From Hydrotalea sandarakina (GTDB lineage: Bacteria > Bacteroidota > Bacteroidia > Chitinophagales > Chitinophagaceae): a stretch of 64,000 bases of DNA. Below, one piece after another: positions 1 through 64,000 of the stretch; positions within the stretch are counted from its first letter, which is position 1, and every line of letters starts with the position of its first letter. The stretch covers positions 403,585 to 467,584 of the forward strand of contig NZ_QKZV01000001.1 of NCBI RefSeq assembly GCF_003254115.1. Direction: 5' to 3'. The position numbers and the translations under genes are program-made. The notes beneath the pieces are model-generated. The model did not search any database. It was given only the letters and a program-made list of their open reading frames with translations, and was not told the DNA's origin.

Positions 1-605
1 GTGCAAGGAACATGGCACATCCTCTACTTTCCGAAGATACTCGTGTTCCTAACTCATTTGCTTTTAATAACAAGGGAGTTAGAATTATTACGGGTTCAAA
101 TATGAGTGGAAAGAGCACTTTTTTGCGAACTGTAGGTATAAATGTTTTGTTGGCACAAATGGGTGCACCCGTTTGTGCGGATGAATTTTTATTAAGTCCA
201 ATGTATATTTTTTCTTGTATTAGAATAACAGATTCATTGCAGGAAAATCATTCTTATTTCATGGCTGAGTTGCAACGATTGTATGATATTAAAACCGCTA
301 TAAATACTCATTATCCGGCATTGGTTTTAATGGATGAAATTTTAAGAGGCACTAATTCTGCCGATAAGTTTGAAGGCTCTACGCAATTTCTTGAGCAAAT
401 GATGCAATTACCCTGTATTGTTTTATTTGCAACACACGATTTAAAATTAAGCACTTTAGAAAAGGATTATCCGGAAAGTATTTCAAATTATTGTTTTGAA
501 AGTACCATTTCAGATACCGACATTCATTTTGATTATATTTTACGTGAAGGAGTTGCACAAAACAAAAATGCCACATTTTTAATGAAAAAAATGGGCATTA
601 TTTAA
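1..605 (+). CDS. MutS-related DNA-binding ATPase, C-terminal part (5' end outside window)
   Basis: The frame is open from base 3, so the gene begins upstream of the window and only about 200 C-terminal residues are present. They form a MutS domain V ATPase: Walker A GSNMSGKST, an LVLMDE Walker B followed by the ILRGTNS signature, and an ATHD switch motif. The ATG at base 12 is an internal methionine, not a start. Without the N-terminal half I cannot tell a true mismatch-repair MutS from the Bacteroidota MutS-like proteins that carry a membrane-spanning N-terminus. The distance from the P-loop to the stop fits the latter type as well as MutS. A second family member, of MutS2 type, lies at 15175-17292. 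Confidence 0.85.
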   Translation, partial: ARNMAHPLLSEDTRVPNSFAFNNKGVRIITGSNMSGKSTFLRTVGINVLLAQMGAPVCADEFLLSPMYIFSCIRITDSLQENHSYFMAELQRLYDIKTAINTHYPALVLMDEILRGTNSADKFEGSTQFLEQMMQLPCIVLFATHDLKLSTLEKDYPESISNYCFESTISDTDIHFDYILREGVAQNKNATFLMKKMGII

Positions 606-623
606 GTGAATTGAAATTTGAAC

Positions 624-1397
624 TTAGCTGAGTTTTCTTACCCAAATGTTTCTAAAACTAATGGGTTTGCTTTTATCTCCATGTGCTTGTAGTTTGATGG
701 GCTCGGCACCATGTGCTTTATAAAAAGGTTGACCAATATAAAGTGTTTGTCCTTTCAATATGGTATTATTTTGAATAAGTACGCCGTTTTGAAAGGCAGT
801 AACCCTAGCCGGTGATTTTAAGGTGCCATCATCATTAAAGCGAGGTGCTGTCCAAATAACATCATACGATTGCCATTCACCGGGTTTACGGCAAGCATTC
901 ACTAATGGAGGAAATTGTTTATAAATACTGCCGGCTTGACCATTTACGTAAGTTGTATTTTTATAATTATCCAATATTTGCAATTCATAGCCTGCATCGC
1001 CCGGTCCGGTAGATGCCAAAAACAAACCGCTATTGCCCCTGGCCTGGCCTTCGCCTTCAATATCGGCAGGTATTCGCCATTCAATATGTAATTGGTAATC
1101 TGTAAACTTTTCTTTTGTTTGAATATTTCCTGCTTTTTTGTTAACGGTCAAAATGCCATTCTTAACATCCCATAGTGCGGGTTGACCGGGATTATTAACA
1201 CTTTCCCAAGCATTTAAATTCTTACCATCGAACAAAATAATTGCATCGGATGGTGGATTAATGAAAGCAGAAATGCCAGGCGTTACAACTGGCGGTACCG
1301 GTGTCCATTGCTCAGTGGCTTCAGGATTATTTTGGGAAAATGCTTCTAAGGATACTGTTAGAACCATTGCGAGTAGTAAAGTTTTTTTGAGTAACAT
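624..1397 (-). CDS. Secreted DUF1080 (3-keto-disaccharide hydrolase-like) protein
   Basis: 257 residues starting with a clear signal peptide (MLLKKTLLLAMVLTVSLEAFSQ), so the protein is exported. The rest matches the DUF1080 concanavalin-like fold: a FDGKNLNAW opening, a central region with RGNSGLFLA and YELQILDN, and an RNIWVRKL ending. Family members act on or bind oligosaccharides, and some are 3-keto-disaccharide hydrolases. The substrate here is unknown. The start lies 29 bases beyond the RNase R stop, so the gene could be the last of the leftward bioD-fthC-lpxK-rnr operon, although it has no functional link to it. It converges on the MutS-like gene, with 18 bases between the stops and no obvious terminator. 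Confidence 0.85.
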   Translation of the reverse strand: MLLKKTLLLAMVLTVSLEAFSQNNPEATEQWTPVPPVVTPGISAFINPPSDAIILFDGKNLNAWESVNNPGQPALWDVKNGILTVNKKAGNIQTKEKFTDYQLHIEWRIPADIEGEGQARGNSGLFLASTGPGDAGYELQILDNYKNTTYVNGQAGSIYKQFPPLVNACRKPGEWQSYDVIWTAPRFNDDGTLKSPARVTAFQNGVLIQNNTILKGQTLYIGQPFYKAHGAEPIKLQAHGDKSKPISFRNIWVRKLS

Positions 1398-1426
1398 GGT
1401 TGGTTGTTTTAAATGTAGATGAAAAA

Positions 1427-3451
1427 TTATTTTCTTTTCTTTTTTTTGTTTGATACACTTTTTGTCGTGTTTTTTTTCTTATTTGAATTGGAATTCGGCA
1501 CCCATTCATAGTCTAGTTGCCTTTTTTCTAAATTGGCAGCAACTACTTTAATCATTACTTTGTCGCCCATTCTAAACTGTCTGCCACTTCGCCTACCTAC
1601 TAATGCATATTCCGATTCTACGAGTTTAAATTCATCATAATCGTTTAAATCAACAATACTTACAAGGCCTTCGCATTTATGTTCAACTGTTTCAACCCAA
1701 AAACCAAAAGATGCAACACCACTTACCACGCCTTCAAAAACCTCGCCTAATCTATCCTGCATAAATTCTACTTGTTTATATTTATTTCCTGCTCTTTCAC
1801 ATTCCATTGCGGCTCTTTCGCGTTCACTGCAGTGTTTACATTTTTCTTCCATTTTTTTGTCAACAATAGGTTTGTCTTTCAAAATAGATGCTACTATTCT
1901 ATGCACTAATATATCAGGGTAACGTCGAATTGGTGAAGTGAAATGACAATAATACGCAAACCCAAGTCCGTAATGTCCAATGTTTTTTTCCGTATAAATG
2001 GCTTTCGACATGGTTCTAATGCCAAGTTGTTCCAGCACGTGTTGCTCGGGTAAGCCTTGAACTGCTTGCAACATTTCATTAAAACTAGCAGCAATCTTTT
2101 CCGGTGTATCAATGTTAAACTGATGCCCATATTTTCTTGCAAAAGCAATAAACGGGGTTAACTTATCCTCATTAGGTTTATCATGAACCCTGTATGGAAA
2201 AGGAATTTCTTTTCCATCTTTTGTTTTATGGTTAGCAACAAATTCAGCAATTGATTTATTAGCCAATAACATACATTCTTCAATTAACTGATGTGCTTCT
2301 TTACTTTCTTTAATGGTAATACCAATGGGTTTCCCTTTTTCGTTTAAAACAAATCTTACTTCTTGTGAAGAAAAATTGATGGCACCTTTTTGAAAACGTT
2401 GTTTACGCCACTTTTGTGTTATGTTATTCAATAACAAAATTTGTTCTGCATAAATTCCCTCTTCTGATTCAATAATAGCTTGAACATCTTCATAAGTAAA
2501 CCGATGATCTGAATGAATAACTGTTCGGCCAATCCATTGTTTTTTAACTTCGCCTGATGTGGTTATTTCAAATATGGCTGAGAAGGTAAATTTATCTTCG
2601 TGCGGGCGTAGGGAGCATAATTCATTTGAAATTTTTTCAGGTAACATAGGGTTTACCCTATCCGGTAAATAAACTGATGTTGCTCTGCTATAAGCTTCAT
2701 CATCTAATGCAGTATTGGGTTCAACATAATAACTTACATCTGCTATGTGAATACCCAATTCATACAAATTATTTTTAATTTTTTTTATTGAGATAGCATC
2801 ATCAAAATCTTTAGCATCAACCGGATCTATTGTAAACGTTAAAACATCTCTGCAATCGCGACGTTTTTCAATTTCTTTTTGATTTAACTCGGTAGGAAGC
2901 TGTGCTGTTTCAGCTAATACATTTTTTTCAAACGATAAAGGGAAGCCTGCTTGTGCAAGTATTTCCTTCATGGCTGCATCATTTTCATCTTCAGAAGAAA
3001 GAATGCCAATGATTTCGCCTTCCGGTTTTTTGTCACCTTTATCCCATTTAATAAGGCGAGCAATTACTTTTTCTTTGTTTTTAGCACCATTTAATTTATC
3101 AAGCGGTATAAAAATGTCTGGCATCGGGCGTTCCGTATCGGGTATAAAGAACGCAAAGTTGGTAGATAGCTGTAAGTGTCCAACGAATTCGGTTTGACGG
3201 CGAGCTATTACATCAACAATTCTTCCTTCCTTTTTTTTAGTAGTAGCACTTTCTTTGATAATTTTAACGGAAACTGTATCACCATGTAATGCAGTGTTGA
3301 AGTTGCCTTGTCGAACCAATACATCGCCATTACCGTTATTTACAACTACATAACCTAATCCGCTTCGTGTAATTTCTAAAACACCGGTAACTACTAAAGA
3401 TTTTTGCGTGTTTTTAGTAGTGCTATGTTTTTTATTTTTTTGCTTGCTCAT
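1427..3451 (-). CDS. rnr: Ribonuclease R (RNase II/RNB family 3'-5' exoribonuclease)
   Basis: 674 residues. Two cold-shock-like RNA-binding segments (about 20-150) precede the RNB catalytic domain. Its metal-binding aspartates are visible in TIDPVDAKDFDDAI (D209, D212, D217, D218), and the HFTSPIRRYPD motif is also present. A C-terminal S1 domain (about 580-650) is followed by a lysine-rich tail. The N-terminal helix-turn-helix of the 813-residue E. coli enzyme is absent and replaced by a short lysine-rich stretch. The enzyme degrades structured RNA processively in the cytoplasm. The start overlaps the end of lpxK by 20 bases, which suggests translational coupling in the bioD-fthC-lpxK-rnr operon. 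Confidence 0.93.
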   Translation of the reverse strand: MSKQKNKKHSTTKNTQKSLVVTGVLEITRSGLGYVVVNNGNGDVLVRQGNFNTALHGDTVSVKIIKESATTKKKEGRIVDVIARRQTEFVGHLQLSTNFAFFIPDTERPMPDIFIPLDKLNGAKNKEKVIARLIKWDKGDKKPEGEIIGILSSEDENDAAMKEILAQAGFPLSFEKNVLAETAQLPTELNQKEIEKRRDCRDVLTFTIDPVDAKDFDDAISIKKIKNNLYELGIHIADVSYYVEPNTALDDEAYSRATSVYLPDRVNPMLPEKISNELCSLRPHEDKFTFSAIFEITTSGEVKKQWIGRTVIHSDHRFTYEDVQAIIESEEGIYAEQILLLNNITQKWRKQRFQKGAINFSSQEVRFVLNEKGKPIGITIKESKEAHQLIEECMLLANKSIAEFVANHKTKDGKEIPFPYRVHDKPNEDKLTPFIAFARKYGHQFNIDTPEKIAASFNEMLQAVQGLPEQHVLEQLGIRTMSKAIYTEKNIGHYGLGFAYYCHFTSPIRRYPDILVHRIVASILKDKPIVDKKMEEKCKHCSERERAAMECERAGNKYKQVEFMQDRLGEVFEGVVSGVASFGFWVETVEHKCEGLVSIVDLNDYDEFKLVESEYALVGRRSGRQFRMGDKVMIKVVAANLEKRQLDYEWVPNSNSNKKKNTTKSVSNKKKKRK

Positions 3452-4526
3452 GTGTTTTATTAAAATTTACAATGTATTGCTCAACTGCCGATTCAAACAA
3501 AGATGCTTCATCAAATAAAAACCTGTGCTTTATAGGTAAAACATATAATGGTAAATCTACCAATTCCTGCTTAAATTTGGTAAGTCTTACTGCATCTTTC
3601 TCAGTTGTAAGAATCATTTTTTGAGGTACATCAATTGCTTTATAGCGTTCTATAATTTCTTTTAAATCATCAATAGTAAAAATGTGATGATCATTATAGT
3701 TTTTTTGATAGTAAGTAGCCGCTTGTTGGTGCAAATAATCTTTTAATGGTTTAGGATTGGCGATTCCACAAACTAAAAGCACTTCATCGTTTTCGGTAAT
3801 GGGTTTTAGTTCATGCGTTATAATGTGATAAGGGGTATCATATTCAATTGTGGTAAAATACACCAATTGGGTATTTAAGGGATGTAAATTGCGTAAAATT
3901 TTTTGTTTTTTATCGAAGGTTAAATCAGGTGGACATTTGGTAACTATAATAATATCAGCTCGTTTTACAGAACGACGTTCATCACGCAAATCACCGGTAG
4001 GTAGAAAGAAATCGTAAATGTATAAATTGTTGTAGTCGGTTAAAACGATATTTAATCCTGCTTTAACTGCACGGTGCTGAAAAGCATCATCCAAAATTAT
4101 AACTTGTAAATCGGGTACGTCGTGCAATAATTGTGGAATTGCCACTAATCGTTCTTCACCAACTGCAACGGGCACATTAGGAAATTTAAGATGAAACTGC
4201 ATGGGTTCATCACCTATTTCTAAGGCAGTTGTGTTTTCATTGGCTAACGCATATCCCTTTGTTTTTCGCTTATACCCCCTGCTTAACGTGGCTACTTTGT
4301 AGGTAGGGTGTAAAAAATTCAGCAAATATTCTACCATAGGCGATTTTCCTGTTCCTCCTACCGCTACATTACCAATGCATATTAATGGAAAATTAAAAGT
4401 TGTTTCGTGTAGTAAAAAATTCTTATCGTACAATTTATTTCTAATGAATATTATAATGCCATATGCAATTGCAAATGGCAACAATAAAACCCTAAATGAT
4501 TTCAAAAAAAAAGCATTAAAATTCAT
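3432..4526 (-). CDS. lpxK: Tetraacyldisaccharide 4'-kinase (lipid A biosynthesis)
   Basis: 364 residues. LpxK phosphorylates the 4' position of the tetraacyldisaccharide lipid A precursor at the inner membrane. The N-terminus has one hydrophobic segment (about 11-28) that anchors it. It is followed by the family's P-loop GGTGKSP (57-63) and the LSRGYKRK motif. DDAFQHR is the conserved segment in the middle. The start overlaps fthC by 11 bases and the end overlaps rnr by 20, so the gene sits in a tightly packed operon. It shows that the organism makes lipid A and is a true LPS-bearing diderm. Confidence 0.94.
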   Translation of the reverse strand: MNFNAFFLKSFRVLLLPFAIAYGIIIFIRNKLYDKNFLLHETTFNFPLICIGNVAVGGTGKSPMVEYLLNFLHPTYKVATLSRGYKRKTKGYALANENTTALEIGDEPMQFHLKFPNVPVAVGEERLVAIPQLLHDVPDLQVIILDDAFQHRAVKAGLNIVLTDYNNLYIYDFFLPTGDLRDERRSVKRADIIIVTKCPPDLTFDKKQKILRNLHPLNTQLVYFTTIEYDTPYHIITHELKPITENDEVLLVCGIANPKPLKDYLHQQAATYYQKNYNDHHIFTIDDLKEIIERYKAIDVPQKMILTTEKDAVRLTKFKQELVDLPLYVLPIKHRFLFDEASLFESAVEQYIVNFNKTHEQAKK

Positions 4527-5085
4527 ATCGTTTATTCGGGGTAATACAATAAGTTAAAGGTACGTCAAAAGGTTGGGTATCACTTATTTTAACTACAGGC
4601 TCAAAATAAGAAAATCCGATGGTGATAATGTTTTTATTGCATTGAATAAGGTATTTATCATAAAATCCTTTTCCATACCCTACTCTATACCCTTTTAAAT
4701 CAAAAATTAATAGGGGTACCAAAACTAAATCAACCATCTCGGGTGCAAGCCAATCCCCATCCGTTGGTTCAGCTATACCCCATTGATTAATGGAAAATAT
4801 GGTATCATCATTTGTAAGCCTGGCCTGCATAGTATTGCTTTTGGTATCTGTTACAGGATAGGCTATTTGTAATTCGGGATAAAAATATTTTAAATAGCGA
4901 GTAAATAATTGCGTATTGGGTTCATTGTGTTGTAAAAGCGGCCAATAGCTTAAAACATAATGAAGGTTATTAAAATTCAAATTTTGAAATTGTAATAACA
5001 TTAAATCATCTGCAATCAGTTTATCTTTTTCAGACAATTGCTTGCGCTTTTCTAAATAAATTTTTCTTAATTCATTTTTAGTCAT
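4516..5085 (-). CDS. fthC: 5-formyltetrahydrofolate cyclo-ligase
   Basis: 189 residues, normal for the family. The enzyme converts 5-formyl-THF to 5,10-methenyl-THF using ATP, in the cytoplasm. Its diagnostic motif GYRVGYGKGFYDKY (132-145) binds the phosphate and folate. The N-terminus KNELRKIYLEKRKQL is the usual basic helix. The start overlaps the bioD stop as ATGA, and the 3' end overlaps lpxK by 11 bases. A folate gene between bioD and lpxK has no pathway logic that I can see, so co-transcription is probably about growth-linked expression. folB, also folate-related, lies at 9434-9793. Confidence 0.93.
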   Translation of the reverse strand: MTKNELRKIYLEKRKQLSEKDKLIADDLMLLQFQNLNFNNLHYVLSYWPLLQHNEPNTQLFTRYLKYFYPELQIAYPVTDTKSNTMQARLTNDDTIFSINQWGIAEPTDGDWLAPEMVDLVLVPLLIFDLKGYRVGYGKGFYDKYLIQCNKNIITIGFSYFEPVVKISDTQPFDVPLTYCITPNKRYEF

Positions 5086-5720
5086 AGCAATTCTAATAAT
5101 CGCGCTTTTATTTTAGCTGCTTGCTTTTGTACAAACCAATGGTTAGGATTTTCGGTAAATGGAATATTGCCAATGTAAGGAATGCCTGACCAATTCACTA
5201 TTTCTTGTTCATATTGTAAATAATGATCATTAAAAATCCATCCAATTACTTTAATATTTAAATCTTTGCAAACTTTAGCAGTTAATAATGAATGGTTAAT
5301 ACTTCCTAAATAATTTCTGCTAACAAGTATAACCGGGGTTTGTAATGTTGTAATAATATCGGCAATGAATTGTTGTTGATTAATAGGCACCATTAACCCA
5401 CCGGCACCTTCAATTATTAAGTAAGGGTTATTGCTTTTAGGAATAGATTGTTGAATTTTATTAATATCAATAGTAATATTTTCCGCTGCAGCAGCAATAT
5501 GTGGCGATGCGGGCATTTTTAGCCGATAGGCTTCAGGATGTATTTGAGTAACTTCATTACTAATTAAATTTTTTACTGTACCGGCATCTGTACCTTCGTC
5601 AAGCCCTGCCTGTATGGGTTTCCAATAATCGGCTTGCAGTGCTTCTGTAACAATGGCACTGATTAATGATTTACCAACTCCTGTACCAATTCCTGTAATA
5701 AAAATTCTTTGCTGACTCAT
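5082..5720 (-). CDS. bioD: Dethiobiotin synthetase
   Basis: 212 residues. BioD makes dethiobiotin from 7,8-diaminopelargonate, CO2 and ATP, the penultimate step of biotin synthesis. The P-loop is GIGTGVGKS (10-18), and GAGGLMVPI in the middle is the conserved substrate loop. No other biotin gene is in the window, so bioA, bioB and bioF must lie elsewhere. It is the first gene of the overlapping bioD-fthC-lpxK-rnr run, and 38 bases separate it from the rsmD stop. That gap is too short for me to decide whether it has its own promoter. Confidence 0.93.
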   Translation of the reverse strand: MSQQRIFITGIGTGVGKSLISAIVTEALQADYWKPIQAGLDEGTDAGTVKNLISNEVTQIHPEAYRLKMPASPHIAAAAENITIDINKIQQSIPKSNNPYLIIEGAGGLMVPINQQQFIADIITTLQTPVILVSRNYLGSINHSLLTAKVCKDLNIKVIGWIFNDHYLQYEQEIVNWSGIPYIGNIPFTENPNHWFVQKQAAKIKARLLELL

Positions 5721-5758
5721 AGAAATTTATATATCATTTTATGATGTTAGTGCAAATT

Positions 5759-6307
5759 TTAATTATCTGAACTAAAAAAAGAAAATACCGTTGTGCCATA
5801 GTTTCTTTCAAACTGATAGCATTTAAAGTTTTGATAATTGTTTCTTGGTGTATGTTCTAAAACAAAGTAACCACCTGGCGCAATCATTTGTTGTTCAACA
5901 ATAATTCTGGGAATATCATCAATATTTCCCAGGGCATAAGGCGGTCCTGCAAAAATAAAATCGAATTTATCTTTGCAACTACTTAAAAAGTTAAAAACAT
6001 CTTGCCGGTATATTTGAAATTGATTAGGCAATGCACCTAATTGTGTTAAGTTATTTTGTATGAAGGTTGCCATGGTATTGTCTTTTTCAACAATAGTTAA
6101 AAAACCTGCACCTCTGCTGGCCAACTCATAACTAATAGCACCGGTGCCTCCAAATAAATCTAATGTTTGTATGTTATGGAAGCTGATTCTGTTTTGTAAA
6201 ATATTGAATAAACCTTCTTTAGCAATATCGGTAGTGGGGCGCGTAAAAGGCATTTTGGCCGGTGGTTTAATTTTTCTCCCCCCCCATTTACCGGAAATAA
6301 TCCTCAT
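5759..6307 (-). CDS. rsmD: 16S rRNA (guanine(966)-N2)-methyltransferase RsmD
   Basis: 182 residues. RsmD methylates G966 of 16S rRNA in assembled 30S particles. The start MRIISGKWGGRKI and the TRPTTDIAKEGLFNIL segment are typical, and DLFGGTGAISYELASRG is the SAM-binding motif I. The catalytic motif, normally DPPY or NPPF, reads GPPY here (residues 121-124, glycine codon GGA), an unusual change discussed in the findings. The start overlaps the upstream DUF3822 gene as ATGA, so the two are translationally coupled. Codons 8-10 contain a run of eight G residues. I am sure of the family but less sure of catalytic competence. Confidence 0.9.
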   Translation of the reverse strand: MRIISGKWGGRKIKPPAKMPFTRPTTDIAKEGLFNILQNRISFHNIQTLDLFGGTGAISYELASRGAGFLTIVEKDNTMATFIQNNLTQLGALPNQFQIYRQDVFNFLSSCKDKFDFIFAGPPYALGNIDDIPRIIVEQQMIAPGGYFVLEHTPRNNYQNFKCYQFERNYGTTVFSFFSSDN

Positions 6308-7149
6308 AAAACAACATTAAAAAAGGGTTGCAAATAATGTTCGGGATAATAATTTTTTTCAATTAATATTTGTTCGCCTTTAAAACCAGGCTGCCACTGC
6401 ACATCGGGTATTAACTTTTTAATGGCAGTATGCATTTCATCTGACTCATGTAAAATTCCACTAATATGAACTTTCAAAGGCAAAGTTTGCATATTATAGG
6501 TATTTAATATGCTTACTAATCTAAAAATAATATCTTCAACACAAGTATAGCAATAACTTTCTGCTAAATGCAATTGCTGTTGTTGAAGACTAACTATAGA
6601 AAAACTTCCGGGATAAAATTGTATATGCCAATAATTTTGAAATTCGCTGCCTAATTTTAAAGCAGTTTCAATTTGTTTGCGTAAACTATTATAAACCGGA
6701 ATTTCAGAAAAACTTACATGAAACATCTGCCGTAAATCTGCCGGTAATTGACTTGCTATATAGATTTGTTTATTTTGTATGTAAATACCATCATAATTTA
6801 AATCGTTACTTTTCCACCCATGCAAAATTTGCAGAAAATGATGGGTAAGATCATTTTTATAAAATTTTTCAGGAATAATGGTTTGTTGAAATCCATTAAT
6901 AAAAATTTGTTTTGATGCATAATTTATGTCAAACAAAATAGATTGTAAACGTACTTCCTGAAATATCTGATACCAGTTATGTTCAAATTTATTAAAAGTA
7001 AAAAGTTCAACTGCGGTAATTGATTCTGATGCAGTAACAACTTCAATAATAGCAATATAATGTAACCCAACTTCAATAGTTAGTTGCTTTTCTATTGCAG
7101 CAAGCTCCTCTCTGTCAAGGCTATATTGACTTATTTCTTTTTCAACCAT
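6304..7149 (-). CDS. DUF3822-family protein of unknown function
   Basis: 281 residues, cytoplasmic, with no signal or membrane segment. I recognise it as the Bacteroidota family DUF3822 mainly from its place directly upstream of rsmD and from its overall make-up: alternating beta and alpha segments, LHYIAIIEVV near the start, and a central IQFYPGSFSIVSLQQQQL stretch that recalls actin-like ATPase folds. No catalytic motif is evident. The ATGA overlap with rsmD argues for a shared role, perhaps in ribosome or envelope maturation, but that is only inference. A perfect TATATTTG -7 element ends four bases before the start codon. Confidence 0.75.
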   Translation of the reverse strand: MVEKEISQYSLDREELAAIEKQLTIEVGLHYIAIIEVVTASESITAVELFTFNKFEHNWYQIFQEVRLQSILFDINYASKQIFINGFQQTIIPEKFYKNDLTHHFLQILHGWKSNDLNYDGIYIQNKQIYIASQLPADLRQMFHVSFSEIPVYNSLRKQIETALKLGSEFQNYWHIQFYPGSFSIVSLQQQQLHLAESYCYTCVEDIIFRLVSILNTYNMQTLPLKVHISGILHESDEMHTAIKKLIPDVQWQPGFKGEQILIEKNYYPEHYLQPFFNVVL

Positions 7150-7153
7150 TTTT

Positions 7154-7161
7154 CAAATATA
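7154..7161 (-). promoter_or_regulatory. Candidate -7 element of DUF3822-rsmD promoter
   Basis: TATATTTG on the minus strand is a perfect match to the Bacteroidota TAnnTTTG -7 element. It ends only four bases before the ATG at 7149, so the transcript would be leaderless or nearly so. I see no clear -33 TTG at the expected distance. Confidence 0.5.
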
Positions 7162-7219
7162 CAATTACTGTTTAAAAAAAGAATAGTGAAGTTTTTAATA
7201 TTGCCCGTGTTTATTGTAG

Positions 7220-7227
7220 TAGTTTTG
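7220..7227 (+). promoter_or_regulatory. Candidate -7 element of MATE transporter promoter
   Basis: TAGTTTTG is a perfect TAnnTTTG element eight bases before the ATG at 7236. A TTG at 7201-7203 could serve as the -33 box. It is divergent from the DUF3822 promoter across a gap of 86 bases. Confidence 0.5.
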
Positions 7228-7235
7228 TTGAAAGT

Positions 7236-8597
7236 ATGAACAGCATAACCCAAGCTAACACCGATTATAGAGTATCAGTTTCCAACCGACAAATTTTAAA
7301 AATTGCGTTGCCAATTGCTGCTGCTACGCTGGTTCCACAATTAAATTTTATTATTAATAATGTTTTTTTAGGCCATTTAGGTGAAGAGCAGTTGGCAGTA
7401 GCCGGAATAACAGGTGTATATTATTTAATTTTTGCGGTTATTGGTTTAGGGCTGAATAATGGCATGCAGGCTATTATTGCACGACGGGCCGGAGAAAACA
7501 AAATTGAAGCCATTGGTAATTTATTTGCTCAAGGTGTTCGTATTTCTTTTGCATTGGCTATATTAGGAATACTTTTAACTTGGATTGTAGTTCCCTTTAT
7601 TTTAAAACATACTTTACACAATGCATTGCATGTAGAAATGGCTGTAAAGTTTTTGCGCATTCGCATTTTTGGCATTGTATTTTTATTTTTATATCAATTA
7701 CGCAATGCGGTTTTGGTGGGTACTAACCAAAGCAAATACTTAATTATTGGAACAGCTGCAGAATCAATAGCCAATGTTTTTTTTGATTATACCTTAATTT
7801 TTGGGAAGTTTGGATTACCACAATTAGGATTTAATGGTGCAGCTTACTCATCAATCATAGCTGAATTTACCGGCCTTATGGCTATTTATTTTGTAATTAG
7901 AATAAAAGGAATTGACAAACAATTGCATTTATTTCAGTCATGGAAATATGATAAATCAAACACGCTGCTCATATTTCGAATTTCTGCGCCTTTAATAGCA
8001 CAATTCTGCTTGAGCATTGTAAGTTGGGAGTTTTTTTATATTCTTATTGAACACCATGGGTCAATGGATTTGGCCATTTCCAATATTATGCGCAACATTT
8101 TTGGATTTTTTGGTTGTTTTACCTGGGCTTTTGCAGCTGCCACCAATACAATGGTAAGTAATATTATTGGACAACAAATGCATGATAAAGTAATACCATT
8201 AATCAAAAAAATAATGCTATTATCTCTGCTATTTGCAGGTTGTGTTTTTTTGTTGATTAATATTTTTCCGGTTGTGTTTCTATCATTTTATGGACAAGGC
8301 CAAACATTTATACAACATGGTATTCCTGTATTAAGGGTAGTTTCAACTGCATTATTACTCATGTCGGTTTCAACCATTTGGTTAAATGCAGTAACCGGTA
8401 CCGGAAGTACCCAGGTAAATTTGGTGATAGAATTTGTAGCCATTTTAATGTACTGTATTTACAGTTATTTTACATTAGAACAATGGCATTTACCAATAAC
8501 CATTGGTTGGGGAAGTGAATGGGTTTATTGGATAACTTTATTTATTCCCTCTTTTTGGTACATTAATAGTGGTAAATGGAGGAAAAAAACTTTTTAA
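7236..8597 (+). CDS. MATE-family efflux transporter
   Basis: 453 residues with about twelve hydrophobic segments in two homologous halves, the layout of multidrug and toxic compound extrusion transporters that exchange drugs or metabolites for Na+ or H+. The N-terminus (RQILKIALPIAAATLVPQLN followed by IINNVFLGHLGEEQLAVAGI) is the family's first two helices. The second half repeats the pattern from about residue 240 (FRISAPLIAQF). The substrate cannot be read from sequence. It is monocistronic, divergent from DUF3822-rsmD, and its 3' end converges on the TPR gene with ten bases between. Confidence 0.9.
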   Translation: MNSITQANTDYRVSVSNRQILKIALPIAAATLVPQLNFIINNVFLGHLGEEQLAVAGITGVYYLIFAVIGLGLNNGMQAIIARRAGENKIEAIGNLFAQGVRISFALAILGILLTWIVVPFILKHTLHNALHVEMAVKFLRIRIFGIVFLFLYQLRNAVLVGTNQSKYLIIGTAAESIANVFFDYTLIFGKFGLPQLGFNGAAYSSIIAEFTGLMAIYFVIRIKGIDKQLHLFQSWKYDKSNTLLIFRISAPLIAQFCLSIVSWEFFYILIEHHGSMDLAISNIMRNIFGFFGCFTWAFAAATNTMVSNIIGQQMHDKVIPLIKKIMLLSLLFAGCVFLLINIFPVVFLSFYGQGQTFIQHGIPVLRVVSTALLLMSVSTIWLNAVTGTGSTQVNLVIEFVAILMYCIYSYFTLEQWHLPITIGWGSEWVYWITLFIPSFWYINSGKWRKKTF

Positions 8598-8607
8598 AAA
8601 AGAATAA

Positions 8608-9387
8608 TTACATTAAAGAATCTAATAATTTCTGTCCTTCTGCTTTTAATGCGGCATCATCGGGCGTTCTTATAGGTAATTTTACCAATTGTTGTAATAT
8701 TTCAATAGCTTTTGAAGGATTATTATTGGCCTTGTAGCTTTTTGCCAAAATAAGATAATTTAAAACATAGTAAGGTTCTGTTTTGCGGCATTTTTCCAAA
8801 TAAACAATGGCAGAATCGTAACTGGTTGCAGGTACACCACCGGGATACATGGTTTTTAGGGCTAATTTTTTTGCCCAGTTTAATTCGTTCATTTCATAAT
8901 GCCAACGCCCTTCTACAAAATTAGCCATGCCCAAATTAGGGTTAATGCTAAGTGCTTTGTCGGCATTGGTTTTTATATCTTTTACATATTGAACCAGTTG
9001 TTTTTTATTGCTCTCAACTTCAGTCATTTTAGCCGAAGCCAAAGCTAATGCATAGTAACTTTCTGCTGCTTCAGGATGAGCAGCTACTGCTCTTTGAGCA
9101 TAAGCCAATGCGGACTGAAAAGTTATGCGTTTATCATTGGCAATAGGTAATCTTTCGCCTGTAGAGCAACTTAGTTCTGTTGCTTTAACTAAGGCTTTTA
9201 AATTATTAGGGTCAGTTACTAAAATCTTTTTATATAAATCTAATGCCTGCTGCTCATTTAAAGCAATTTCAGCATTGCTGGCTTGTTTAAACAATACATT
9301 GTTATCCTGGGCAAAAGTTTTATGAATGTTCAATCCAATTAAACAAAGTATTGTTAGGCTATAATGCAGTAATTTTTTAGTGAACAT
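8608..9387 (-). CDS. Exported tetratricopeptide-repeat protein
   Basis: 259 residues from the ATG at 9387. A TTG two codons further up is less likely as start. The protein begins with a signal peptide (MFTKKLLHYSLTILCLIGLNIHKTFAQ) and continues with helical TPR-like repeats, including NAEIALNEQQALDLYKKIL, a SYYALALASAK segment and a last AIEILQQLVKLP repeat. Such proteins scaffold periplasmic or outer-membrane complexes, and no enzyme motif is present. It has no evident operon partner: the next gene in the same direction, folB, ends upstream at 9434, 46 bases before this start. Confidence 0.82.
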   Translation of the reverse strand: MFTKKLLHYSLTILCLIGLNIHKTFAQDNNVLFKQASNAEIALNEQQALDLYKKILVTDPNNLKALVKATELSCSTGERLPIANDKRITFQSALAYAQRAVAAHPEAAESYYALALASAKMTEVESNKKQLVQYVKDIKTNADKALSINPNLGMANFVEGRWHYEMNELNWAKKLALKTMYPGGVPATSYDSAIVYLEKCRKTEPYYVLNYLILAKSYKANNNPSKAIEILQQLVKLPIRTPDDAALKAEGQKLLDSLM

Positions 9388-9433
9388 AGGCAATCTATTT
9401 ATTTACGAATCAAATTATCGTTTATGAAAAAAA

Positions 9434-9793
9434 TTAAGATCTGTCTAGTTCAAAACTAACACTTACAGAGCCTTTAAAATCAGCTATGGGCGGATTTAAC
9501 TTTTTTATTGAAATTACAACCTTTTGTGCCATTGTAAAGTGGGTAAATATTTCATTAGCTATATCAACTGCAATTGATTCTAATAATGGCGTAGGTTTTT
9601 CCATTCTATGTTGCACTAATTTGAATAGTGCAACATAGTTAATGGTATCGTTAATACTTTGAAATGTGTGGGGAATGGGCGGCGTATAATCAACGCGCAA
9701 ATTTACTTCAAACTCATTACCGGTAATTTTTTCCTCCTTATACAATCCATGGTATGCCCAAAAAATTACGTTATTTAAGTGTACAGATAGCAT
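9434..9793 (-). CDS. folB: Dihydroneopterin aldolase
   Basis: 119 residues from the ATG at 9793. A TTG at 9805, directly after the trxB stop, would add four residues and is the less likely start. FolB cleaves dihydroneopterin to 6-hydroxymethyl-dihydropterin in folate synthesis. The N-terminal VHLNNVIFWAYHGLYKEEK holds the conserved YHG and the catalytic lysine region. LLESIAVDIANEIF carries the conserved ES pair that contacts the pterin. The gene follows trxB by a few bases and probably shares its promoter. Confidence 0.9.
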   Translation of the reverse strand: MLSVHLNNVIFWAYHGLYKEEKITGNEFEVNLRVDYTPPIPHTFQSINDTINYVALFKLVQHRMEKPTPLLESIAVDIANEIFTHFTMAQKVVISIKKLNPPIADFKGSVSVSFELDRS

Positions 9794-9805
9794 AGCAGCA
9801 AGCAA

Positions 9806-10753
9806 TTAAATATGCCCTTTGGCGCTTAAATAACGTTCGGCATCTAAAGCAGCCATACATCCGGAGCCAGCAGCCGTAACAGCTTGCCTGTAAGTTTTAT
9901 CTTGAACATCACCGGCAGCAAAAACACCTTCTACATTGGTTTTTGTGGTTCCAGGAATAGTTTTAATGTAACCTGCTTCATCCATTTCTACCCAGGGTTT
10001 AAAAATTTCACTATTCGGCTGGTGGCCAATGGCAACAAAAAAGCCACTAATGGGAATGGTTTGTTTTACATTGGTTTTATTGTTTTTAATAATAACACCT
10101 TCAACTTTTTTATCGCCTAAAATTTCCTCGGTCTCGCTATTCCAGTAAACTTTAATATTGGGGGCTTTTAAAACTCTTTCTTGCATTATTTTACTGGCAC
10201 GCATTTGATCGCGGCGAACAATCATATGCACTGTTGTACATAATTTTGAAAGGTAAAGTGCTTCTTCAGCCGCGGTATCGCCGGCACCTACAATAGCCAC
10301 TTCTTTTCCTTTAAAGAAAAAGCCATCACAAACTGCACAAGCACTTACTCCATAACCATTTAAACGTTGTTCACTTTCTAAGCCCAACCATTTTGCAGAA
10401 GCGCCGGTAGAAATAATAATTGCATCTGCTTCAATTAATTTTTCATCATCAATCCAAACTTTGTAAGGTTGTGCACTAAAATCAACTTTTGTTGCAATAC
10501 CATACCGAATATCGGCCCCCATTCTTGTAGCTTGTTTTTCAAAGTCTATCATCATATCAGGGCCTTGTACACCATTTGGGTAACCGGGGTAATTTTCTAC
10601 TTCTGTTGTAATGGTTAATTGACCGCCCGGCTGAATGCCTTGATATAATACGGGTTTCATGTTGGCACGAGCGGCATAAATTGCTGCTGTATAACCTGCG
10701 GGACCTGAACCTATAATTAAAATATGAACTTTTTCTACAGTTGAATTATCCAT
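9806..10753 (-). CDS. trxB: Thioredoxin-disulfide reductase
   Basis: 315 residues from the ATG at 10753 (MDNSTVEKVHILIIGSGPAG). An in-frame ATG-less extension up to 10828 runs into the sigma-factor terminator and the promoter, so it is rejected. TrxB passes electrons from NADPH through FAD to thioredoxin. The FAD loop GSGPAG is at residues 15-20. The redox pair CAVC (C139, C142) and the NADPH loop GAGDTAAEEA follow, and the C-terminal FAAGDVQD segment binds FAD. A perfect -7 element sits 17 bases upstream, and folB is cotranscribed behind it. Confidence 0.95.
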   Translation of the reverse strand: MDNSTVEKVHILIIGSGPAGYTAAIYAARANMKPVLYQGIQPGGQLTITTEVENYPGYPNGVQGPDMMIDFEKQATRMGADIRYGIATKVDFSAQPYKVWIDDEKLIEADAIIISTGASAKWLGLESEQRLNGYGVSACAVCDGFFFKGKEVAIVGAGDTAAEEALYLSKLCTTVHMIVRRDQMRASKIMQERVLKAPNIKVYWNSETEEILGDKKVEGVIIKNNKTNVKQTIPISGFFVAIGHQPNSEIFKPWVEMDEAGYIKTIPGTTKTNVEGVFAAGDVQDKTYRQAVTAAGSGCMAALDAERYLSAKGHI

Positions 10754-10769
10754 GCTAATAAATTTTTGG

Positions 10770-10777
10770 CAAAGGTA
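10770..10777 (-). promoter_or_regulatory. Candidate -7 element of trxB-folB promoter
   Basis: TACCTTTG on the minus strand matches TAnnTTTG exactly, 16 bases before the chosen trxB ATG. It lies inside the longer open frame, which supports the shorter start. Confidence 0.5.
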
Positions 10778-10825
10778 AGGAATGCCGTATTTGAATTTTG
10801 TGCCTAAAGTAACAGAGTGCAGAAA

Positions 10826-10855
10826 CAAAAACCCCCTGTTGTTAAAACAGGGGGT
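10826..10855 (-). terminator. Rho-independent terminator of the primary sigma factor gene
   Basis: A perfect 10-bp stem (ACCCCCTGTT / AACAGGGGGT) with a five-base loop is followed on the minus strand by TTTTTG. It lies 16 bases past the sigma stop codon. G+C richness and the T run make it the strongest terminator in the window. Confidence 0.88.
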
Positions 10856-10870
10856 AATTTCATTTTTTAA

Positions 10871-11728
10871 TTAACCCAAATAAGCTTTTAATGCATTGCT
10901 GTATCTGGCTTTTTGTAAGCGTTTTATGGCTCTTTCTTTAATTTGACGGATACGCTCTTTGGTTAAATCGTACTTTTGACCAATTTGTTCAATGGTTACA
11001 CCATTTTCTCCATCTAAACCAAAGTAAGCATTCACAATTTCGGCTTCACGAGGGCTCAATGATTTTAATACTCTTTTGATTTCTTCGCGTAATGAGTCTT
11101 TCATTACATCGTCGTCAGTATCATCGCTGCCTTCTAATAAGTCGCCCATTGCTACATCCTCAGCTTCATGTACCGGAGCATCTAATGAAGTATGGCGGGT
11201 GTTACTTTGGAAAATGTTGTTAATTTCTGTTTCACTCATTTCCAAAATTTCACTCAATTCTTCAGTAGAAGGTTCACGCTCATGCTCCTGTTCAAAAGCC
11301 ATATAAGCCTTGTTGGCTTTGTTATAAGTGCCAATTTTGTTTTGAGGCAGGCGGACTAATCTTCCCTGCTCTGCCAATGCCTGTAGTATCGATTGGCGAA
11401 TCCACCACACGGCATAAGAAATAAATTTGAAACCTTTGGTTTCATCAAAGCGTTGTGCCGCTTTTATTAAGCCGAGGTTACCCTCGTTAATCAAATCGCT
11501 AAGTGAAAGGCCCTGGTGCTGATACTGCTTAGCTACAGATACCACGAAACGTAAGTTGGCCTGCACCAATTTGTCGAGCGCTCTCTGATTACCCATTTTA
11601 ATTTTCTGAGCCAGTGTTGTTTCCTCTTCGGGAGTAATCATTGGAATTTTAGAAATTTCCTGCAGATACTTTTCTACGGCTTGAGAATCTCTGTTGGTAA
11701 TCTGGGTTGCAATTTTGAGCTGCCTCAT
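10871..11728 (-). CDS. rpoD: RNA polymerase primary sigma factor (RpoD/SigA)
   Basis: 285 residues, the compact Bacteroidota form that begins at region 1.2 (SQAVEKYLQEISKIPMITPEEE) and lacks region 1.1 and its non-conserved insert. Region 2 has LIQEGN-type LINEGNLGLIKAAQRFD and the promoter-melting YAVWWIRQSI. Region 3 follows, and region 4 ends in the helix-turn-helix LTKERIRQIKERAIKRL. This factor directs transcription from TAnnTTTG promoters, many of which are visible in this window. The gene is monocistronic, with a candidate promoter about 100 bases upstream and a strong terminator. Confidence 0.96.
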   Translation of the reverse strand: MRQLKIATQITNRDSQAVEKYLQEISKIPMITPEEETTLAQKIKMGNQRALDKLVQANLRFVVSVAKQYQHQGLSLSDLINEGNLGLIKAAQRFDETKGFKFISYAVWWIRQSILQALAEQGRLVRLPQNKIGTYNKANKAYMAFEQEHEREPSTEELSEILEMSETEINNIFQSNTRHTSLDAPVHEAEDVAMGDLLEGSDDTDDDVMKDSLREEIKRVLKSLSPREAEIVNAYFGLDGENGVTIEQIGQKYDLTKERIRQIKERAIKRLQKARYSNALKAYLG

Positions 11729-11831
11729 AGTATATAGTTACAATTTATTTACAACAACATATAGACGCTAAAACATGCCATTTGGTTGCAAGCATAGCGT
11801 TAAAATTATTCCCATAAATTTCAAAAGTGTG

Positions 11832-11839
11832 CAAATCTA
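11832..11839 (-). promoter_or_regulatory. Candidate -7 element of the sigma factor promoter
   Basis: TAGATTTG on the minus strand matches TAnnTTTG exactly and would give a leader of about 95-100 bases for rpoD. A second, imperfect TATGCTTG lies nearer the gene, so the true site is uncertain. Confidence 0.4.
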
Positions 11840-11938
11840 CATTAAATACTCTGATTAAACGAATGTTTTTGTAAAAAAGTGCCTTTTTAAAAAAAATTAA
11901 ATCTGCTTACTACCTGCAAAAAATTATAAGAACGCATT

Positions 11939-11946
11939 TATCTTCG
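11939..11946 (+). promoter_or_regulatory. Candidate -7 element of the threonine aldolase promoter
   Basis: TATCTTCG (7 of 8 to TAnnTTTG, with the common TTCG variant) ends seven bases before the ATG at 11954, which predicts a near-leaderless mRNA. Confidence 0.4.
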
Positions 11947-11953
11947 CAAACCT

Positions 11954-12976
11954 ATGCCTTTAATTATCGATTATCGTTCCGATACGGTTACTCGCCCAAC
12001 ACCGGCCATGTTAGAAGCCATGTTTTCAGCCAAAGTTGGTGACGATGTTCTGGGGGAAGATCCTACCGTTCAATTACTGGAACAAAAAGCAGCCGCAATT
12101 TTTGGGATGGAAGCCGGTTTATTTTGCCCCAGTGGTACTATGACCAACCAAATTGCCATAAAAGTACATACTCAACCGGGTGATGAGGTAATTTGTGATG
12201 CATTATCGCATATTTACCTTTATGAAGGGGGGGGTATTGCATTTAATAGCGGAGCTTCTGTTAAACTATTACAAGGAAATAATGGCAGAATTACTGCGCA
12301 ACAGGTGGCAGGTGCAATTAACCCCAATGATGTGCATAAACCCCAAACTACCTTGGTAAGCCTTGAAAACACCAGTAATCGTGGTGGGGGCAGTTGTTAT
12401 ACTTTAGAGGATTTGCAGTCCATTCATGAAATATGCCAACAAAACCAGTTAAAATTACATTTAGATGGTGCCCGATTGTTTAATGCTTTAGTTGCAACCG
12501 GGCAACAAGCAGAAACCTATGGAAAGATTTTTCACTCAATTTCCATTTGCTTAAGTAAAGGATTAGGTACACCTGTTGGCAGTGTTTTATTAGGTACTGA
12601 AACTTTTATTGCTCGGGCCCGCCGTATAAGAAAAGTATTGGGCGGCGGTATGCGACAAGCAGGTTATTTAGCAGCGGCCGGTATTTATGCGCTTGATCAT
12701 CATGTTAAAAGATTGGCACTAGACCATGAACATGCCAAAACCATTGCTGCTGCTTTGCAAAAAAAGGATTTTGTGGGAGAAATGATGCCCGTTGAAACCA
12801 ATATCATCATTTTTGAAGTGAAAGGCAGGTTCACACCCAAATCTTTGGCTGCTAAATTGGAAGAAAAACACATTAAAGTGATGCCGATTTCACCTACTCA
12901 GGTGAGAATGGTATTGCATTTAGATATACACACCACTATGGTAGACTATACACTAGAAACATTAGAAGAATTATAA
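11954..12976 (+). CDS. ltaE: Low-specificity L-threonine aldolase
   Basis: 340 residues, a PLP fold-type I enzyme that splits threonine or allo-threonine to glycine and acetaldehyde. It opens with the family's [25 protein letters not shown] holds the PLP-contacting D171 and R174. K202 in [12 protein letters not shown] is the Schiff-base lysine. The codons for the EGGG loop contain a run of eight G residues. pgi starts 38 bases downstream in the same direction and may be read from the same promoter. I am confident of the family; substrate stereochemistry is not readable. Confidence 0.92.
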
Positions 12977-13014
12977 AACTACAGCTATTATTTTTTGATT
13001 AAAATTGAACATTT

Positions 13015-14670
13015 ATGCTACCGAAAATAAATCCCACCAATACACAAGCCTGGTTTTTACTAAAAAAACACCACGATGAAGAAATGAATCGTCGCCATAT
13101 GCGCGATTTGTTTGCGGCAGATAAAGATCGATTTGAAAAATTTTCTATTCAGTTTGAAGATATTTTATTTGATTATTCCAAAAATATCATCAATCAAAAA
13201 ACCCTGCAATTATTGTTGCAATTGGCCGATGAATGTCATTTGAAAGAAGGTATTCATGCTATGTTTGCCGGTATAAAAATTAATGAAACAGAGCATAGGT
13301 CGGTTTTGCACACAGCATTGCGTAATTTTTCCGATACACCCATTTTAGTTGATGGTAAAGATGTTATGCCCTTGGTTAGAAAAGTGCTTAACCATATGAA
13401 AACATTTTGCCGTCAAATACATGAAGGTGAATGGAAGGGATACACCGGAAAAAAAATTAAACATATTGTAAACATAGGTATAGGCGGCAGTGATTTAGGC
13501 CCGGTGATGGTTACAGAAGCATTAAAGCCTTATTGGATAAAAGGCATGCATGCGCATTTTGTTAGCAATGTTGATGCCACTCAATTGGTTGAAATACTAA
13601 AAGAAGTTAATGCTGAAGAAACGCTTTTTCTAATTGCTTCTAAAACTTTTACCACTCAGGAAACCATGACTAATGCACACTCAGCAAGAGATTGGTTTTT
13701 GAAACAAGCAAAAGATGAAGCCCATGTTGCCAAACATTTTGTTGCATTAAGTACCAATGAAAAAGAAGTAACAAAATTTGGTATTGATAAAGCAAATATG
13801 TTTGAGTTTTGGGATTGGGTTGGCGGACGTTATTCCTTGTGGAGTGCCATTGGTTTATCCATTGCACTTACTATCGGCTATGATAATTTTGAGCAGTTAT
13901 TGAAAGGAGCCTTTGCCGTTGATGAACATTTTAAAACCGAACGTTTTGAAAAAAATATACCGGTCATCATGGCGCTTGTAGGTATTTGGTATATTAATTT
14001 TTTTGGTGCACAAAGCGAAGCTATCCTTCCTTACGACCAATACATGCATCGTTTTCCGGCCTATTTTCAACAAGGCAATATGGAAAGCAACGGAAAAAGT
14101 GTTGACAGAATGGGCAATCCGGTTAATTATTCAACAGGCCCGGTTATTTGGGGTGAACCCGGTACTAATGGTCAACATGCATTCTATCAATTAATTCATC
14201 AGGGTACACCCTTAATTCCTTGCGATTTTATTGCTCCGGCTAAAAGTCACAATCCCTTGGGGGATCATCATACTAAATTACTTTCCAACTTTTTTGCACA
14301 AACAGAAGCTTTAATGAATGGTAAAACAGAAGCTGAAGTGAAAGAAGAATTAATGAAAGTAATGTCTAATGAAGATGAAGTTAAAAAATTAGTGCCATTT
14401 AAAGTTTTTGCGGGTAATAAACCCACCAACTCCTTTTTATTAAAAGAAATAACCCCCTACTCTTTAGGTAGCCTAATTGCGCTTTATGAACATAAAATAT
14501 TTGTTCAAGGTTTAATTTGGAATATTTTCAGTTTTGACCAATGGGGGGTTGAATTAGGAAAACAATTGGCAGGAAAAATTCTGCCTGAATTAAATGATGA
14601 TAAAATGGTAACATCGCACGATTCATCTACCAATGCATTAATTAACCATTACAAAAAAATGCGGAAATAA
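13015..14670 (+). CDS. pgi: Glucose-6-phosphate isomerase
   Basis: 551 residues, full length for the E. coli-type enzyme. It interconverts glucose-6-phosphate and fructose-6-phosphate in the cytoplasm. The sugar-phosphate loop is [27 protein letters not shown] binds phosphate. [19 protein letters not shown] is the PGI signature with the catalytic Glu and His. The [11 protein letters not shown] end carries the catalytic lysine. The gene lies between threonine aldolase and a GNAT gene that begins three bases after its stop, so pgi and GNAT are an operon. Confidence 0.96.
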
Positions 14671-14673
14671 AGC

Positions 14674-15165
14674 ATGGAGTTGTGTAATATCAGGCCTATT
14701 GAACCCAAAGATAATGCTGCTTTAGCCACAATTATACGCACAGCATTAGAGGAATTTAATGCGAATAAGCCCGGCACCGTTTATTTTGATGCAAGTACCG
14801 ATGATTTGTATAACTTATTTCAAAACCACGACAAAGCAAAGTATTTTGTAGCTGAACATAATGGTGAAATTTTAGGTGGTGCCGGCATTTATCCTACAGA
14901 AGGTTTACCTGAAGGTATGTGTGAGCTGGTAAAAATGTACTTGAAAAAAAGTGCTCGTGGTAAAGGATTAGGTAAATTTTTAATTGATAAATGTTTGCAA
15001 ACGGCAAAAGAAGAAGGATTTAGCCAGGTTTATATTGAAACCATGCCCGAATTAAGTAAAGCAGTTTCAGTTTATGAAAAATTTGGTTTTACCTATTTAA
15101 CAGGGCCAAAAGGGAATTCAGGGCATTCCGGTTGCACCATTTGGATGTTGAAAAATTTAGCGTAA
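14674..15165 (+). CDS. GNAT-family N-acetyltransferase
   Basis: 163 residues with a single GNAT domain. The acetyl-CoA pyrophosphate loop is SARGKGLGKFLIDK (about residues 94-107). A YEKFGF segment near the end is the usual closing motif. The acceptor cannot be told from sequence; small molecules, peptides and tRNA-linked residues are all possible. It starts three bases after pgi with no room for its own promoter, so it is expressed with a glycolytic enzyme. It converges on mutS2 with nine bases between the stops. Confidence 0.88.
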   Translation: MELCNIRPIEPKDNAALATIIRTALEEFNANKPGTVYFDASTDDLYNLFQNHDKAKYFVAEHNGEILGGAGIYPTEGLPEGMCELVKMYLKKSARGKGLGKFLIDKCLQTAKEEGFSQVYIETMPELSKAVSVYEKFGFTYLTGPKGNSGHSGCTIWMLKNLA

Positions 15166-15174
15166 TTGAAAAAA

Positions 15175-17292
15175 TTATTTGGGTTGATTTTTTTCAGTTT
15201 CTTCCTGTTTCTCTACTGCTACCAAATCGCTAAGCTCAATATTCATGGGAAGTAAACCAACCTGAACAATGGCTCTTTTACCTCTTATTTCCTTTACTGT
15301 ACCTACTTGGTAATTTTTCTTCAATTTCACCAACATACCTTCTTTAATGGTGCTGTTTAATTCTTTGTATTGATGGTTGATTTTTTTGACTTGTTTGGGT
15401 TGAACTATTTCATTTTTTTGAAAAAGTAAGTTTTTCAAATTTTTTATTACCTCGTTCTTGTCTTCCGCTTTTTTATAGTCCAATACAATTTGTTTTAGCT
15501 TACGTTCCATGTTTTTTAAGTAAGCTAATTTTTCTTCTGATAATTTATTTTGATGTTTTAATAATTCAATTTGTTGTTTGTGCTTTTCTTTTTTTAGTGT
15601 TGCTTCCAGTTCTTTTTTTAAGTCTGCATTTTCTTTCAATAATTTTTTTAATTCTATTTTTTCAGAATGCAACTGCTGCAAATGTTGTTCCGTATTGTTC
15701 AATAGTTTATCTAATTTAAAATGCTGTTCATCTACTAACTTTCTGGCACGATTAATTAATGCAATAGGAAGCCCTATTCTTTCGGCAATAGCAAAAGTGT
15801 AAGAACTGCCCGGCTTACCAATCATTAATTGATACAGGGGTTCTAACTTTTTCTCATCAAAGGCCATTGCGCCATTCACTATACCGGGTGTTTTATTACC
15901 CATAATTTTTAAATTTAAATAATGGGTTGTTACAATACCAATGGAATGTTTGCGACACAATTCTTCCATGATGACTTCAGCAAATGCACCGCCCAAGTTG
16001 GGGTCACTGCCGCTACCCAATTCATCAATAAAAAATAAGGTTCTACCATTCGCCATTTCAATGAAATGCTTTAAATGCAATAAATGCGAAGAATAGGTGC
16101 TTAACTCAAATTCAATACTTTGGGTATCACCCATTAAAATAAATAGTTGCTTAAAAATACCTATTTGCGAGTGCGGATGAACAGGAACTAATAAACCACT
16201 TTGTACCATTAACTGAATTAGCCCAACAGTTTTCATGGTTACTGTTTTGCCACCGGCATTAGGGCCGCTAATAATTAAAATTCGCTTTTCATCATTCAAT
16301 TCAATGTTTACCGGAATAGTAGGTTTATTGCTTTTTTGATTATTTAAAAATAAAATAGGATGATAAGCTCGTTGCAAATGCAACATTGATTTATCAATAA
16401 TGTCGGGTTTTTCGGCGTGCATATCCATTGCCAACAAAGCTTTGGCCTTAATAAAATCAAACAAACCGATAATGTTAAGATAGTTCAGCAGTAATGGTGC
16501 ATAACTACTTAAATTGGCTGTTAACTGTTTTAATATGCGTTTTACTTCAGCTCGCTCTTCGTTTTCTAAAGCATAAACTTCATTATTCAAGTCAATGGTT
16601 TCTTCTGGCTCAATAAATGCTGTTTTTCTACTGTCACTTTCTCCATGAAAAATACCCTTAACTTGCCGCTTGTGTTCCGAGAAAACAGCCACTACCCTTC
16701 TGCCACTACTAAAGCTTTCTTCAATATCGGCGGTATAACCGGCTTTACTTAGTTTGTGTAATACTTTTTCAAAAACGCGTCTTAATTCATTTCTCTTTTT
16801 CCACAAACGTATTCGAATGTTTTGTAAATCAGCACTGGCATTGTCTTTTACATTGCCGGTATCATCAATAACTTCTTCAATATATGTTATGATGTTTTTT
16901 TCAAAATAACTATTTTCAATTACTTTGGTTAATGCCGGGTAGGCTAATCGTCTTTCAGTATCAAACCAACGAAAAATAGCCTGTATATTATATGCCAATG
17001 ATCTTATTTCTAAAAAATCTTCTCCTAAAAGTGTAGATCCTTGAATGCTTAATAACTGAATTTCTTTTTGTAAATGGGTGGTGCAATCAATGGGAAAATA
17101 TTGCCCATGTTGTAATATTAATTTAAATTCATGGGCTTGCTGTAATTCTAATTCAATAAAATTAATTTTTGTATGTAAGCGTAATGATGCGGCTTTTTCA
17201 GCGGCAATGGTTGTTTTACAATATTGACCTAATAATTGTTGTACAGTATTAAATTCTAATAAAACAGGTGCCAGATTAGGATATAAACGCAT
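15175..17292 (-). CDS. MutS2-type ATPase lacking the Smr nuclease domain
   Basis: 705 residues. The order is that of MutS2: an N-terminal core and clamp (about 1-310), then the ATPase with Walker A ISGPNAGGKTVTMKT, the Walker B LFFIDELGSGSD and TTHY. A long charged coiled coil follows (about 515-600), and a small KOW-like beta domain (about 640-690) comes last. The protein stops there. The roughly 80-residue Smr endonuclease domain that ends B. subtilis MutS2 is absent, with no frameshift or remnant before the stop. MutS2 proteins act in recombination control and in stalled-ribosome rescue. It is monocistronic, with a candidate promoter 20 bases upstream. Confidence 0.9.
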   Translation of the reverse strand: MRLYPNLAPVLLEFNTVQQLLGQYCKTTIAAEKAASLRLHTKINFIELELQQAHEFKLILQHGQYFPIDCTTHLQKEIQLLSIQGSTLLGEDFLEIRSLAYNIQAIFRWFDTERRLAYPALTKVIENSYFEKNIITYIEEVIDDTGNVKDNASADLQNIRIRLWKKRNELRRVFEKVLHKLSKAGYTADIEESFSSGRRVVAVFSEHKRQVKGIFHGESDSRKTAFIEPEETIDLNNEVYALENEERAEVKRILKQLTANLSSYAPLLLNYLNIIGLFDFIKAKALLAMDMHAEKPDIIDKSMLHLQRAYHPILFLNNQKSNKPTIPVNIELNDEKRILIISGPNAGGKTVTMKTVGLIQLMVQSGLLVPVHPHSQIGIFKQLFILMGDTQSIEFELSTYSSHLLHLKHFIEMANGRTLFFIDELGSGSDPNLGGAFAEVIMEELCRKHSIGIVTTHYLNLKIMGNKTPGIVNGAMAFDEKKLEPLYQLMIGKPGSSYTFAIAERIGLPIALINRARKLVDEQHFKLDKLLNNTEQHLQQLHSEKIELKKLLKENADLKKELEATLKKEKHKQQIELLKHQNKLSEEKLAYLKNMERKLKQIVLDYKKAEDKNEVIKNLKNLLFQKNEIVQPKQVKKINHQYKELNSTIKEGMLVKLKKNYQVGTVKEIRGKRAIVQVGLLPMNIELSDLVAVEKQEETEKNQPK

Positions 17293-17312
17293 AATATAAA
17301 GTGCAATAACAA

Positions 17313-17320
17313 CAAAGTTA
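17313..17320 (-). promoter_or_regulatory. Candidate -7 element of mutS2 promoter
   Basis: TAACTTTG on the minus strand is an exact TAnnTTTG match, 20 bases before the mutS2 ATG. Confidence 0.45.
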
Positions 17321-17416
17321 ATTTGTAAACGGCATTGAATGGATGAGTAATTTTACACAATAATGTTGATGTGTTCAATATTAAACAATTAACTGTAGTT
17401 ACACGTTTTAATGGTA

Positions 17417-17424
17417 TAATTTTG
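17417..17424 (+). promoter_or_regulatory. Candidate -7 element of msrA promoter
   Basis: TAATTTTG matches exactly and ends five bases before the msrA ATG, predicting a near-leaderless transcript. Confidence 0.5.
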
Positions 17425-17429
17425 CTGTT

Positions 17430-18107
17430 ATGCTTTTAAAATTCTATTTCACAGGTTTGTGCTTTATAAGTACTTTTTGTTTATCCTGTGCTCAACCGGC
17501 GAAAAATAAGGAAACAAAGGAAATAACACATAATATGGACAATAAAACAATTCCGGCAGGACTAAAAACAGATACCGCCTATTTTGGCGAAGGGTGTTTT
17601 TGGTGTACAGAAGCTTTTTTTCAACGATTAAACGGAGTTTATGAAGTGAATAGTGGCTATGGCGGCGGCCATGTACCCAATCCAACATATGAACAGGTAT
17701 GCGATAAAAATACCGGACATGTTGAATTAGCACAAATCATCTATGATCCTAAAGTGGTTTCATTTGATGAATTGTTGGAAGTATTTTGGAAAACCCATGA
17801 CCCCACTACACTTAATCAACAAGGTGCTGATGTAGGGCCTCAGTATAGAAGTGTAATTTTTTATACCAATGAAGAGCAACGCCAAAAAGCAGAAGCATAT
17901 AAACTTGCATTAGATAAAAGTGGTGCCTTTAACAAACCAATCGTTACTGCAATTGAACCATTCAAAAACTTTTATCCGGCTGAAAACTATCATCAAAATT
18001 ATTACAACAATAATGGTGACGCGCCTTATTGCCGTTTTGTAATTAGACCTAAATTAGAAAAGTTTGAAAAAGTGTTCAAAAACAAATTAAAACCCGGTGT
18101 GGAGTAA
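17430..18107 (+). CDS. msrA: Lipoprotein-type peptide-methionine (S)-S-oxide reductase
   Basis: 225 residues. The first 20 form a lipoprotein signal with a CLSC lipobox (C20), so this MsrA is exported and lipid-anchored rather than cytoplasmic. The catalytic region GEGCFWCTEAFF carries the nucleophile C56. GYGGGHVPNPTYEQVC and the NYHQNYY end are standard MsrA. It repairs methionine-S-sulfoxide in periplasmic or surface proteins after oxidative damage. No msrB is fused or adjacent. It converges on the peptide-binding lipoprotein with 17 bases between. Confidence 0.93.
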   Translation: MLLKFYFTGLCFISTFCLSCAQPAKNKETKEITHNMDNKTIPAGLKTDTAYFGEGCFWCTEAFFQRLNGVYEVNSGYGGGHVPNPTYEQVCDKNTGHVELAQIIYDPKVVSFDELLEVFWKTHDPTTLNQQGADVGPQYRSVIFYTNEEQRQKAEAYKLALDKSGAFNKPIVTAIEPFKNFYPAENYHQNYYNNNGDAPYCRFVIRPKLEKFEKVFKNKLKPGVE

Positions 18108-18124
18108 GAAGATTGATTTTGAAT

Positions 18125-19792
18125 TTACTGCTTATTAACAGATATTATTTTGGTGTGCCTCAACTCCAATAGATTTAAGGCATTCGGCTCAAAGCCTTGC
18201 ACGTTATTTTGTACAAAATGTATAACCATGTCATAAAATAAGGGTACTACAGGGGCATCATCCATTACTAATTGATCCATTTGGCGGTACAGTGCATACC
18301 TGATGGAATCATTATCGGTTGCTACTGCTTGGGTATATAGATTATCGAAAGTTGTATTCTTGTATCGTGTATAATTGGGCGGTGCAGGATTCTTACTGTA
18401 AAAAACAGCCATATAATTTTCTGCGTCCGGATAATCAGCCATCCAACTACCCCTGAAAAATAAGGCTTTTGATTGTGCTGTTTGTTCTAACAAAACACTT
18501 TTTTGAACCACTTCTACTTGTACCGGAATGCCAACATCTTCACATTGTTTAGCAACAAAACTGGCTAAATTGGCGTAAGTGGGAATGGTTAACAAATGAA
18601 TCGCTGCCATATTTTGAGAGGTTATGCCAGATTCTAAAAGTAATTGCCTCGCTTTATTAGGATTGTAGCTATAACCTTTTACATAAGCTGTATTATTTGA
18701 TGGTAAACCCATGGGACAAAAACCCGCATTGGCCGCATATCCTATTGAATTACGTAAGTACAGCATCATTTGTTCTTTATTAATGGCATAATTAATAGCC
18801 TGTCGAATTTTTTTATATTGAAGTGGCGACTGTTTAACAATTGCCAAAGAGGTATCCATTAAAATGCCTAAATATTCGGTGTTTAAATAGGGATGCTTTT
18901 GTAATTGCATTTTGCCTAACCAAGCTTTTTGTAATGATCCATATTTGGTTAATACCTCATCTTTAAAAACAGGATCTATGTCGTTGATAAATGAAAGTTC
19001 ACCCTGCCTAAACTGTAAAAACTCGGTTGCTTTATTTTGGTAAAAGCTAATTTTAATGGCATCTAAATACGGCAATGAAGTACCGTTATTATCTTTTTCC
19101 CAGTAATGCTTGTTTTTATGTAAAACTAAAGCCACCCCTTCTTCCCAAAAAAATAATTGAAAAGGGCCGGTACCACAGGGTTTTCTTCCAAAATTTTTTC
19201 CTTCCTTCATCACTACTTCTTTTGGAACAATGCTGCAGTATTGCATGGTTAGTATTTCTAAAATAGGATGAAAGGGATGTTGTAATTTTAATTGAAAAGT
19301 AGTGTCGTTTAAAGCTGTAAAAGCATTATCATTTACCACATGGCCATTAAAAATCCATGCACCGCTGCTAGCGGTATTTTTATCAATAATTCTGTTTAAA
19401 CTAAATACTACATCATGGGCAGTGCACCTTCTTCCTTTACCATTTATGAATGCCGGGTTATCTTGAAAATAAACATCATTCCGCAAATGGAAAGTATAAA
19501 TTAGTCCGTCATTACTAATATTCCAACTTTTGGCAATGGATGGTTTTATTTCCAAATTGCTATCCAGTTCTACTAAAGTATTGTATAATTGATGTACTGC
19601 CCAAATTACAGATTGATTTTTGGCAAAAGCAGGATCTAATGTTGCAATACCGGTACTTTCATTGTAAGCAAATACTTGTTTTTTTATTTCCGGCTTTGAA
19701 TAACAACTAAAAAAACAACTTATAAAAGTTATTAAAATAAACTGTAAGCCTTTTTGAAGATATAACTTTTGATACATTTTCGTTAGCTTCAT
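18125..19792 (-). CDS. Peptide/oligopeptide-binding lipoprotein (SBP family 5)
   Basis: 555 residues with a lipoprotein signal ending at C30 (ISCFFSC). The body is a family 5 solute-binding protein of the DppA/OppA type: an ATLDPAFAKNQSVIWAVHQL opening, a SWNISNDGLIYTFHLRNDVY segment, GTGPFQL, and a C-terminal lobe with AINYAINKEQM. It captures peptides, or possibly nickel or heme, for an ABC importer. No permease or ATPase gene is adjacent, so it is an orphan in this window. It is divergent from the M1 peptidase gene with only 30 bases between start codons, which suggests joint control. Confidence 0.88.
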   Translation of the reverse strand: MKLTKMYQKLYLQKGLQFILITFISCFFSCYSKPEIKKQVFAYNESTGIATLDPAFAKNQSVIWAVHQLYNTLVELDSNLEIKPSIAKSWNISNDGLIYTFHLRNDVYFQDNPAFINGKGRRCTAHDVVFSLNRIIDKNTASSGAWIFNGHVVNDNAFTALNDTTFQLKLQHPFHPILEILTMQYCSIVPKEVVMKEGKNFGRKPCGTGPFQLFFWEEGVALVLHKNKHYWEKDNNGTSLPYLDAIKISFYQNKATEFLQFRQGELSFINDIDPVFKDEVLTKYGSLQKAWLGKMQLQKHPYLNTEYLGILMDTSLAIVKQSPLQYKKIRQAINYAINKEQMMLYLRNSIGYAANAGFCPMGLPSNNTAYVKGYSYNPNKARQLLLESGITSQNMAAIHLLTIPTYANLASFVAKQCEDVGIPVQVEVVQKSVLLEQTAQSKALFFRGSWMADYPDAENYMAVFYSKNPAPPNYTRYKNTTFDNLYTQAVATDNDSIRYALYRQMDQLVMDDAPVVPLFYDMVIHFVQNNVQGFEPNALNLLELRHTKIISVNKQ

Positions 19793-19822
19793 ATTTTCAT
19801 TTCAAATTATTAATTTATAACC

Positions 19823-21490
19823 ATGTGCAATAAATTTTTATGGCTTATTTTGCTTTTAGCCTTTCCTTTTGGGGGTTCAGCACAACTACTACAAAATAAA
19901 ACAGTTTTCACACATGCCGATACATTAAGAGGAAGTGATAATGCACAACGCAATTGGTGGAATGTATTACACTACAGCATTACAGTTAATCCGGACTTTG
20001 AATCGAAAACCATACAAGGTAAAACTACCATACAATATGCTGTGGTTAAACCAGTAACTACTATGCAAATTGATTTGCAGCAACCTTTAATTGTAGATAG
20101 TATTTTCTTTCATAATAAAAATTGGGAATTTAAGCGAGAGGATAATGTAGTTTATTTAGAAAAATTACCTGTTGCAAAAATTGGAAGCCATGATTCGATA
20201 ACAATATTTTATCATGGAAAACCACGAGAGGCAGTAAGGCCACCATGGGATGGCGGATGGATATGGAAAAAAGATTCTTTAAACAGACCTTGGATGACTG
20301 TAGCTTGCCAAGGTTTGGGCGCCAGTGTTTGGTATCCTTGTAAAGATTATCAGGGTGATGAACCGGACAACGGAGCCACCTTGTCAATTATTTCGCCCGA
20401 TACCCTTATGGCAGTGGGTAATGGCAGATTAAAAGAAGTAGTGAATACAAATAATCAAAAGAAAATATATACATGGCAAGTTGTCAATCCAATTAATAAT
20501 TATGACATTATTCCATACATTGGAAAATATGTCAATAAAAAAGATACCTTATTAGGCGCAAAAGGACTATTAAACTTACAGTTTTGGGTTTTAGATTATG
20601 ATACCACAATTGCATGGCAACAATTTCAGCAAGTGAAACCCATGTTACGGGCATTTGAATATTGGTTTGGCCCCTATCCTTTTTATGAAGACGGTTATCA
20701 ATTAATTCAAGCACCACATTTAGGTATGGAACATCAAAGTGCAGTAGCTTATGGTAATCATTTTAAAAATGGATATTTAGGCAGAGACTTAAGTGGAACG
20801 GGATGGGGTTTGCGTTGGGATTTTATCATTGTACATGAAAGCGGACATGAATGGTTTGGCAATAATATTACTACCAAAGATGTAGCCGATATGTGGGTTC
20901 ATGAAGGCTTTACCAATTATAGTGAAACTTTATTTACGGAATATTATTATGGTAAAGAAGCCGGAACGGATTATAATGTAGGTAGCAGAAAAAATATTTT
21001 AAATGATAAACCCATTATAGGCCCTTATGGTGTAAATAAAGAAGGCAGTAGCGACATGTATTACAAAGGAGGTGCTTTACTGCATAGCATTCGCCATTCA
21101 ATGAATAATGATGTGTTATTTCGAAAAATTCTGCACGGGTTGAACAAGGAGTTTTATCATAAAACTGTAACTACAGCTAATATTGAAAACTATATTAATC
21201 AACATGCCGGATTTAATTTTCAATACGTGTTTAATCAATACTTAAGAACTACGCAAATACCTGTATTGGAATATGCCATTGATTCGGCTGAACACAAGGT
21301 TCGTTTTAGATGGATAAACTGTATTCCTAAATTTAATTTACCCATTAGTTTGTGGGATGATTCAGGTGTAAGCATTAAAATATATCCTACTACATCCTGG
21401 AAATTGATAACGGTGAGTTCAAAGCAAATGCACTTATTTAATGATGCTTTGATTCAACGTTTGTATTATGTTAAAACAAAAAAATCGTAA
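19823..21490 (+). CDS. Secreted M1-family metallopeptidase
   Basis: 555 residues with a signal peptide (LWLILLLAFPFGGSAQ). This is a short M1 gluzincin aminopeptidase: an N-terminal beta domain, the substrate-anchoring GMEHQS (GAMEN equivalent), the zinc motif HESGHEWFGN (H338, E339, H342) and the distal zinc ligand in WVHEGFTNYSE. The usual C-terminal helical repeat domain is missing, as in many Bacteroidota secreted M1 enzymes. It would trim peptides outside the cytoplasm. It is divergent from a peptide-binding lipoprotein and convergent with an amino-acid permease, a neighbourhood that suggests peptide scavenging. Confidence 0.92.
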   Translation: MCNKFLWLILLLAFPFGGSAQLLQNKTVFTHADTLRGSDNAQRNWWNVLHYSITVNPDFESKTIQGKTTIQYAVVKPVTTMQIDLQQPLIVDSIFFHNKNWEFKREDNVVYLEKLPVAKIGSHDSITIFYHGKPREAVRPPWDGGWIWKKDSLNRPWMTVACQGLGASVWYPCKDYQGDEPDNGATLSIISPDTLMAVGNGRLKEVVNTNNQKKIYTWQVVNPINNYDIIPYIGKYVNKKDTLLGAKGLLNLQFWVLDYDTTIAWQQFQQVKPMLRAFEYWFGPYPFYEDGYQLIQAPHLGMEHQSAVAYGNHFKNGYLGRDLSGTGWGLRWDFIIVHESGHEWFGNNITTKDVADMWVHEGFTNYSETLFTEYYYGKEAGTDYNVGSRKNILNDKPIIGPYGVNKEGSSDMYYKGGALLHSIRHSMNNDVLFRKILHGLNKEFYHKTVTTANIENYINQHAGFNFQYVFNQYLRTTQIPVLEYAIDSAEHKVRFRWINCIPKFNLPISLWDDSGVSIKIYPTTSWKLITVSSKQMHLFNDALIQRLYYVKTKKS

Positions 21491-21500
21491 TGTTTTTTCT

Positions 21501-23198
21501 TTAGCAATTAATATTGGGTGGGCAGAGATTGCTGTGTTTTCTTCCATAAAAGAAATAAAGACATAATCCTAAGCCCATCCATATAAAAAACCACATCCAA
21601 CTTATTGCAGGTATTTCAATCATTAAATACAAACAAAACAAGGCACCTAATACCGGTATGGTAGAATAGTTTTTTAAAAAGCTTAAAATTGCTACTACTA
21701 CCAGTATAGCAACAAATACAATAAATAAAATTTCCTGATAACTTTCCGTATTCATTTGTTCAAAGGCAAGTGATAACCGTTGGTGAAATGCAATGATAAA
21801 AAAAATGGCGAGAATGGGGATAATAAACTTACCATTAATATAAGGTAATTTAAAACGACCTTGCTTTGCATTCTGCATTTTGGGTAAAACCAGCACTCCA
21901 AAACAAACCAATACAAATGCAAATAATGTTCCTATGCTGGTTAAATCGGTCATTAAACTACTTGGTAAAATTAAAGCAGGAATGGCTACCAAAAAGCCGG
22001 TAATAATTGTTGAAAATGCTGGTGTATGAAATTTGGGATGTATTTGTGCAAATTTCTTTGGCAATAATCCATCTCTACTCATGCTCATCCAAATGCGTGG
22101 TTGCCCTAATTGAAACACCAGCATTACACTGGTAGTTGCTACCACAGCACTGATAGATATAATGTAGCTTACCCAAGGCAAATTAATTTTGCTAAAAACA
22201 AAAGCAAGCGGGTCATTTACTTTTAATTCGGAATAGTGAACCATTCCTGTTAATACCAGGGCAATTAATATATATAATACAGTGCATATAATTAAAGAAT
22301 AAATCATGCCCCTAGGTAAATCGCGTTGAGGATTTTTACATTCTTCGGCAGTAGTAGAAATGGCATCGAAACCTATATAAGCATAAAATACAGCAGAAAC
22401 ACCTGCTAAAACACCACCAAAACCATTAGGCAGAAATGGTGACCAATTGGCTGGTTTAACGTAAAAAAATCCTAGAACTATTACGAAAATAATTACTATA
22501 ATTTTAAAAATCACCATAAAATTGGTTGATTTCTTACTCTCTTTTATACCCACATAAGCCAAAATGGTAATTAATACAACAATGATGAATGCAGGCAAAT
22601 TCATTAATATGTGCTTGCCCAAAAAAACCGGAGCATTAGTCCAAGTGTCAATGGCTGTTGTTAAATGCTGTGGTAAGGGTTGATTTTTGGTTGTAAATGC
22701 AATTGCTTCCTGATAATCTTTGGCAGCCGAAAATGGATCAGTTAATAACCATCCGGGTAAGTGAATACCTAAACCCATTAAAAGATTATTAAAGTAACCA
22801 CTCCAGCTAATAGCCACTACAATATTTCCAATAGCATATTCTAAAATTAGTGCCCAGCCAATTATCCATGCTATTAATTCACCAAAGCTAACATAAGCAT
22901 AAGTGTAAGCACTTCCGGCTATGGGTACTCTACTTGCAAATTCAGCATAACACAATGCACTAAATCCACATGTAATTGCTGTTATAATAAATAGAAATGC
23001 AATACCAGGCCCACCATTAAATGCTGCGGTACCGATTGTTGAAAAAATGCCTGCACCAATAATGGCTGCAATACCCATGAATGTTAAATCCTTTACCGTT
23101 AGTACGCGGTTTAATGATTGATGATGGCTATCTGTTAATCCTGCCTCGGAATCGGCAACAATTTTGTCAATTGATTTTTTACGAAATAAGGTCGACAT
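21501..23198 (-). CDS. APC-superfamily amino-acid permease
   Basis: 565 residues with about twelve or more hydrophobic segments. The first transmembrane helix carries the unwound GAGIFSTIG motif of APC transporters. CGFSALCYAEFASRVP and the FYAYIGFDAISTTAEECKNPQRDLPRG loop are typical of cationic amino-acid transporters. A long loop (about 160-200) between helices is rich in polar residues. The transporter would import amino acids, by proton coupling or exchange. It converges on the M1 peptidase gene with ten bases between stops. Confidence 0.9.
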   Translation of the reverse strand: MSTLFRKKSIDKIVADSEAGLTDSHHQSLNRVLTVKDLTFMGIAAIIGAGIFSTIGTAAFNGGPGIAFLFIITAITCGFSALCYAEFASRVPIAGSAYTYAYVSFGELIAWIIGWALILEYAIGNIVVAISWSGYFNNLLMGLGIHLPGWLLTDPFSAAKDYQEAIAFTTKNQPLPQHLTTAIDTWTNAPVFLGKHILMNLPAFIIVVLITILAYVGIKESKKSTNFMVIFKIIVIIFVIVLGFFYVKPANWSPFLPNGFGGVLAGVSAVFYAYIGFDAISTTAEECKNPQRDLPRGMIYSLIICTVLYILIALVLTGMVHYSELKVNDPLAFVFSKINLPWVSYIISISAVVATTSVMLVFQLGQPRIWMSMSRDGLLPKKFAQIHPKFHTPAFSTIITGFLVAIPALILPSSLMTDLTSIGTLFAFVLVCFGVLVLPKMQNAKQGRFKLPYINGKFIIPILAIFFIIAFHQRLSLAFEQMNTESYQEILFIVFVAILVVVAILSFLKNYSTIPVLGALFCLYLMIEIPAISWMWFFIWMGLGLCLYFFYGRKHSNLCPPNINC

Positions 23199-23231
23199 GC
23201 AATCGCTGTTTATTAAAAAAAGGAAGATACA

Positions 23232-24197
23232 TTAATAATCTCTTTGAATGAGAAATGCGGCTATATCTTTTAAATGTTTTTTTCGTGAGCTTTGAACAGC
23301 AACTTCTTCTAAATGATACATTGCTTTATTCAAATATTCTTCTTTTAAAGCTTTGGCCCATTCAGGTACACCACATTCACGAAATAGTTGAATAACAGTT
23401 TCAACTTTATTATCAGCATTGTTATTCATAGCATCGTTCAGCTTTAGTTTTTGTGCATCTGTAGCTACCTCTAATGCCCGAATAAGCAAAGCTGTTTTTT
23501 TATTTTGTTTAATATCGCCACCAATTTCTTTACCAAATTTTGCAGCATCGCCAAAGGCATCCAAATAATCATCCTGTATTTGAAAAGCAATGCCCAAATT
23601 TTTCCCGAAAGCATATAAATGTTTGCTGCTTCCTTCACTGGCACCACCTATAATTGCACCCATTTCTAAACTGGCTGCTAATAAAACAGATGTTTTTAGT
23701 TCAATCATTTTTATATAATCATATAAATCAATGCGATTATCTTGCGCATAATCCATATCTAATTGTTGACCTTCACAAACTTCTACAGCTGTTTTATTAA
23801 ACAAATGCAAAATATTTTTCAAATATTCCGTTTGAATATTTTCTAAATATTGGTATGCTTTTATCATCATTACATCGCCTGATAATAAAGCAGCAGTATT
23901 ACCGTACTTAGTATGAACAGTAGGTTTGCCTCTGCGCAAATCAGCTTCATCCATAATATCATCATGAATTAAAGTGAAGTTGTGAAACAGTTCAATTGCT
24001 GTTCCCACTTTATAAGCATCTTCATGAATTTCACCAAACAATTCATTACCCATTAAACAAAAAACCGGTCGAATTCTTTTGCCGCCTAACTGAAGAAAAT
24101 ATCGACAAGGGTCATATAAGTTTTTAGGTAACGTTGGCAGTTGTTGTGCTGAAAAATAATTTCCAAACAATTCAGTAAGTTGTTCAAATGTATGCAT
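23232..24197 (-). CDS. Polyprenyl (farnesyl/geranylgeranyl-type) diphosphate synthase
   Basis: 321 residues, a trans-isoprenyl diphosphate synthase. The first aspartate motif is DDIMD inside FTLIHDDIMDEADLRRGKP, and the second is QIQDDYLDAFGD. The N-terminal LGGKRIRP binds the allylic substrate. A phenylalanine five residues before the first motif limits chain length, suggesting C15-C20 product rather than the long quinone tail, but this is inference. Products would feed undecaprenyl, carotenoid or menaquinone synthesis. It could also supply substrate to the class I isoprenoid-like enzyme at 53594-54604. The gene stands alone. Confidence 0.93.
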   Translation of the reverse strand: MHTFEQLTELFGNYFSAQQLPTLPKNLYDPCRYFLQLGGKRIRPVFCLMGNELFGEIHEDAYKVGTAIELFHNFTLIHDDIMDEADLRRGKPTVHTKYGNTAALLSGDVMMIKAYQYLENIQTEYLKNILHLFNKTAVEVCEGQQLDMDYAQDNRIDLYDYIKMIELKTSVLLAASLEMGAIIGGASEGSSKHLYAFGKNLGIAFQIQDDYLDAFGDAAKFGKEIGGDIKQNKKTALLIRALEVATDAQKLKLNDAMNNNADNKVETVIQLFRECGVPEWAKALKEEYLNKAMYHLEEVAVQSSRKKHLKDIAAFLIQRDY

Positions 24198-24279
24198 ACC
24201 ACAAACTAACAGGAAAAATTTGAAATAAATTGATTCAGCATCAAAGTTTTATACACAAAAAATTGGCACGATTTTTTAA

Positions 24280-24287
24280 TAATTTTG
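24280..24287 (+). promoter_or_regulatory. Candidate -7 element of the small secreted protein gene
   Basis: TAATTTTG matches exactly, 14 bases before the ATG at 24302. It lies inside a longer open frame, so it supports the shorter start with the signal peptide. Confidence 0.5.
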
Positions 24288-24301
24288 CCAAAATATGTAT
24301 T

Positions 24302-24784
24302 ATGAAAAAATTATTCATCCTTAGCCTTTTCTCTTTATTCGTTGGTATTGCTTCATTGCAAGCACAAAATTTAAGTAGCTCATATCAAACTGCTGTTGGT
24401 TTAAAAATATATCCCGGTGCAGTTTCCGTAAAACATTTTGTAAATGGAAATAATGCCATTGAAGGTTTGGGCTATTTTTGGCAATATGGTTTTCGATTAA
24501 CAGGTTTGTATGAAATACATGGTGATATTAATGGTGCACCCGGCTTAAAATGGTATGTTGGCCCGGGTGCTCATATAGGTTCTTATAACAATAATTGGAC
24601 AAGAGATTATCCTAATAGAAATAGTGGTGTGGCTATTGGCATTGATGGGGTGTTGGGATTAGATTATAAAATTAAAGGTGCACCTTTAAATGTTAGTTTT
24701 GATTGGCAACCCTCATTCAATTTAGTAGGCTATTCGTACTTCGAAGGCGGTTGGGGTGGTTTAGGTATCAGATACACCTTCTAA
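24302..24784 (+). CDS. Small exported beta-barrel-like protein of unknown function
   Basis: 160 residues from the ATG at 24302. The longer frame to 24230 would bury the signal peptide and run through the promoter. The signal MKKLFILSLFSLFVGIASLQAQ is followed by glycine- and aromatic-rich alternating strands (SSYQTAVGLKIYPGAVSVKH, AIGIDGVLGLDYKI, NVSFDWQPSFNLVG) ending in GGLGIRYTF. Alternating strands with a terminal phenylalanine are the pattern of small eight-stranded outer-membrane barrels. I recognise no named family. The gene is monocistronic and ends at a strong bidirectional hairpin. Confidence 0.8.
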   Translation: MKKLFILSLFSLFVGIASLQAQNLSSSYQTAVGLKIYPGAVSVKHFVNGNNAIEGLGYFWQYGFRLTGLYEIHGDINGAPGLKWYVGPGAHIGSYNNNWTRDYPNRNSGVAIGIDGVLGLDYKIKGAPLNVSFDWQPSFNLVGYSYFEGGWGGLGIRYTF

Positions 24785-24810
24785 TATTAAACATCAAAAA
24801 AATATTATTG

Positions 24811-24845
24811 AAGAAGTTCGAAGTATTAATGCCTTCGAACTTCTT
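24811..24845. terminator. Bidirectional hairpin terminator between the small barrel gene and ftsY
   Basis: A perfect 13-bp stem (AAGAAGTTCGAAG / CTTCGAACTTCTT) with a nine-base loop lies between two convergent stop codons. T-rich sequence follows on the plus strand and AT-rich sequence on the minus, so it may serve both genes. Confidence 0.8.
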
Positions 24846-24857
24846 TGTTTATAACCA

Positions 24858-25820
24858 TTACTGATGTTGTAATGAAAATAAACTATCCACAAATTCTTTT
24901 TTATCAAATACCAATAAATCATCAATTTTTTCTCCTACGCCAATAAACTTTACTGGAATTTTAAATTGGTTGGCGATTGCTAAAACAACGCCACCTTTTG
25001 CAGTTCCATCTAATTTAGTAACGGTAATAGCCGATACATCGGTTGCAGCAGTAAATTGCTTAGCTTGCTCTAATGCATTTTGTCCGGTTGAACCATCCAG
25101 TACCAACATTACTTCATGCGGGGCATCAGGAATTACTTTTTGAATAACACGCTTAATTTTAGATAGCTCTTCCATTAAATGTGCTTTGTTATGTAAACGG
25201 CCGGCTGTATCAATAATTACAACATCAATATTTTTGGCAACTGCACTTTTAACGGTATCGAATGCCACGGCACTGGGATCACTGCCCATAGCCTGCTTTA
25301 CAATAGGAACCCCTACTCTTTCGCTCCAAATAGTTAATTGATCTACAGCTGCTGCCCTAAATGTATCTGCTGCACCAAGTAAAACAGAATAGCCTGCTTT
25401 TTTATAGTTGTGGGCTAATTTGCCGATAGTGGTTGTTTTGCCTACCCCATTTACTCCAACAACTAATATTACAAAGGGCTTTTTATTGTTAAGAATTTCA
25501 AAGTGCTTTTCGGTTTCATCACCAACTTTTAAAACATTTTGAATTTCATCTTTTAACAAATGATTCAGCTCAGTAGTATTAATGTATTTATCTTTTTTTA
25601 CCCGCTCTTCAATACGTTCAATAATCTGTAAAGTGGTATCAACACCAACATCGGCACCAATCAATGCTTCTTCTAATTCATCCAACACTGTTGCATCTAC
25701 CGTACTTTTACCGGCAATGGCTTTTGATAATTTAGACAAAAAACCTTCTTTGGTTTTTTGCAATCCCTGGTCTAAACTTTCTTTTTCTTTCTTGCCGAAT
25801 AATTTATCAAAAAATCCCAT
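24858..25820 (-). CDS. ftsY: Signal recognition particle receptor FtsY
   Basis: 320 residues from the ATG at 25820 (MGFFDKLFGKKEKESLDQG), the usual Bacteroidota start. A longer frame to 25865 adds an unrelated stretch. FtsY docks SRP-ribosome complexes at the inner membrane and hydrolyses GTP. The short N domain is followed by the G domain: GVNGVGKTTTIGKLA (G1), DTFRAAAVDQL, DTAGRLHN (G3) and TKLDGTAKGG (G4/closing loop). The acidic A domain of E. coli FtsY is absent, as is common. It lies behind rpmB-rpmG-DUF4295 but beyond their terminator. Confidence 0.95.
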   Translation of the reverse strand: MGFFDKLFGKKEKESLDQGLQKTKEGFLSKLSKAIAGKSTVDATVLDELEEALIGADVGVDTTLQIIERIEERVKKDKYINTTELNHLLKDEIQNVLKVGDETEKHFEILNNKKPFVILVVGVNGVGKTTTIGKLAHNYKKAGYSVLLGAADTFRAAAVDQLTIWSERVGVPIVKQAMGSDPSAVAFDTVKSAVAKNIDVVIIDTAGRLHNKAHLMEELSKIKRVIQKVIPDAPHEVMLVLDGSTGQNALEQAKQFTAATDVSAITVTKLDGTAKGGVVLAIANQFKIPVKFIGVGEKIDDLLVFDKKEFVDSLFSLQHQ

Positions 25821-25936
25821 AAAATTTTTTTCAATGAGTATGTAAATGTGGGTACAAAGTAACACTAAAATTCATAGAAAAATTTTGTGAATACATCAAA
25901 GCCAAGTAAACACTGCATTTAATACTAATTTATGTA

Positions 25937-25968
25937 TAAAAAAAAAGCTTTCCAGTGGGGAAAGCCTT
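25937..25968 (-). terminator. Terminator after the rpmB-rpmG-DUF4295 operon
   Basis: On the minus strand GGCTTTCC and GGAAAGC form a stem with a short loop, followed by a run of nine or more T. It lies about 20 bases past the DUF4295 stop, so ftsY either has its own promoter or depends on readthrough. Confidence 0.8.
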
Positions 25969-25989
25969 ACATAATTTAAGTGCAAAAAA

Positions 25990-26160
25990 CTATTTAGATA
26001 AAAATTCTTTTACTTTATCCTTGTGCACAATAGCTTCTTTAAACGTGTAAGCGCCGGTTTTAGGGCTGAGTACAGGTTTAATTACTTTAGTCCAGTTTTT
26101 TGCTTCAGCGGCGGCCTTTTGGTCTTTGGTCTTAATCGCTGTTTTTGCTGCTTTTGCCAT
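25990..26160 (-). CDS. DUF4295-type small basic protein
   Basis: 56 residues, short enough to be missed by usual length cut-offs. I translated it by hand: it opens MAKAAKTAIKTKDQKAAAEA, has a TKVIKPVLSPKTGAYTFKE core and ends VKEFLSK. It is strongly lysine-rich. The SPKTGAYTFKE core and the place right after rpmG match the small Bacteroidota family DUF4295. Its start lies two bases past the rpmG stop. The basic charge and the operon argue for a ribosome-associated role, perhaps as a lineage-specific ribosomal or assembly protein, but this is inference. Confidence 0.85.
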   Translation of the reverse strand: MAKAAKTAIKTKDQKAAAEAKNWTKVIKPVLSPKTGAYTFKEAIVHKDKVKEFLSK

Positions 26161-26162
26161 AA

Positions 26163-26345
26163 TTATTTAATTTCTTTATGAACAGTAACTTTTTTCAGAA
26201 TGGGGTTGTATTTTTTTAATTCCAGACGTTCCGGGGTATTTTTTTTGTTTTTTACGGTTATGTAACGACTGGTGCCCGGCATGCCTGAGGCTTTATGCTC
26301 GGTGCATTCTAATATTACTTGTACTCTATTACCTTTCTTTGCCAT
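26163..26345 (-). CDS. rpmG: 50S ribosomal protein L33
   Basis: 60 residues. [19 protein letters not shown] and [20 protein letters not shown] are diagnostic. It sits in the large subunit near the E site. Only the first of the four zinc-ribbon cysteines is seen, so this is the zinc-independent (C-) form. The gene lies 25 bases after rpmB and two bases before the DUF4295 gene, in one operon. Confidence 0.96.
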
Positions 26346-26370
26346 TGTAATGGGTAATTTACTGGTTTAA

Positions 26371-26607
26371 TTAAATTTTTACGCCGTCGGCTCTTAATTG
26401 CTTAATTACTGAGGCCAATCCATTTTTATTAATGGTACGAATGGCGTCAGCAGAAACTTTTAAAGTTACCCAACGGTCTTCTTCTGCAAAAAAGAAACGT
26501 TTAGTTTGCAAATTTGGCAGAAAACGACGCTTCGTTTTAATGTTTGAATGTGAAACTTTGTTTCCTGTTAATGGTTTTTTTCCTGTAACCTGACATACTC
26601 TTGCCAT
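26371..26607 (-). CDS. rpmB: 50S ribosomal protein L28
   Basis: 78 residues, normal length. It has [20 protein letters not shown], then [18 protein letters not shown] and a [19 protein letters not shown] end. C6 is the only cysteine, so it is not a zinc-binding paralog. First gene of the rpmB-rpmG-DUF4295 operon, with a perfect -7 element 22 bases upstream. Confidence 0.96.
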
Positions 26608-26629
26608 GATGCTATTTTTTTCGGGACGG

Positions 26630-26637
26630 CAAAGGTA
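26630..26637 (-). promoter_or_regulatory. Candidate -7 element of the rpmB operon
   Basis: TACCTTTG on the minus strand is an exact TAnnTTTG match, 22 bases before the rpmB ATG. Confidence 0.55.
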
Positions 26638-27024
26638 ATAAACTGAAATGAAATATCCATATTAATTTCATCTTTTTTATACAAATTATACACAAGCCGT
26701 GGAAATGTAAATTTTGTAGGCAAAACAAATGCATTTTATACACATTTAGCCGATAATTTTTCAATAAAGAAGCAAAAAAACTCGGTATAACTTCGTTTTC
26801 AATAAAAAATTAAAATTACAGTCTTTATATACCAGGCATTTCGTAACTTGCTGCGCATAATGAAACGCTTCTTACAATATAACCTCGATTTTTTAGATCA
26901 TCCCTTGGGGTAATGGTATTTCTATTCTTTTAGGTTGTTCTTATTTATTTATGCTTAAGCCTTTCTAAAGGGCTTTTATACTCATTCTTTATTATTAATT
27001 TATTCATTTTTTAAATTGATTTTT
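26638..27024. other. Long AT-rich intergenic region upstream of rocD
   Basis: The only gene-free stretch over 300 bases. It holds a TAACTTCG box at 26788-26795 on the plus strand that could be the rocD -7 element and would give a leader of about 220 bases. A 17-codon open frame (26860-26913, MKRFLQYNLDFLDHPLG) and an 8-bp hairpin with a 3-base loop (26957-26975, AAGCCTTT / AAGGGCTT with one G-T pair) follow. I recognise no riboswitch, and none of these items is proven. Confidence 0.4.
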
Positions 27025-28254
27025 ATGTTAACACAGCAATTATACAGCAGCAGCTATTTTATTGAATTAGAAGAAAAATATGGCGCACATAATTATCACC
27101 CGTTACCGGTTGTACTGGAAAAAGGTGAAGGTGTTTTTGTATATGATGTAGAGGGAAAGCGGTATTTTGATTTTCTAAGTGGTTATTCTGCCGTTAATCA
27201 GGGACATTGCCATCCTAAAATTATTGAAAGTTTAATTGCTCAAGCAAAAAAACTTACCCTTACTTCCAGGGCTTTTTACAATAATAAATTGGGTGAATAT
27301 GAAAAATACATTACCGACTATTTTGGGTATGATAAAGTTTTACCCATGAATACGGGTGTTGAAGGGGGAGAAACTGCCATAAAACTGGCTCGCAGATGGG
27401 GTTATGTAAAGAAGGGAATACCGGAAAATAAAGCTAAAATCATATTCGCTGAAGGTAATTTTTGGGGAAGAACCCTTGCAGCCATTTCAGCCTCTACCGA
27501 TCCATCTAGCTATAAAAACTTTGGCCCATACATGCCCGGTTTTGAACTGGTGCCATACAATGATTTAACTGCACTGGAAAAAGCGTTGCAAGATAAAAAT
27601 GTAGCCGCCTTTATGGTTGAGCCTATTCAAGGTGAAGCGGGTGTAGTGGTACCAAATGATGGTTATTTAAAAGGTGTTCGCGATTTATGTAATGAATATA
27701 ACGTTTTATTCATTGCCGATGAAATTCAAACAGGATTAGCCCGTACCGGAAAAATGTTGGCTTGCGATCACGAACATGTTCGCCCCGATATTTTAATATT
27801 AGGAAAGGCTTTAAGTGGCGGCACCATGCCCGTAAGTGCTGTACTTTGTGATGATGAAATAATGCTAACCATAAAGCCAGGAGAACATGGCAGTACTTAT
27901 GGAGGTAATCCTTTAGCTTGTGCTGTTGCCGTTACCGCATTGCAAGTTATTAAAGATGAAAAAATGGCCGAAAATGCCGAGAAAATGGGCAATATATTTA
28001 GATCGGAATTAGCCAAGATAAATAGCCCACATATTCAAACCATACGTGGCAAAGGCTTGTTGAATGCCATTGTTATTCAACATGCCAATGAAGATGCCGC
28101 CTGGGAAATTTGTTTAGCATTAAAAGAAAATGGTTTATTGGCCAAACCAACACATGGAGATAAAATTCGTTTTGCACCGCCATTAATTATTACGGAAACA
28201 CAACTAAAAGAAGCCATTCATATTATTAAAACAACGTTGCAACAATTTCAATAG
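27025..28254 (+). CDS. rocD: Ornithine aminotransferase
   Basis: 409 residues from the ATG at 27025 ([30 protein letters not shown]). A TTG three codons up is rejected. This PLP class III aminotransferase converts ornithine and 2-oxoglutarate to glutamate semialdehyde and glutamate. The N-terminal [12 protein letters not shown] is specific to ornithine aminotransferases. [16 protein letters not shown] binds the PLP phosphate, and [18 protein letters not shown] contains the cofactor aspartate. [17 protein letters not shown] holds the Schiff-base lysine. Its product is the substrate of PruA, encoded at 54721-56352. It may be cotranscribed with the VIT transporter 22 bases downstream. Confidence 0.94.
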
Positions 28255-28276
28255 TGTTTTTATTTATTTTTAACCC

Positions 28277-28984
28277 ATGTTAGATACCCATTTGCACCAC
28301 AAAGAAGAACATTTACAAAGTTCAGATTTATTAACAGACATTGTAATTGGCATGAGCGACGGACTTACCGTTCCATTTGCATTAGCGGCAGGATTAAGTG
28401 GTGCAGTGGGGCATCAGGTAAACTTAATTTGGGTAGCCGGAATTGCTGAAATTGCAGCAGGTTCAATTGCCATGGGTTTGGGCGGTTACCTGGCAGGAAA
28501 AACTGAAGTTGACCATTATAACAGTGAAATAAAGAAAGAATTTTGGGAAATTGAAAATAAAACGGAGGTTGAAATTGAAGAAGTCCGTTCTGTATTTAGA
28601 AACTGGGGGCTAAGTGAACAAGTACAAGAAGAAGCTACGCAAGAAATTATTAAAGATAAACAGCGCTGGGTTGATTTTATGATGAAGCATGAATTAGGTT
28701 TAGAAGTACCCGACCCCAAAAGGGCCAGAAAAAGTGCTTTTAATATAGGTTTGTCTTATATCGTAGGAGGGCTTGTGCCTCTTAGCCCCTATTTTTTTGT
28801 TAGTGAAGCCATTAACGGATTGAAAATTTCAGTAATAGTAACCCTGATTTGTTTATTTATTTTCGGATATTTTAAAAGCAAAATTACCGGCATTTCGCCA
28901 TTATTGGGAGGTTTACGTGTAATGATGATTGGTGCTGCTGCAGCTGCGGCTGCCTTTGGTATAGCCAAACTAATAGAAGGGTAA
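28277..28984 (+). CDS. VIT1/CCC1-family transporter
   Basis: 235 residues. The first membrane helix LLTDIVIGMSDGLTVPFALAAGLSGA is the family signature. It is followed by GSIAMGLGGYLAGKTEVDHY, a cytoplasmic helical domain rich in glutamate (about 75-145) and three more membrane helices, five in all. VIT/CCC1 proteins export Fe2+ or Mn2+ from the cytosol. The acidic helical domain binds metal in the plant homologue, and the E-rich stretch here fits. It follows rocD by 22 bases in the same direction, without a clear functional tie. Confidence 0.88.
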   Translation: MLDTHLHHKEEHLQSSDLLTDIVIGMSDGLTVPFALAAGLSGAVGHQVNLIWVAGIAEIAAGSIAMGLGGYLAGKTEVDHYNSEIKKEFWEIENKTEVEIEEVRSVFRNWGLSEQVQEEATQEIIKDKQRWVDFMMKHELGLEVPDPKRARKSAFNIGLSYIVGGLVPLSPYFFVSEAINGLKISVIVTLICLFIFGYFKSKITGISPLLGGLRVMMIGAAAAAAAFGIAKLIEG

Positions 28985-28992
28985 TAAATTTG

Positions 28993-29403
28993 CTAACGAA
29001 TATTTCGCTCAACAGGTACATTTAATTTAGGTAACAATGTCATTACTAATACAATTGCTCCTAAAATTAAAGTAACGTATAACCCCATTTTTATTTGTGG
29101 GCACTCTCCTGCCCTGCATAGTGAAAATAAAACAAAGTTTTTTACCGCCCAGGCCATATTAATAAATCCAAGGAAAATATTGGTGCGCTTTGCCCATATT
29201 TTGGGAAGTAAAAAACCAATGATTAACAAACATGAGAAAAAAACTTGTGAAATGATTTGTTGACCAAAAGTAAATTGCTCGTTCACTGTTCCATGAACAC
29301 CATTTAAAGTTAAATTGACAGAGGGTATATATATCCAAGGCAAATAGCAATTAGCTATCATTAAAATGGCTGCAATAATTCCAATGGTTTGTGTGTATTT
29401 CAT
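28993..29403 (-). CDS. Four-helix membrane protein of unknown function
   Basis: 136 residues. Four hydrophobic segments (about 6-28, 51-70, 76-94 and 106-124) make it an integral inner-membrane protein. The loop after the third helix contains two cysteines (CRAGECPQ). I recognise no family. It lies just past the tRNA-Cys terminator in the same direction, so expression may come from readthrough; I see no separate promoter. It converges on the VIT transporter gene with eight bases between stops. Confidence 0.7.
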   Translation of the reverse strand: MKYTQTIGIIAAILMIANCYLPWIYIPSVNLTLNGVHGTVNEQFTFGQQIISQVFFSCLLIIGFLLPKIWAKRTNIFLGFINMAWAVKNFVLFSLCRAGECPQIKMGLYVTLILGAIVLVMTLLPKLNVPVERNIR

Positions 29404-29404
29404 A

Positions 29405-29437
29405 AAGAAAAGAAAGGATTACCAAAGTAATCCTTTT
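29405..29437 (-). terminator. Terminator after tRNA-Cys
   Basis: A perfect 10-bp stem (AAAGGATTAC / GTAATCCTTT) with a four-base loop is followed on the minus strand by TTTCTTTTCTTT. It starts nine bases past the mature tRNA 3' end and runs up to the ATG of the next gene. Confidence 0.75.
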
Positions 29438-29445
29438 ATGTTTAG

Positions 29446-29516
29446 AGGTCCCGAGCGGATTCGAACCGCTGTACAAGCTTTTGCAGAGCTCTGCCTAGCC
29501 ACTCGGCCACAGGACC
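29446..29516 (-). tRNA. tRNA-Cys (anticodon GCA)
   Basis: Folds as a full cloverleaf on the minus strand: acceptor GGTCCTG / CGGGACC with one G-T pair, a D arm with GTGGC, the anticodon stem GAGCT / AGCTT with loop CTGCAAA, and a T arm with TTCGAAT. The discriminator base is T, the identity element of tRNA-Cys. CCA is not encoded, so it must be added by a nucleotidyltransferase. 71 bases including the discriminator. Confidence 0.96.
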
Positions 29517-29565
29517 ATTTGTTTCAGGCTGCGAAAATAAAGCATCGTAACTAAATACAAAATTC

Positions 29566-29573
29566 TAATTTTG
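29566..29573 (+). promoter_or_regulatory. Candidate -7 element of the nucleoside phosphorylase operon
   Basis: TAATTTTG matches exactly, 18 bases before the ATG at 29592. It overlaps a TTG at 29571 that would otherwise be taken as an earlier start. Confidence 0.5.
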
Positions 29574-29591
29574 CAACTTCAAAAAAAAATT

Positions 29592-30464
29592 ATGAACACT
29601 ATTGCTCCATCTGAACTAATTATTAATGAACGTGGTGCTGTTTACCACGTTGATTTAAGGCCTGATGAATTAGCCGATACCGTTATTACAGTAGGCGACC
29701 CTGACCGTGTAGAAAAAATCAGCAAACACTTCGATTCTATTGAAGTTAAAAGACAACATAGAGAATTTGTAACCCATACCGGATATATTGGCAAAAAACG
29801 TTTAACCGTTATTTCCACCGGAATTGGGCCGGACAATATAGATATAGTGATGAATGAATTAGATGCACTTAAAAATATTGATTTTACCACACGTACCATT
29901 AAACCTAATTTACAATCTCTAAAAATTATCCGATTAGGTACTTCAGGTGCATTACAAGCCGATATTCCTGTTGATAGCTTTGTGGTAGGTACTCATGGAC
30001 TTGGTTTAGATAACTTACTGCATTATTACCCCTATCAAGCTAATGAAGCGGAACAACAAATTCTAAAAAATTTTATTGCACACACACAATTATCAGGCAA
30101 TATTCAACCCTACATAGCTACCGGAAGTATTAGCATCTTAAAACATTTTGTTGAAGGCTTTCACCATGGCATTACCGTTACCTGCCCGGGTTTCTATGGT
30201 CCACAAGGTAGAGTGTTGCGATTAGGCTTAGCTAATCCGGGATTGGTAGATAATTTTAGCAGCTTCAGCAGTGGTGAACATCGAATTAGTAACTTTGAAA
30301 TGGAAACCAGTGCTATATATGGTTTAGGTAAACTATTAGGCCATCAGTGTTTATCCGTTAACGTAATTGTAGCCAATAGAATACGAAAAGAATTTAGTAA
30401 AGATGGAGCACTGGCCGTTGAAAACTTAATTAAAAAAGCTTTATCTATTATAAGTACACTATAA
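29592..30464 (+). CDS. Nucleoside phosphorylase (uridine phosphorylase-like)
   Basis: 290 residues from the ATG at 29592. NP-I family enzyme that cleaves nucleosides with phosphate to base and ribose-1-phosphate. The phosphate-binding GDPDRVEKI near residue 38 is typical of uridine phosphorylases, and STGIGPDNIDIVMNEL and RLGTSGAL follow. FEMETSAIYGLGKLLGH contains the ribose-contacting MET segment. Base preference cannot be fixed from sequence, although the layout favours uridine. It leads an operon with dapF, which starts five bases after its stop, and the NUDIX gene. Confidence 0.88.
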   Translation: MNTIAPSELIINERGAVYHVDLRPDELADTVITVGDPDRVEKISKHFDSIEVKRQHREFVTHTGYIGKKRLTVISTGIGPDNIDIVMNELDALKNIDFTTRTIKPNLQSLKIIRLGTSGALQADIPVDSFVVGTHGLGLDNLLHYYPYQANEAEQQILKNFIAHTQLSGNIQPYIATGSISILKHFVEGFHHGITVTCPGFYGPQGRVLRLGLANPGLVDNFSSFSSGEHRISNFEMETSAIYGLGKLLGHQCLSVNVIVANRIRKEFSKDGALAVENLIKKALSIISTL

Positions 30465-30469
30465 ATTAT

Positions 30470-31246
30470 ATGCAACTTAATTTTTATAAATATCAGGGTA
30501 CCGGTAACGATTTTATTATACTTGATAACCGAACAAAAAATTTTACGCTTACTACCGAACAAATTAATTTTCTCTGTAATCGGCGTTTTGGTATTGGTGC
30601 CGATGGTTTAATGTTATTAAATCAAAGCAATACCTACGACTTTGAAATGAAGTATTATAATGCTGATGGCAATGAAAGTACCATGTGTGGTAATGGAGGC
30701 CGCTGTTTGGTAAAATTTGCTAATGATATTGGTTTAAAAAAAGAAAATTACCATTTCATAGCTATTGATGGCCCACATGAAGCGCATTTTGAGAAAAATG
30801 GTTGGGTTGATTTACAGATGAAGAATGTTGATAATATTGAACATTATTATGGTGATTTTTTATTGAATACCGGTTCACCACATTATGTGAAAATTGTTAC
30901 AGACATTGATAATTACGAAGTGTTTAAAGAAGGCCGCGCCATTCGTTTTAGCAAAGACTTTGAAAAAGAAGGCATTAATGTAAACTTTGTGGAAATGGTG
31001 AATGAGGATACCATTACCGTTAGAACTTATGAGCGGGGTGTAGAAAATGAAACCTTAAGTTGTGGAACAGGAGTAACTGCTGCTGCTTTGGTTTTTGCAC
31101 ATAATGATGCCGGCTTTAACCGTATTGAAGTAAATACCTTGGGTGGAAAATTGGCAGTAGAATTTGATAAATTAGGAGAAAATTTTTCTAATATATGGTT
31201 GTGCGGCCCTGCCACTTTTGTTTTTAAAGGCGAAATTGAATTATAA
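30470..31246 (+). CDS. dapF: Diaminopimelate epimerase
   Basis: 258 residues. DapF interconverts L,L- and meso-diaminopimelate for lysine and peptidoglycan synthesis. It is cofactor-independent and uses two cysteines: the first in STMCGNGGRCLVKFA and the second in LSCGTGVTAAALVF. Both are present. The start MQLNFYKYQGTGNDFIILDN is characteristic. Overlap with the adjacent genes is nil, but spacings of 5 and 13 bases place it in the middle of a phosphorylase-dapF-NUDIX operon. Confidence 0.95.
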   Translation: MQLNFYKYQGTGNDFIILDNRTKNFTLTTEQINFLCNRRFGIGADGLMLLNQSNTYDFEMKYYNADGNESTMCGNGGRCLVKFANDIGLKKENYHFIAIDGPHEAHFEKNGWVDLQMKNVDNIEHYYGDFLLNTGSPHYVKIVTDIDNYEVFKEGRAIRFSKDFEKEGINVNFVEMVNEDTITVRTYERGVENETLSCGTGVTAAALVFAHNDAGFNRIEVNTLGGKLAVEFDKLGENFSNIWLCGPATFVFKGEIEL

Positions 31247-31259
31247 AAAAATTAAAATT

Positions 31260-31769
31260 ATGCACCAGCCTATTGCATACGAAAAATTGAGTAAGCCTCA
31301 AAAATTCACCATTCGTGTTTACGGTCTACTGATTCATAACAACCAAATTTTGGTGAGTGATGAATACATTCGTGGTAATTATTTCACAAAATTTCCGGGT
31401 GGTGGTTTAGAACTGGGTGAAGGTACTCGCTCATGTCTTGAACGTGAATTTTTAGAGGAAACCGGCTTACATGTTTCAATTCAGGAACATTTCTATACCA
31501 CCGATTTTTTTCAAATATCCGCCTTCAATACTATTGATCAAATAATGTCAATCTATTATAAAGTTTCTGCCATTGATGAGGATATTGCACATTTAAAAAC
31601 CACTTCCCGCCCCTTTGATTTTACACCTGAAGAAATTGCCGATACAGCAGGCCAATATGAAAGATTAAGATGGGTTCCATTATCAGCATTAACCAGCGAA
31701 ACTGTTCACTTGCCAATTGATAAAGTTGTTGTGAATATGCTGATAAATGAATTTTCCAAACAGGCCTAA
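31260..31769 (+). CDS. NUDIX hydrolase
   Basis: 169 residues from the ATG at 31260. The alternative start 42 bases upstream overlaps dapF and lacks support. The Nudix box is seen as GGLELGEGTRSCLEREFLEE with the following ETGL, so it carries the metal-binding glutamates. Such enzymes hydrolyse nucleoside diphosphate derivatives, and the exact substrate cannot be read. The surrounding beta strands KFTIRVYGLLIHNNQILVSD are family-typical. Last gene of the operon with nucleoside phosphorylase and dapF. Confidence 0.87.
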   Translation: MHQPIAYEKLSKPQKFTIRVYGLLIHNNQILVSDEYIRGNYFTKFPGGGLELGEGTRSCLEREFLEETGLHVSIQEHFYTTDFFQISAFNTIDQIMSIYYKVSAIDEDIAHLKTTSRPFDFTPEEIADTAGQYERLRWVPLSALTSETVHLPIDKVVVNMLINEFSKQA

Positions 31770-31784
31770 ATTAAACTTTACAAC

Positions 31785-32060
31785 TTAAAGGCTTAAGAAA
31801 TAAATTGCTTCCAATAATAATAAGCTACCATTAAAGCCTAATAACCATTTTGGCGCCAATTGAATAAAACTTCTTTTAAAAATTAAATTTAACAGCAAAT
31901 AAATATTTAATATAATTACCGCATGCCCTGCAACCACCCAATAACTTTCTAAATCTTTATTCTGAAATATAGGGCCGCTATAATGCATAATCATTGTCAC
32001 CATAAAAGCTATATTACCAATAAAAGCCACCCGGTTTAAGAATAAAAATTGCTGTTTCAT
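31785..32060 (-). CDS. Small membrane protein of unknown function
   Basis: 91 residues with three hydrophobic segments (about 10-28, 41-60 and 73-90). It starts MKQQFLFLNRVAFIGNIAFM and ends with LLLEAIYFLSL. I know no function. It faces the NUDIX gene tail to tail with 15 bases between and is divergent from the YfhO-type gene, so it is monocistronic. Close relatives are probably common small inner-membrane proteins of Bacteroidota, but I cannot name a family. Confidence 0.65.
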   Translation of the reverse strand: MKQQFLFLNRVAFIGNIAFMVTMIMHYSGPIFQNKDLESYWVVAGHAVIILNIYLLLNLIFKRSFIQLAPKWLLGFNGSLLLLEAIYFLSL

Positions 32061-32193
32061 AAAATTTCGTTCAAAATACCATTAATTTGCCTTTGCAAAA
32101 AAACAATGTTACATATAATATGTCAACTTGTAATTGTTAATCATAACATGAATTAAACATACATTGGTTTCTTTAAACAATAAAAACAACCAC

Positions 32194-34680
32194 ATGAAAA
32201 ATGTTGCTTTAAAAAATTTATTGCCACATATCATTGCCATAGTATTATTTGCAATTGTAGCTGTTTTGTTTTCAAAACCCACCATCGAAGGAAAAGTGCT
32301 TCAACAAAGTGATGTTATTCACTGGCGGGGAATGGCGCAAGATTTAATTCAGTATAAAGATACCCATGGTCATTACCCTTTATGGAATAACAATTTATTT
32401 GGTGGCATGCCTGCCTATCAAATTATTTTAACAGCAGCCAATCCGGTTTCTATAGTATATGCGCATCCGTTATTCATGTTGTTTTTACCTAAACCTATTG
32501 GTTATTTCTTTTTATTGTGTATATCGTTTTATTTTTTGAGTCAAGTGGTTAAAACCAATTATTGGATTGGCATAGCAGGAAGTATTGGTTATGCCTATGC
32601 TTCTTTTTCTGCTATTATTGTTGCTGCCGGACATGATACACAAATGCTTGCATTAGGATATGTGCCTGCATTAGTTGGAGCCATATGGCTTATTTATGAG
32701 AAAAAATATTGGTGGGGAACAGCTTTAACCGCTTTATTTAGTGGTTTATTAATTGCTCAAAACCATTTACAAATTGCTTATTACTTTATTATTATAGCAG
32801 CATTTATGACCATTGGATTTATTATTCAATGGATAAAGGCAAAAGATTATAAACATTTAGTTAAAGCATTAATATTAACATTTATTGCCGGGGCTATTGG
32901 TGCCTCATGTAACTTAGTAACGTTGGCTACCACCAACGATTATTCAAAAGCCACTATGCGTAATGGCACGTTGAATTTAGATACCGCTGCCAATGCAACG
33001 TCCACTCGAAAAACTGCCGGATTACCCATTGACTATGCCTTTAATTGGAGTTACGGAAAAGCGGAAAGTTTTACATTACTAATTCCTGATGTATATGGCG
33101 GTGCCTCTAGTGGTGAACTTAATGGAGATTCACACATTGCTAAAATGTTGCAACAAAAAGGTGTACCCGATGATCAGGCTGCTCAGTTTGCTGAAAGCAT
33201 GCCTTCTTACTGGGGTAATCAGCCTTTTACTAGTGGTCCGGTTTATTTAGGCGCCGTTTTGTGTTTATTATTCATTTTTGGAATCGTTTATTTGAAAACA
33301 CCACACAAGTGGTGGTTGTTAATATTAACGGTAGTGGCTTTGCTAATGAGTTGGGGCAAAAACTTTATGTTCTTTAACGAGTTTTTATTCAACCACCTGC
33401 CACTCTACAACAAATTTAGGGTACCCACAATGACGTTGGTAATTCCTCAGTTTACTTTTCCTTTTGTAGCAATATTGGTACTGCAACAATTATTTTTCGA
33501 TACTAAAGACAAAGCTTTTGCCATTTTTGCATTGAAAAAAACGCTGATTATTACAGGTGCCTTTTTTGTATTGGCCATATTGCTATACTTTAGTTTTGAT
33601 TACGCGGCTCCGGCAGACGCTAATTTGAAATCGTATTTTACGCAATTAACTCAAGGCAATACTACAGAAGCGAACAGCATTTATAATGCATTGATAGAAG
33701 ATAGAAGAAGTTTATTTGGTGCAGACTTGCTACGTTCTATCATTTTTGTTGTTTTGGCTGCTGCCAGTATTTTCTTTTATTTGAAAAACAAACTGAAAGT
33801 TACTTATGCCATAGCTGCAATAGTTATACTAATTGCCGCGGATAACATAAGTATTGATCGCAGATATTTCAGTGAAAAAAACTTCCAAGATGAAGAATCC
33901 ATTGATGATGCTTATTTTAAACCTTCGGCTGCAGATCAACAAATTTTAAAAGATACATCGTACTATCGGGTTTTGAATTTAACACAAGATGTTTTTAACG
34001 ATGCACTAACCTCCTATCATTTTCATTCCGTTGGCGGCTATCATCCGGCCAAATTAAGTATTGTTGAAGACTTACTGAATTTTCAGCTAAGAAAACAACC
34101 CATGAACAGGCAGGTATTAAATATGCTGAATACCAAGTACATTATTGTTAATAATCCAGCTACCAATAAACCCGAGGTACAATTAAATCCCGAAGCATTA
34201 GGTCCTTGTTGGTTTGTAAAAACCGTACAATTTGTAAACGGTCCGGCTGCGGTAATGAAAGCATTAAACAACTTTACACCAAAAGATACTGCTATTGTTG
34301 ATGCTGCACAACAGTCATTGGTAACTTATACAAATACAACCGATACTGCTGCCAGTATTCAATTGGTAAAAAATGATAATGATATTATTCATTATGTATC
34401 GAACAGCAGTAGCAATGGTTTTGCCGTATTTAGTGAAATTTATTACAACAGAGGTTGGAAAGCCTATATTGATGGCAAGGAAGTTCCTATTATTCAAACA
34501 GATTATGTTTTGCGTGGCTTGTCAATTCCTGCAGGTAAACATGAAATTTTGTTTGAATTTAAACCTGCATCATATTATGATAGCACTAAGATTGCAATTG
34601 GTGCATCAGCATTGGTATGGATATTAATTATTGCCGCTATTGTTCATTCATTCAGGCTAATAAATAGTAAGCCTGAATAA
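32194..34680 (+). CDS. YfhO-family multi-spanning membrane protein
   Basis: 828 residues from the ATG at 32194. A TTG 30 bases up is rejected. About a dozen membrane helices are followed by a C-terminal soluble domain (about 560-790) and a last helix. IHWRGMAQDLIQY and LWNNNLFGGMPAYQ, with FFLLCISFYFLS, are typical of the YfhO/GT-C-like family. In Bacillus YfhO supports glycosylation of teichoic acids, and a lipid-linked sugar transferase role is plausible here. It opens the surface-glycan locus, with a glycosyltransferase gene nine bases downstream. Confidence 0.88.
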   Translation: MKNVALKNLLPHIIAIVLFAIVAVLFSKPTIEGKVLQQSDVIHWRGMAQDLIQYKDTHGHYPLWNNNLFGGMPAYQIILTAANPVSIVYAHPLFMLFLPKPIGYFFLLCISFYFLSQVVKTNYWIGIAGSIGYAYASFSAIIVAAGHDTQMLALGYVPALVGAIWLIYEKKYWWGTALTALFSGLLIAQNHLQIAYYFIIIAAFMTIGFIIQWIKAKDYKHLVKALILTFIAGAIGASCNLVTLATTNDYSKATMRNGTLNLDTAANATSTRKTAGLPIDYAFNWSYGKAESFTLLIPDVYGGASSGELNGDSHIAKMLQQKGVPDDQAAQFAESMPSYWGNQPFTSGPVYLGAVLCLLFIFGIVYLKTPHKWWLLILTVVALLMSWGKNFMFFNEFLFNHLPLYNKFRVPTMTLVIPQFTFPFVAILVLQQLFFDTKDKAFAIFALKKTLIITGAFFVLAILLYFSFDYAAPADANLKSYFTQLTQGNTTEANSIYNALIEDRRSLFGADLLRSIIFVVLAAASIFFYLKNKLKVTYAIAAIVILIAADNISIDRRYFSEKNFQDEESIDDAYFKPSAADQQILKDTSYYRVLNLTQDVFNDALTSYHFHSVGGYHPAKLSIVEDLLNFQLRKQPMNRQVLNMLNTKYIIVNNPATNKPEVQLNPEALGPCWFVKTVQFVNGPAAVMKALNNFTPKDTAIVDAAQQSLVTYTNTTDTAASIQLVKNDNDIIHYVSNSSSNGFAVFSEIYYNRGWKAYIDGKEVPIIQTDYVLRGLSIPAGKHEILFEFKPASYYDSTKIAIGASALVWILIIAAIVHSFRLINSKPE

Positions 34681-34688
34681 AATATAGT

Positions 34689-35813
34689 ATGCGAATACTA
34701 GCTATTGTTTCTTACAAAGTATTCCCGGCAGAAATGGGTGGGCAAAAAGGGATTGTAGATTTTTATAAATCTTTAGCTCATTTTGATGAAATATTCATTG
34801 CTTGTGCAGAGAATAATAATTGGAATGATATCCCATTCGAACATAAATACAACCAATTATATGTTCAAGGTAGAGGCATTGCCAACTTAATAAAAGTACC
34901 TGCGCTTATTCAATATATTAAAAGAAACAACATTCAAGCAATCATTATTGAGCATTCGTATTGGGGATGGTTAGGTTATTTATTACATATTTTCACCGGC
35001 TTACCTTACATTATTCACTCTCACAATATTGAAGGCTTTCGATTTAAATTATTGAACCGCAGCTATTGGAAATTATATTTAAAGTACGAAAAATGGATGC
35101 ATCAACTATGTACTTATAATTTTTTTAAGTGCGAAGAAGATGCAGACTATGCAATAAAGCATTGGAAATTGCATCCTTCAAAATTGGCTATTGTTCGTTA
35201 TGGAACATTTCAGCAATTTCCACCTTCTACATCAGAAAAAAATAAAGCTCGCAAAGCTATTTGCAGCAAATACAATATTGCTGAAAATAATTGTTTGTTG
35301 TTGTTTAATGGTACCCTTAACTATGCACCCAACATTGAAGCACTACAAAATATCATTCATTATGTAATACCATTGCTTCGCCATAAGCAATTCAATTTTA
35401 CCCTTATTATTTGCGGTACTGCATTACCCACTTTTTTAAAAGATGCATTTGAACCAATTGCTGAAATAAAATACATAGGTTTTGTAAGAAATATAGACGA
35501 AATGAATTTGGGCGTTGATGCATTCATTCATCCGGGAACAATGGCAACAGGTATTAAAACCAAGTTAGTTGAAGCGCTTGCGCAAAATACTACAGTAATT
35601 ACTACTACATCCGGCAGTAGAGGTATTCCAAACAATATTGCGCAAGAAAAGTTATGGATTGTGGCAGACAATGACATGAATGCTTTAGCTGAAGCAATTA
35701 TACTAGCTACAAAATTTAATAAGGAAACCCCGAATTCTTTTTATAAAGCATTTTTTTGGGGTAATATTGCGCAAAATGCACATAGTATTTTAGAAAATTT
35801 GCATGGAAAATAA
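34689..35813 (+). CDS. Glycosyltransferase (GT4-like, GT-B fold)
   Basis: 374 residues. The N-terminus MRILAIVSYKVFPAEMGGQKG is the acceptor-binding half of a GT-B enzyme. The C-terminal half has LLLFNGTLNYAPNIEAL and ends in the donor site (HPGTMATGIKTKLVEALAQ, near residue 290). No N-terminal signal is seen, so it works on the cytoplasmic side. The 3' end overlaps the next gene by 11 bases. Sugar and acceptor are unknown. Confidence 0.85.
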   Translation: MRILAIVSYKVFPAEMGGQKGIVDFYKSLAHFDEIFIACAENNNWNDIPFEHKYNQLYVQGRGIANLIKVPALIQYIKRNNIQAIIIEHSYWGWLGYLLHIFTGLPYIIHSHNIEGFRFKLLNRSYWKLYLKYEKWMHQLCTYNFFKCEEDADYAIKHWKLHPSKLAIVRYGTFQQFPPSTSEKNKARKAICSKYNIAENNCLLLFNGTLNYAPNIEALQNIIHYVIPLLRHKQFNFTLIICGTALPTFLKDAFEPIAEIKYIGFVRNIDEMNLGVDAFIHPGTMATGIKTKLVEALAQNTTVITTTSGSRGIPNNIAQEKLWIVADNDMNALAEAIILATKFNKETPNSFYKAFFWGNIAQNAHSILENLHGK

Positions 35814-36720
35814 TATTCAAATATCAGTTGTTATCTGTACTTACAATCGTGCTACTTATATTGAGGCAGCACTTAATAGTTTAGTGCATCAAACCTGCAA
35901 TAAAAATTTATACGAAGTAATTGTGGTAAATAATAATTCCACAGATAATACAGAAGCTATTTGTCAATCATTTATAGCGGCACATGCCGATTATGCTTTT
36001 TATTATTTGAATGAATCCAAGCAAGGCGCCTCATATGCACGTAATACCGGTGCTGCATTGGCGAAAGGGGCTTTATTGTGTTTTATGGATGATGATGCTG
36101 TAGCAGAGCCTGATTATTTAGAAAAAATCATTGATTTTTTTAAAGCCTACCCTAATGCAGGTGGTTTAGGCGGAAGAATTATTCCGAAATATATTCCAAG
36201 TGAACCTAAGTGGATGAGTTACTATGTATCATCATTAGTGGGCAATTTTGATTATAGCTCGGAAATATGTGTATTTGCCCCGGGAAAATATCCGCTAGAG
36301 TCAAATATGATTATTCGAACTGATGACTTTAAGTTGGTAGGTGGTTTTAATGAAATGTTACCCGGTGTTGTTGGAACGGTGCGTATTGGTGGTGAAGGAA
36401 AAGATTTTTTTTACAAACTGCAGGCATTAGGCAAACAAATTTATTATCATCCACAAATCATTGTTCACCATATTGTTGAAGTAAAAAAACTTACAAAAGA
36501 ATATATGTATCGTGTGGCCAGTGGCATTGGCCGTGGTGAACGAAGAAGAGTTTTAGCCATTAGTCGTTGGGCTTTTGTTAAAAAAAATATTGAATATACA
36601 TTTAAATTAGCTGCATCGGTTATTTTAGCAATTAAATACACATTTCAGGGACATCCTGCAAAAGCATGGCCGGTTATTCAATTTAGAATTGATGCATTTA
36701 AAGGCCTTTTAAACTACTAA
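35803..36720 (+). CDS. Glycosyltransferase family 2
   Basis: 305 residues, GT-A fold. ISVVICTYNRATYIEAALNS is the nucleotide-binding start, followed by VVNNNSTDNT and a FMDDDAVAEPDYL metal-binding DxD. The C-terminal part has a short hydrophobic stretch (about 260-280) that may touch the membrane. It overlaps the preceding glycosyltransferase by 11 bases and the methyltransferase gene follows after two, so the three are translationally coupled. The donor sugar cannot be read. Confidence 0.9.
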   Translation: MENNIQISVVICTYNRATYIEAALNSLVHQTCNKNLYEVIVVNNNSTDNTEAICQSFIAAHADYAFYYLNESKQGASYARNTGAALAKGALLCFMDDDAVAEPDYLEKIIDFFKAYPNAGGLGGRIIPKYIPSEPKWMSYYVSSLVGNFDYSSEICVFAPGKYPLESNMIIRTDDFKLVGGFNEMLPGVVGTVRIGGEGKDFFYKLQALGKQIYYHPQIIVHHIVEVKKLTKEYMYRVASGIGRGERRRVLAISRWAFVKKNIEYTFKLAASVILAIKYTFQGHPAKAWPVIQFRIDAFKGLLNY

Positions 36721-36722
36721 GC

Positions 36723-37322
36723 ATGAATTTTGAAACATTTGTTAATAGAAAAATTAAAGGCACTTTAACGCGTTTGTTTGGTATTCAATTTAATTATACT
36801 TCTGAAACCAGTAAAGTTAGAAAGTGGGTATTACCTTATTGCGAAGGTAAAGGATGCGATATTGGTTTTGGTGGTGATAAAATTAAAAAAACTGAATGTG
36901 ATGGCATTGATTATCCACAGCCTTATGCCCATGCCGGAAAAGATAAAGTAGATATACCTTGCGATGTAATTAATGATGAAATTCCGGTTGCTGATAATAC
37001 ATATGATTATGTGTACAGTAGTCATTTAATTGAAGATGTACCTAATACGGCAATGGTATTGCGTAAGTTTATCAGAATTTTAAAAAGCGGTGGGAATTTA
37101 ATTTTGGTTTTTCCCGATCAACCTAAATATGAGGCAATATGCAAACGTATTGGCCAACCTATGAATCCATATCACGTTCATGCCGATATGGGTTATGATT
37201 TTATGCTACAACAACTAAATAGTCTTTCCGATATAAAATACAAAGTACTTTTTAGCAGTAATTGTGAAATAGACTACAATGTAGTGATGGTTTTACAAAT
37301 TCAAAAGATTATGCATTCGTAA
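36723..37322 (+). CDS. SAM-dependent methyltransferase, glycan locus
   Basis: 199 residues, class I Rossmann methyltransferase. GKGCDIGFGG is a variant of motif I, and DYVYSSHLIEDVPN with LKSGGNLILVFPD are the later motifs. It lacks any transporter or membrane part. Its place behind two glycosyltransferase genes suggests methylation of a sugar in the polymer, possibly as a chain cap. The 3' end overlaps the oppositely oriented glycosyltransferase gene by 14 bases. Confidence 0.8.
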   Translation: MNFETFVNRKIKGTLTRLFGIQFNYTSETSKVRKWVLPYCEGKGCDIGFGGDKIKKTECDGIDYPQPYAHAGKDKVDIPCDVINDEIPVADNTYDYVYSSHLIEDVPNTAMVLRKFIRILKSGGNLILVFPDQPKYEAICKRIGQPMNPYHVHADMGYDFMLQQLNSLSDIKYKVLFSSNCEIDYNVVMVLQIQKIMHS

Positions 37323-38295
37323 TTTTAATACCTAAAGGTTTTAATATTTTATTCGTAAAAGCCATTAATCCGGTTGATTTTTTTTCTGCTTTAGCATAGG
37401 CACATTGCAAATGAATGTATTGTGCGTAGCCATTTTCATATACCTTATTTCGGTAAGCTTCTAACAACTTATTTAAAACCGGTAGTTGCAAAAGGTTAAA
37501 CCTGGTTTGATGTCTTGATAAGATTTGTGGGGTTTCAAATTTATAACCACTGATGTGCAAAAAAACAAGCGGTTCTTGATTATTCACCCATACTTGATTG
37601 TTATTGAGCGCCAAACTTCTTTCATGTAAATTCCAATATGCTACATTATAACCTTTATGGCTTATTATGGCAATTTTTTCGAAAAAAAGTGGAACTAAGT
37701 TTAACCAATTTTGATCAACAGCCATGCCTTCGGCAAAATTATAAAAACATTGATTGGTTAACCGTTCAGCCCACCATTGCAAGAAATTATCGGTAATACT
37801 GTGTTGCTTCATGGCAATAAATCCGGCATTGTAAATGCCGGATCTTAAAACATCACGTTCCATCGGCAAGGCACCATCGTTAATTGGTGTAAAAAAATGC
37901 GGCGTAATGGCTATTGCATTTTCATTTAAAATTTGTTCAGCTTCGCTCGGCGATTGATAAAAATAAATATCTGCATCAACATAAAGTAAAATATCAGGGT
38001 ATTCAGTATTAAAAATATATTGCGCAATGAAAGGTTTTAAAGCGCAATTCAGTTCAATTAAATTATATTGAATACTCATTGCATCAAAATTTGGAATTGC
38101 CAACGATTCCACTTCAACAATGCGATGAGGTAAGAAATCCTCTTGTTTAAAGCGTTGATTATTTTTATCAGCCAACCCAATAATTACGGTATAATCAGGT
38201 GCATGTTGTATTAAACTATCGGCCATAGTTTTTGCATAAGCTAAATGGTTAGCCGAGCAAACTGTAAATGCCATTTTCTTTAAGCCGTTTTCCAT
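37309..38295 (-). CDS. Putative GT-A glycosyltransferase
   Basis: 328 residues. It starts with TVCSANHLAYAKTMADSL and carries a LLYVDADIYFYQSP segment, whose DxD is the metal and nucleotide-sugar site, with FNAGFIAMKQ-like YNAGFIAMK further on. That layout is GT8-like or of a related nucleotide-diphospho-sugar transferase family. An alternative start at M8 is possible. The gene runs against the three upstream glycan genes with its end overlapping the methyltransferase by 14 bases, and follows a methyltransferase gene of the same direction by six bases. Confidence 0.78.
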   Translation of the reverse strand: MENGLKKMAFTVCSANHLAYAKTMADSLIQHAPDYTVIIGLADKNNQRFKQEDFLPHRIVEVESLAIPNFDAMSIQYNLIELNCALKPFIAQYIFNTEYPDILLYVDADIYFYQSPSEAEQILNENAIAITPHFFTPINDGALPMERDVLRSGIYNAGFIAMKQHSITDNFLQWWAERLTNQCFYNFAEGMAVDQNWLNLVPLFFEKIAIISHKGYNVAYWNLHERSLALNNNQVWVNNQEPLVFLHISGYKFETPQILSRHQTRFNLLQLPVLNKLLEAYRNKVYENGYAQYIHLQCAYAKAEKKSTGLMAFTNKILKPLGIKITNA

Positions 38296-38301
38296 GAATT
38301 G

Positions 38302-39027
38302 TTATTGTTTAAAACAGTCTTCAATTTTTTCCGCTACAATAATTGTGTTCAAAAAAAGCCGTTTATTTACCGGCCATAATTTTTCTGTTGCAATAAATAA
38401 TAAATTAAAAAAGGGTATCATTACTTGCCGCACCATTTTCTTAAAAAAATTGAATTTTGATAAAATAAAAACACGATTCAACCAATCGTCGTGTAAATAC
38501 ACCATGAACATCTGATGTAAAGCGGCAGTAGCATGACCATTTTTATCGGTTATTAAAATACGAAATCCATTTTTTTGCAATAAACTATGCAAAGCAAATT
38601 GGGTATATCGGGCATAATCAACGGGTATTTCATGTTCTTCCCATGCAAATGGGCAAGTAATTAAAATTTTAGCACCCGGCTTCAGCACACGGTTTATTTC
38701 AGGTAAAATTGCCTCTAAATTAAATACATGCTCAAAAACTTCTGAACTAAACAAACTATCGAAACTATGGGTTTCAAAGGGCAAAGTATGTCCATCATAA
38801 AAAAAATCAATTGATTCATTTTGATGGGCATGTCCTTCGCTGTCATAATCCACCCCAACATATTTATTTACATGGGCAAATAAAGTTTGGTAAGGTTTAG
38901 CGCCACATCCAAAGTCTAACAAGTTTCCGTTTAATTCAACACTGTATTGCTTAATTTTATTGTACAAACCTTTACGTATAATGTACAGCGGATGGCGAAA
39001 TGATGGATTAAAGTTGTTTGAAACCAT
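38302..39027 (-). CDS. Class I SAM-dependent methyltransferase
   Basis: 241 residues. LLDFGCGAKPY is motif I, VGVDYDSEG motif II, and DSLFSSEVFEHVFN with LKPGAKILITCPF complete the Rossmann core. A basic, partly hydrophobic C-terminus (about 190-225) may associate with the membrane. It is the first gene of a two-gene leftward unit with the GT-A glycosyltransferase. A role in modifying the glycan is inferred from place only. Confidence 0.85.
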   Translation of the reverse strand: MVSNNFNPSFRHPLYIIRKGLYNKIKQYSVELNGNLLDFGCGAKPYQTLFAHVNKYVGVDYDSEGHAHQNESIDFFYDGHTLPFETHSFDSLFSSEVFEHVFNLEAILPEINRVLKPGAKILITCPFAWEEHEIPVDYARYTQFALHSLLQKNGFRILITDKNGHATAALHQMFMVYLHDDWLNRVFILSKFNFFKKMVRQVMIPFFNLLFIATEKLWPVNKRLFLNTIIVAEKIEDCFKQ

Positions 39028-39114
39028 ACAAAAATCAATACAGTTAAGTTGGCAAGATAATTTGTTTTGAATAAATATATAGGGCCTAAACCGTTTATTT
39101 GTTAACCGAATACA

Positions 39115-39122
39115 TAAATTTG
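39115..39122 (+). promoter_or_regulatory. Candidate -7 element of the flippase-GT9-TylF unit
   Basis: TAAATTTG matches TAnnTTTG exactly, 34 bases before the flippase ATG at 39157. A TTTG at 39098-39101 is rather close to be the -33 box. Confidence 0.4.
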
Positions 39123-39156
39123 GCGCTTAATATAGCTTTTACCTGCATTCATTATT

Positions 39157-40644
39157 ATGGGTAGTATACGGCACCAAACTATTGTTTCAAGCATATTAGT
39201 GTACCTGGGCTTTCTGGTGGGTGCACTAAACACATACTTTTATGTAACCAATGGTTCATTTACTCCCGAACAATTTGGATTAACACGCATTTTTTTTGAT
39301 TTTGGGCAGAATATGTACATATTTTCCAGTTTAGGCATTATTCCTGTTATTTATAAATTCTACCCATATTATAAAGACAATTTGCCTGCTCAAAAAATTG
39401 ATATTGTTACTTGGGCAATGGGCACTGCATTAACCGGTTTTATTATTTTGTTGGTAGCAGGTTTTTATTTTCAACCTTTAATTGTACATGCCTACCAGCA
39501 AAAGTCACCACTAATTGTTGATTTTTATTACCTGATGTTTCCCTTCGCTTTAGGCATGCTGCTTTTTTCAGTTTTAGAAGCTTATTGTTGGGCCATACAT
39601 CAAACTATTATTTCCAACTTTTTAAAAGAAACCGTAATGCGCATTGTGACTACGGTTTTTATCTTATTATTTTATTTCAAAATAATTTCATTTAACACAT
39701 TTGTATGGTTGTTTACCTTTTTATATGCATTCATATTTATTGTGTTGGTGGTGTATTTACGCAGAAGAAAACAATTGTATTTTCCATTTCAAATAAGCCG
39801 CGTAACCAAAAAGTTTCGCAAAAAAATGTTAAGCATGCAAGCTTTTATTTTTGGTGGAACCTTAATAAGCTCTATTGCTGCAACGGTTGATAGTGTATTT
39901 ATTGCACATTTTCAGGATTTAGTTTCGGTAGGTATTTTTGGACTATCACAATATGCGGCTAATTTGGTACAAGTGCCCCAACGTAGTATTCAAGCTATTG
40001 CAACGGGCTATTTGGCCAAAGCCTGGAAGGATAAAGATTACAAGGAAATTAACCGAATCTATGTTCGGTCGTGTATTAATTTGCTACTATTAGCGCTTTT
40101 TATATTTGGCAATATTTGGCTCAATGTATCGCAAGGTATGGAAGTATTGCATGTGCAAAACAAATACCAATCGGGTTTAGGTGTATTATTTATTTTAGGT
40201 ATGGCTCGAATTATAGATGCAGGAACCGGTGTAAATAATGTGTTAATTAACACCTCAACCTATTGGAAATTTGATTTCAATTCCGGCGTTATCTTATTAA
40301 CGCTGCGCCTTCCATTAACCTGGTTTTTAATAAAACATTATGGCATTATAGGCTCTGCCATTGGTGAATTGGCTTCCTACACAATTTATAATTTCATACG
40401 ATTTGAATTTTTACGAAGAAAGTTTCAAATGCAACCCTTTAACGGCAAAACGGTATTAGCTATTTTATTGGGTTTCGCAGCTTTTTTTACTAGCTTTTTT
40501 TTGTTTAACCACCTGAATGGATGGACTGGGATTATATTTCGCTCGGCAATTTTTTCTATTCTGTTCATAGTTGGTATATTTATATTCAAATTAACACCCG
40601 ATGCACATCAGCTTTTTGAAAAGTGGATGCGAAAAAATAAATAA
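39157..40644 (+). CDS. Polysaccharide flippase (MOP superfamily)
   Basis: 495 residues with about 14 hydrophobic segments. The start SIRHQTIVSSILVYLGFLVGALNTYFY is typical of Bacteroidota lipid-linked oligosaccharide flippases. The family (Wzx-like) moves undecaprenyl-linked repeat units across the inner membrane. A second, unrelated-looking flippase is encoded at 48793-50061. The gene begins a rightward unit with a GT9 enzyme and a TylF methyltransferase, spaced by 26 and 28 bases. Confidence 0.88.
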   Translation: MGSIRHQTIVSSILVYLGFLVGALNTYFYVTNGSFTPEQFGLTRIFFDFGQNMYIFSSLGIIPVIYKFYPYYKDNLPAQKIDIVTWAMGTALTGFIILLVAGFYFQPLIVHAYQQKSPLIVDFYYLMFPFALGMLLFSVLEAYCWAIHQTIISNFLKETVMRIVTTVFILLFYFKIISFNTFVWLFTFLYAFIFIVLVVYLRRRKQLYFPFQISRVTKKFRKKMLSMQAFIFGGTLISSIAATVDSVFIAHFQDLVSVGIFGLSQYAANLVQVPQRSIQAIATGYLAKAWKDKDYKEINRIYVRSCINLLLLALFIFGNIWLNVSQGMEVLHVQNKYQSGLGVLFILGMARIIDAGTGVNNVLINTSTYWKFDFNSGVILLTLRLPLTWFLIKHYGIIGSAIGELASYTIYNFIRFEFLRRKFQMQPFNGKTVLAILLGFAAFFTSFFLFNHLNGWTGIIFRSAIFSILFIVGIFIFKLTPDAHQLFEKWMRKNK

Positions 40645-40670
40645 CCTAACCTGGTAAAACCTAAAATGCC

Positions 40671-41834
40671 ATGCTTAATTTTTTAAAAGGATTGGTATAT
40701 GACCTGGTTTTAATACTTGCCATTACCGGACGAAGAAAAAAAAATACAACCCCTAAAGCACTAATAGTACGTACAGATGAGATTGGTGATTTTGTTTTAT
40801 GGCAATCTTTTATTGCGGAAATGGTGCAATGTAATTTGTTGCAGAATTATGCTGTTGATTTTGTTGGCAATACTTCGGTAAGAACACTTTTTAACCTGCA
40901 AGCAAAAAATTATTTTTCCAATAGCATTTGGTTGCATAAAAATGCATTTAAAACCAATATGTTTTACAGATACAAGTTTTTGCGAAGTATTTATTTGGAA
41001 AAATATGACATTGTAATAAACCCTATATATAGTCGTGCTAAAAGAATTGATGATAGTATAGTAAAAGCAGCCAAAGCTAAGAATACTTATGGGATGTATA
41101 GAAATAAACAGAATTATGCAACATATGAACAGTTGTATGATTTTAGATTATACAAACATTTAATGCCCGAAATGCAAAAACCGGTATTTGAGTTTTATAG
41201 AAACAAAGCATTTACTGAATTTGTAACAGGTAAAACCAGTGAAGTATTTAAACCAACTTTCCCCATCAATATAATACACTCAGATGTTACTTCGCGAATT
41301 TATCACGATTACTTTGTTATATTTCCGGGTTCACGCCATGAGAAAAGAATTTGGCCAACCGAAAATTTTGTTGAAGTAAGTAATTATTTATATGAACGCT
41401 TTAATTGGATGGCAATAGTTTGTGGTTCAAGAAACGACTTACATTACAGCCGATCATTTGTAAAGCAATATAACCATCCGCTTAAAGATTTAACCAACAA
41501 AACTACCTTGCCGGAATTATTATTAGTTTTAAAAAATGCCAAATGTTTAATTAGTGTTGATACAGGTGCCATACACTTGGCAGCGCTTGTAAACTGCACC
41601 ACATTTGGCGTTTTCAATGGATCGCAATACGGCCGATTTGCACCGTATCCTGAAACAATCAGTAACAATATTGTAGCTGTTTATCCACATACAATAGATG
41701 ATGCAATTCAAAAAAATGATGTAAGAATCATGAAAAAATTAGAATATGTAGTGAACATTCCTTATGCCGATGTAACCGCAATTAAGATGATTACTACCAT
41801 AAAAAAATTTTTCGATACCCATCCCCCACATTAA
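40671..41834 (+). CDS. Glycosyltransferase family 9 (heptosyltransferase-like)
   Basis: 387 residues, GT-B fold. LIVRTDEIGDFVLWQSFIAEM is the family's N-terminal motif. The C-terminal half has FPGSRHEKRIWPTENFVEV and ISVDTGAIHLAALVNC, the ADP-sugar site of heptosyltransferases. The substrate may be ADP-heptose for the LPS core or another sugar. It sits in the rightward unit between the flippase and the methyltransferase genes. Confidence 0.9.
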   Translation: MLNFLKGLVYDLVLILAITGRRKKNTTPKALIVRTDEIGDFVLWQSFIAEMVQCNLLQNYAVDFVGNTSVRTLFNLQAKNYFSNSIWLHKNAFKTNMFYRYKFLRSIYLEKYDIVINPIYSRAKRIDDSIVKAAKAKNTYGMYRNKQNYATYEQLYDFRLYKHLMPEMQKPVFEFYRNKAFTEFVTGKTSEVFKPTFPINIIHSDVTSRIYHDYFVIFPGSRHEKRIWPTENFVEVSNYLYERFNWMAIVCGSRNDLHYSRSFVKQYNHPLKDLTNKTTLPELLLVLKNAKCLISVDTGAIHLAALVNCTTFGVFNGSQYGRFAPYPETISNNIVAVYPHTIDDAIQKNDVRIMKKLEYVVNIPYADVTAIKMITTIKKFFDTHPPH

Positions 41835-41862
41835 CTTGCATCCATTCAACACAAAGTAGAAA

Positions 41863-42609
41863 ATGATTTTTAAACCCATTAAAGCTTTCAAAGTATTATT
41901 TGGTTTAGAGGCTAAACAATCTCCTTACCCATTAGATTTTGAACCCTTTCACATACAAATTATTGAAAAAGTAAGACCTTACACTATGACCAGCAATGAA
42001 CGGTTGTTTGGTCTTATTGAGGCTGTTAAATATGTTATTCAACATAATATTCCCGGTGACTTTGTAGAATGTGGCGTTTGGAAAGGTGGCAGTATGATGG
42101 CTATTGCAGAAACTTTATTGCAATTAGGTGTAAATAACAGACAGCTTTATTTATATGATACTTTTTCAGGCATGACGCCACCAACTGAAGAAGATAAAGA
42201 CTCATTGAATAGAAATGCGGCAGATCAATTACAGAATGAAGCCAACAACAAATCGGAAAGTGTTGTATGGGCTTATTCAACATTAGATGAGGTAAAAAAG
42301 AATTTGGCTAATGTTGCTTATCCATCAGCAAATATTCATTTTATAGAAGGCGATATTTTGCAAACTATTCCCAAACATATACCCGATCAAATTGCGCTAC
42401 TAAGATTAGATACAGATTGGTATGCCTCAACCCGGCATGAAATGATACACCTTTATCCATTATTAAATAAAAACGGTGTTTTAATTATTGATGATTATGG
42501 TTTTTGGAAGGGTTCACGGCAGGCCGTTGACGAATACATTATTGAGCAAAATATTCAAATATTGTTGAACAGAATGGATGATACCGGCAGGATTGCCATC
42601 AAAATGTAA
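41863..42609 (+). CDS. TylF/MycF-family O-methyltransferase
   Basis: 248 residues. FVECGVWKGGSMMAIA is the SAM motif, LYLYDTFSGMTPP follows, and LRLDTDWYASTRHEM plus IIDDYGFWKGSRQAVDEYI hold the metal-binding aspartates of macrocin O-methyltransferase. In antibiotic pathways this family methylates deoxysugar hydroxyls; in surface-glycan loci it methylates polymer sugars. Last gene of the rightward unit, with its end six bases from an opposing glycosyltransferase gene. Confidence 0.9.
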   Translation: MIFKPIKAFKVLFGLEAKQSPYPLDFEPFHIQIIEKVRPYTMTSNERLFGLIEAVKYVIQHNIPGDFVECGVWKGGSMMAIAETLLQLGVNNRQLYLYDTFSGMTPPTEEDKDSLNRNAADQLQNEANNKSESVVWAYSTLDEVKKNLANVAYPSANIHFIEGDILQTIPKHIPDQIALLRLDTDWYASTRHEMIHLYPLLNKNGVLIIDDYGFWKGSRQAVDEYIIEQNIQILLNRMDDTGRIAIKM

Positions 42610-42615
42610 TCTTCA

Positions 42616-43398
42616 TCAGTGGTTTTCTAAACCTAATTTCTTCTTTACAAGAAATAAAAATTTTCCAACCCTTGTTTGCAGTAATAAATACAGCATTTTT
42701 AAACGCCATTGCCATAAACGACATTTAAGTGAAAAGCCGAAATGGCTTTCATAAATAACAATATTTTCTTTCAAAGAGGCTAAGTATTGTGTTGAGCTAA
42801 TGCCTGTATCGTCAAACTTTGTTACAGGGGCATTATAAAAGGCATAAGGTTCATCTTTAATTTTGCAAAGCATGTCATAGTCCATTCCAATTTTGTATTG
42901 CATATTAAAATAACCACAACGTTCATATACTTCTTTTTTCACAAACCAAGTTGGGTGTGCAATGCTTCGCATACCTCTGTATAATTTTTTTGCATCAAAA
43001 GGCTTACCAACGGTAACCCAATGTTGTGCACGCTTTAAAATAATCTTTCCGCTCATCCAACTAATGTTGGGATGGGCATTTAAAAAATTATTTATCTGTG
43101 AAAAAACATTCTTATCTGCATAAATATCGCCGGAATTTAATAAATGAATAAACCCTTCTGGAGCATGTTGAACGCCTTTATTAAATGCATCGGCAATGCC
43201 ATTATCCGGCTCATTTATCCATTGGCGATATACAGGCTGTTGGGTTTCAGAAAGCCAATTGGCAATATCATTGTTAGTAGAACCATTAATAATTAAATGA
43301 CAAAAAGGTGCATTAGTTTGTTCATCTACTGAAGCGCAGGTTTTTTGAAGATCTGCTAAATTATTGTAACAGATGGTTACTACAGTAATAATGGCCAT
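42616..43398 (-). CDS. Glycosyltransferase family 2 (WcaA-like)
   Basis: 260 residues, GT-A fold. ITVVTICYNNLADLQKTCAS is the start, and EPDNGIADAFNKGVQHAPEG with FIHLLNSGDIYAD is the usual GT2 subgroup whose DxD is replaced by NSGD. FKMQYKIGMDYDMLCKI-type residues (YKIGMDYDMLCKI) follow. The subgroup often adds a sugar to a nascent repeat unit. The gene lies ten bases upstream of mqnA in the same direction as it, so glycan and menaquinone genes may share a transcript, probably by chance. Confidence 0.88.
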   Translation of the reverse strand: MAIITVVTICYNNLADLQKTCASVDEQTNAPFCHLIINGSTNNDIANWLSETQQPVYRQWINEPDNGIADAFNKGVQHAPEGFIHLLNSGDIYADKNVFSQINNFLNAHPNISWMSGKIILKRAQHWVTVGKPFDAKKLYRGMRSIAHPTWFVKKEVYERCGYFNMQYKIGMDYDMLCKIKDEPYAFYNAPVTKFDDTGISSTQYLASLKENIVIYESHFGFSLKCRLWQWRLKMLYLLLQTRVGKFLFLVKKKLGLENH

Positions 43399-43408
43399 GC
43401 AGAAATGG

Positions 43409-44155
43409 TTAAACGGTTTTGAGTAAAGATAGAAATAGTTCCAAACCTTTCCTTTTATTATCCGTCAATTCATAGCTGATATTTTGTGTGTAGTAGGTAT
43501 GCAGGTTATATGTGCTATAATTTAACTGAGCCAAAACTTCATTTAAATGCTCAATGCCCAAAGCATTAGCCTTGTTAAATTCAGCAATAAAATTTTCATT
43601 TAATGGTTTATTGGCAATCCATGCTGCAAAAACAAATGGCAATCCGGTCATTTTTATCCAATTCCCTGCCAAATCATAAATAAATGGTGAAATTTTTCTT
43701 TGTTCTAATGCCCTATCGCCAATTACAACCCCGGCGGTAGTACCTTTTATTTGCGCTCTGAAATCAACGCCGCCATCTACAAAAATCACCTCTTTTTTCC
43801 AGTAATGTTTCAACAATACTTTTGCTAAATTAACAGAAGTTCGGCTCTGGTAATCGAGCAGAACATGGGTAATTTCTTCAATGGGTTTTTCACTGAAAAG
43901 ACAAACAGAGGCAACATCATTTTCCGCACCAATGCAATAATCAGTAATAATATAAGAAGCCTTCATTTTGGGTATAACCGCAACAGGAATCAGGCCTACA
44001 TCAATTTCATCGTTTAATAGCATATTGGCAATACTTGCAGGATAATCCTCAATCAATGCTATTTGTTCTAACAGTGCTGCATTCTTTTTTACACCATATA
44101 ATAATGGCTTGGTATTTAAATAACTTACAGCCCCAACTCTTATTCTCTTGTCCAA
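43409..44155 (-). CDS. mqnA: Chorismate dehydratase, futalosine pathway of menaquinone synthesis
   Basis: 248 residues starting at a TTG codon (44155), which gives MDKRIRVGAVSYLNTKPLLYG, close to known MqnA N-termini. An in-frame TTG at 44176 would add seven residues. No in-frame ATG exists before about residue 45, so a non-ATG start is needed either way. MqnA makes 3-enolpyruvyl-benzoate from chorismate. VSYLNTKPL and DEIDVGLIPVAVI are family motifs, and the fold is that of a periplasmic binding protein without a signal. It indicates that menaquinone is made through futalosine, not through MenF. Confidence 0.88.
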   Translation of the reverse strand: MDKRIRVGAVSYLNTKPLLYGVKKNAALLEQIALIEDYPASIANMLLNDEIDVGLIPVAVIPKMKASYIITDYCIGAENDVASVCLFSEKPIEEITHVLLDYQSRTSVNLAKVLLKHYWKKEVIFVDGGVDFRAQIKGTTAGVVIGDRALEQRKISPFIYDLAGNWIKMTGLPFVFAAWIANKPLNENFIAEFNKANALGIEHLNEVLAQLNYSTYNLHTYYTQNISYELTDNKRKGLELFLSLLKTV

Positions 44156-44298
44156 TTCGTTTACTTTTGCATGCAAAGAAAAGAAAATTCACTGTTTTAA
44201 CAGATATATGTTTTAAAGTGAATGATTATTTGAACGATTAACTGTAACAAACCCAATAAAACTTAAAAAACATTTTTCAACCGGAAAACTATTTTTAC

Positions 44299-45645
44299 AT
44301 GGAACTTACTTCACTTACCGCTGTTTCACCAATTGATGGACGTTATAGAAAACAAACGGCTTCATTGGATAATTATTTCTCGGAATTTGCTTTAATGAAA
44401 TACCGCGTACAAGTAGAAGTAGCTTATTTCATATTTCTTGCACAAAAAAAATTTTTTAAGTTACCCGCAGCACAACAAAAGAAAATACAGAATATAGCTG
44501 ATTCGTTTAGTTTAGCTGATGCTAATCATATTAAAGCGTTAGAGGCTACTACCAATCATGATGTAAAAGCGGTTGAATATTTTATAAAAGAACAATTAGA
44601 TAAAATAGGTGCAAGTGCGTTAAAAGAATGGGTACATTTTGGTTTAACATCGCAAGACGTGAATAATACTGCAATTCCCTTAAGTTGGAAAGATTGTATG
44701 GAACTGGAATATTTGCCGGCATTATTCAACTTAAAACAGCAGATAAAACAGCAGGCACAACAATGGAAAAAAATTTCAATGCTGGCTCGCACTCACGGGC
44801 AACCTGCCTCACCTACTACTTTGGGTAAAGAATGGATGGTTTTTGTAGAACGTATAGATAGTCAAATTGCACTATTTACGCAAATTCCTTATACTGCTAA
44901 ATTTGGTGGTGCTACCGGTAATTTTAATGCGCATGTTGTGGCATTCCCTCATAAAAACTGGATTCAACTGGGGAATGAATTTGTTGATAAAAAATTGGGC
45001 TTGCAGCGTCAACAGTTTACCACCCAAATTGAACATTACGATTGTTTGGCTGCTCATTTAGATGCCATACAACGCATTAATAACATATTAATAGATTTCT
45101 GTAGAGATGTTTGGACATACATTAGTTTAGATTACTTTAAACAAAAAACAAAACAAGGTGAAGTTGGCTCGTCTGCAATGCCCCATAAAGTAAATCCTAT
45201 TGATTTTGAAAATGCGGAAGGTAATTTAGGAATGGCTAATGCTATAGCCAACCATTTAGCGAATAAATTACCCATTTCACGTTTGCAGCGCGATTTAACT
45301 GATTCAACAGTATTAAGAAATTTAGGTGTACCTATTGCGCATACCATGATTGCCCTTCAGTCAATTGCCAAAGGAATGAGTAAGTTGGTATTGAATGAGG
45401 CAAAATTAGCTAGCGATTTAGATGCCAATTGGGCTGTTGTTGCTGAAGCTATTCAAACCATTTTACGAAGAGAAAATTATCCCAACCCTTATGAAGCCTT
45501 AAAGGCTTTAACACGAGGAAAAGAAGGGATTAATCAGAAAACCTTGCATCAATTTATTGACGAATTAAAAATTTCGGCAGCATTAAAAAAGCAATTGAAG
45601 TCTATCACCCCACATAATTATATTGGTGTAGCACCTGGCTATTAG
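44299..45645 (+). CDS. purB: Adenylosuccinate lyase
   Basis: 448 residues, the fumarase/aspartase superfamily. PurB splits SAICAR and adenylosuccinate to release fumarate in purine synthesis. AVSPIDGRYRKQTASLDNYFSE is diagnostic at the start. TNHDVKAVEYFI and HFGLTSQDVNNTAIPL hold substrate-binding residues, and GSSAMPHKVNPIDFENAEGN is the fumarate-lyase signature with the catalytic serine loop. It stands alone, ending at the hairpin shared with lepA. Confidence 0.95.
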   Translation: MELTSLTAVSPIDGRYRKQTASLDNYFSEFALMKYRVQVEVAYFIFLAQKKFFKLPAAQQKKIQNIADSFSLADANHIKALEATTNHDVKAVEYFIKEQLDKIGASALKEWVHFGLTSQDVNNTAIPLSWKDCMELEYLPALFNLKQQIKQQAQQWKKISMLARTHGQPASPTTLGKEWMVFVERIDSQIALFTQIPYTAKFGGATGNFNAHVVAFPHKNWIQLGNEFVDKKLGLQRQQFTTQIEHYDCLAAHLDAIQRINNILIDFCRDVWTYISLDYFKQKTKQGEVGSSAMPHKVNPIDFENAEGNLGMANAIANHLANKLPISRLQRDLTDSTVLRNLGVPIAHTMIALQSIAKGMSKLVLNEAKLASDLDANWAVVAEAIQTILRRENYPNPYEALKALTRGKEGINQKTLHQFIDELKISAALKKQLKSITPHNYIGVAPGY

Positions 45646-45716
45646 ATTTTTTAAGTTCTACAATCAACCATAACATTCAAATCTTTGAATTTGGGTTTTG
45701 GGTGAAATGATTAGAA

Positions 45717-45752
45717 AAAGGCTGTCTTCAATGAAAGTGAAAGACAGCCTTT
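45717..45752. terminator. Hairpin terminator between purB and lepA
   Basis: A perfect 12-bp stem (AAAGGCTGTCTT / AAGACAGCCTTT) with a 12-base loop lies between the convergent stops. On the minus strand TTTTTC follows the stem, so it serves lepA best; on the plus strand the T run is weak. Confidence 0.78.
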
Positions 45753-45776
45753 GCGTTTATATGAACGGAGGGATTA

Positions 45777-47561
45777 CTAATCTATTTTCAATACAGCCAA
45801 AAAGGCCTCTTGCGGTACTTCTACATTACCAATTTGGCGCATACGTTTTTTACCTTCTTTTTGTTTTTCCAATAATTTACGCTTACGACTAATGTCACCA
45901 CCATAACACTTAGCGGTTACATCTTTTCGCATGGCCGAAATGGTTTCTCTGGCTATTACTTTAGCACCAATGGCCGCTTGTATGGCAATTTGAAATTGTT
46001 GTCTGGGTAACAATTCTTTTAATTTTTCACAAAGCTTTCTACCAAAGTCTTGTGCCCTACTGCGGTGAATTAATGCACTTAAGGCATCTACTTTATCACC
46101 GTTCAATAAAATATCCATTTTCACAATATCAGCTTCGCGATAGCCAATTGGGGAATAATCGAATGAAGCATACCCACGAGTGCTGCTTTTCAGCTTATCA
46201 TAAAAATCGAATACAATTTCAGTTAAAGGCATTTCAAATATTAATTCAACCCTTGTTGGGGTTAAATATGACTGGTTAATAAGAATGCCTCTTTTACCCA
46301 AACATAAGGTCATGATATTACCTATATATTCCGGTAAAGTAATAATTTGTGCTTTAATAAAAGGTTCTTCAATTCTGTCTAAACGTGTAGGATCGGGCAT
46401 TTCATAAGGGTTATTCACCACTATCTTATCGCCCTTTGTAGAATATGCATGAAAACTTACGTTAGGAACGGTTGTAATTACGGTTTGATTGAATTCTCGC
46501 TCTAAACGTTCCTGAATAATTTCCATGTGTAGCAAACCCAAAAAACCGCATCGGAAACCAAAACCAAGTGCCTTGGATGTTTCCAATTCAAATGTTAGTG
46601 ATGCATCATTCAACTGCAGTTTTTCCATGCATTCCCGTAATTCTTCAAAATCATCAGTATTTACGGGGTAAATACCTGCAAAAACCATGGGTTTAACTTC
46701 TTCAAAACCCTGAATCATTTCACCCGGGTTGGCGGCTAATGTTATAGTATCACCAACTTTAACTTCTTTTGCGTTTTTAATTCCGGTGATTATATAACCC
46801 ACATTTCCTGCGCTCAAAGAATCTTTGGGTACCATGTTTAATTTTAAAATACCCACTTCATCAGCTATATAGTTTTGTCCGGTTGAAACAAATTGAATTT
46901 TATCTCCTTTGCGTAAAGTACCGTTCATTATTCGGAAGTAAACAATAATACCTCTAAAGCTATTGAATACACTATCAAAAATTAAGGCTTGTAAAGGGGC
47001 ATTTTCATCACCTGCCGGAGGTGGAATTCTTTCAACAATAGCATTCAAAATATCTTGAATGCCTATGCCGGTTTTACCACTTGCCAACAAAATTTCTTCG
47101 GGCTTACAGCCAATTAAATCAACAATTTGGTCGGTTACTTCGGGTATCATAGCGCCATCCATATCAATTTTGTTGATAACGGGAATAATTTCCAAATCGT
47201 TGTCAATAGCCAAATAAAGGTTACTAATAGTTTGAGCCTGAATGCCTTGTGTAGCATCCACCAACAATAATGCACCTTCGCAAGCTGCTAAAGCGCGGCT
47301 AACTTCATAACTAAAATCAACGTGACCGGGGGTATCAATAAGGTTTAAAATATAATCTTCACCCTTATGATTATAGTTAATTTGAATGGCATGACTTTTT
47401 ATGGTAATTCCTTTTTCACGCTCTAAATCCATATCATCCAATACCTGGTCCATCATTTCTCTCGACCCAATTGTTTGTGTTTCCTCTAACAATCGGTCAG
47501 CCAACGTACTTTTCCCGTGGTCAATATGGGCTATAATGCAAAAATTTCTGATATTCTTCAT
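45777..47561 (-). CDS. lepA: Elongation factor 4 (LepA)
   Basis: 594 residues, full length. The translation GTPase has [15 protein letters not shown] (G1), the DTPGHVDF G3 motif and NKIDM (G4). EF-G-like domains II, III and V and the LepA-specific C-terminal domain follow, ending [16 protein letters not shown]. LepA promotes back-translocation or initiation of translation under stress at the membrane. A perfect TATCTTTG -7 element ends only seven bases before the ATG. Confidence 0.96.
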
Positions 47562-47568
47562 ACAACTG

Positions 47569-47576
47569 CAAAGATA
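47569..47576 (-). promoter_or_regulatory. Candidate -7 element of lepA
   Basis: TATCTTTG on the minus strand matches exactly and ends seven bases before the lepA ATG, predicting a leaderless or near-leaderless mRNA. Confidence 0.5.
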
Positions 47577-47619
47577 TAAGGATAGCGGTCAACTAAGCAA
47601 CTACCTGTATTTTTTACAT

Positions 47620-48789
47620 TTAAATTACCTGCTTATCCAAAAAAGGTTCATATAAAGTCACTATTTGCGATGCAATTACTGGTTGTGCAAATTGCCTTAC
47701 TGCAGATTTAGCTATGGCAAAACGATTGAACTTTGCATATTCTTGTAACATTTGCCTGCAAGCATTCAACAAAGCTTTTTCATCACCCGGTGGCACAATT
47801 ATTCCATTATTTTCATTAATAAAATCGGCTGCACCACCGGCAGAGGATGTAATAACCGGCAATCCGCAACATAATGCTTCAAAAATGACACATGGCGCAT
47901 TTTCCTGCCAACTAAACAAAACCAATGCATTGGCTTGTTGCATGTAGGCAGCAACACTTTCATAAGGTATGGCATCGGTTAAATGCACATATGCTGATAA
48001 TTGTAGTTGCTCAATTTCAGCTTCAATAACCGACGATTTTGGCCCGACAATCACTAATTGCCATTGTTGAAATTCATTTTTTAAAAGTGCAAATGTTTTC
48101 AGTATTCCGGTTAAATTTTTTTGTGGCAGCAATGATGAAACATGTAAAAAAGTAAACTTATTGGATTGAGTTTCAGCTTTAAATTGGAAATATTGGGTAT
48201 TCACCAAATTGGGAATAACTGTTACGGTTGATAAATTGAATATTTTTTGTATTGAATTTGCCACGGTGAATGAAACGTTGGTGACAACTGCTGCTTGTTG
48301 CATTACTTTACGTAACGCATTTTTATACCAAATAGGCTTTTGGAAATAACTATCTATTGCTGTTTTTGCATACATAGATGCATGTTCTGAAACGATATAA
48401 GGCAAGTGCATTTTTTGGCACCATTTTCTAGCAATGATACCTGCACGCATTGGGGCATGCACATGTACAATAGATGGTTTTCCATAGGCCGTTAAATACT
48501 TTTTTAAAACTTTTTTATAGCATTGTTTATAAGCACGTTGATACAAAAAAGTATTTAATTTTTTAATAGGTGTAGGCTTGAAAGTAAAATAAACAATCCA
48601 TTCTTCCAGTTGCTGCTGCTTGTTGATTTCAAATTTATATTTTGAATGAATATTACTGCCTGCCTGCAAAACATGTATAACAGTAATTGGCATTAGCTCA
48701 GCAACGGCCCTGGCATTGCGTTGAATGAAATCGCCATTATAAGGTTCAAACGCATCCGGATACCAACTTGCCAACCACAATACCTGCAT
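47620..48789 (-). CDS. Glycosyltransferase family 4
   Basis: 389 residues, GT-B fold. The N-terminal half opens with MQVLWLASWYPDAFEPYNGDF, and VHVHAPMRAGIIARKW is the acceptor region. The donor site is in FEALCCGLPVITSSAGGAADFI, whose glutamate-containing FE stretch is the EX7E-type catalytic motif. It has a short three-base gap to the flippase gene, so the two are coupled. It probably adds a sugar to the unit that the flippase exports. Confidence 0.9.
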   Translation of the reverse strand: MQVLWLASWYPDAFEPYNGDFIQRNARAVAELMPITVIHVLQAGSNIHSKYKFEINKQQQLEEWIVYFTFKPTPIKKLNTFLYQRAYKQCYKKVLKKYLTAYGKPSIVHVHAPMRAGIIARKWCQKMHLPYIVSEHASMYAKTAIDSYFQKPIWYKNALRKVMQQAAVVTNVSFTVANSIQKIFNLSTVTVIPNLVNTQYFQFKAETQSNKFTFLHVSSLLPQKNLTGILKTFALLKNEFQQWQLVIVGPKSSVIEAEIEQLQLSAYVHLTDAIPYESVAAYMQQANALVLFSWQENAPCVIFEALCCGLPVITSSAGGAADFINENNGIIVPPGDEKALLNACRQMLQEYAKFNRFAIAKSAVRQFAQPVIASQIVTLYEPFLDKQVI

Positions 48790-48792
48790 ACT

Positions 48793-50061
48793 TTAGTTTT
48801 TTGTTCGAAAAATTAGCGCAAACTTTCGCCAGTCAAGCTTTTTGAAAAAAAATACATTAACGTTCATTTTTTTAAAATGATACAAAGACCATATTCCTGC
48901 AATTGCATAGGCAAATGAAGTAATAGCTGCAGCCCAATAAATATGATAGTAAGGTATAATAAGTATATTTCCTACCAAAGTAATTAATGCTGCCATCGCA
49001 GCGCCTTTTATGTTGATGGATATTTTATTCAGTCCACTAAAGTATGCTGAAAGCAAGTTTAACCCCGCCAAGAAAAACAATCCGGGCATTAAAATAAGCA
49101 TAACATTAGCAACTTTCGAAAAACTATTGCCAAACACTAATGTAATAATTGCATTCCCAAACAACATCAATAGTAAAGCAACAAGAAGAAAAAAAAGAAA
49201 AAAAAGTTGAATAATTGTGTTGATGAAAACCGGAAGTTTATTATCCTGCTTCATGGCAGATGCATTAAAAATAACGGGTGCCATAAATTGAGGTATTAAA
49301 ATAAATATTTGTGCTAATTTAGATGCCTGCATATAATTACCCGCATCAGTGGCTGAAGTAAATTTCTGCACAAACCAATAGTCTAATCTGTACACCAAAA
49401 AGAATAATAAATTAGCACCTAATGCTTGTAATGCATAACGATAAATAAGCTGCTTATTTTTTAGTTGTTGGTTATTAAATATTTGCTCATTTTTTATAAA
49501 CACCAAAGCCATAAACAATAATAAGCCATTTATTCCTGCAAAATAGAAATAGGTTTTAAATAGCACTTGGGCATGGTTGTTATGGAAATATAAAATGCTA
49601 ATAAATATAATGCATGCTATATTTCCAACTGTTTGTAACAAATTAGGTAATATGAAATGCTGTGATGCGAATAAAGCCGCCGTACAATAGTTTGTCATGA
49701 GTGTTCCGGCAATAAAAACATAAAAGCTAACGCGATAATTATGACTAACATTTTCAAAATATTGAGGAAAGAATATTTGCATTAGTATCAATAGGAATAT
49801 TACACCCATTAACTGCCAAAAACTTAGGGTAATTATTTGTTTTTTTGATATAGCTTTTTGCACTGAATAATAAGTAAAAGCACTTTCTAAACTCATTCCG
49901 CCCACCAATACAATGAATGCACCAATTGCTGTAATGTAAAGTAGTACCCCAATTTCAGCAGCATTTGTAAATCGGGCTAAACAAATATTTACCAGTAAAG
50001 AACTAATTACCAAAAAAGTTCTAGCAATAATTTGTTGCATTAATTGTTTGGTAATATTCAT
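48793..50061 (-). CDS. Second polysaccharide flippase (MOP superfamily)
   Basis: 422 residues from the ATG at 50061 (MNITKQLMQQIIARTF), with about twelve hydrophobic helices. The longer frame to 50133 runs through a perfect promoter element and lacks the family's N-terminus. It is a Wzx-like exporter of lipid-linked oligosaccharide, different in sequence from the one at 39157-40644. With the GT4 gene it forms a two-gene unit separate from the main glycan locus, which implies that two distinct glycans are exported. Confidence 0.85.
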   Translation of the reverse strand: MNITKQLMQQIIARTFLVISSLLVNICLARFTNAAEIGVLLYITAIGAFIVLVGGMSLESAFTYYSVQKAISKKQIITLSFWQLMGVIFLLILMQIFFPQYFENVSHNYRVSFYVFIAGTLMTNYCTAALFASQHFILPNLLQTVGNIACIIFISILYFHNNHAQVLFKTYFYFAGINGLLLFMALVFIKNEQIFNNQQLKNKQLIYRYALQALGANLLFFLVYRLDYWFVQKFTSATDAGNYMQASKLAQIFILIPQFMAPVIFNASAMKQDNKLPVFINTIIQLFFLFFLLVALLLMLFGNAIITLVFGNSFSKVANVMLILMPGLFFLAGLNLLSAYFSGLNKISINIKGAAMAALITLVGNILIIPYYHIYWAAAITSFAYAIAGIWSLYHFKKMNVNVFFFKKLDWRKFALIFRTKN

Positions 50062-50108
50062 CGATAAATAATTTGCACTTTTTAATGTACTGTAACTTTT
50101 TGTTGGTT

Positions 50109-50116
50109 CAAATATA
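50109..50116 (-). promoter_or_regulatory. Candidate -7 element of the flippase-GT4 unit
   Basis: TATATTTG on the minus strand matches exactly, 47 bases before the chosen flippase ATG. Confidence 0.45.
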
Positions 50117-50141
50117 AACCCGGTGTACTGCATAAATACAT

Positions 50142-50149
50142 TATTTTCG
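50142..50149 (+). promoter_or_regulatory. Candidate -7 element of the K+ channel gene
   Basis: TATTTTCG (7 of 8, TTCG variant) lies 20 bases before the channel ATG at 50170, back to back with the flippase promoter. Confidence 0.35.
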
Positions 50150-50169
50150 ATAATAAATTATTGGCTAAC

Positions 50170-51141
50170 ATGCTATTTTTAAAACATATTAATAAAAAGG
50201 CTAAAAGCGAAACAGATACCGGATTAAGTACCGTTAGCAGCTTGGTTGGTGGGCGAATGTTAAACAGGGATGGATCGCCTAATTTGCAGGTGAAGGGAAT
50301 GCGTTTTTTTGAGCGATTAAATATTTATCATGCGCTATTATCCATGCCGCTTTGGCGTTTTTTGTTGATTGTTGTTATATTCTTTATTGTAATTAATGTT
50401 TTGTTTGCCGGTGTTTATTTATGGATTGGCCTAGAACATTTAGGCGGCATTGAAACACATTCGACCACCGAAAAATTTGGTGAAGCATTTTTCTTTAGTG
50501 CACAAACATTTACAACAGTAGGCTATGGAAGAATTAGTCCCGTCGGATTTATGGCTAGTTTTGTTGCTTCATTAGAAGCGCTTTGCGGGCTATTAAGTTT
50601 TGCCATTGCAACAGGCTTAATGTATGGACGTTTTGCTCGTCCTAAAGCCTACATTCAATATAGTGCGCATGCTTTATTTGCGCCTTTTAAAGATGGCGTT
50701 GCGCTAATGATGCGTTTAGTGCCTTACACCAAAAATTATTTAGTAAATGCAGAGGCTCGTTTTACCATATCAATGAAGGTATTTGAAGAAGGTGTTGTGA
50801 AAACGCGCTTTTTTAGTGCCGCTTTAGATATAAACAAAGCATCTACACTAATGTCTAACTGGACTTTGGTTCATCCAATTAATCATGACAGCCCGCTTTA
50901 TGGACTAAAAAAAGAGGATATTGAAGCAGCAGAAACCGAGTTGTTGGTATTTTTAGAAGGATTTGATGAAAGCTTTTCTTCAACAGTTGTAACAAGAACA
51001 TCCTACACTTATCGAGAATTTGTATATGGTGCCAAGTTCAAACCCATGTATCATCCATCAGAAGATGGAAACAGTACCATTTTATATTTAGATAAGTTAG
51101 ATGATTACGAACCGGCTACCCTCAATATTCAATTTGTATAA
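50170..51141 (+). CDS. Inward-rectifier (Kir/KirBac-type) potassium channel
   Basis: 323 residues from the ATG at 50170. A TTG three codons up is rejected. The order is that of KirBac: an amphipathic slide helix (YHALLSMPLWRF), an outer helix, a pore helix and the K+ filter TVGYG (116-120), an inner helix (ALCGLLSFAIATGLMYGRFARP) and a cytoplasmic immunoglobulin-like domain. The latter has NWTLVHPINHDSPLYGLK and RTSYTYREFVYGAKF, both Kir-specific. Such channels set membrane potential and are gated by lipids, pH or small ligands. No regulator is adjacent. Confidence 0.93.
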   Translation: MLFLKHINKKAKSETDTGLSTVSSLVGGRMLNRDGSPNLQVKGMRFFERLNIYHALLSMPLWRFLLIVVIFFIVINVLFAGVYLWIGLEHLGGIETHSTTEKFGEAFFFSAQTFTTVGYGRISPVGFMASFVASLEALCGLLSFAIATGLMYGRFARPKAYIQYSAHALFAPFKDGVALMMRLVPYTKNYLVNAEARFTISMKVFEEGVVKTRFFSAALDINKASTLMSNWTLVHPINHDSPLYGLKKEDIEAAETELLVFLEGFDESFSSTVVTRTSYTYREFVYGAKFKPMYHPSEDGNSTILYLDKLDDYEPATLNIQFV

Positions 51142-51145
51142 ATAT

Positions 51146-51619
51146 TTACTCCCAAAAATGAATCGGATATTGCAAACAATTATGTTCTTCTTCCTGTACT
51201 AAGGCTTTTCCAATTTGTTGTAAAATGTTACTGTTGATTGTGTTTTCAATATGCGGGAATAGAATCCGTTCTTCAAAACGTACATGTTTTTCCAATAAAT
51301 TCACATATTCCGTTAAAATAGCATAGGTAACATGTATTTTTATTTGGTTCATGTATTGTTGTAACGCTGTATGTTCATCTTTCATTTGCAATAAGCCGGA
51401 TTGCAATACAGGATATGTATTTCCTAAAGAATACAGCAAATCCTCCTCTAATTGAAAATGATGCATTAAATCGTTTTCCCAAAAAGAAATACAAAAGTCT
51501 TTCATTACGCTATTGTCTGCCTTTTTGGCTATACCTTTTTTCAATAACAAACAAAACAATAATGCATTGTGGTGTTGCCGCGAAAGCGGCTGCATTGCCT
51601 CACTGCGTTTAATAGGCAT
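51146..51619 (-). CDS. Hemerythrin-like (HHE) domain protein
   Basis: 157 residues, one helical bundle. Candidate iron ligands appear in order: H in LSRQHHNALLF, HHFQLEED with an acidic partner, DEH, and HVRFEERILFPH with its glutamate. A C-terminal EEEHNCL adds another histidine. Cytoplasmic HHE proteins bind O2 or NO, or repair iron-sulfur centres (Ric-type), but this one lacks the RIC N-terminal CXCXC. The start overlaps the tpiA stop as TAATG, so it is translationally coupled to a glycolytic gene. Confidence 0.85.
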   Translation of the reverse strand: MPIKRSEAMQPLSRQHHNALLFCLLLKKGIAKKADNSVMKDFCISFWENDLMHHFQLEEDLLYSLGNTYPVLQSGLLQMKDEHTALQQYMNQIKIHVTYAILTEYVNLLEKHVRFEERILFPHIENTINSNILQQIGKALVQEEEHNCLQYPIHFWE

Positions 51620-52380
51620 TAATCTAACGATTGAATAATGGTAATAAATTCTTCCGCATTCAATGAAGCGCCACCTACTAAGCCCCCATCAACATCAGGT
51701 TGTGAGAATAAATCTTTTGCATTTGCAGCTTTCACACTTCCACCATACAAAATAGAAATGGTTTGAGCAATGTGATGACCATACTTTAATTCAATTTGTT
51801 GGCGAATAAAAGCATGCATATCTTGAGCTTGTTGTGTAGTAGCTGTTTTGCCGGTTCCAATAGCCCAAATGGGTTCATAGGCAATTACAATTTGTTGCAA
51901 TTGATCGGCAGTTAAATGATACAACGATTGTTTTAACTGCTCGGCAACAAACTCTTTTTCTTTTCCTTCTTCCCGAATAGACAGCGGTTCACCGCAACAA
52001 AACAAAGGTTTTAAACCATGGCTTAAACATTGATCAATTTTCTTAGCTAAAACTTCGTTGGTTTCATTAAAATATTCTCTTCTTTCGCTATGGCCAATTA
52101 TCACATACTGCACACCAACGGATTGTAACATAATTGCAGAAGTTTCTCCGGTATAGGCGCCTGATGTTTTATCGGAACAATTTTGTGCGGCAACAAATAC
52201 GTTGTTATGCTCAGCACACTTTTTAACTGCCATAGATATATATGGGAAAGGAACAGCAAAAATAATTTCCTGGCCGGGCTTAAGCGCCAGTTTAGTATGT
52301 AGTATTTTGGTCAATAATTGATGTGCTTCATCAGCATTTAAGTTCATTTTCCAGTTAGCTGCTGCTATTTGTTTACGCAT
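51619..52380 (-). CDS. tpiA: Triosephosphate isomerase
   Basis: 253 residues, a complete TIM barrel. AANWKMNLNADEA has the catalytic lysine, IIGHSERREYF the histidine, and IAYEPIWAIGTGKTAT the catalytic glutamate with the phosphate loop. The second phosphate loop ILYGGSVKAANAKDLF is also intact. It interconverts dihydroxyacetone phosphate and glyceraldehyde-3-phosphate. It lies in a leftward run after the GlmU-like and isoprenoid-like genes and before the hemerythrin gene. Confidence 0.97.
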   Translation of the reverse strand: MRKQIAAANWKMNLNADEAHQLLTKILHTKLALKPGQEIIFAVPFPYISMAVKKCAEHNNVFVAAQNCSDKTSGAYTGETSAIMLQSVGVQYVIIGHSERREYFNETNEVLAKKIDQCLSHGLKPLFCCGEPLSIREEGKEKEFVAEQLKQSLYHLTADQLQQIVIAYEPIWAIGTGKTATTQQAQDMHAFIRQQIELKYGHHIAQTISILYGGSVKAANAKDLFSQPDVDGGLVGGASLNAEEFITIIQSLD

Positions 52381-52409
52381 GGTTGAAAAGAATTAATTAT
52401 AAAATACAT

Positions 52410-53585
52410 TTATGTAAGTTGTTCAAAGATATGCTGTAACACTTTTATTTCCTGATTTGTAGTGGAAGAATTTTTAAAGCTTTTCCACTGCTGAATTTCT
52501 TTTAAAGCCTGTTCAATGGAATACTTTTTTTCAATGCCAAATGAAAAATGTGGGAAATGACGCGGCAATAAACCTGCTCCAAATACATTGCAAGCAATGC
52601 CGATAGCTGTTGCAGTGTTAATAGACGCATTAATGGCAATACGGGTATAATCGCCCATTAACACACCACATTTTTGCACAGGGGTACTGTACTTTTTTAG
52701 GCTATCATTCCAAACAGTAACCTGTTCACCACTATTTTTTATATTACTGTTACTGGCACCGGCCCCAATATTACACCAGTTGCCAATAATACTATCGCCT
52801 AAATATCCATGATGTGCTTTATTACTAAAATCCATGATTATACTATTTTTTACTTCCCCCCCTACTGTGCAATTATTACCTATGCATGTTCCGCCATAAA
52901 TTGTTGATCCCATTTTAACCACAGAATTTTTGCCAACAACAATGGGGCCACGTAAAAATGAGCCTTCCATAATTAAAGCATTATCTGCAATATATATTGG
53001 CCCATCAGCAGCATTCAGACTCACATTTTTTACTGTTGCTCCGGAAGCAATATGAATAGCTTCAGTATTTTCAACATAATTAGAAGGATGGATGATATTG
53101 TTTTGCTGTTTAGCAATAACAAATTGAAAATCGGATGCAATAATAGCAGCATTTTTAGCAAGCAAATCAATGGCAGAATTAATACAGATTAACGTTCCAT
53201 TGAAAGGAATATTTTTTTCAGAGGTACTAATTGAATTTGTGTTAAAATAAGCTTTTGCTTCTTCTAAATTACCTCTATAGGCAATTTTTTCTTTTGCATA
53301 AATTAAACCCTGCTGTTTTGATAATTGTTGCAGAGAATTGATTAATTCCATATTAGGCAATACATTCGCAGCAACAAAAACAGCTTCGGGTTGTGTTGGT
53401 GGTTCATACAAAGCCGATAAATAATCAATGGTTTGAATATAAACCTTAGTACCTGTTAATTTTTCCCATCGCTCATACTGGGTATAAATGCCATACCGTA
53501 AGTCAGCGATAGAATGATTTACAGAAAAAGGATAAAATTCATCTCTCCATGTTGCATCATCAAATAAAACTATGGGTAAATTCAT
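52410..53585 (-). CDS. GlmU-like protein: degenerate sugar nucleotidyltransferase with a hexapeptide-repeat domain
   Basis: 391 residues. The N-terminal half (MNLPIVLFDDATWRDEFYPF) resembles the NTP_transf_4 sugar nucleotidyltransferase fold but shows no clear GXGTRM nucleotide loop, so it may not be active. The C-terminal half (about 170-330) is a left-handed beta-helix with isoleucine/valine-led hexapeptides (GSFLRGPIVVGKNSVVKMGS, CIGNNCTVGG), like the GlmU acetyltransferase. It may add acetyl or acyl groups to a sugar, or regulate sugar-nucleotide synthesis. It follows the isoprenoid-like gene by eight bases, so they are cotranscribed. Confidence 0.82.
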   Translation of the reverse strand: MNLPIVLFDDATWRDEFYPFSVNHSIADLRYGIYTQYERWEKLTGTKVYIQTIDYLSALYEPPTQPEAVFVAANVLPNMELINSLQQLSKQQGLIYAKEKIAYRGNLEEAKAYFNTNSISTSEKNIPFNGTLICINSAIDLLAKNAAIIASDFQFVIAKQQNNIIHPSNYVENTEAIHIASGATVKNVSLNAADGPIYIADNALIMEGSFLRGPIVVGKNSVVKMGSTIYGGTCIGNNCTVGGEVKNSIIMDFSNKAHHGYLGDSIIGNWCNIGAGASNSNIKNSGEQVTVWNDSLKKYSTPVQKCGVLMGDYTRIAINASINTATAIGIACNVFGAGLLPRHFPHFSFGIEKKYSIEQALKEIQQWKSFKNSSTTNQEIKVLQHIFEQLT

Positions 53586-53593
53586 ATGTACAT

Positions 53594-54604
53594 TTAATTC
53601 AGTGAGTAGCCTTCTAACATAAACAAACTAATCCATCGTTTTCTGTTTTTGTATAATTCCATGTCAATCACCAAATCCTTTCTACTAAGTTCAGTAAAAT
53701 TTGGAAGCTTCTTTCCATATTTTTCTGCTACTTTTTCCAATTGTTCAATAGCCAAAAAACCTAAACAATACACTGCTGCTAAGGTATAATTAAAAAAACG
53801 TTTATTTCTCGGATTGGCTTTTACTTCACGGATGGCATTCTTCAGAAGTTGTACTTGATTGTTATACGCAGTTTTAATATCTGTAACCGAATCGGAATGA
53901 TTAGCAAAAGTATAAATTCCGGCACGACTGTCTTTAAATGTATCAAACAAATCATTAATCATTTGTATTATGGTGCCTAATAAATACCAACATTTTTTTT
54001 CTGCTTCACTACCCACAACTTGCAGATAGTAATAGCACATTAAAACGGCATATCCGCCTTTTCGATGGGTAATTGACAGTAACGTTTCAGTATCAATATC
54101 AGCATTAAATTGTAAAAGAGAATCTTTTTGTGCTGTAAACATATGCTCAAATAAACTCAGGTAATCGGTTTTATTATTTACCCTTGCCAATAAATAACGA
54201 TGAATGGATTGAATTAACATCTCATCTAATGTTTTCGGCATATAAGCATCACCCAAAAAAGTTAGCTTTTCTATTGTTTCTACACTCATTTCATGATGAT
54301 CAAAAAAATCATCATACATCGAGGCCATTACAAAATAATAAACCAACAATTTTTGTTCTTCTTGTGAAGTAAATCTTTTATGTAATTGGGTGAAAGCATC
54401 ACAAACAATGGGATTATAAATTGCAAAACTTGTAATTGTTTTTTTTCTGACTTTTTCACTAACGGTATGGCAATAATTTTTTTCAATTTCTGTTATGGTA
54501 GTTTGGGCAAATTGTTTTGCCTTACGCCTACTAATGATAAAATGCGTTACTATTCTAAAAACGATTGGTAAGGATGCTATGTATGGCCTAAAATTTTTCA
54601 CCAT
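53594..54604 (-). CDS. Putative class I isoprenoid / terpene-synthase-like enzyme
   Basis: 336 residues, helical, mostly soluble, with no signal peptide although residues 7-25 are hydrophobic. Residues 98-102 read DDFFD, the first aspartate-rich motif of class I isoprenoid enzymes. Residues 217-225 (NDLFDTFKD) resemble the NSE/DTE metal motif, and R181 in HRKGGY lies between them, where the pyrophosphate-sensing arginine is found. Overall similarity to known terpene cyclases or squalene/phytoene synthases is too weak to pick a reaction. The gene leads a leftward cluster with a GlmU-like gene, tpiA and the hemerythrin gene. A prenyl diphosphate synthase is encoded elsewhere in the window (23232-24197). 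Confidence 0.7.
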   Translation of the reverse strand: MVKNFRPYIASLPIVFRIVTHFIISRRKAKQFAQTTITEIEKNYCHTVSEKVRKKTITSFAIYNPIVCDAFTQLHKRFTSQEEQKLLVYYFVMASMYDDFFDHHEMSVETIEKLTFLGDAYMPKTLDEMLIQSIHRYLLARVNNKTDYLSLFEHMFTAQKDSLLQFNADIDTETLLSITHRKGGYAVLMCYYYLQVVGSEAEKKCWYLLGTIIQMINDLFDTFKDSRAGIYTFANHSDSVTDIKTAYNNQVQLLKNAIREVKANPRNKRFFNYTLAAVYCLGFLAIEQLEKVAEKYGKKLPNFTELSRKDLVIDMELYKNRKRWISLFMLEGYSLN

Positions 54605-54720
54605 TTACAAAGAAACTATTATTTAGCATACTATTTATACTTAACATGAACAATGCCTTTTGTTACTTATTAAACAAAACAAGTTTAGTAACTTGCACTT
54701 TCATTATAAAACCAAGCACC

Positions 54721-56352
54721 ATGAGTTTAGGCACATTTCATTATCCAATGCCGGCAAATGAACCGGTTTTACAGTATGCACCCGGTAGCAAAGAAAGGGA
54801 ATTACTAAAAAAAGCAATAGCAGAATTAAAGGCACAAACAGCCGATATACCCATGTATATTGGTTCAAAAGAAGTAAAAACCAATAAAAAAATTGCTTTA
54901 CATCCGCCCCATGAAATAAAACATACTTTGGGCTATTTCCATATGGGCGATGAAAAACATGTTCAACAAGCTATTGATGCTGCATTGGCTGCTAAAAATG
55001 ACTGGGCAGCTATGCCTTGGGAAGACAGAGCCGGCATTTTTTTGAAAGCAGCCGATTTACTGGCAACAAAATATCGTCCTTACATTAATGCAGCTACTAT
55101 GCTTGGCCAAAGCAAAAATGTTTTTCAAGCTGAAATTGATAGTGCCTGCGAATTGATTGATTTTCTACGTTTTAATGTTCATTATTTAAGTGAAATATAT
55201 AAGCAACAACCCAATAGTGCGCCGGGAATGCATAATCGTATGGAATACAGGCCATTAGAAGGATTTGTGGTAGCAGTTACCCCTTTTAACTTTACGGCTA
55301 TTAGCGGCAATTTACCAACTTCGGCTGCCATGTGTGGCAATGTGGTAGTATGGAAACCCGCCAATACCCAGGTATTTGCAGCACAAATGTTTATGCAAAT
55401 ATTGCTTGAGGCAGGATTGCCTCACGGCGTTATTAATTTAATTTATGTGGATGGGCCTGTTTTAGGTAAAATTTGTTTTAACCATCGCGATTTTGCCGGT
55501 GTACACTTTACCGGTTCAACCGGTGTATTTAACACAATGTGGGAAACAATTGGCAAAAACATGGCGAATTATAAATCTTATCCACGTATTGTTGGTGAAA
55601 CCGGTGGTAAAGATTTTGTTTTAGTACATAAATCTGCCGATGTTGATGTAGCCGTTACTGCATTATTACGCGGTGCTTTTGAATATCAGGGACAAAAATG
55701 CTCTGCTGCTTCTCGTGCCTATATACCATCTAATTTGGCAGAAAAAATAAAGAAGAAATTAATAGCGGGGGTAAATAGTTTTAAAATGGGATCGGTAGAA
55801 GATTTCTCCAATTTTATTAATGCTGTTATTGATGAAAGAAGTTTTGATAAAATCAAAGCTTACATTGATGGCGCTAAGCGTTCAAAAAAAGCAAGTATTT
55901 TAGTGGGCGGGGAATGCAGCAAAAAAGAAGGATATTTTATTCAGCCTACCATTATATTGGCAGAAGATCCCAAGTATGTTACTTTATGTGAAGAAATTTT
56001 TGGCCCCGTACTTACTTTGTATGTATATCCTGCCAATGAATTTGAAGAAGTATTGGAATTAGTTGACACCACTTCACCTTATGCACTAACCGGTTCTATT
56101 ATTGCTAAAGATCGCTCTGCCATTGTACTGGCAACTGAACGATTAAGAAATGCTGCCGGTAATTTTTACATTAATGATAAACCCACCGGTGCAGTAGTTG
56201 GTCAGCAACCCTTTGGCGGTGCAAGGGCAAGTGGTACAAATGATAAAGCGGGAAGTATTTTAAACTTATATCGCTGGTTAAGTGCCCGTACTATAAAGGA
56301 AACATTTAACCCACCGGTTGATTACGGATATCCATTTATGCAGGAACCCTAA
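54721..56352 (+). CDS. pruA: L-glutamate gamma-semialdehyde (1-pyrroline-5-carboxylate) dehydrogenase
   Basis: 543 residues from the ATG at 54721 (MSLGTFHYPMPANEPVLQY). The frame extends to 54646 but that part is not homologous to the family. It is the single-function PruA, an aldehyde dehydrogenase that oxidises glutamate semialdehyde to glutamate with NAD+. The Rossmann-loop region is FTGSTGVFNTMW, the catalytic Glu is in GETGGKDFVLVH, and the catalytic Cys is in GQKCSAASRAY. No proline dehydrogenase domain is fused. It completes the ornithine to glutamate route begun by rocD at 27025. A strong terminator follows. Confidence 0.95.
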   Translation: MSLGTFHYPMPANEPVLQYAPGSKERELLKKAIAELKAQTADIPMYIGSKEVKTNKKIALHPPHEIKHTLGYFHMGDEKHVQQAIDAALAAKNDWAAMPWEDRAGIFLKAADLLATKYRPYINAATMLGQSKNVFQAEIDSACELIDFLRFNVHYLSEIYKQQPNSAPGMHNRMEYRPLEGFVVAVTPFNFTAISGNLPTSAAMCGNVVVWKPANTQVFAAQMFMQILLEAGLPHGVINLIYVDGPVLGKICFNHRDFAGVHFTGSTGVFNTMWETIGKNMANYKSYPRIVGETGGKDFVLVHKSADVDVAVTALLRGAFEYQGQKCSAASRAYIPSNLAEKIKKKLIAGVNSFKMGSVEDFSNFINAVIDERSFDKIKAYIDGAKRSKKASILVGGECSKKEGYFIQPTIILAEDPKYVTLCEEIFGPVLTLYVYPANEFEEVLELVDTTSPYALTGSIIAKDRSAIVLATERLRNAAGNFYINDKPTGAVVGQQPFGGARASGTNDKAGSILNLYRWLSARTIKETFNPPVDYGYPFMQEP

Positions 56353-56378
56353 TCACTAATCAATTTATCTTTATTGCA

Positions 56379-56407
56379 AAAGCAGCTTTAAATAAGCTGC
56401 TTTTTTT
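56379..56407 (+). terminator. Rho-independent terminator of pruA
   Basis: A perfect 10-bp stem (AAAGCAGCTT / AAGCTGCTTT) with a five-base loop is followed directly by a run of T on the plus strand. It lies 26 bases past the pruA stop. Confidence 0.88.
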
Positions 56408-56478
56408 ATCTTTGAACGTAATAACTGTCTTTTTAAAACAGATAAAAACATTGTAACTTTAAGCAATAATAGTACATT

Positions 56479-56676
56479 ATGGAAAATACTTCTTCTAAAA
56501 AATTAAATGAATTACATCAACAATCTGTTGAAGCAGTGAATGATATTTTAAAAGAAAAAAAAGATAAACTTTCTAACGAACAACATGCTGCTTTGCATGA
56601 AGCTCATAACGAATGGCAAGTGGCCTGGAACAAACTGTTAAATGCACTAATGGTAATTGACAAATTAGAGATATAA
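56479..56676 (+). CDS. Small helical protein of unknown function
   Basis: 65 residues, probably two or three alpha helices: SSKKLNELHQQSVEAVNDIL, then KDKLSNEQHAALHEAHNEW and WNKLLNALMVIDKLEI. It is charged, cytoplasmic and free of cysteine. The coding pattern is regular and the ATG has a TAACTTTA box (7 of 8 to TAnnTTTG) some 25-30 bases upstream. I recognise no family. It lies between the pruA terminator and the TonB-linked receptor, with no partner. Confidence 0.6.
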   Translation: MENTSSKKLNELHQQSVEAVNDILKEKKDKLSNEQHAALHEAHNEWQVAWNKLLNALMVIDKLEI

Positions 56677-56683
56677 ATTTTTT

Positions 56684-59179
56684 CTAACCATTGTCCATAT
56701 TCCCGCCCGGATTTCCATTGTCGGGTTTGTCTTTATCATCTTTTTTAAATTCTAACTTTCCAAACTTCCAGGTGAAGTTTAATCCAAACGAACGGAAGGG
56801 TACTTGTCGTAAATTATTGGTAGTAAAGTTAGGGCCGCTTAAAATTGTGCGCATATTCACATATTCATTAAACGGATTTACAGCTGTTAAAGCCAAACTG
56901 CCTTTTTTATTCCAAAACTGTTTGCGAATAGCTAAACTGTATGTAGTAAATGATGGATAACGCCCCTGAACTTCATTTCTTGCAGAACGGAAATTACCAA
57001 ATGCCTCGGCTGCCAAATCCTTTTTAAATTGATAACTGGCATTCAAATTAATATGGTAGTTGAAACTATTTGCATTATAACCCGGATCTAGTTGATTAAT
57101 TTGTTCGCGATAATAAAAGAACATATTGGTGCGTAAATTAAGCGCATTTGAAACATCAATACTGGCGAATAAATTCATACCCATATTGCGTTCAATGCCA
57201 ATATTTTGACGCGTACTTACAGATACATTGGTAAAAGTTGAGTCGCCCACTTTGTATGTGGGATAATAATAAACATAGGGTTGAATATCATGATTAGAAT
57301 TTCTGTAAAATGCAGCCACCATAAATGAACCAACATTATTGATTTGTTTGTTGTAAGCTAATTCATACCGATTACCGATTTGGGGTTGTAAATAGGGATT
57401 TCCGGTAGTAATATTTTTGGGGTCGCTGGTATTCACAAAAGGATTTAAATCCTGATAACTGGGCCTTTCAATGCGTTTTGAATAACTTAACTTAAGAGTT
57501 GAGTTACCAGATAATTTTCTGATGAAATAGAAACTTGGAACAAAAGTATTATATCCGGGCGTTTTAACTTGCGTTGTAGCATTGGAATAATAATCGTTAA
57601 TTTCAGTTCGTTCATAACGACCACCCACTTGTGCATCAAACAAAGTTCCAACCGGGAAGCTTAATTCACTATACACTGCATAGACTTGTTGATGATAATC
57701 TAAGTAATTAGATTGAGAGGAATCATAATAATAAGCTTCGGTGTATGGGTTTAAAGAGTGAATAGTGGCTGTACTGTGTATATCAGTTAAAGTAATTCTG
57801 CTACCGGCACCAAATTTTATTTTAGAAGTAAATGGTTGTGTATAATCAATGGTCATTACATGCACATTATTGGTACCGGGATTATCATTTTGTGTTCCAA
57901 AAAACTTGGTATCTGAAGGCACATAGTATTGTTCACTGTTTGAATAACCATGATTGGTACCAAAACTTGAATTCCAAGCAATGTCCAATTCCTGATCGGG
58001 TTTTGAGAACTTACGTTTATAGTTCAAATTTGCATCTATATTGTGGAAATGAAATCCACCATTTGAATTACTTAATGAAGCAATATTTGATAACAAGTTA
58101 CCACCATTTAACATGTCGGTGGTAATTTGAGTTTGATTAACATAGCCTGTTCCGGCATAACCAAATAAGTTGTAGTTTACACCGCCGGTTAAATTATTTA
58201 GGGAATCTAAATTCCAATCAAAACCTAAACCGGACTGCATGCCGTGCCGAGTAAATTGTGAGGCCCCATTTTGCAATAGCTGAACATTGGTTTTCGCACT
58301 CGTATCAATTGAATTTCTATCTACCGAATTGGGTGTTGTAGAACGTAATCTGGTTCCACCACTTATAAAAGCATTGACCCCAAATTTATTTTTGCGTGCT
58401 GTAAGATTAAATGAACCATTTTGCAGCAAACTTCCTGCAGTTAATGATAAGTTGCCATTTACACCTTTCGATTGGTTATCTTTCAATATTATATTGATGA
58501 TACCACCCAAACCGGAAGCATCGTATTTAGCTCCGGGGTTAGTTATTACTTCAATACTTTTTATTTGGCTGGCCGGTATAGCCTGTAATACATCTGAAAT
58601 ATTATTTCCGAAAGCGGTTGAAGGACGACCATTTATTAAGAACTGAATGCTGGAACTACCTGCTAATTGAACGTTTCCATCTACATCAACTGAAACCATT
58701 GGAACTTTTTTCAATAAATCTGTTGCTACACCACTTTGAGAGGTTAAATCCTTTTCAGCATTAAAAACCATTTTATCAATTTTATTCTCAACTAACGGTT
58801 TTTTGGCACTAACGGTAACGTCTTGTAGTACGTTTTCTTGTTTTGTTAATTCCACTACCGGTAATTGAACAGGCGTGTTTTTTTGTACTGTTACTGTATT
58901 AATCGTATAGTCTTTATAACCAAGTGACTGAATTTTAAAAATATAATTACCCGGTGCTAACCCTTTTATAACAAACGAGCCAGTAGCGTCAGTAATCGTA
59001 CCATTCACTGTGTTTTTGGTGCTTTTGTTTAGTACCGTAACGGTGGCATATTCAATAGGTTGTTTTGTTGCAGCATCAATTACTTTCCCAGTAATATTAT
59101 TGTTTGAATTGTCGTAAAAAGCATTAGCTTGAAAAAATGAAAATATAAATGCAAAAATTGCCAGTAATTTTTTGTGCAT
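56684..59179 (-). CDS. TonB-linked outer-membrane receptor with N-terminal carboxypeptidase-like domain
   Basis: 831 residues with a signal peptide (LLAIFAFIFSFFQANAF). Residues about 30-110 form the carboxypeptidase-regulatory-like beta sandwich (NITGKVIDAATKQPIEYATV). A plug domain (about 125-220, with SIQFLINGRPSTAF and SIEVITNPGAKYDASG) and a long beta-barrel follow, of the OMP_b-brl_3 type. The C-terminus is a hydrophilic N/G/D-rich tail (KPDNGNPGGNMDNG) after the last strand (FGLNFTWKFG), so it does not end in an aromatic residue. No SusD-type partner is adjacent. The substrate is unknown. Confidence 0.9.
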   Translation of the reverse strand: MHKKLLAIFAFIFSFFQANAFYDNSNNNITGKVIDAATKQPIEYATVTVLNKSTKNTVNGTITDATGSFVIKGLAPGNYIFKIQSLGYKDYTINTVTVQKNTPVQLPVVELTKQENVLQDVTVSAKKPLVENKIDKMVFNAEKDLTSQSGVATDLLKKVPMVSVDVDGNVQLAGSSSIQFLINGRPSTAFGNNISDVLQAIPASQIKSIEVITNPGAKYDASGLGGIINIILKDNQSKGVNGNLSLTAGSLLQNGSFNLTARKNKFGVNAFISGGTRLRSTTPNSVDRNSIDTSAKTNVQLLQNGASQFTRHGMQSGLGFDWNLDSLNNLTGGVNYNLFGYAGTGYVNQTQITTDMLNGGNLLSNIASLSNSNGGFHFHNIDANLNYKRKFSKPDQELDIAWNSSFGTNHGYSNSEQYYVPSDTKFFGTQNDNPGTNNVHVMTIDYTQPFTSKIKFGAGSRITLTDIHSTATIHSLNPYTEAYYYDSSQSNYLDYHQQVYAVYSELSFPVGTLFDAQVGGRYERTEINDYYSNATTQVKTPGYNTFVPSFYFIRKLSGNSTLKLSYSKRIERPSYQDLNPFVNTSDPKNITTGNPYLQPQIGNRYELAYNKQINNVGSFMVAAFYRNSNHDIQPYVYYYPTYKVGDSTFTNVSVSTRQNIGIERNMGMNLFASIDVSNALNLRTNMFFYYREQINQLDPGYNANSFNYHINLNASYQFKKDLAAEAFGNFRSARNEVQGRYPSFTTYSLAIRKQFWNKKGSLALTAVNPFNEYVNMRTILSGPNFTTNNLRQVPFRSFGLNFTWKFGKLEFKKDDKDKPDNGNPGGNMDNG

Positions 59180-59211
59180 TATGTAACTAATTTGGGTTGC
59201 TTAAGAAATTG

Positions 59212-59219
59212 CAAAATTA
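59212..59219 (-). promoter_or_regulatory. Candidate promoter of the TonB-linked receptor
   Basis: TAATTTTG on the minus strand matches exactly, 32 bases before the ATG. A TTTG lies 16 bases further up, so both boxes of a Bacteroidota promoter may be present. Confidence 0.55.
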
Positions 59220-59323
59220 CTTTGCTATTTTGAAGCAAATCTGTTTTTATTGGGTTTGCAATGTTAAAATGGATGAATGGTAAATTTTATTTGATGTTTA
59301 TCAAATGCTTCATTATAGAACAT

Positions 59324-59358
59324 AAAAAAAGCCACTTTGGTTTTTAAAAGTGGCTTTA
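59324..59358 (-). terminator. Terminator of thrS-infC
   Basis: On the minus strand AAAGCCACTT pairs with AAGTGGCTTT (10-11 bp, eight-base loop), followed by a run of seven T. It lies just past the infC stop, so the operon ends at infC. Confidence 0.88.
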
Positions 59359-59381
59359 AATGAAAAACAGTTAAGTAAATT

Positions 59382-59981
59382 TTAAGCAGACTCTTTTTTC
59401 TTCTTGGCTGTTTTGGGTGTCAACATTAAAAACATTCTTTTACCTTCTAATTTTGGCAAGCTTTCCGGCTGACTTATTTCAGCTAAGCGCTCTGCAAATT
59501 TCAATAAAATTAATTCCCCTCGCTCTTTAAATTGAATAGCTCTTCCTTTAAATTGAACATAAGCCTTTACCTTATTGCCGTCTTGCAAAAACTTTTCCGC
59601 ATGTTTTGATTTAAAATCGAAGTCATGATCGTCAGTGCCTGGCGTAAAGCGAATTTCTTTTACCTCGCTTTGCTTGGCATTGGCTTTCATTTCTTTTTCC
59701 TTCTTCTTTTTTTCGTATAAAAACTTCTTATAATCAATTACTTTACATACAGGGGGGTCTGCATTGGGTGAAATTTCTACTAAATCCAGCTCTTGTTCTG
59801 CTGCTATTTTTAATGCTTCTTGTAAGGGATAAATACCAACTGTTACATTGTCGCCTACTAATCGCACTTGTGAGGCCCTGATTCGTTCGTTAATTCGATG
59901 TTCTGCTTCCTGATTTTTTTGAAAACGCGGATTCATTTTTCCTCCATTTCCGCCATTGTTACTTCTTGTTGATAATGCCAT
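59382..59981 (-). CDS. infC: Translation initiation factor IF-3
   Basis: 199 residues. The N-domain [20 protein letters not shown] and [22 protein letters not shown] linker are diagnostic, and the C-domain includes [24 protein letters not shown]-3 dissociates the ribosome and proofreads the initiator codon. It uses an ordinary ATG, not the autoregulatory AUU of E. coli infC. It follows thrS by 61 bases, and a terminator closes the operon. The usual downstream rpmI and rplT are missing here and must lie elsewhere. Confidence 0.96.
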
Positions 59982-60042
59982 TAAAAATGGGTTTGATTTT
60001 AAATTTTGGTGTAAAAATAATGATTAAAAATTGCCAAGCAAG

Positions 60043-61971
60043 CTATTTCCTTTCCATAATTTCTGCTACTATGTTCTGAACAAAATTGTCAATTGAAACT
60101 GTACCGGTATCACCAACACCCTGTCTGCGTACAGAAAGTTGTTGTTCGTTCATTTCCTTTTCGCCAACAATCAGCATATAAGGAATACGCATCATTTCAG
60201 CTTCACGAATTTTTTTGCCTATTTTTTCGTTCCTTTCATCAACCGTTACCCTTACACGTTTAGCTTTTAATTTTAAAGCTACTTCATTTGCATATCCTGC
60301 AAATTTGTCGCTAATAGGTAAAATAATAACTTGTTGAGGGGCCAACCATACCGGAAATTTACCGGCATAATGTTCCAATAAAAAGCCAATAAACCTTTCA
60401 TGGGTTCCTAAAGGTGCTCTGTGAATAATGAGCGGAATATCAGTATCATTATTGGCTGTTGTATATGTTAATGAGAATTTTCTACCAGAATTAAAATCAA
60501 CCTGATTGGTTGCAAGGGTAAATTCTCTGCCTATGGCACTCCAAATTTGAACATCTATTTTGGGGCCGTAAAATGCTGCCTCATCCGGCACTTCAATAAA
60601 TGGTGTATTGGTTTCCTGCAACACTTTACGAACCATGTCTTCTGTTTCTAACCACAGCTTTGGTTCATTCACATATTTTTGGCCCAATTTAGCAGGATCA
60701 TGCAATGACAAACGCATTACAAACTTATCAATGCCAAACAATTTAAAGTATTTTAAATACATATTGTTTACGGCCTTAAATTCTTCCGCAAACTGCTCTT
60801 TGGTACAATAAATGTGGGCATCATTCATGTGTAAACAACGTACACGCATTAAACCAAACAGTTCACCACTTTGCTCATATCGGTAACAAGTACCATATTC
60901 TGCAATACGATACGGTAAATCGCGATAGCTTTTGGGTTCTGCCGCATAAATTTTATGGTGATGGGGACAATTCATGGCTTTTAAATAATATTTTTCACCA
61001 TCCATTTCCATGGGCGGAAACATACTATCGGCATAATAAGGTAAATGTCCGCTGGTTAAATACATGCTTTCTTTTGCAATATGCGGTGTTACCACGCGTT
61101 TATAACCTGCATCTTCTTCGGTTTCCTTGGCCAATTTTTCTAATTCTTCAATAATAATGGTTCCATTGGGCATCCATAAAGGTAAACCTGGCCCTACATC
61201 ATCATCCATGGTGAAAATACTCAGTTCTTTCCCTAATTTTCTATGATCGCGTTTTTTGGCCTCTTCCAGCATGGTTAAGTATGCATCTAATTCTTTCTGA
61301 TTAGGGAAAGTAATGCCATATATTCGGGTAAGTTGCTTATTGTGCTCATCGCCTTTCCAATAGGCACCGGCTATATTTGTTAGTTTAATAGCCTTTATAA
61401 AACTTGTATTGGGAATATGGGGCCCACGACATAAATCGGTAAAATTTCCTTGTGTATAAAAAGTAATTTCACCATCGTTTAAATTTTGAAGTAAATCTAG
61501 TTTATACTCATCGCCTTTTTCAGTAAAATAAGCCACTGCTTCTTGTTTGGGCATTGCTTTTCGAATATAAACATTGCCCTGTTTAGCTAATTCATTCATT
61601 TTCTTTTCCAAAGCCTGCAAATCTTCTTCCGAAATTTTTCTATCACCCAAATCCATGTCATAATAAAATCCATGATCAATGGCAGGGCCTACCCAAAACT
61701 TTACTCCAGGAAACATAGATTCAACAGCTTCTGCCATTAAATGTGCTGATGAATGCCAAAGCGTTTGTTTCCCCTCTGTATCATCCCATGTAAGCAATTG
61801 TAATGTAGCATTTTCTTCAATGGGGCGAGTTGCATCTATAACAACGCCGTTTACTTTAGCGGCCAAAACTTTCTTTGCTAATCCTTCACTGATTGATTTG
61901 GCAATTTCTAATGCAGTAGTGCCTTTGGGAAATGAACGTACGGCACCATCTGGGAAGCGAATTTCTATCAT
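60043..61971 (-). CDS. thrS: Threonyl-tRNA synthetase
   Basis: 642 residues, full length for the bacterial class II enzyme. The TGS domain (IRFPDGAVRSFPKGTTALEI) is first, followed by the editing domain with HSSAHLMAEA. The catalytic core carries AMNCPHHHKIY with the zinc-binding Cys-His set, RVRCLHMNDAHIYC and the motif 3 RAPLGTHERFIGFLLEHYAG. A C-terminal anticodon-binding domain ends the protein. First gene of thrS-infC, with a perfect -7 element 31 bases upstream. Confidence 0.97.
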   Translation of the reverse strand: MIEIRFPDGAVRSFPKGTTALEIAKSISEGLAKKVLAAKVNGVVIDATRPIEENATLQLLTWDDTEGKQTLWHSSAHLMAEAVESMFPGVKFWVGPAIDHGFYYDMDLGDRKISEEDLQALEKKMNELAKQGNVYIRKAMPKQEAVAYFTEKGDEYKLDLLQNLNDGEITFYTQGNFTDLCRGPHIPNTSFIKAIKLTNIAGAYWKGDEHNKQLTRIYGITFPNQKELDAYLTMLEEAKKRDHRKLGKELSIFTMDDDVGPGLPLWMPNGTIIIEELEKLAKETEEDAGYKRVVTPHIAKESMYLTSGHLPYYADSMFPPMEMDGEKYYLKAMNCPHHHKIYAAEPKSYRDLPYRIAEYGTCYRYEQSGELFGLMRVRCLHMNDAHIYCTKEQFAEEFKAVNNMYLKYFKLFGIDKFVMRLSLHDPAKLGQKYVNEPKLWLETEDMVRKVLQETNTPFIEVPDEAAFYGPKIDVQIWSAIGREFTLATNQVDFNSGRKFSLTYTTANNDTDIPLIIHRAPLGTHERFIGFLLEHYAGKFPVWLAPQQVIILPISDKFAGYANEVALKLKAKRVRVTVDERNEKIGKKIREAEMMRIPYMLIVGEKEMNEQQLSVRRQGVGDTGTVSIDNFVQNIVAEIMERK

Positions 61972-62002
61972 ATTTAATTTTAAATGTATTTTTTGCGAAG
62001 AA

Positions 62003-62010
62003 CAAAGGTA
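62003..62010 (-). promoter_or_regulatory. Candidate -7 element of thrS-infC
   Basis: TACCTTTG on the minus strand matches exactly, 31 bases before the thrS ATG. Confidence 0.5.
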
Positions 62011-62097
62011 ACAAATTGCATGCAGAGATTTTTTTTTGCTTTAATTTACCTAAAAAAACTTAACGGTTTGTTATGTCATTATGGAAATAAAGAGGCT

Positions 62098-62105
62098 TAG
62101 TTTTG
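62098..62105 (+). promoter_or_regulatory. Candidate -7 element of the secreted peptidoglycan-binding-like protein gene
   Basis: TAGTTTTG matches exactly and ends five bases before the ATG at 62111. It lies inside a longer frame, which supports the shorter start. Confidence 0.5.
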
Positions 62106-62110
62106 TAAAT

Positions 62111-63349
62111 ATGTACCGTTTTGTTGTTTTATTTATTGCTGCCTGTTCAAGTATCATTGCCTTACCTGCACAAAATTTAACGGGCATTTGGCGTGGTTTT
62201 TTTATACAAAAAAATTATAATCCATTTTCAGGGCAATTTGTTGAAGATCGTTATAAATATGAAGTTCAAATTAATGAATTACCCAATAAGGCTTTAGAAG
62301 GGGTAACCTATTCATATAAAACAACCGTTTTTTACGGAAAAGCGGCATTTAAAGGATTGTTTACACCTTCTACAAAAAATATTATTATTAAAGAAACGAA
62401 AATGCTGGAAATTAAAGCCAGCGATTTAAGTGTGCCCTGTTTAATGACCTGCTATTTAGATTACAGCAAGGATGGTAAACAACAAATTTTAAGTGGTACA
62501 TTTTCAAGTATAGGTGAAAAAGACAAAAATGATTGTGGCAGTGGTACGGTTTATTTAATGAAAGTTGCAGAATCAGATTTTGAACCGGCACCTTTTTTAA
62601 AACAAAATCCTCAAGTAAAGCAAAATAATAATTCTGATTTACCAACTGGAAATACTGCCGATATTGCGAATAAAAACATACAAAAAATTCAACAAGCATT
62701 AGGATTAACTCCCGATGGCAAATGGGGACCCAAAAGTAAAGCAGCATTAATGAGTAAATTACCCCAATTTCAGGGTGAATTAAATTTTGCCAATACAAAC
62801 GCCATTAATGCTATTATTCAACAAATTGAAAACATTAACAAGTCTAATTCACCAAAAAAACAAACACAACCCAACTTGGCTATTCAACCTAAGCCAAACG
62901 AATTAAAATTGAATTTAATTGATACAACCCACCCAGAAACTAAAAAAGAAGTGACTTTGCCCCCACCCGCAGAAATAACTACAAGGAAAAATAAATTAGT
63001 AAAAGAAATTTTTGTAAATGCAGCAGATGTTAAAATTGATTTTTATGACAATGGGGTTATTGATAATGACAGCATAACTGTATTTGATAACAATAAATTG
63101 GTTGTTAATCATGCCCGATTAAGTGAAAAACCCATTACTATCAATTTGCATTTATCAACTGAAGCACCAACTCATGAAATTATTACTTATGCCAATAACT
63201 TAGGAGATGTTCCACCAAATACCGCATTAATGGTAATTACGGCAGGTAACGAGCGACATGAAATATTCATTACATCCGATGAAAGTAATAATGCCAAAGT
63301 AATAATAACTTATAAACCCAAAACGGTACAAGTACAACGAACTTATTGA
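62111..63349 (+). CDS. Secreted protein with a peptidoglycan-binding-like motif, otherwise unrecognised
   Basis: 412 residues from the ATG at 62111. The longer frame from 62081 contains the promoter and would bury the signal peptide (MYRFVVLFIAACSSIIALPA). After a beta-rich N-terminal domain (LTGIWRGFFIQKNYNPFSG, with cysteines in VPCLMTCYLDYS), residues about 189-220 read as a PG-binding-type helix bundle motif with QALGLTPDGKWGPKSK. A proline/glutamine/asparagine-rich linker follows. The C-terminal part (about 295-405) has a beta-rich domain with DVKIDFYDNGVIDNDSITVF, a pattern seen in some lipoprotein repeats. No enzyme motif is seen. It could anchor something to the cell wall. Confidence 0.72.
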   Translation: MYRFVVLFIAACSSIIALPAQNLTGIWRGFFIQKNYNPFSGQFVEDRYKYEVQINELPNKALEGVTYSYKTTVFYGKAAFKGLFTPSTKNIIIKETKMLEIKASDLSVPCLMTCYLDYSKDGKQQILSGTFSSIGEKDKNDCGSGTVYLMKVAESDFEPAPFLKQNPQVKQNNNSDLPTGNTADIANKNIQKIQQALGLTPDGKWGPKSKAALMSKLPQFQGELNFANTNAINAIIQQIENINKSNSPKKQTQPNLAIQPKPNELKLNLIDTTHPETKKEVTLPPPAEITTRKNKLVKEIFVNAADVKIDFYDNGVIDNDSITVFDNNKLVVNHARLSEKPITINLHLSTEAPTHEIITYANNLGDVPPNTALMVITAGNERHEIFITSDESNNAKVIITYKPKTVQVQRTY

Positions 63350-63363
63350 ATAAATAACAATTT

Positions 63364-63951
63364 TTATTGATTAAATTTTAAAGAATCAACCAAAGTACCA
63401 CAAACAATTTTACTTCCGGGTAAGTACGGATTTTGAATGGTTGTTGAATTACTTAACCAATCTGCACCCGCATTGTTGAATGCTTTATCACAATGAAAAT
63501 GATAAACCGGAGCTTTGCTGTATTGAACAGTTCTAACAAGGTCGTACAATGCTTGGCTTATCGTAGCAAAATCTTTTAATTTTTCTTGCAAAGAGGTTTC
63601 AGCAACCAATCCCTTTAAATCAGCCTGTATTCCGGTAACATTTTCTTTCGCAGTTTCAATAATAATTGAGTCTGCTTTAAGTAAGTTAAAAGGCAAACTA
63701 TCACTTGCTATTATCATATTTTCTGCAGCAGCATTGGCATTGTTTAATTGCTGATTGTATAAAGCATTTGATATGTCATAATATTGCTGAAGAAAATTAG
63801 TAAAAATTGAATCAAACTGTGTTTGGTGCTTTGAAACCATTAAAGGCGAATCTACATTTGGAGAAACATCAACCTTCTTGTCCTTTTGCTTACAGGCTAT
63901 TAATCCTATTAAAAGCATTACACTTAAACAACCATTAACTACTTTGCACAT
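63364..63951 (-). CDS. Small lipoprotein of unknown function
   Basis: 195 residues with a clear lipobox (LIAC, C20) after a short signal. The mature part is helical and asparagine/serine-rich, with one HFHCDKAFN segment in the C-terminal third. The protein is presumably anchored to the inner leaflet of the outer membrane or displayed on the surface; I know no function. It converges on the secreted peptidoglycan-binding-like protein gene with 14 bases between stops, and a candidate promoter lies 27 bases upstream. Confidence 0.78.
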   Translation of the reverse strand: MCKVVNGCLSVMLLIGLIACKQKDKKVDVSPNVDSPLMVSKHQTQFDSIFTNFLQQYYDISNALYNQQLNNANAAAENMIIASDSLPFNLLKADSIIIETAKENVTGIQADLKGLVAETSLQEKLKDFATISQALYDLVRTVQYSKAPVYHFHCDKAFNNAGADWLSNSTTIQNPYLPGSKIVCGTLVDSLKFNQ

Positions 63952-63978
63952 AATCTTACTTTATTTAAAGGTTAAATT

Positions 63979-63986
63979 CAAATGTA
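63979..63986 (-). promoter_or_regulatory. Candidate -7 element of the small lipoprotein gene
   Basis: TACATTTG on the minus strand matches exactly, 27 bases before the ATG at 63951. Confidence 0.5.
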
Positions 63987-64000
63987 GGAAAATAGAATCA

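Follow-up and report, generated by a model that had tools for sequence, protein, structure and literature searches.

A putative non-canonical class I terpene synthase in Hydrotalea sandarakina with a class II cyclase-like protein as a frequent companion of its family

Non-canonical terpene synthase classes IB to IF have already been described; among them, class IB carries the motifs DYLDNLXD and DY(F,L,W)IDXXED, and the class ID enzyme PeuTPS has a third motif, RXXKD, 48 residues past its ND motif (PMC11234867). The class IB enzyme YtpB makes tetraprenyl-beta-curcumene, which SqhC cyclises (PMC8144471). In the drimenol synthase AsDMS, Asp331, Asp333, and Tyr427 are each essential, and Tyr373, Arg378, and Tyr426 are needed for diphosphate recognition (PMC12365925). 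Here, we compare with these systems a gene product, P0001, that is encoded in a 64,000-nucleotide stretch of Hydrotalea sandarakina DNA (the window). We give roughly even chances to the reading that P0001 is a catalytically intact class I terpene synthase and that, in a large part of its family, the product is then cyclised by a class II-like partner protein.

The P0001 open reading frame comprises 336 aa with an ATG start, and its coordinates had been given correctly in a preliminary description, which nevertheless missed its minus-strand orientation; read on the plus strand, this interval has stops throughout. The relevant features are as follows (positions are those of the window, unless stated otherwise).

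53594..54604, minus strand: P0001, class I isoprenoid-fold enzyme and proposed non-canonical terpene synthase (from the ORF and its translation, the AlphaFold2 fold, structure matches, and family conservation)
54299..54313, minus strand: first metal motif, DDFFD, residues 98-102; family form D(D/N/E)xxD (from the conservation of D98 and D102)
53930..53965, minus strand: second metal motif, QMINDLFDTFKD, residues 214-225; family form QxxNDxxDxxKD (from the conservation of Q214, N217, D218, D221, and D225)
54059..54061, minus strand: K182, proposed instead of the earlier R181 as the base that senses the diphosphate (from conservation; putative function)
53660..53683, minus strand: C-terminal RKDLVIDM, residues 308-315 (conserved R308 and D314; putative role)
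52410..53585, minus strand: NTP_transf_4/hexapeptide (GlmU-like) gene downstream of P0001, starting 8 bases past the P0001 stop
54646..56352, plus strand: aldehyde dehydrogenase (PruA-like) gene, divergent from the P0001 gene, a conserved syntenic neighbour
23232..24197, minus strand: polyprenyl diphosphate synthase (PF00348) in the window, a possible supplier of substrate
about 333.3-334.4 kb on the same contig, outside the window (L202:7286-8470): own-genome copy of the partner, 394 aa

The P0001 gene is present as a single copy in its own genome, and its closest relatives, Hydrotalea flava among them, share 61-63% identity. The GlmU-like gene occupies an equivalent position in many relatives, where it is probably a syntenic neighbour only. 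The aldehyde dehydrogenase, GlmU-like, TIM, uracil-DNA glycosylase, and acyltransferase neighbours were considered as a pathway and rejected, since they look like shared synteny; some genomes were entered twice in the locus counts for these conserved neighbours. In 11 loci, mostly from Chitinophaga (L159, L116, L117, L127, and others), the family gene is preceded, directly upstream and in the same orientation, by a UbiA-type prenyltransferase gene. Promoter and terminator scans gave a signal no better than that of shuffled sequence, and neither the family protein nor the partner was found in the plasmid records searched.

A scan of genome contigs with P0001 alone returned zero relatives, and a motif-pattern scan came after it. 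By six-frame search, family relatives occur at 103 places in 99 of 294 Chitinophagaceae genomes (42 of 101 genera). An alignment termed A1 holds 70 of these places, which were not selected by motif, and leaves out two short pieces from one genome (G116, locus L055) as well as 31 other places. Ten residues, namely E83, D98, D102, Q165, K182, Q214, D218, D221, D225, and D314, are invariant in 70/70 A1 members, with N217 in 69/70 and R308 in 68/70. The same ten are found in 119/119 of a widened set of distinct homologues that includes P0001, where N217 occurs in 118/119, K224 in 112/119, R308 in 117/119, and K or R at position 55 in 118/119. The sequences from named species in this widened set and in alignment A3 were gathered through the motif patterns IQ[LM]xNDL[FY]D and KGG..., a selection that biases both towards the motifs, so the counts to rely on are those of A1. 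Motif conservation in A1 exceeds chance. Against three Hydrotalea-type relatives, dN was 0.28-0.32 and dS 1.9-2.6, which is near saturation; the low dN at near-saturated dS therefore points to purifying selection, and the P0001 gene is intact and constrained. Two loci with unusual copies were seen: genome G055 (L066:8849-10906) has two tandem family copies adjoining the partner gene, and G116 (L055:7599-11442) has broken family copies, one of them with an in-frame TGA.

Both motifs named in the preliminary description, DDFFD at residues 98-102 and NDLFDTFKD at 217-225, are present at those residues. For the first of them, D98 and D102 are indeed invariant, although position 99 varies (D in 86, N in 19, and E in 9 of 119), so that DDFFD is one variant of the family form. 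Likewise, the arginine at 181 that was noted between the motifs exists, but it is not a conserved base (R in 41/119); the neighbouring position 182 is K in 119/119, and K182 would be the better candidate for diphosphate sensing. The second motif reads Q..(N/D)D..D...D in 119/119 members, and the strict NSE/DTE pattern, (N/D)Dxx(S/T)xxxE, occurs in none of the 119 vs 21/26 local terpene synthases. The form QxxNDxxDxxKD is fixed rather than degenerate, being half prenyltransferase (DDxxDxxGD) and half NSE (NDxxSxxKE). An asparagine at place one and a lysine at place eight of this motif are terpene synthase traits.

Compared with canonical bacterial terpene synthases (PF19086), the family shares the class I fold, a D(D/N)xxD first motif, a C-terminal arginine, and, in the second motif, N at 1, Lys at +7, and an acidic residue at +8; it differs in having NDxxDxxKD where they have NDxxSxxKE and K182 where they have a sensing arginine. 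R308 could play the part of the RY arginine found at the C terminus of terpene synthases. With the trans-polyprenyl diphosphate synthases (PF00348), it shares the fold, the QxxxDxxDxxxD shape of the second motif, and a lysine preceding a Gly pair, whereas the first Asp of their second motif is an Asn in the family. The IPP-site sequences are also missing: RRG after the first motif occurs in 0/119 family members vs 25/30 local polyprenyl synthases, and GKRxRP in 0/119 vs 14/30. Loss of the IPP site is an argument against chain elongation, and P0001 is presumably not a chain-lengthening prenyltransferase.

Profile comparisons place the family at a distance from all described groups. P0001 itself matched no Pfam or NCBIfam model above cut-off, including PF19086, PF00348, and PF00494, so mining by such models would miss it, and phmmer against the PDB gave chance-level matches only. 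With the 70 members as queries and among the 25 of 36 Pfam families listed, the best were PF00348 and Terpene_synth_C (E 0.0021); among the matches listed, PF00348 was hit weakly by 8/70 members (best E 0.0021) and PF00494 by 3/70 (best E 0.026), and the best NCBIfam match of the 70 was an unrelated family (E 0.0015). The family profile retrieved 1rtr_A by hmmsearch at E 0.074. In hhalign, the family aligned with terpene synthases at a score of 31.4 (12% probability, 159 columns, both metal motifs in register), with polyprenyl synthases at 23.5, and with phytoene synthases at 16.6, the best of 27 controls reaching 22.3. For scale, polyprenyl vs terpene synthases scored 27.8 (5% probability), and the distance between the family and terpene synthases is therefore similar to that between polyprenyl and terpene synthases. 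An assignment to the squalene/phytoene synthases (PF00494, two DxxxD motifs) was rejected, as its score lies at control level and P0001 has no Pfam match to it.

Class IB and the family have in common a top Foldseek match, second-motif acidic residues at i, i+4, and i+8, and, in the case of YtpB, a proposed pairing with a class II cyclase, but class IB (YtpB/BalTS; 6loo, 5yo8) has other motifs and only 9-11% identity by structure. Consistent with this difference, position 218, the place of the class IB Tyr, is Asp in 119/119, and the class IB motifs are absent. PeuTPS of class ID likewise shares D(N/D) and ND motifs and, like the family, is non-canonical and lies outside gene clusters; it differs in that the family has K and D directly after ND, and RXXKD is absent at the conserved R308, position 311 being Leu in 54 and Met in 13 of 70. 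We take P0001 to represent a new subclass among the non-canonical class I terpene synthases, set apart from IB and ID by their published motif descriptions. A literature search, with subscription journals mostly outside its coverage, found no description of the family, and the subclass apparently spans Chitinophagaceae and some other Bacteroidota. The NCBI pipeline presumably labels such proteins 'class 1 isoprenoid biosynthesis enzyme'.

The fold of P0001 was predicted by AlphaFold2 from a 76-row family alignment with a pLDDT of 95.8 and a pTM of 0.93, and contains helices only; a single-sequence model (pLDDT 42.4) was discarded. The best PDB match in Foldseek was the class IB terpene synthase 6loo (E 5.4e-4), with dehydrosqualene synthase next. 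VIA-align ranked MoeN5 first (Z 18.0, 244 aligned, 3.2 A, 9% identity), aligned 6loo at Z 16.7 (268 aligned, 4.0 A), and placed bacterial diterpene synthases and polyprenyl synthases at Z 15-16.4. All 50 of the 50 matches listed are terpene synthases or prenyltransferases (Z 15.2-18.0), and they exceed the Z of ∼14 that is warned of for helical bundles. On this model, the fold is settled as an all-alpha class I isoprenoid synthase, in agreement with the earlier suggestion that this is an isoprenoid enzyme of class I whose reaction is uncertain, while the Z values of 15-18 lie too close together to settle the subfamily. The fold and the motif alignment together suggest that both metal motifs would face one cavity. 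The N-terminal helix has a hydrophobicity of 1.79 in P0001 (family median, 1.23) vs 0.45-0.54 in other class I groups, which would suit a membrane lipid as substrate.

Beyond the family, in relatives from the genome group f14, the first motif is kept as DDFFD in L345, reads DDFFE in L346, and is lost in L348, and L345-L347 have an Asp for the Asn of the second motif (IDD or MDD). Three of these four relatives thus have altered or lost metal residues, though their genomes hold the partner. The preliminary description had regarded homologues that do not conserve the DDFFD residues as telling against an isoprenoid enzyme; this was seen in part, and only among distant relatives outside the family. 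Longer distant relatives (413-420 aa) with KGG(S/T)SVL and (I/V/L)DDxxD motifs were also seen at L350:6203-7441, L351:6733-7992, and L352:6203-7441; they are perhaps another undescribed class I group.

The association with a class II cyclase-like protein, of which the preliminary description made no mention, emerged here from co-occurrence. The partner is an unannotated protein of ∼390 aa, with no Pfam match in four members searched one at a time; across 51 members, the matches were weak and to unrelated models only. Scored by single-sequence search in the 294 Chitinophagaceae genomes, it accompanies the family in 50, while 49 have only the family, 10 only the partner, and 185 neither (Fisher p 4e-19, in a test that ignores shared ancestry). 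By genus, the corresponding numbers are 26, 16, 1, and 58, so that 26/27 partner-bearing genera also carry the family. The partner lies within 200 bases of the family gene in 23 of the 50 genomes with both, and in Chitinophaga sp. SYP-B3965 (L154:6962-9067) the two form one 702-aa ORF, an apparent fusion that is possibly an error, because it comes from one draft genome. In the H. sandarakina genome, the partner lies ∼123 kb from the P0001 gene, between an acyl-CoA dehydrogenase gene and a YggS-like gene, a setting that recurs in relatives. Of 395 genomes sampled across the phylum, 11 have the family, 16 the partner, and 7 both, with at most five and four candidates scored per genome, respectively. 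Outside Chitinophagaceae, the partner occurs in 4/4 family-bearing f14 genomes and in none of the other four with family matches, three of these eight family matches being weak (E 5e-8 to 2e-13); the 'outside f1' test took out only the 14 listed f1 genomes.

To characterise the partner, its profile was searched against the PDB at E values up to 10, and the sole match was drimenol synthase (9mhs_B, E 0.0075), a weak one whose best stretch has an i-Evalue of 0.12 and which has a gap just before Y373. With a small class II set, hhalign gave 52.6 (84%), while none of 27 control families exceeded 32.8 (14%), and the register places DDxDDT of the class II set over a VSDCTAE stretch of the partner. 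D147, D149, and Y259 of the partner are invariant in 51/51 and align with D331, D333, and Y427 of AsDMS (a chain offset of +10 fits the numbering of the paper at F328, D331, D333, Y373, R378, R380, R425, Y426, and Y427). The partner shares with the TC-beta domain of AsDMS an aligned catalytic DxD and Tyr and, presumably, a single beta domain, and, from its sequence, it looks like a one-domain class II cyclase. Unlike AsDMS, it has no HAD domain, and its profile has W, P, and H at the places of Y373, R378, and Y426; the lack of these diphosphate-recognition residues suggests a substrate free of diphosphate. A crude hydropathy measure identified a strongly hydrophobic, signal-peptide-like start in 45/51 Chitinophagaceae partners, and in 2/9 outside homologues it was also above threshold, so the partner seems to be exported in Chitinophagaceae, which is odd for a terpene cyclase. 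Two of the outside homologues (L356:7042-8109 and L359:6993-8060) have DxDCT instead of DxDDT, reminiscent of oxidosqualene cyclases.

In the two-step model that we prefer, Mg2+ would be held by D98/D102 and N217/D221/D225, assisted by K182, K224, and R308, and the class I enzyme would pull the diphosphate off a polyprenyl diphosphate, with the resulting cation being quenched or cyclised inside the helical bundle. Across much of the family, the product, now free of diphosphate, would then be protonated and cyclised by the partner, a logic like that of YtpB followed by SqhC in Bacillus, but reached via different protein families. Several observations count against this model, namely the 49 of 99 family genomes without a partner match, the distance between the two genes in the H. 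sandarakina genome, the weak similarity to terpene synthase profiles, the weak PDB match and apparent export of the partner, and the metal-residue changes in f14. A more tentative version, which we hold to be possible but doubtful, is a two-compartment route, in which the cytoplasmic class I enzyme would make a diphosphate-free lipid from a long polyprenyl diphosphate and the exported one-domain class II cyclase would close the rings on the periplasmic side, giving a hopanoid-like lipid in Bacteroidota from protein families that are not known for making one.

The incomplete overlap between the two genes bears on a rival explanation, that P0001 is a class I terpene synthase acting alone and that the class II-like protein belongs to another pathway, lineages and neighbourhoods being shared by descent. 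It is favoured by the family-only genomes, by the 10 of 60 partner-bearing genomes without a family match, by the wide separation in the H. sandarakina genome, and by the separate conserved neighbours that each gene has; we nonetheless consider it unlikely, given the frequent adjacency, the apparent fusion, the near-complete presence of the family in partner-bearing genera, and the co-occurrence that extends to f14. Quite unlikely, too, is that P0001 resembles MoeN5 in function as well as in fold, as a prenyltransferase whose acceptor for the polyprenyl group is not IPP, rather than a cyclase. MoeN5, a head-to-middle prenyltransferase, is its top structural match, the second motif and the KGG stretch after it resemble polyprenyl synthases (from the 1rtr_A match and the hhalign register), more distant relatives have DDxxD second motifs, and the UbiA-type gene adjoins the family gene in the loci mentioned above. 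However, Z scores of this size hardly separate isoprenoid subfamilies, the MoeN5 match comes with 9% identity and without a moenomycin lipid context around P0001, and no acceptor-modifying gene is found among the conserved neighbours; moreover, the second motif is half NSE, with its K224 and N217, and the hhalign score is higher for terpene synthases than for polyprenyl synthases, the latter being near the best control.

The order of the two steps might also be reversed, with the class II-like protein cyclising a diphosphate and the class I enzyme then ionising the cyclic diphosphate, as in the bacterial and plant CPS-KS systems. In fused bacterial enzymes, class II is known to act before class I (PMC11469919), and the substrate of drimenol synthase, which the partner resembles, is FPP; but the replacement of the AsDMS diphosphate contacts by W, P, and H, together with a signal-peptide-like start that would keep most Chitinophagaceae partners from cytoplasmic diphosphates, makes this order improbable. 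A degenerate relative without catalytic activity, an option left standing by the preliminary description, might have a structural or regulatory role, and it would account for the replaced NSE serine and glutamate, the motif residues lost in some distant relatives (L348), and the broken copies in G116. For P0001 and the 70 A1 members, it finds no support in the ten invariant residues, which are mostly acidic and in metal motifs, or in the purifying selection on the P0001 gene, and we regard it as very improbable indeed.

Under the preferred two-step reading, the company that the family keeps with the class II-like gene suggests that both may jointly build an undescribed ring-shaped lipid. As Pfam searches of the H. 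sandarakina genome gave 0 matches to PF19086 (canonical terpene synthase) and 0 to PF13243 (squalene-hopene-type cyclase), the family protein and the partner are the best candidates for making a cyclic terpenoid in this organism. If the pairing is true, class I and class II enzymes would have been combined independently a second time into a route to a polycyclic lipid.
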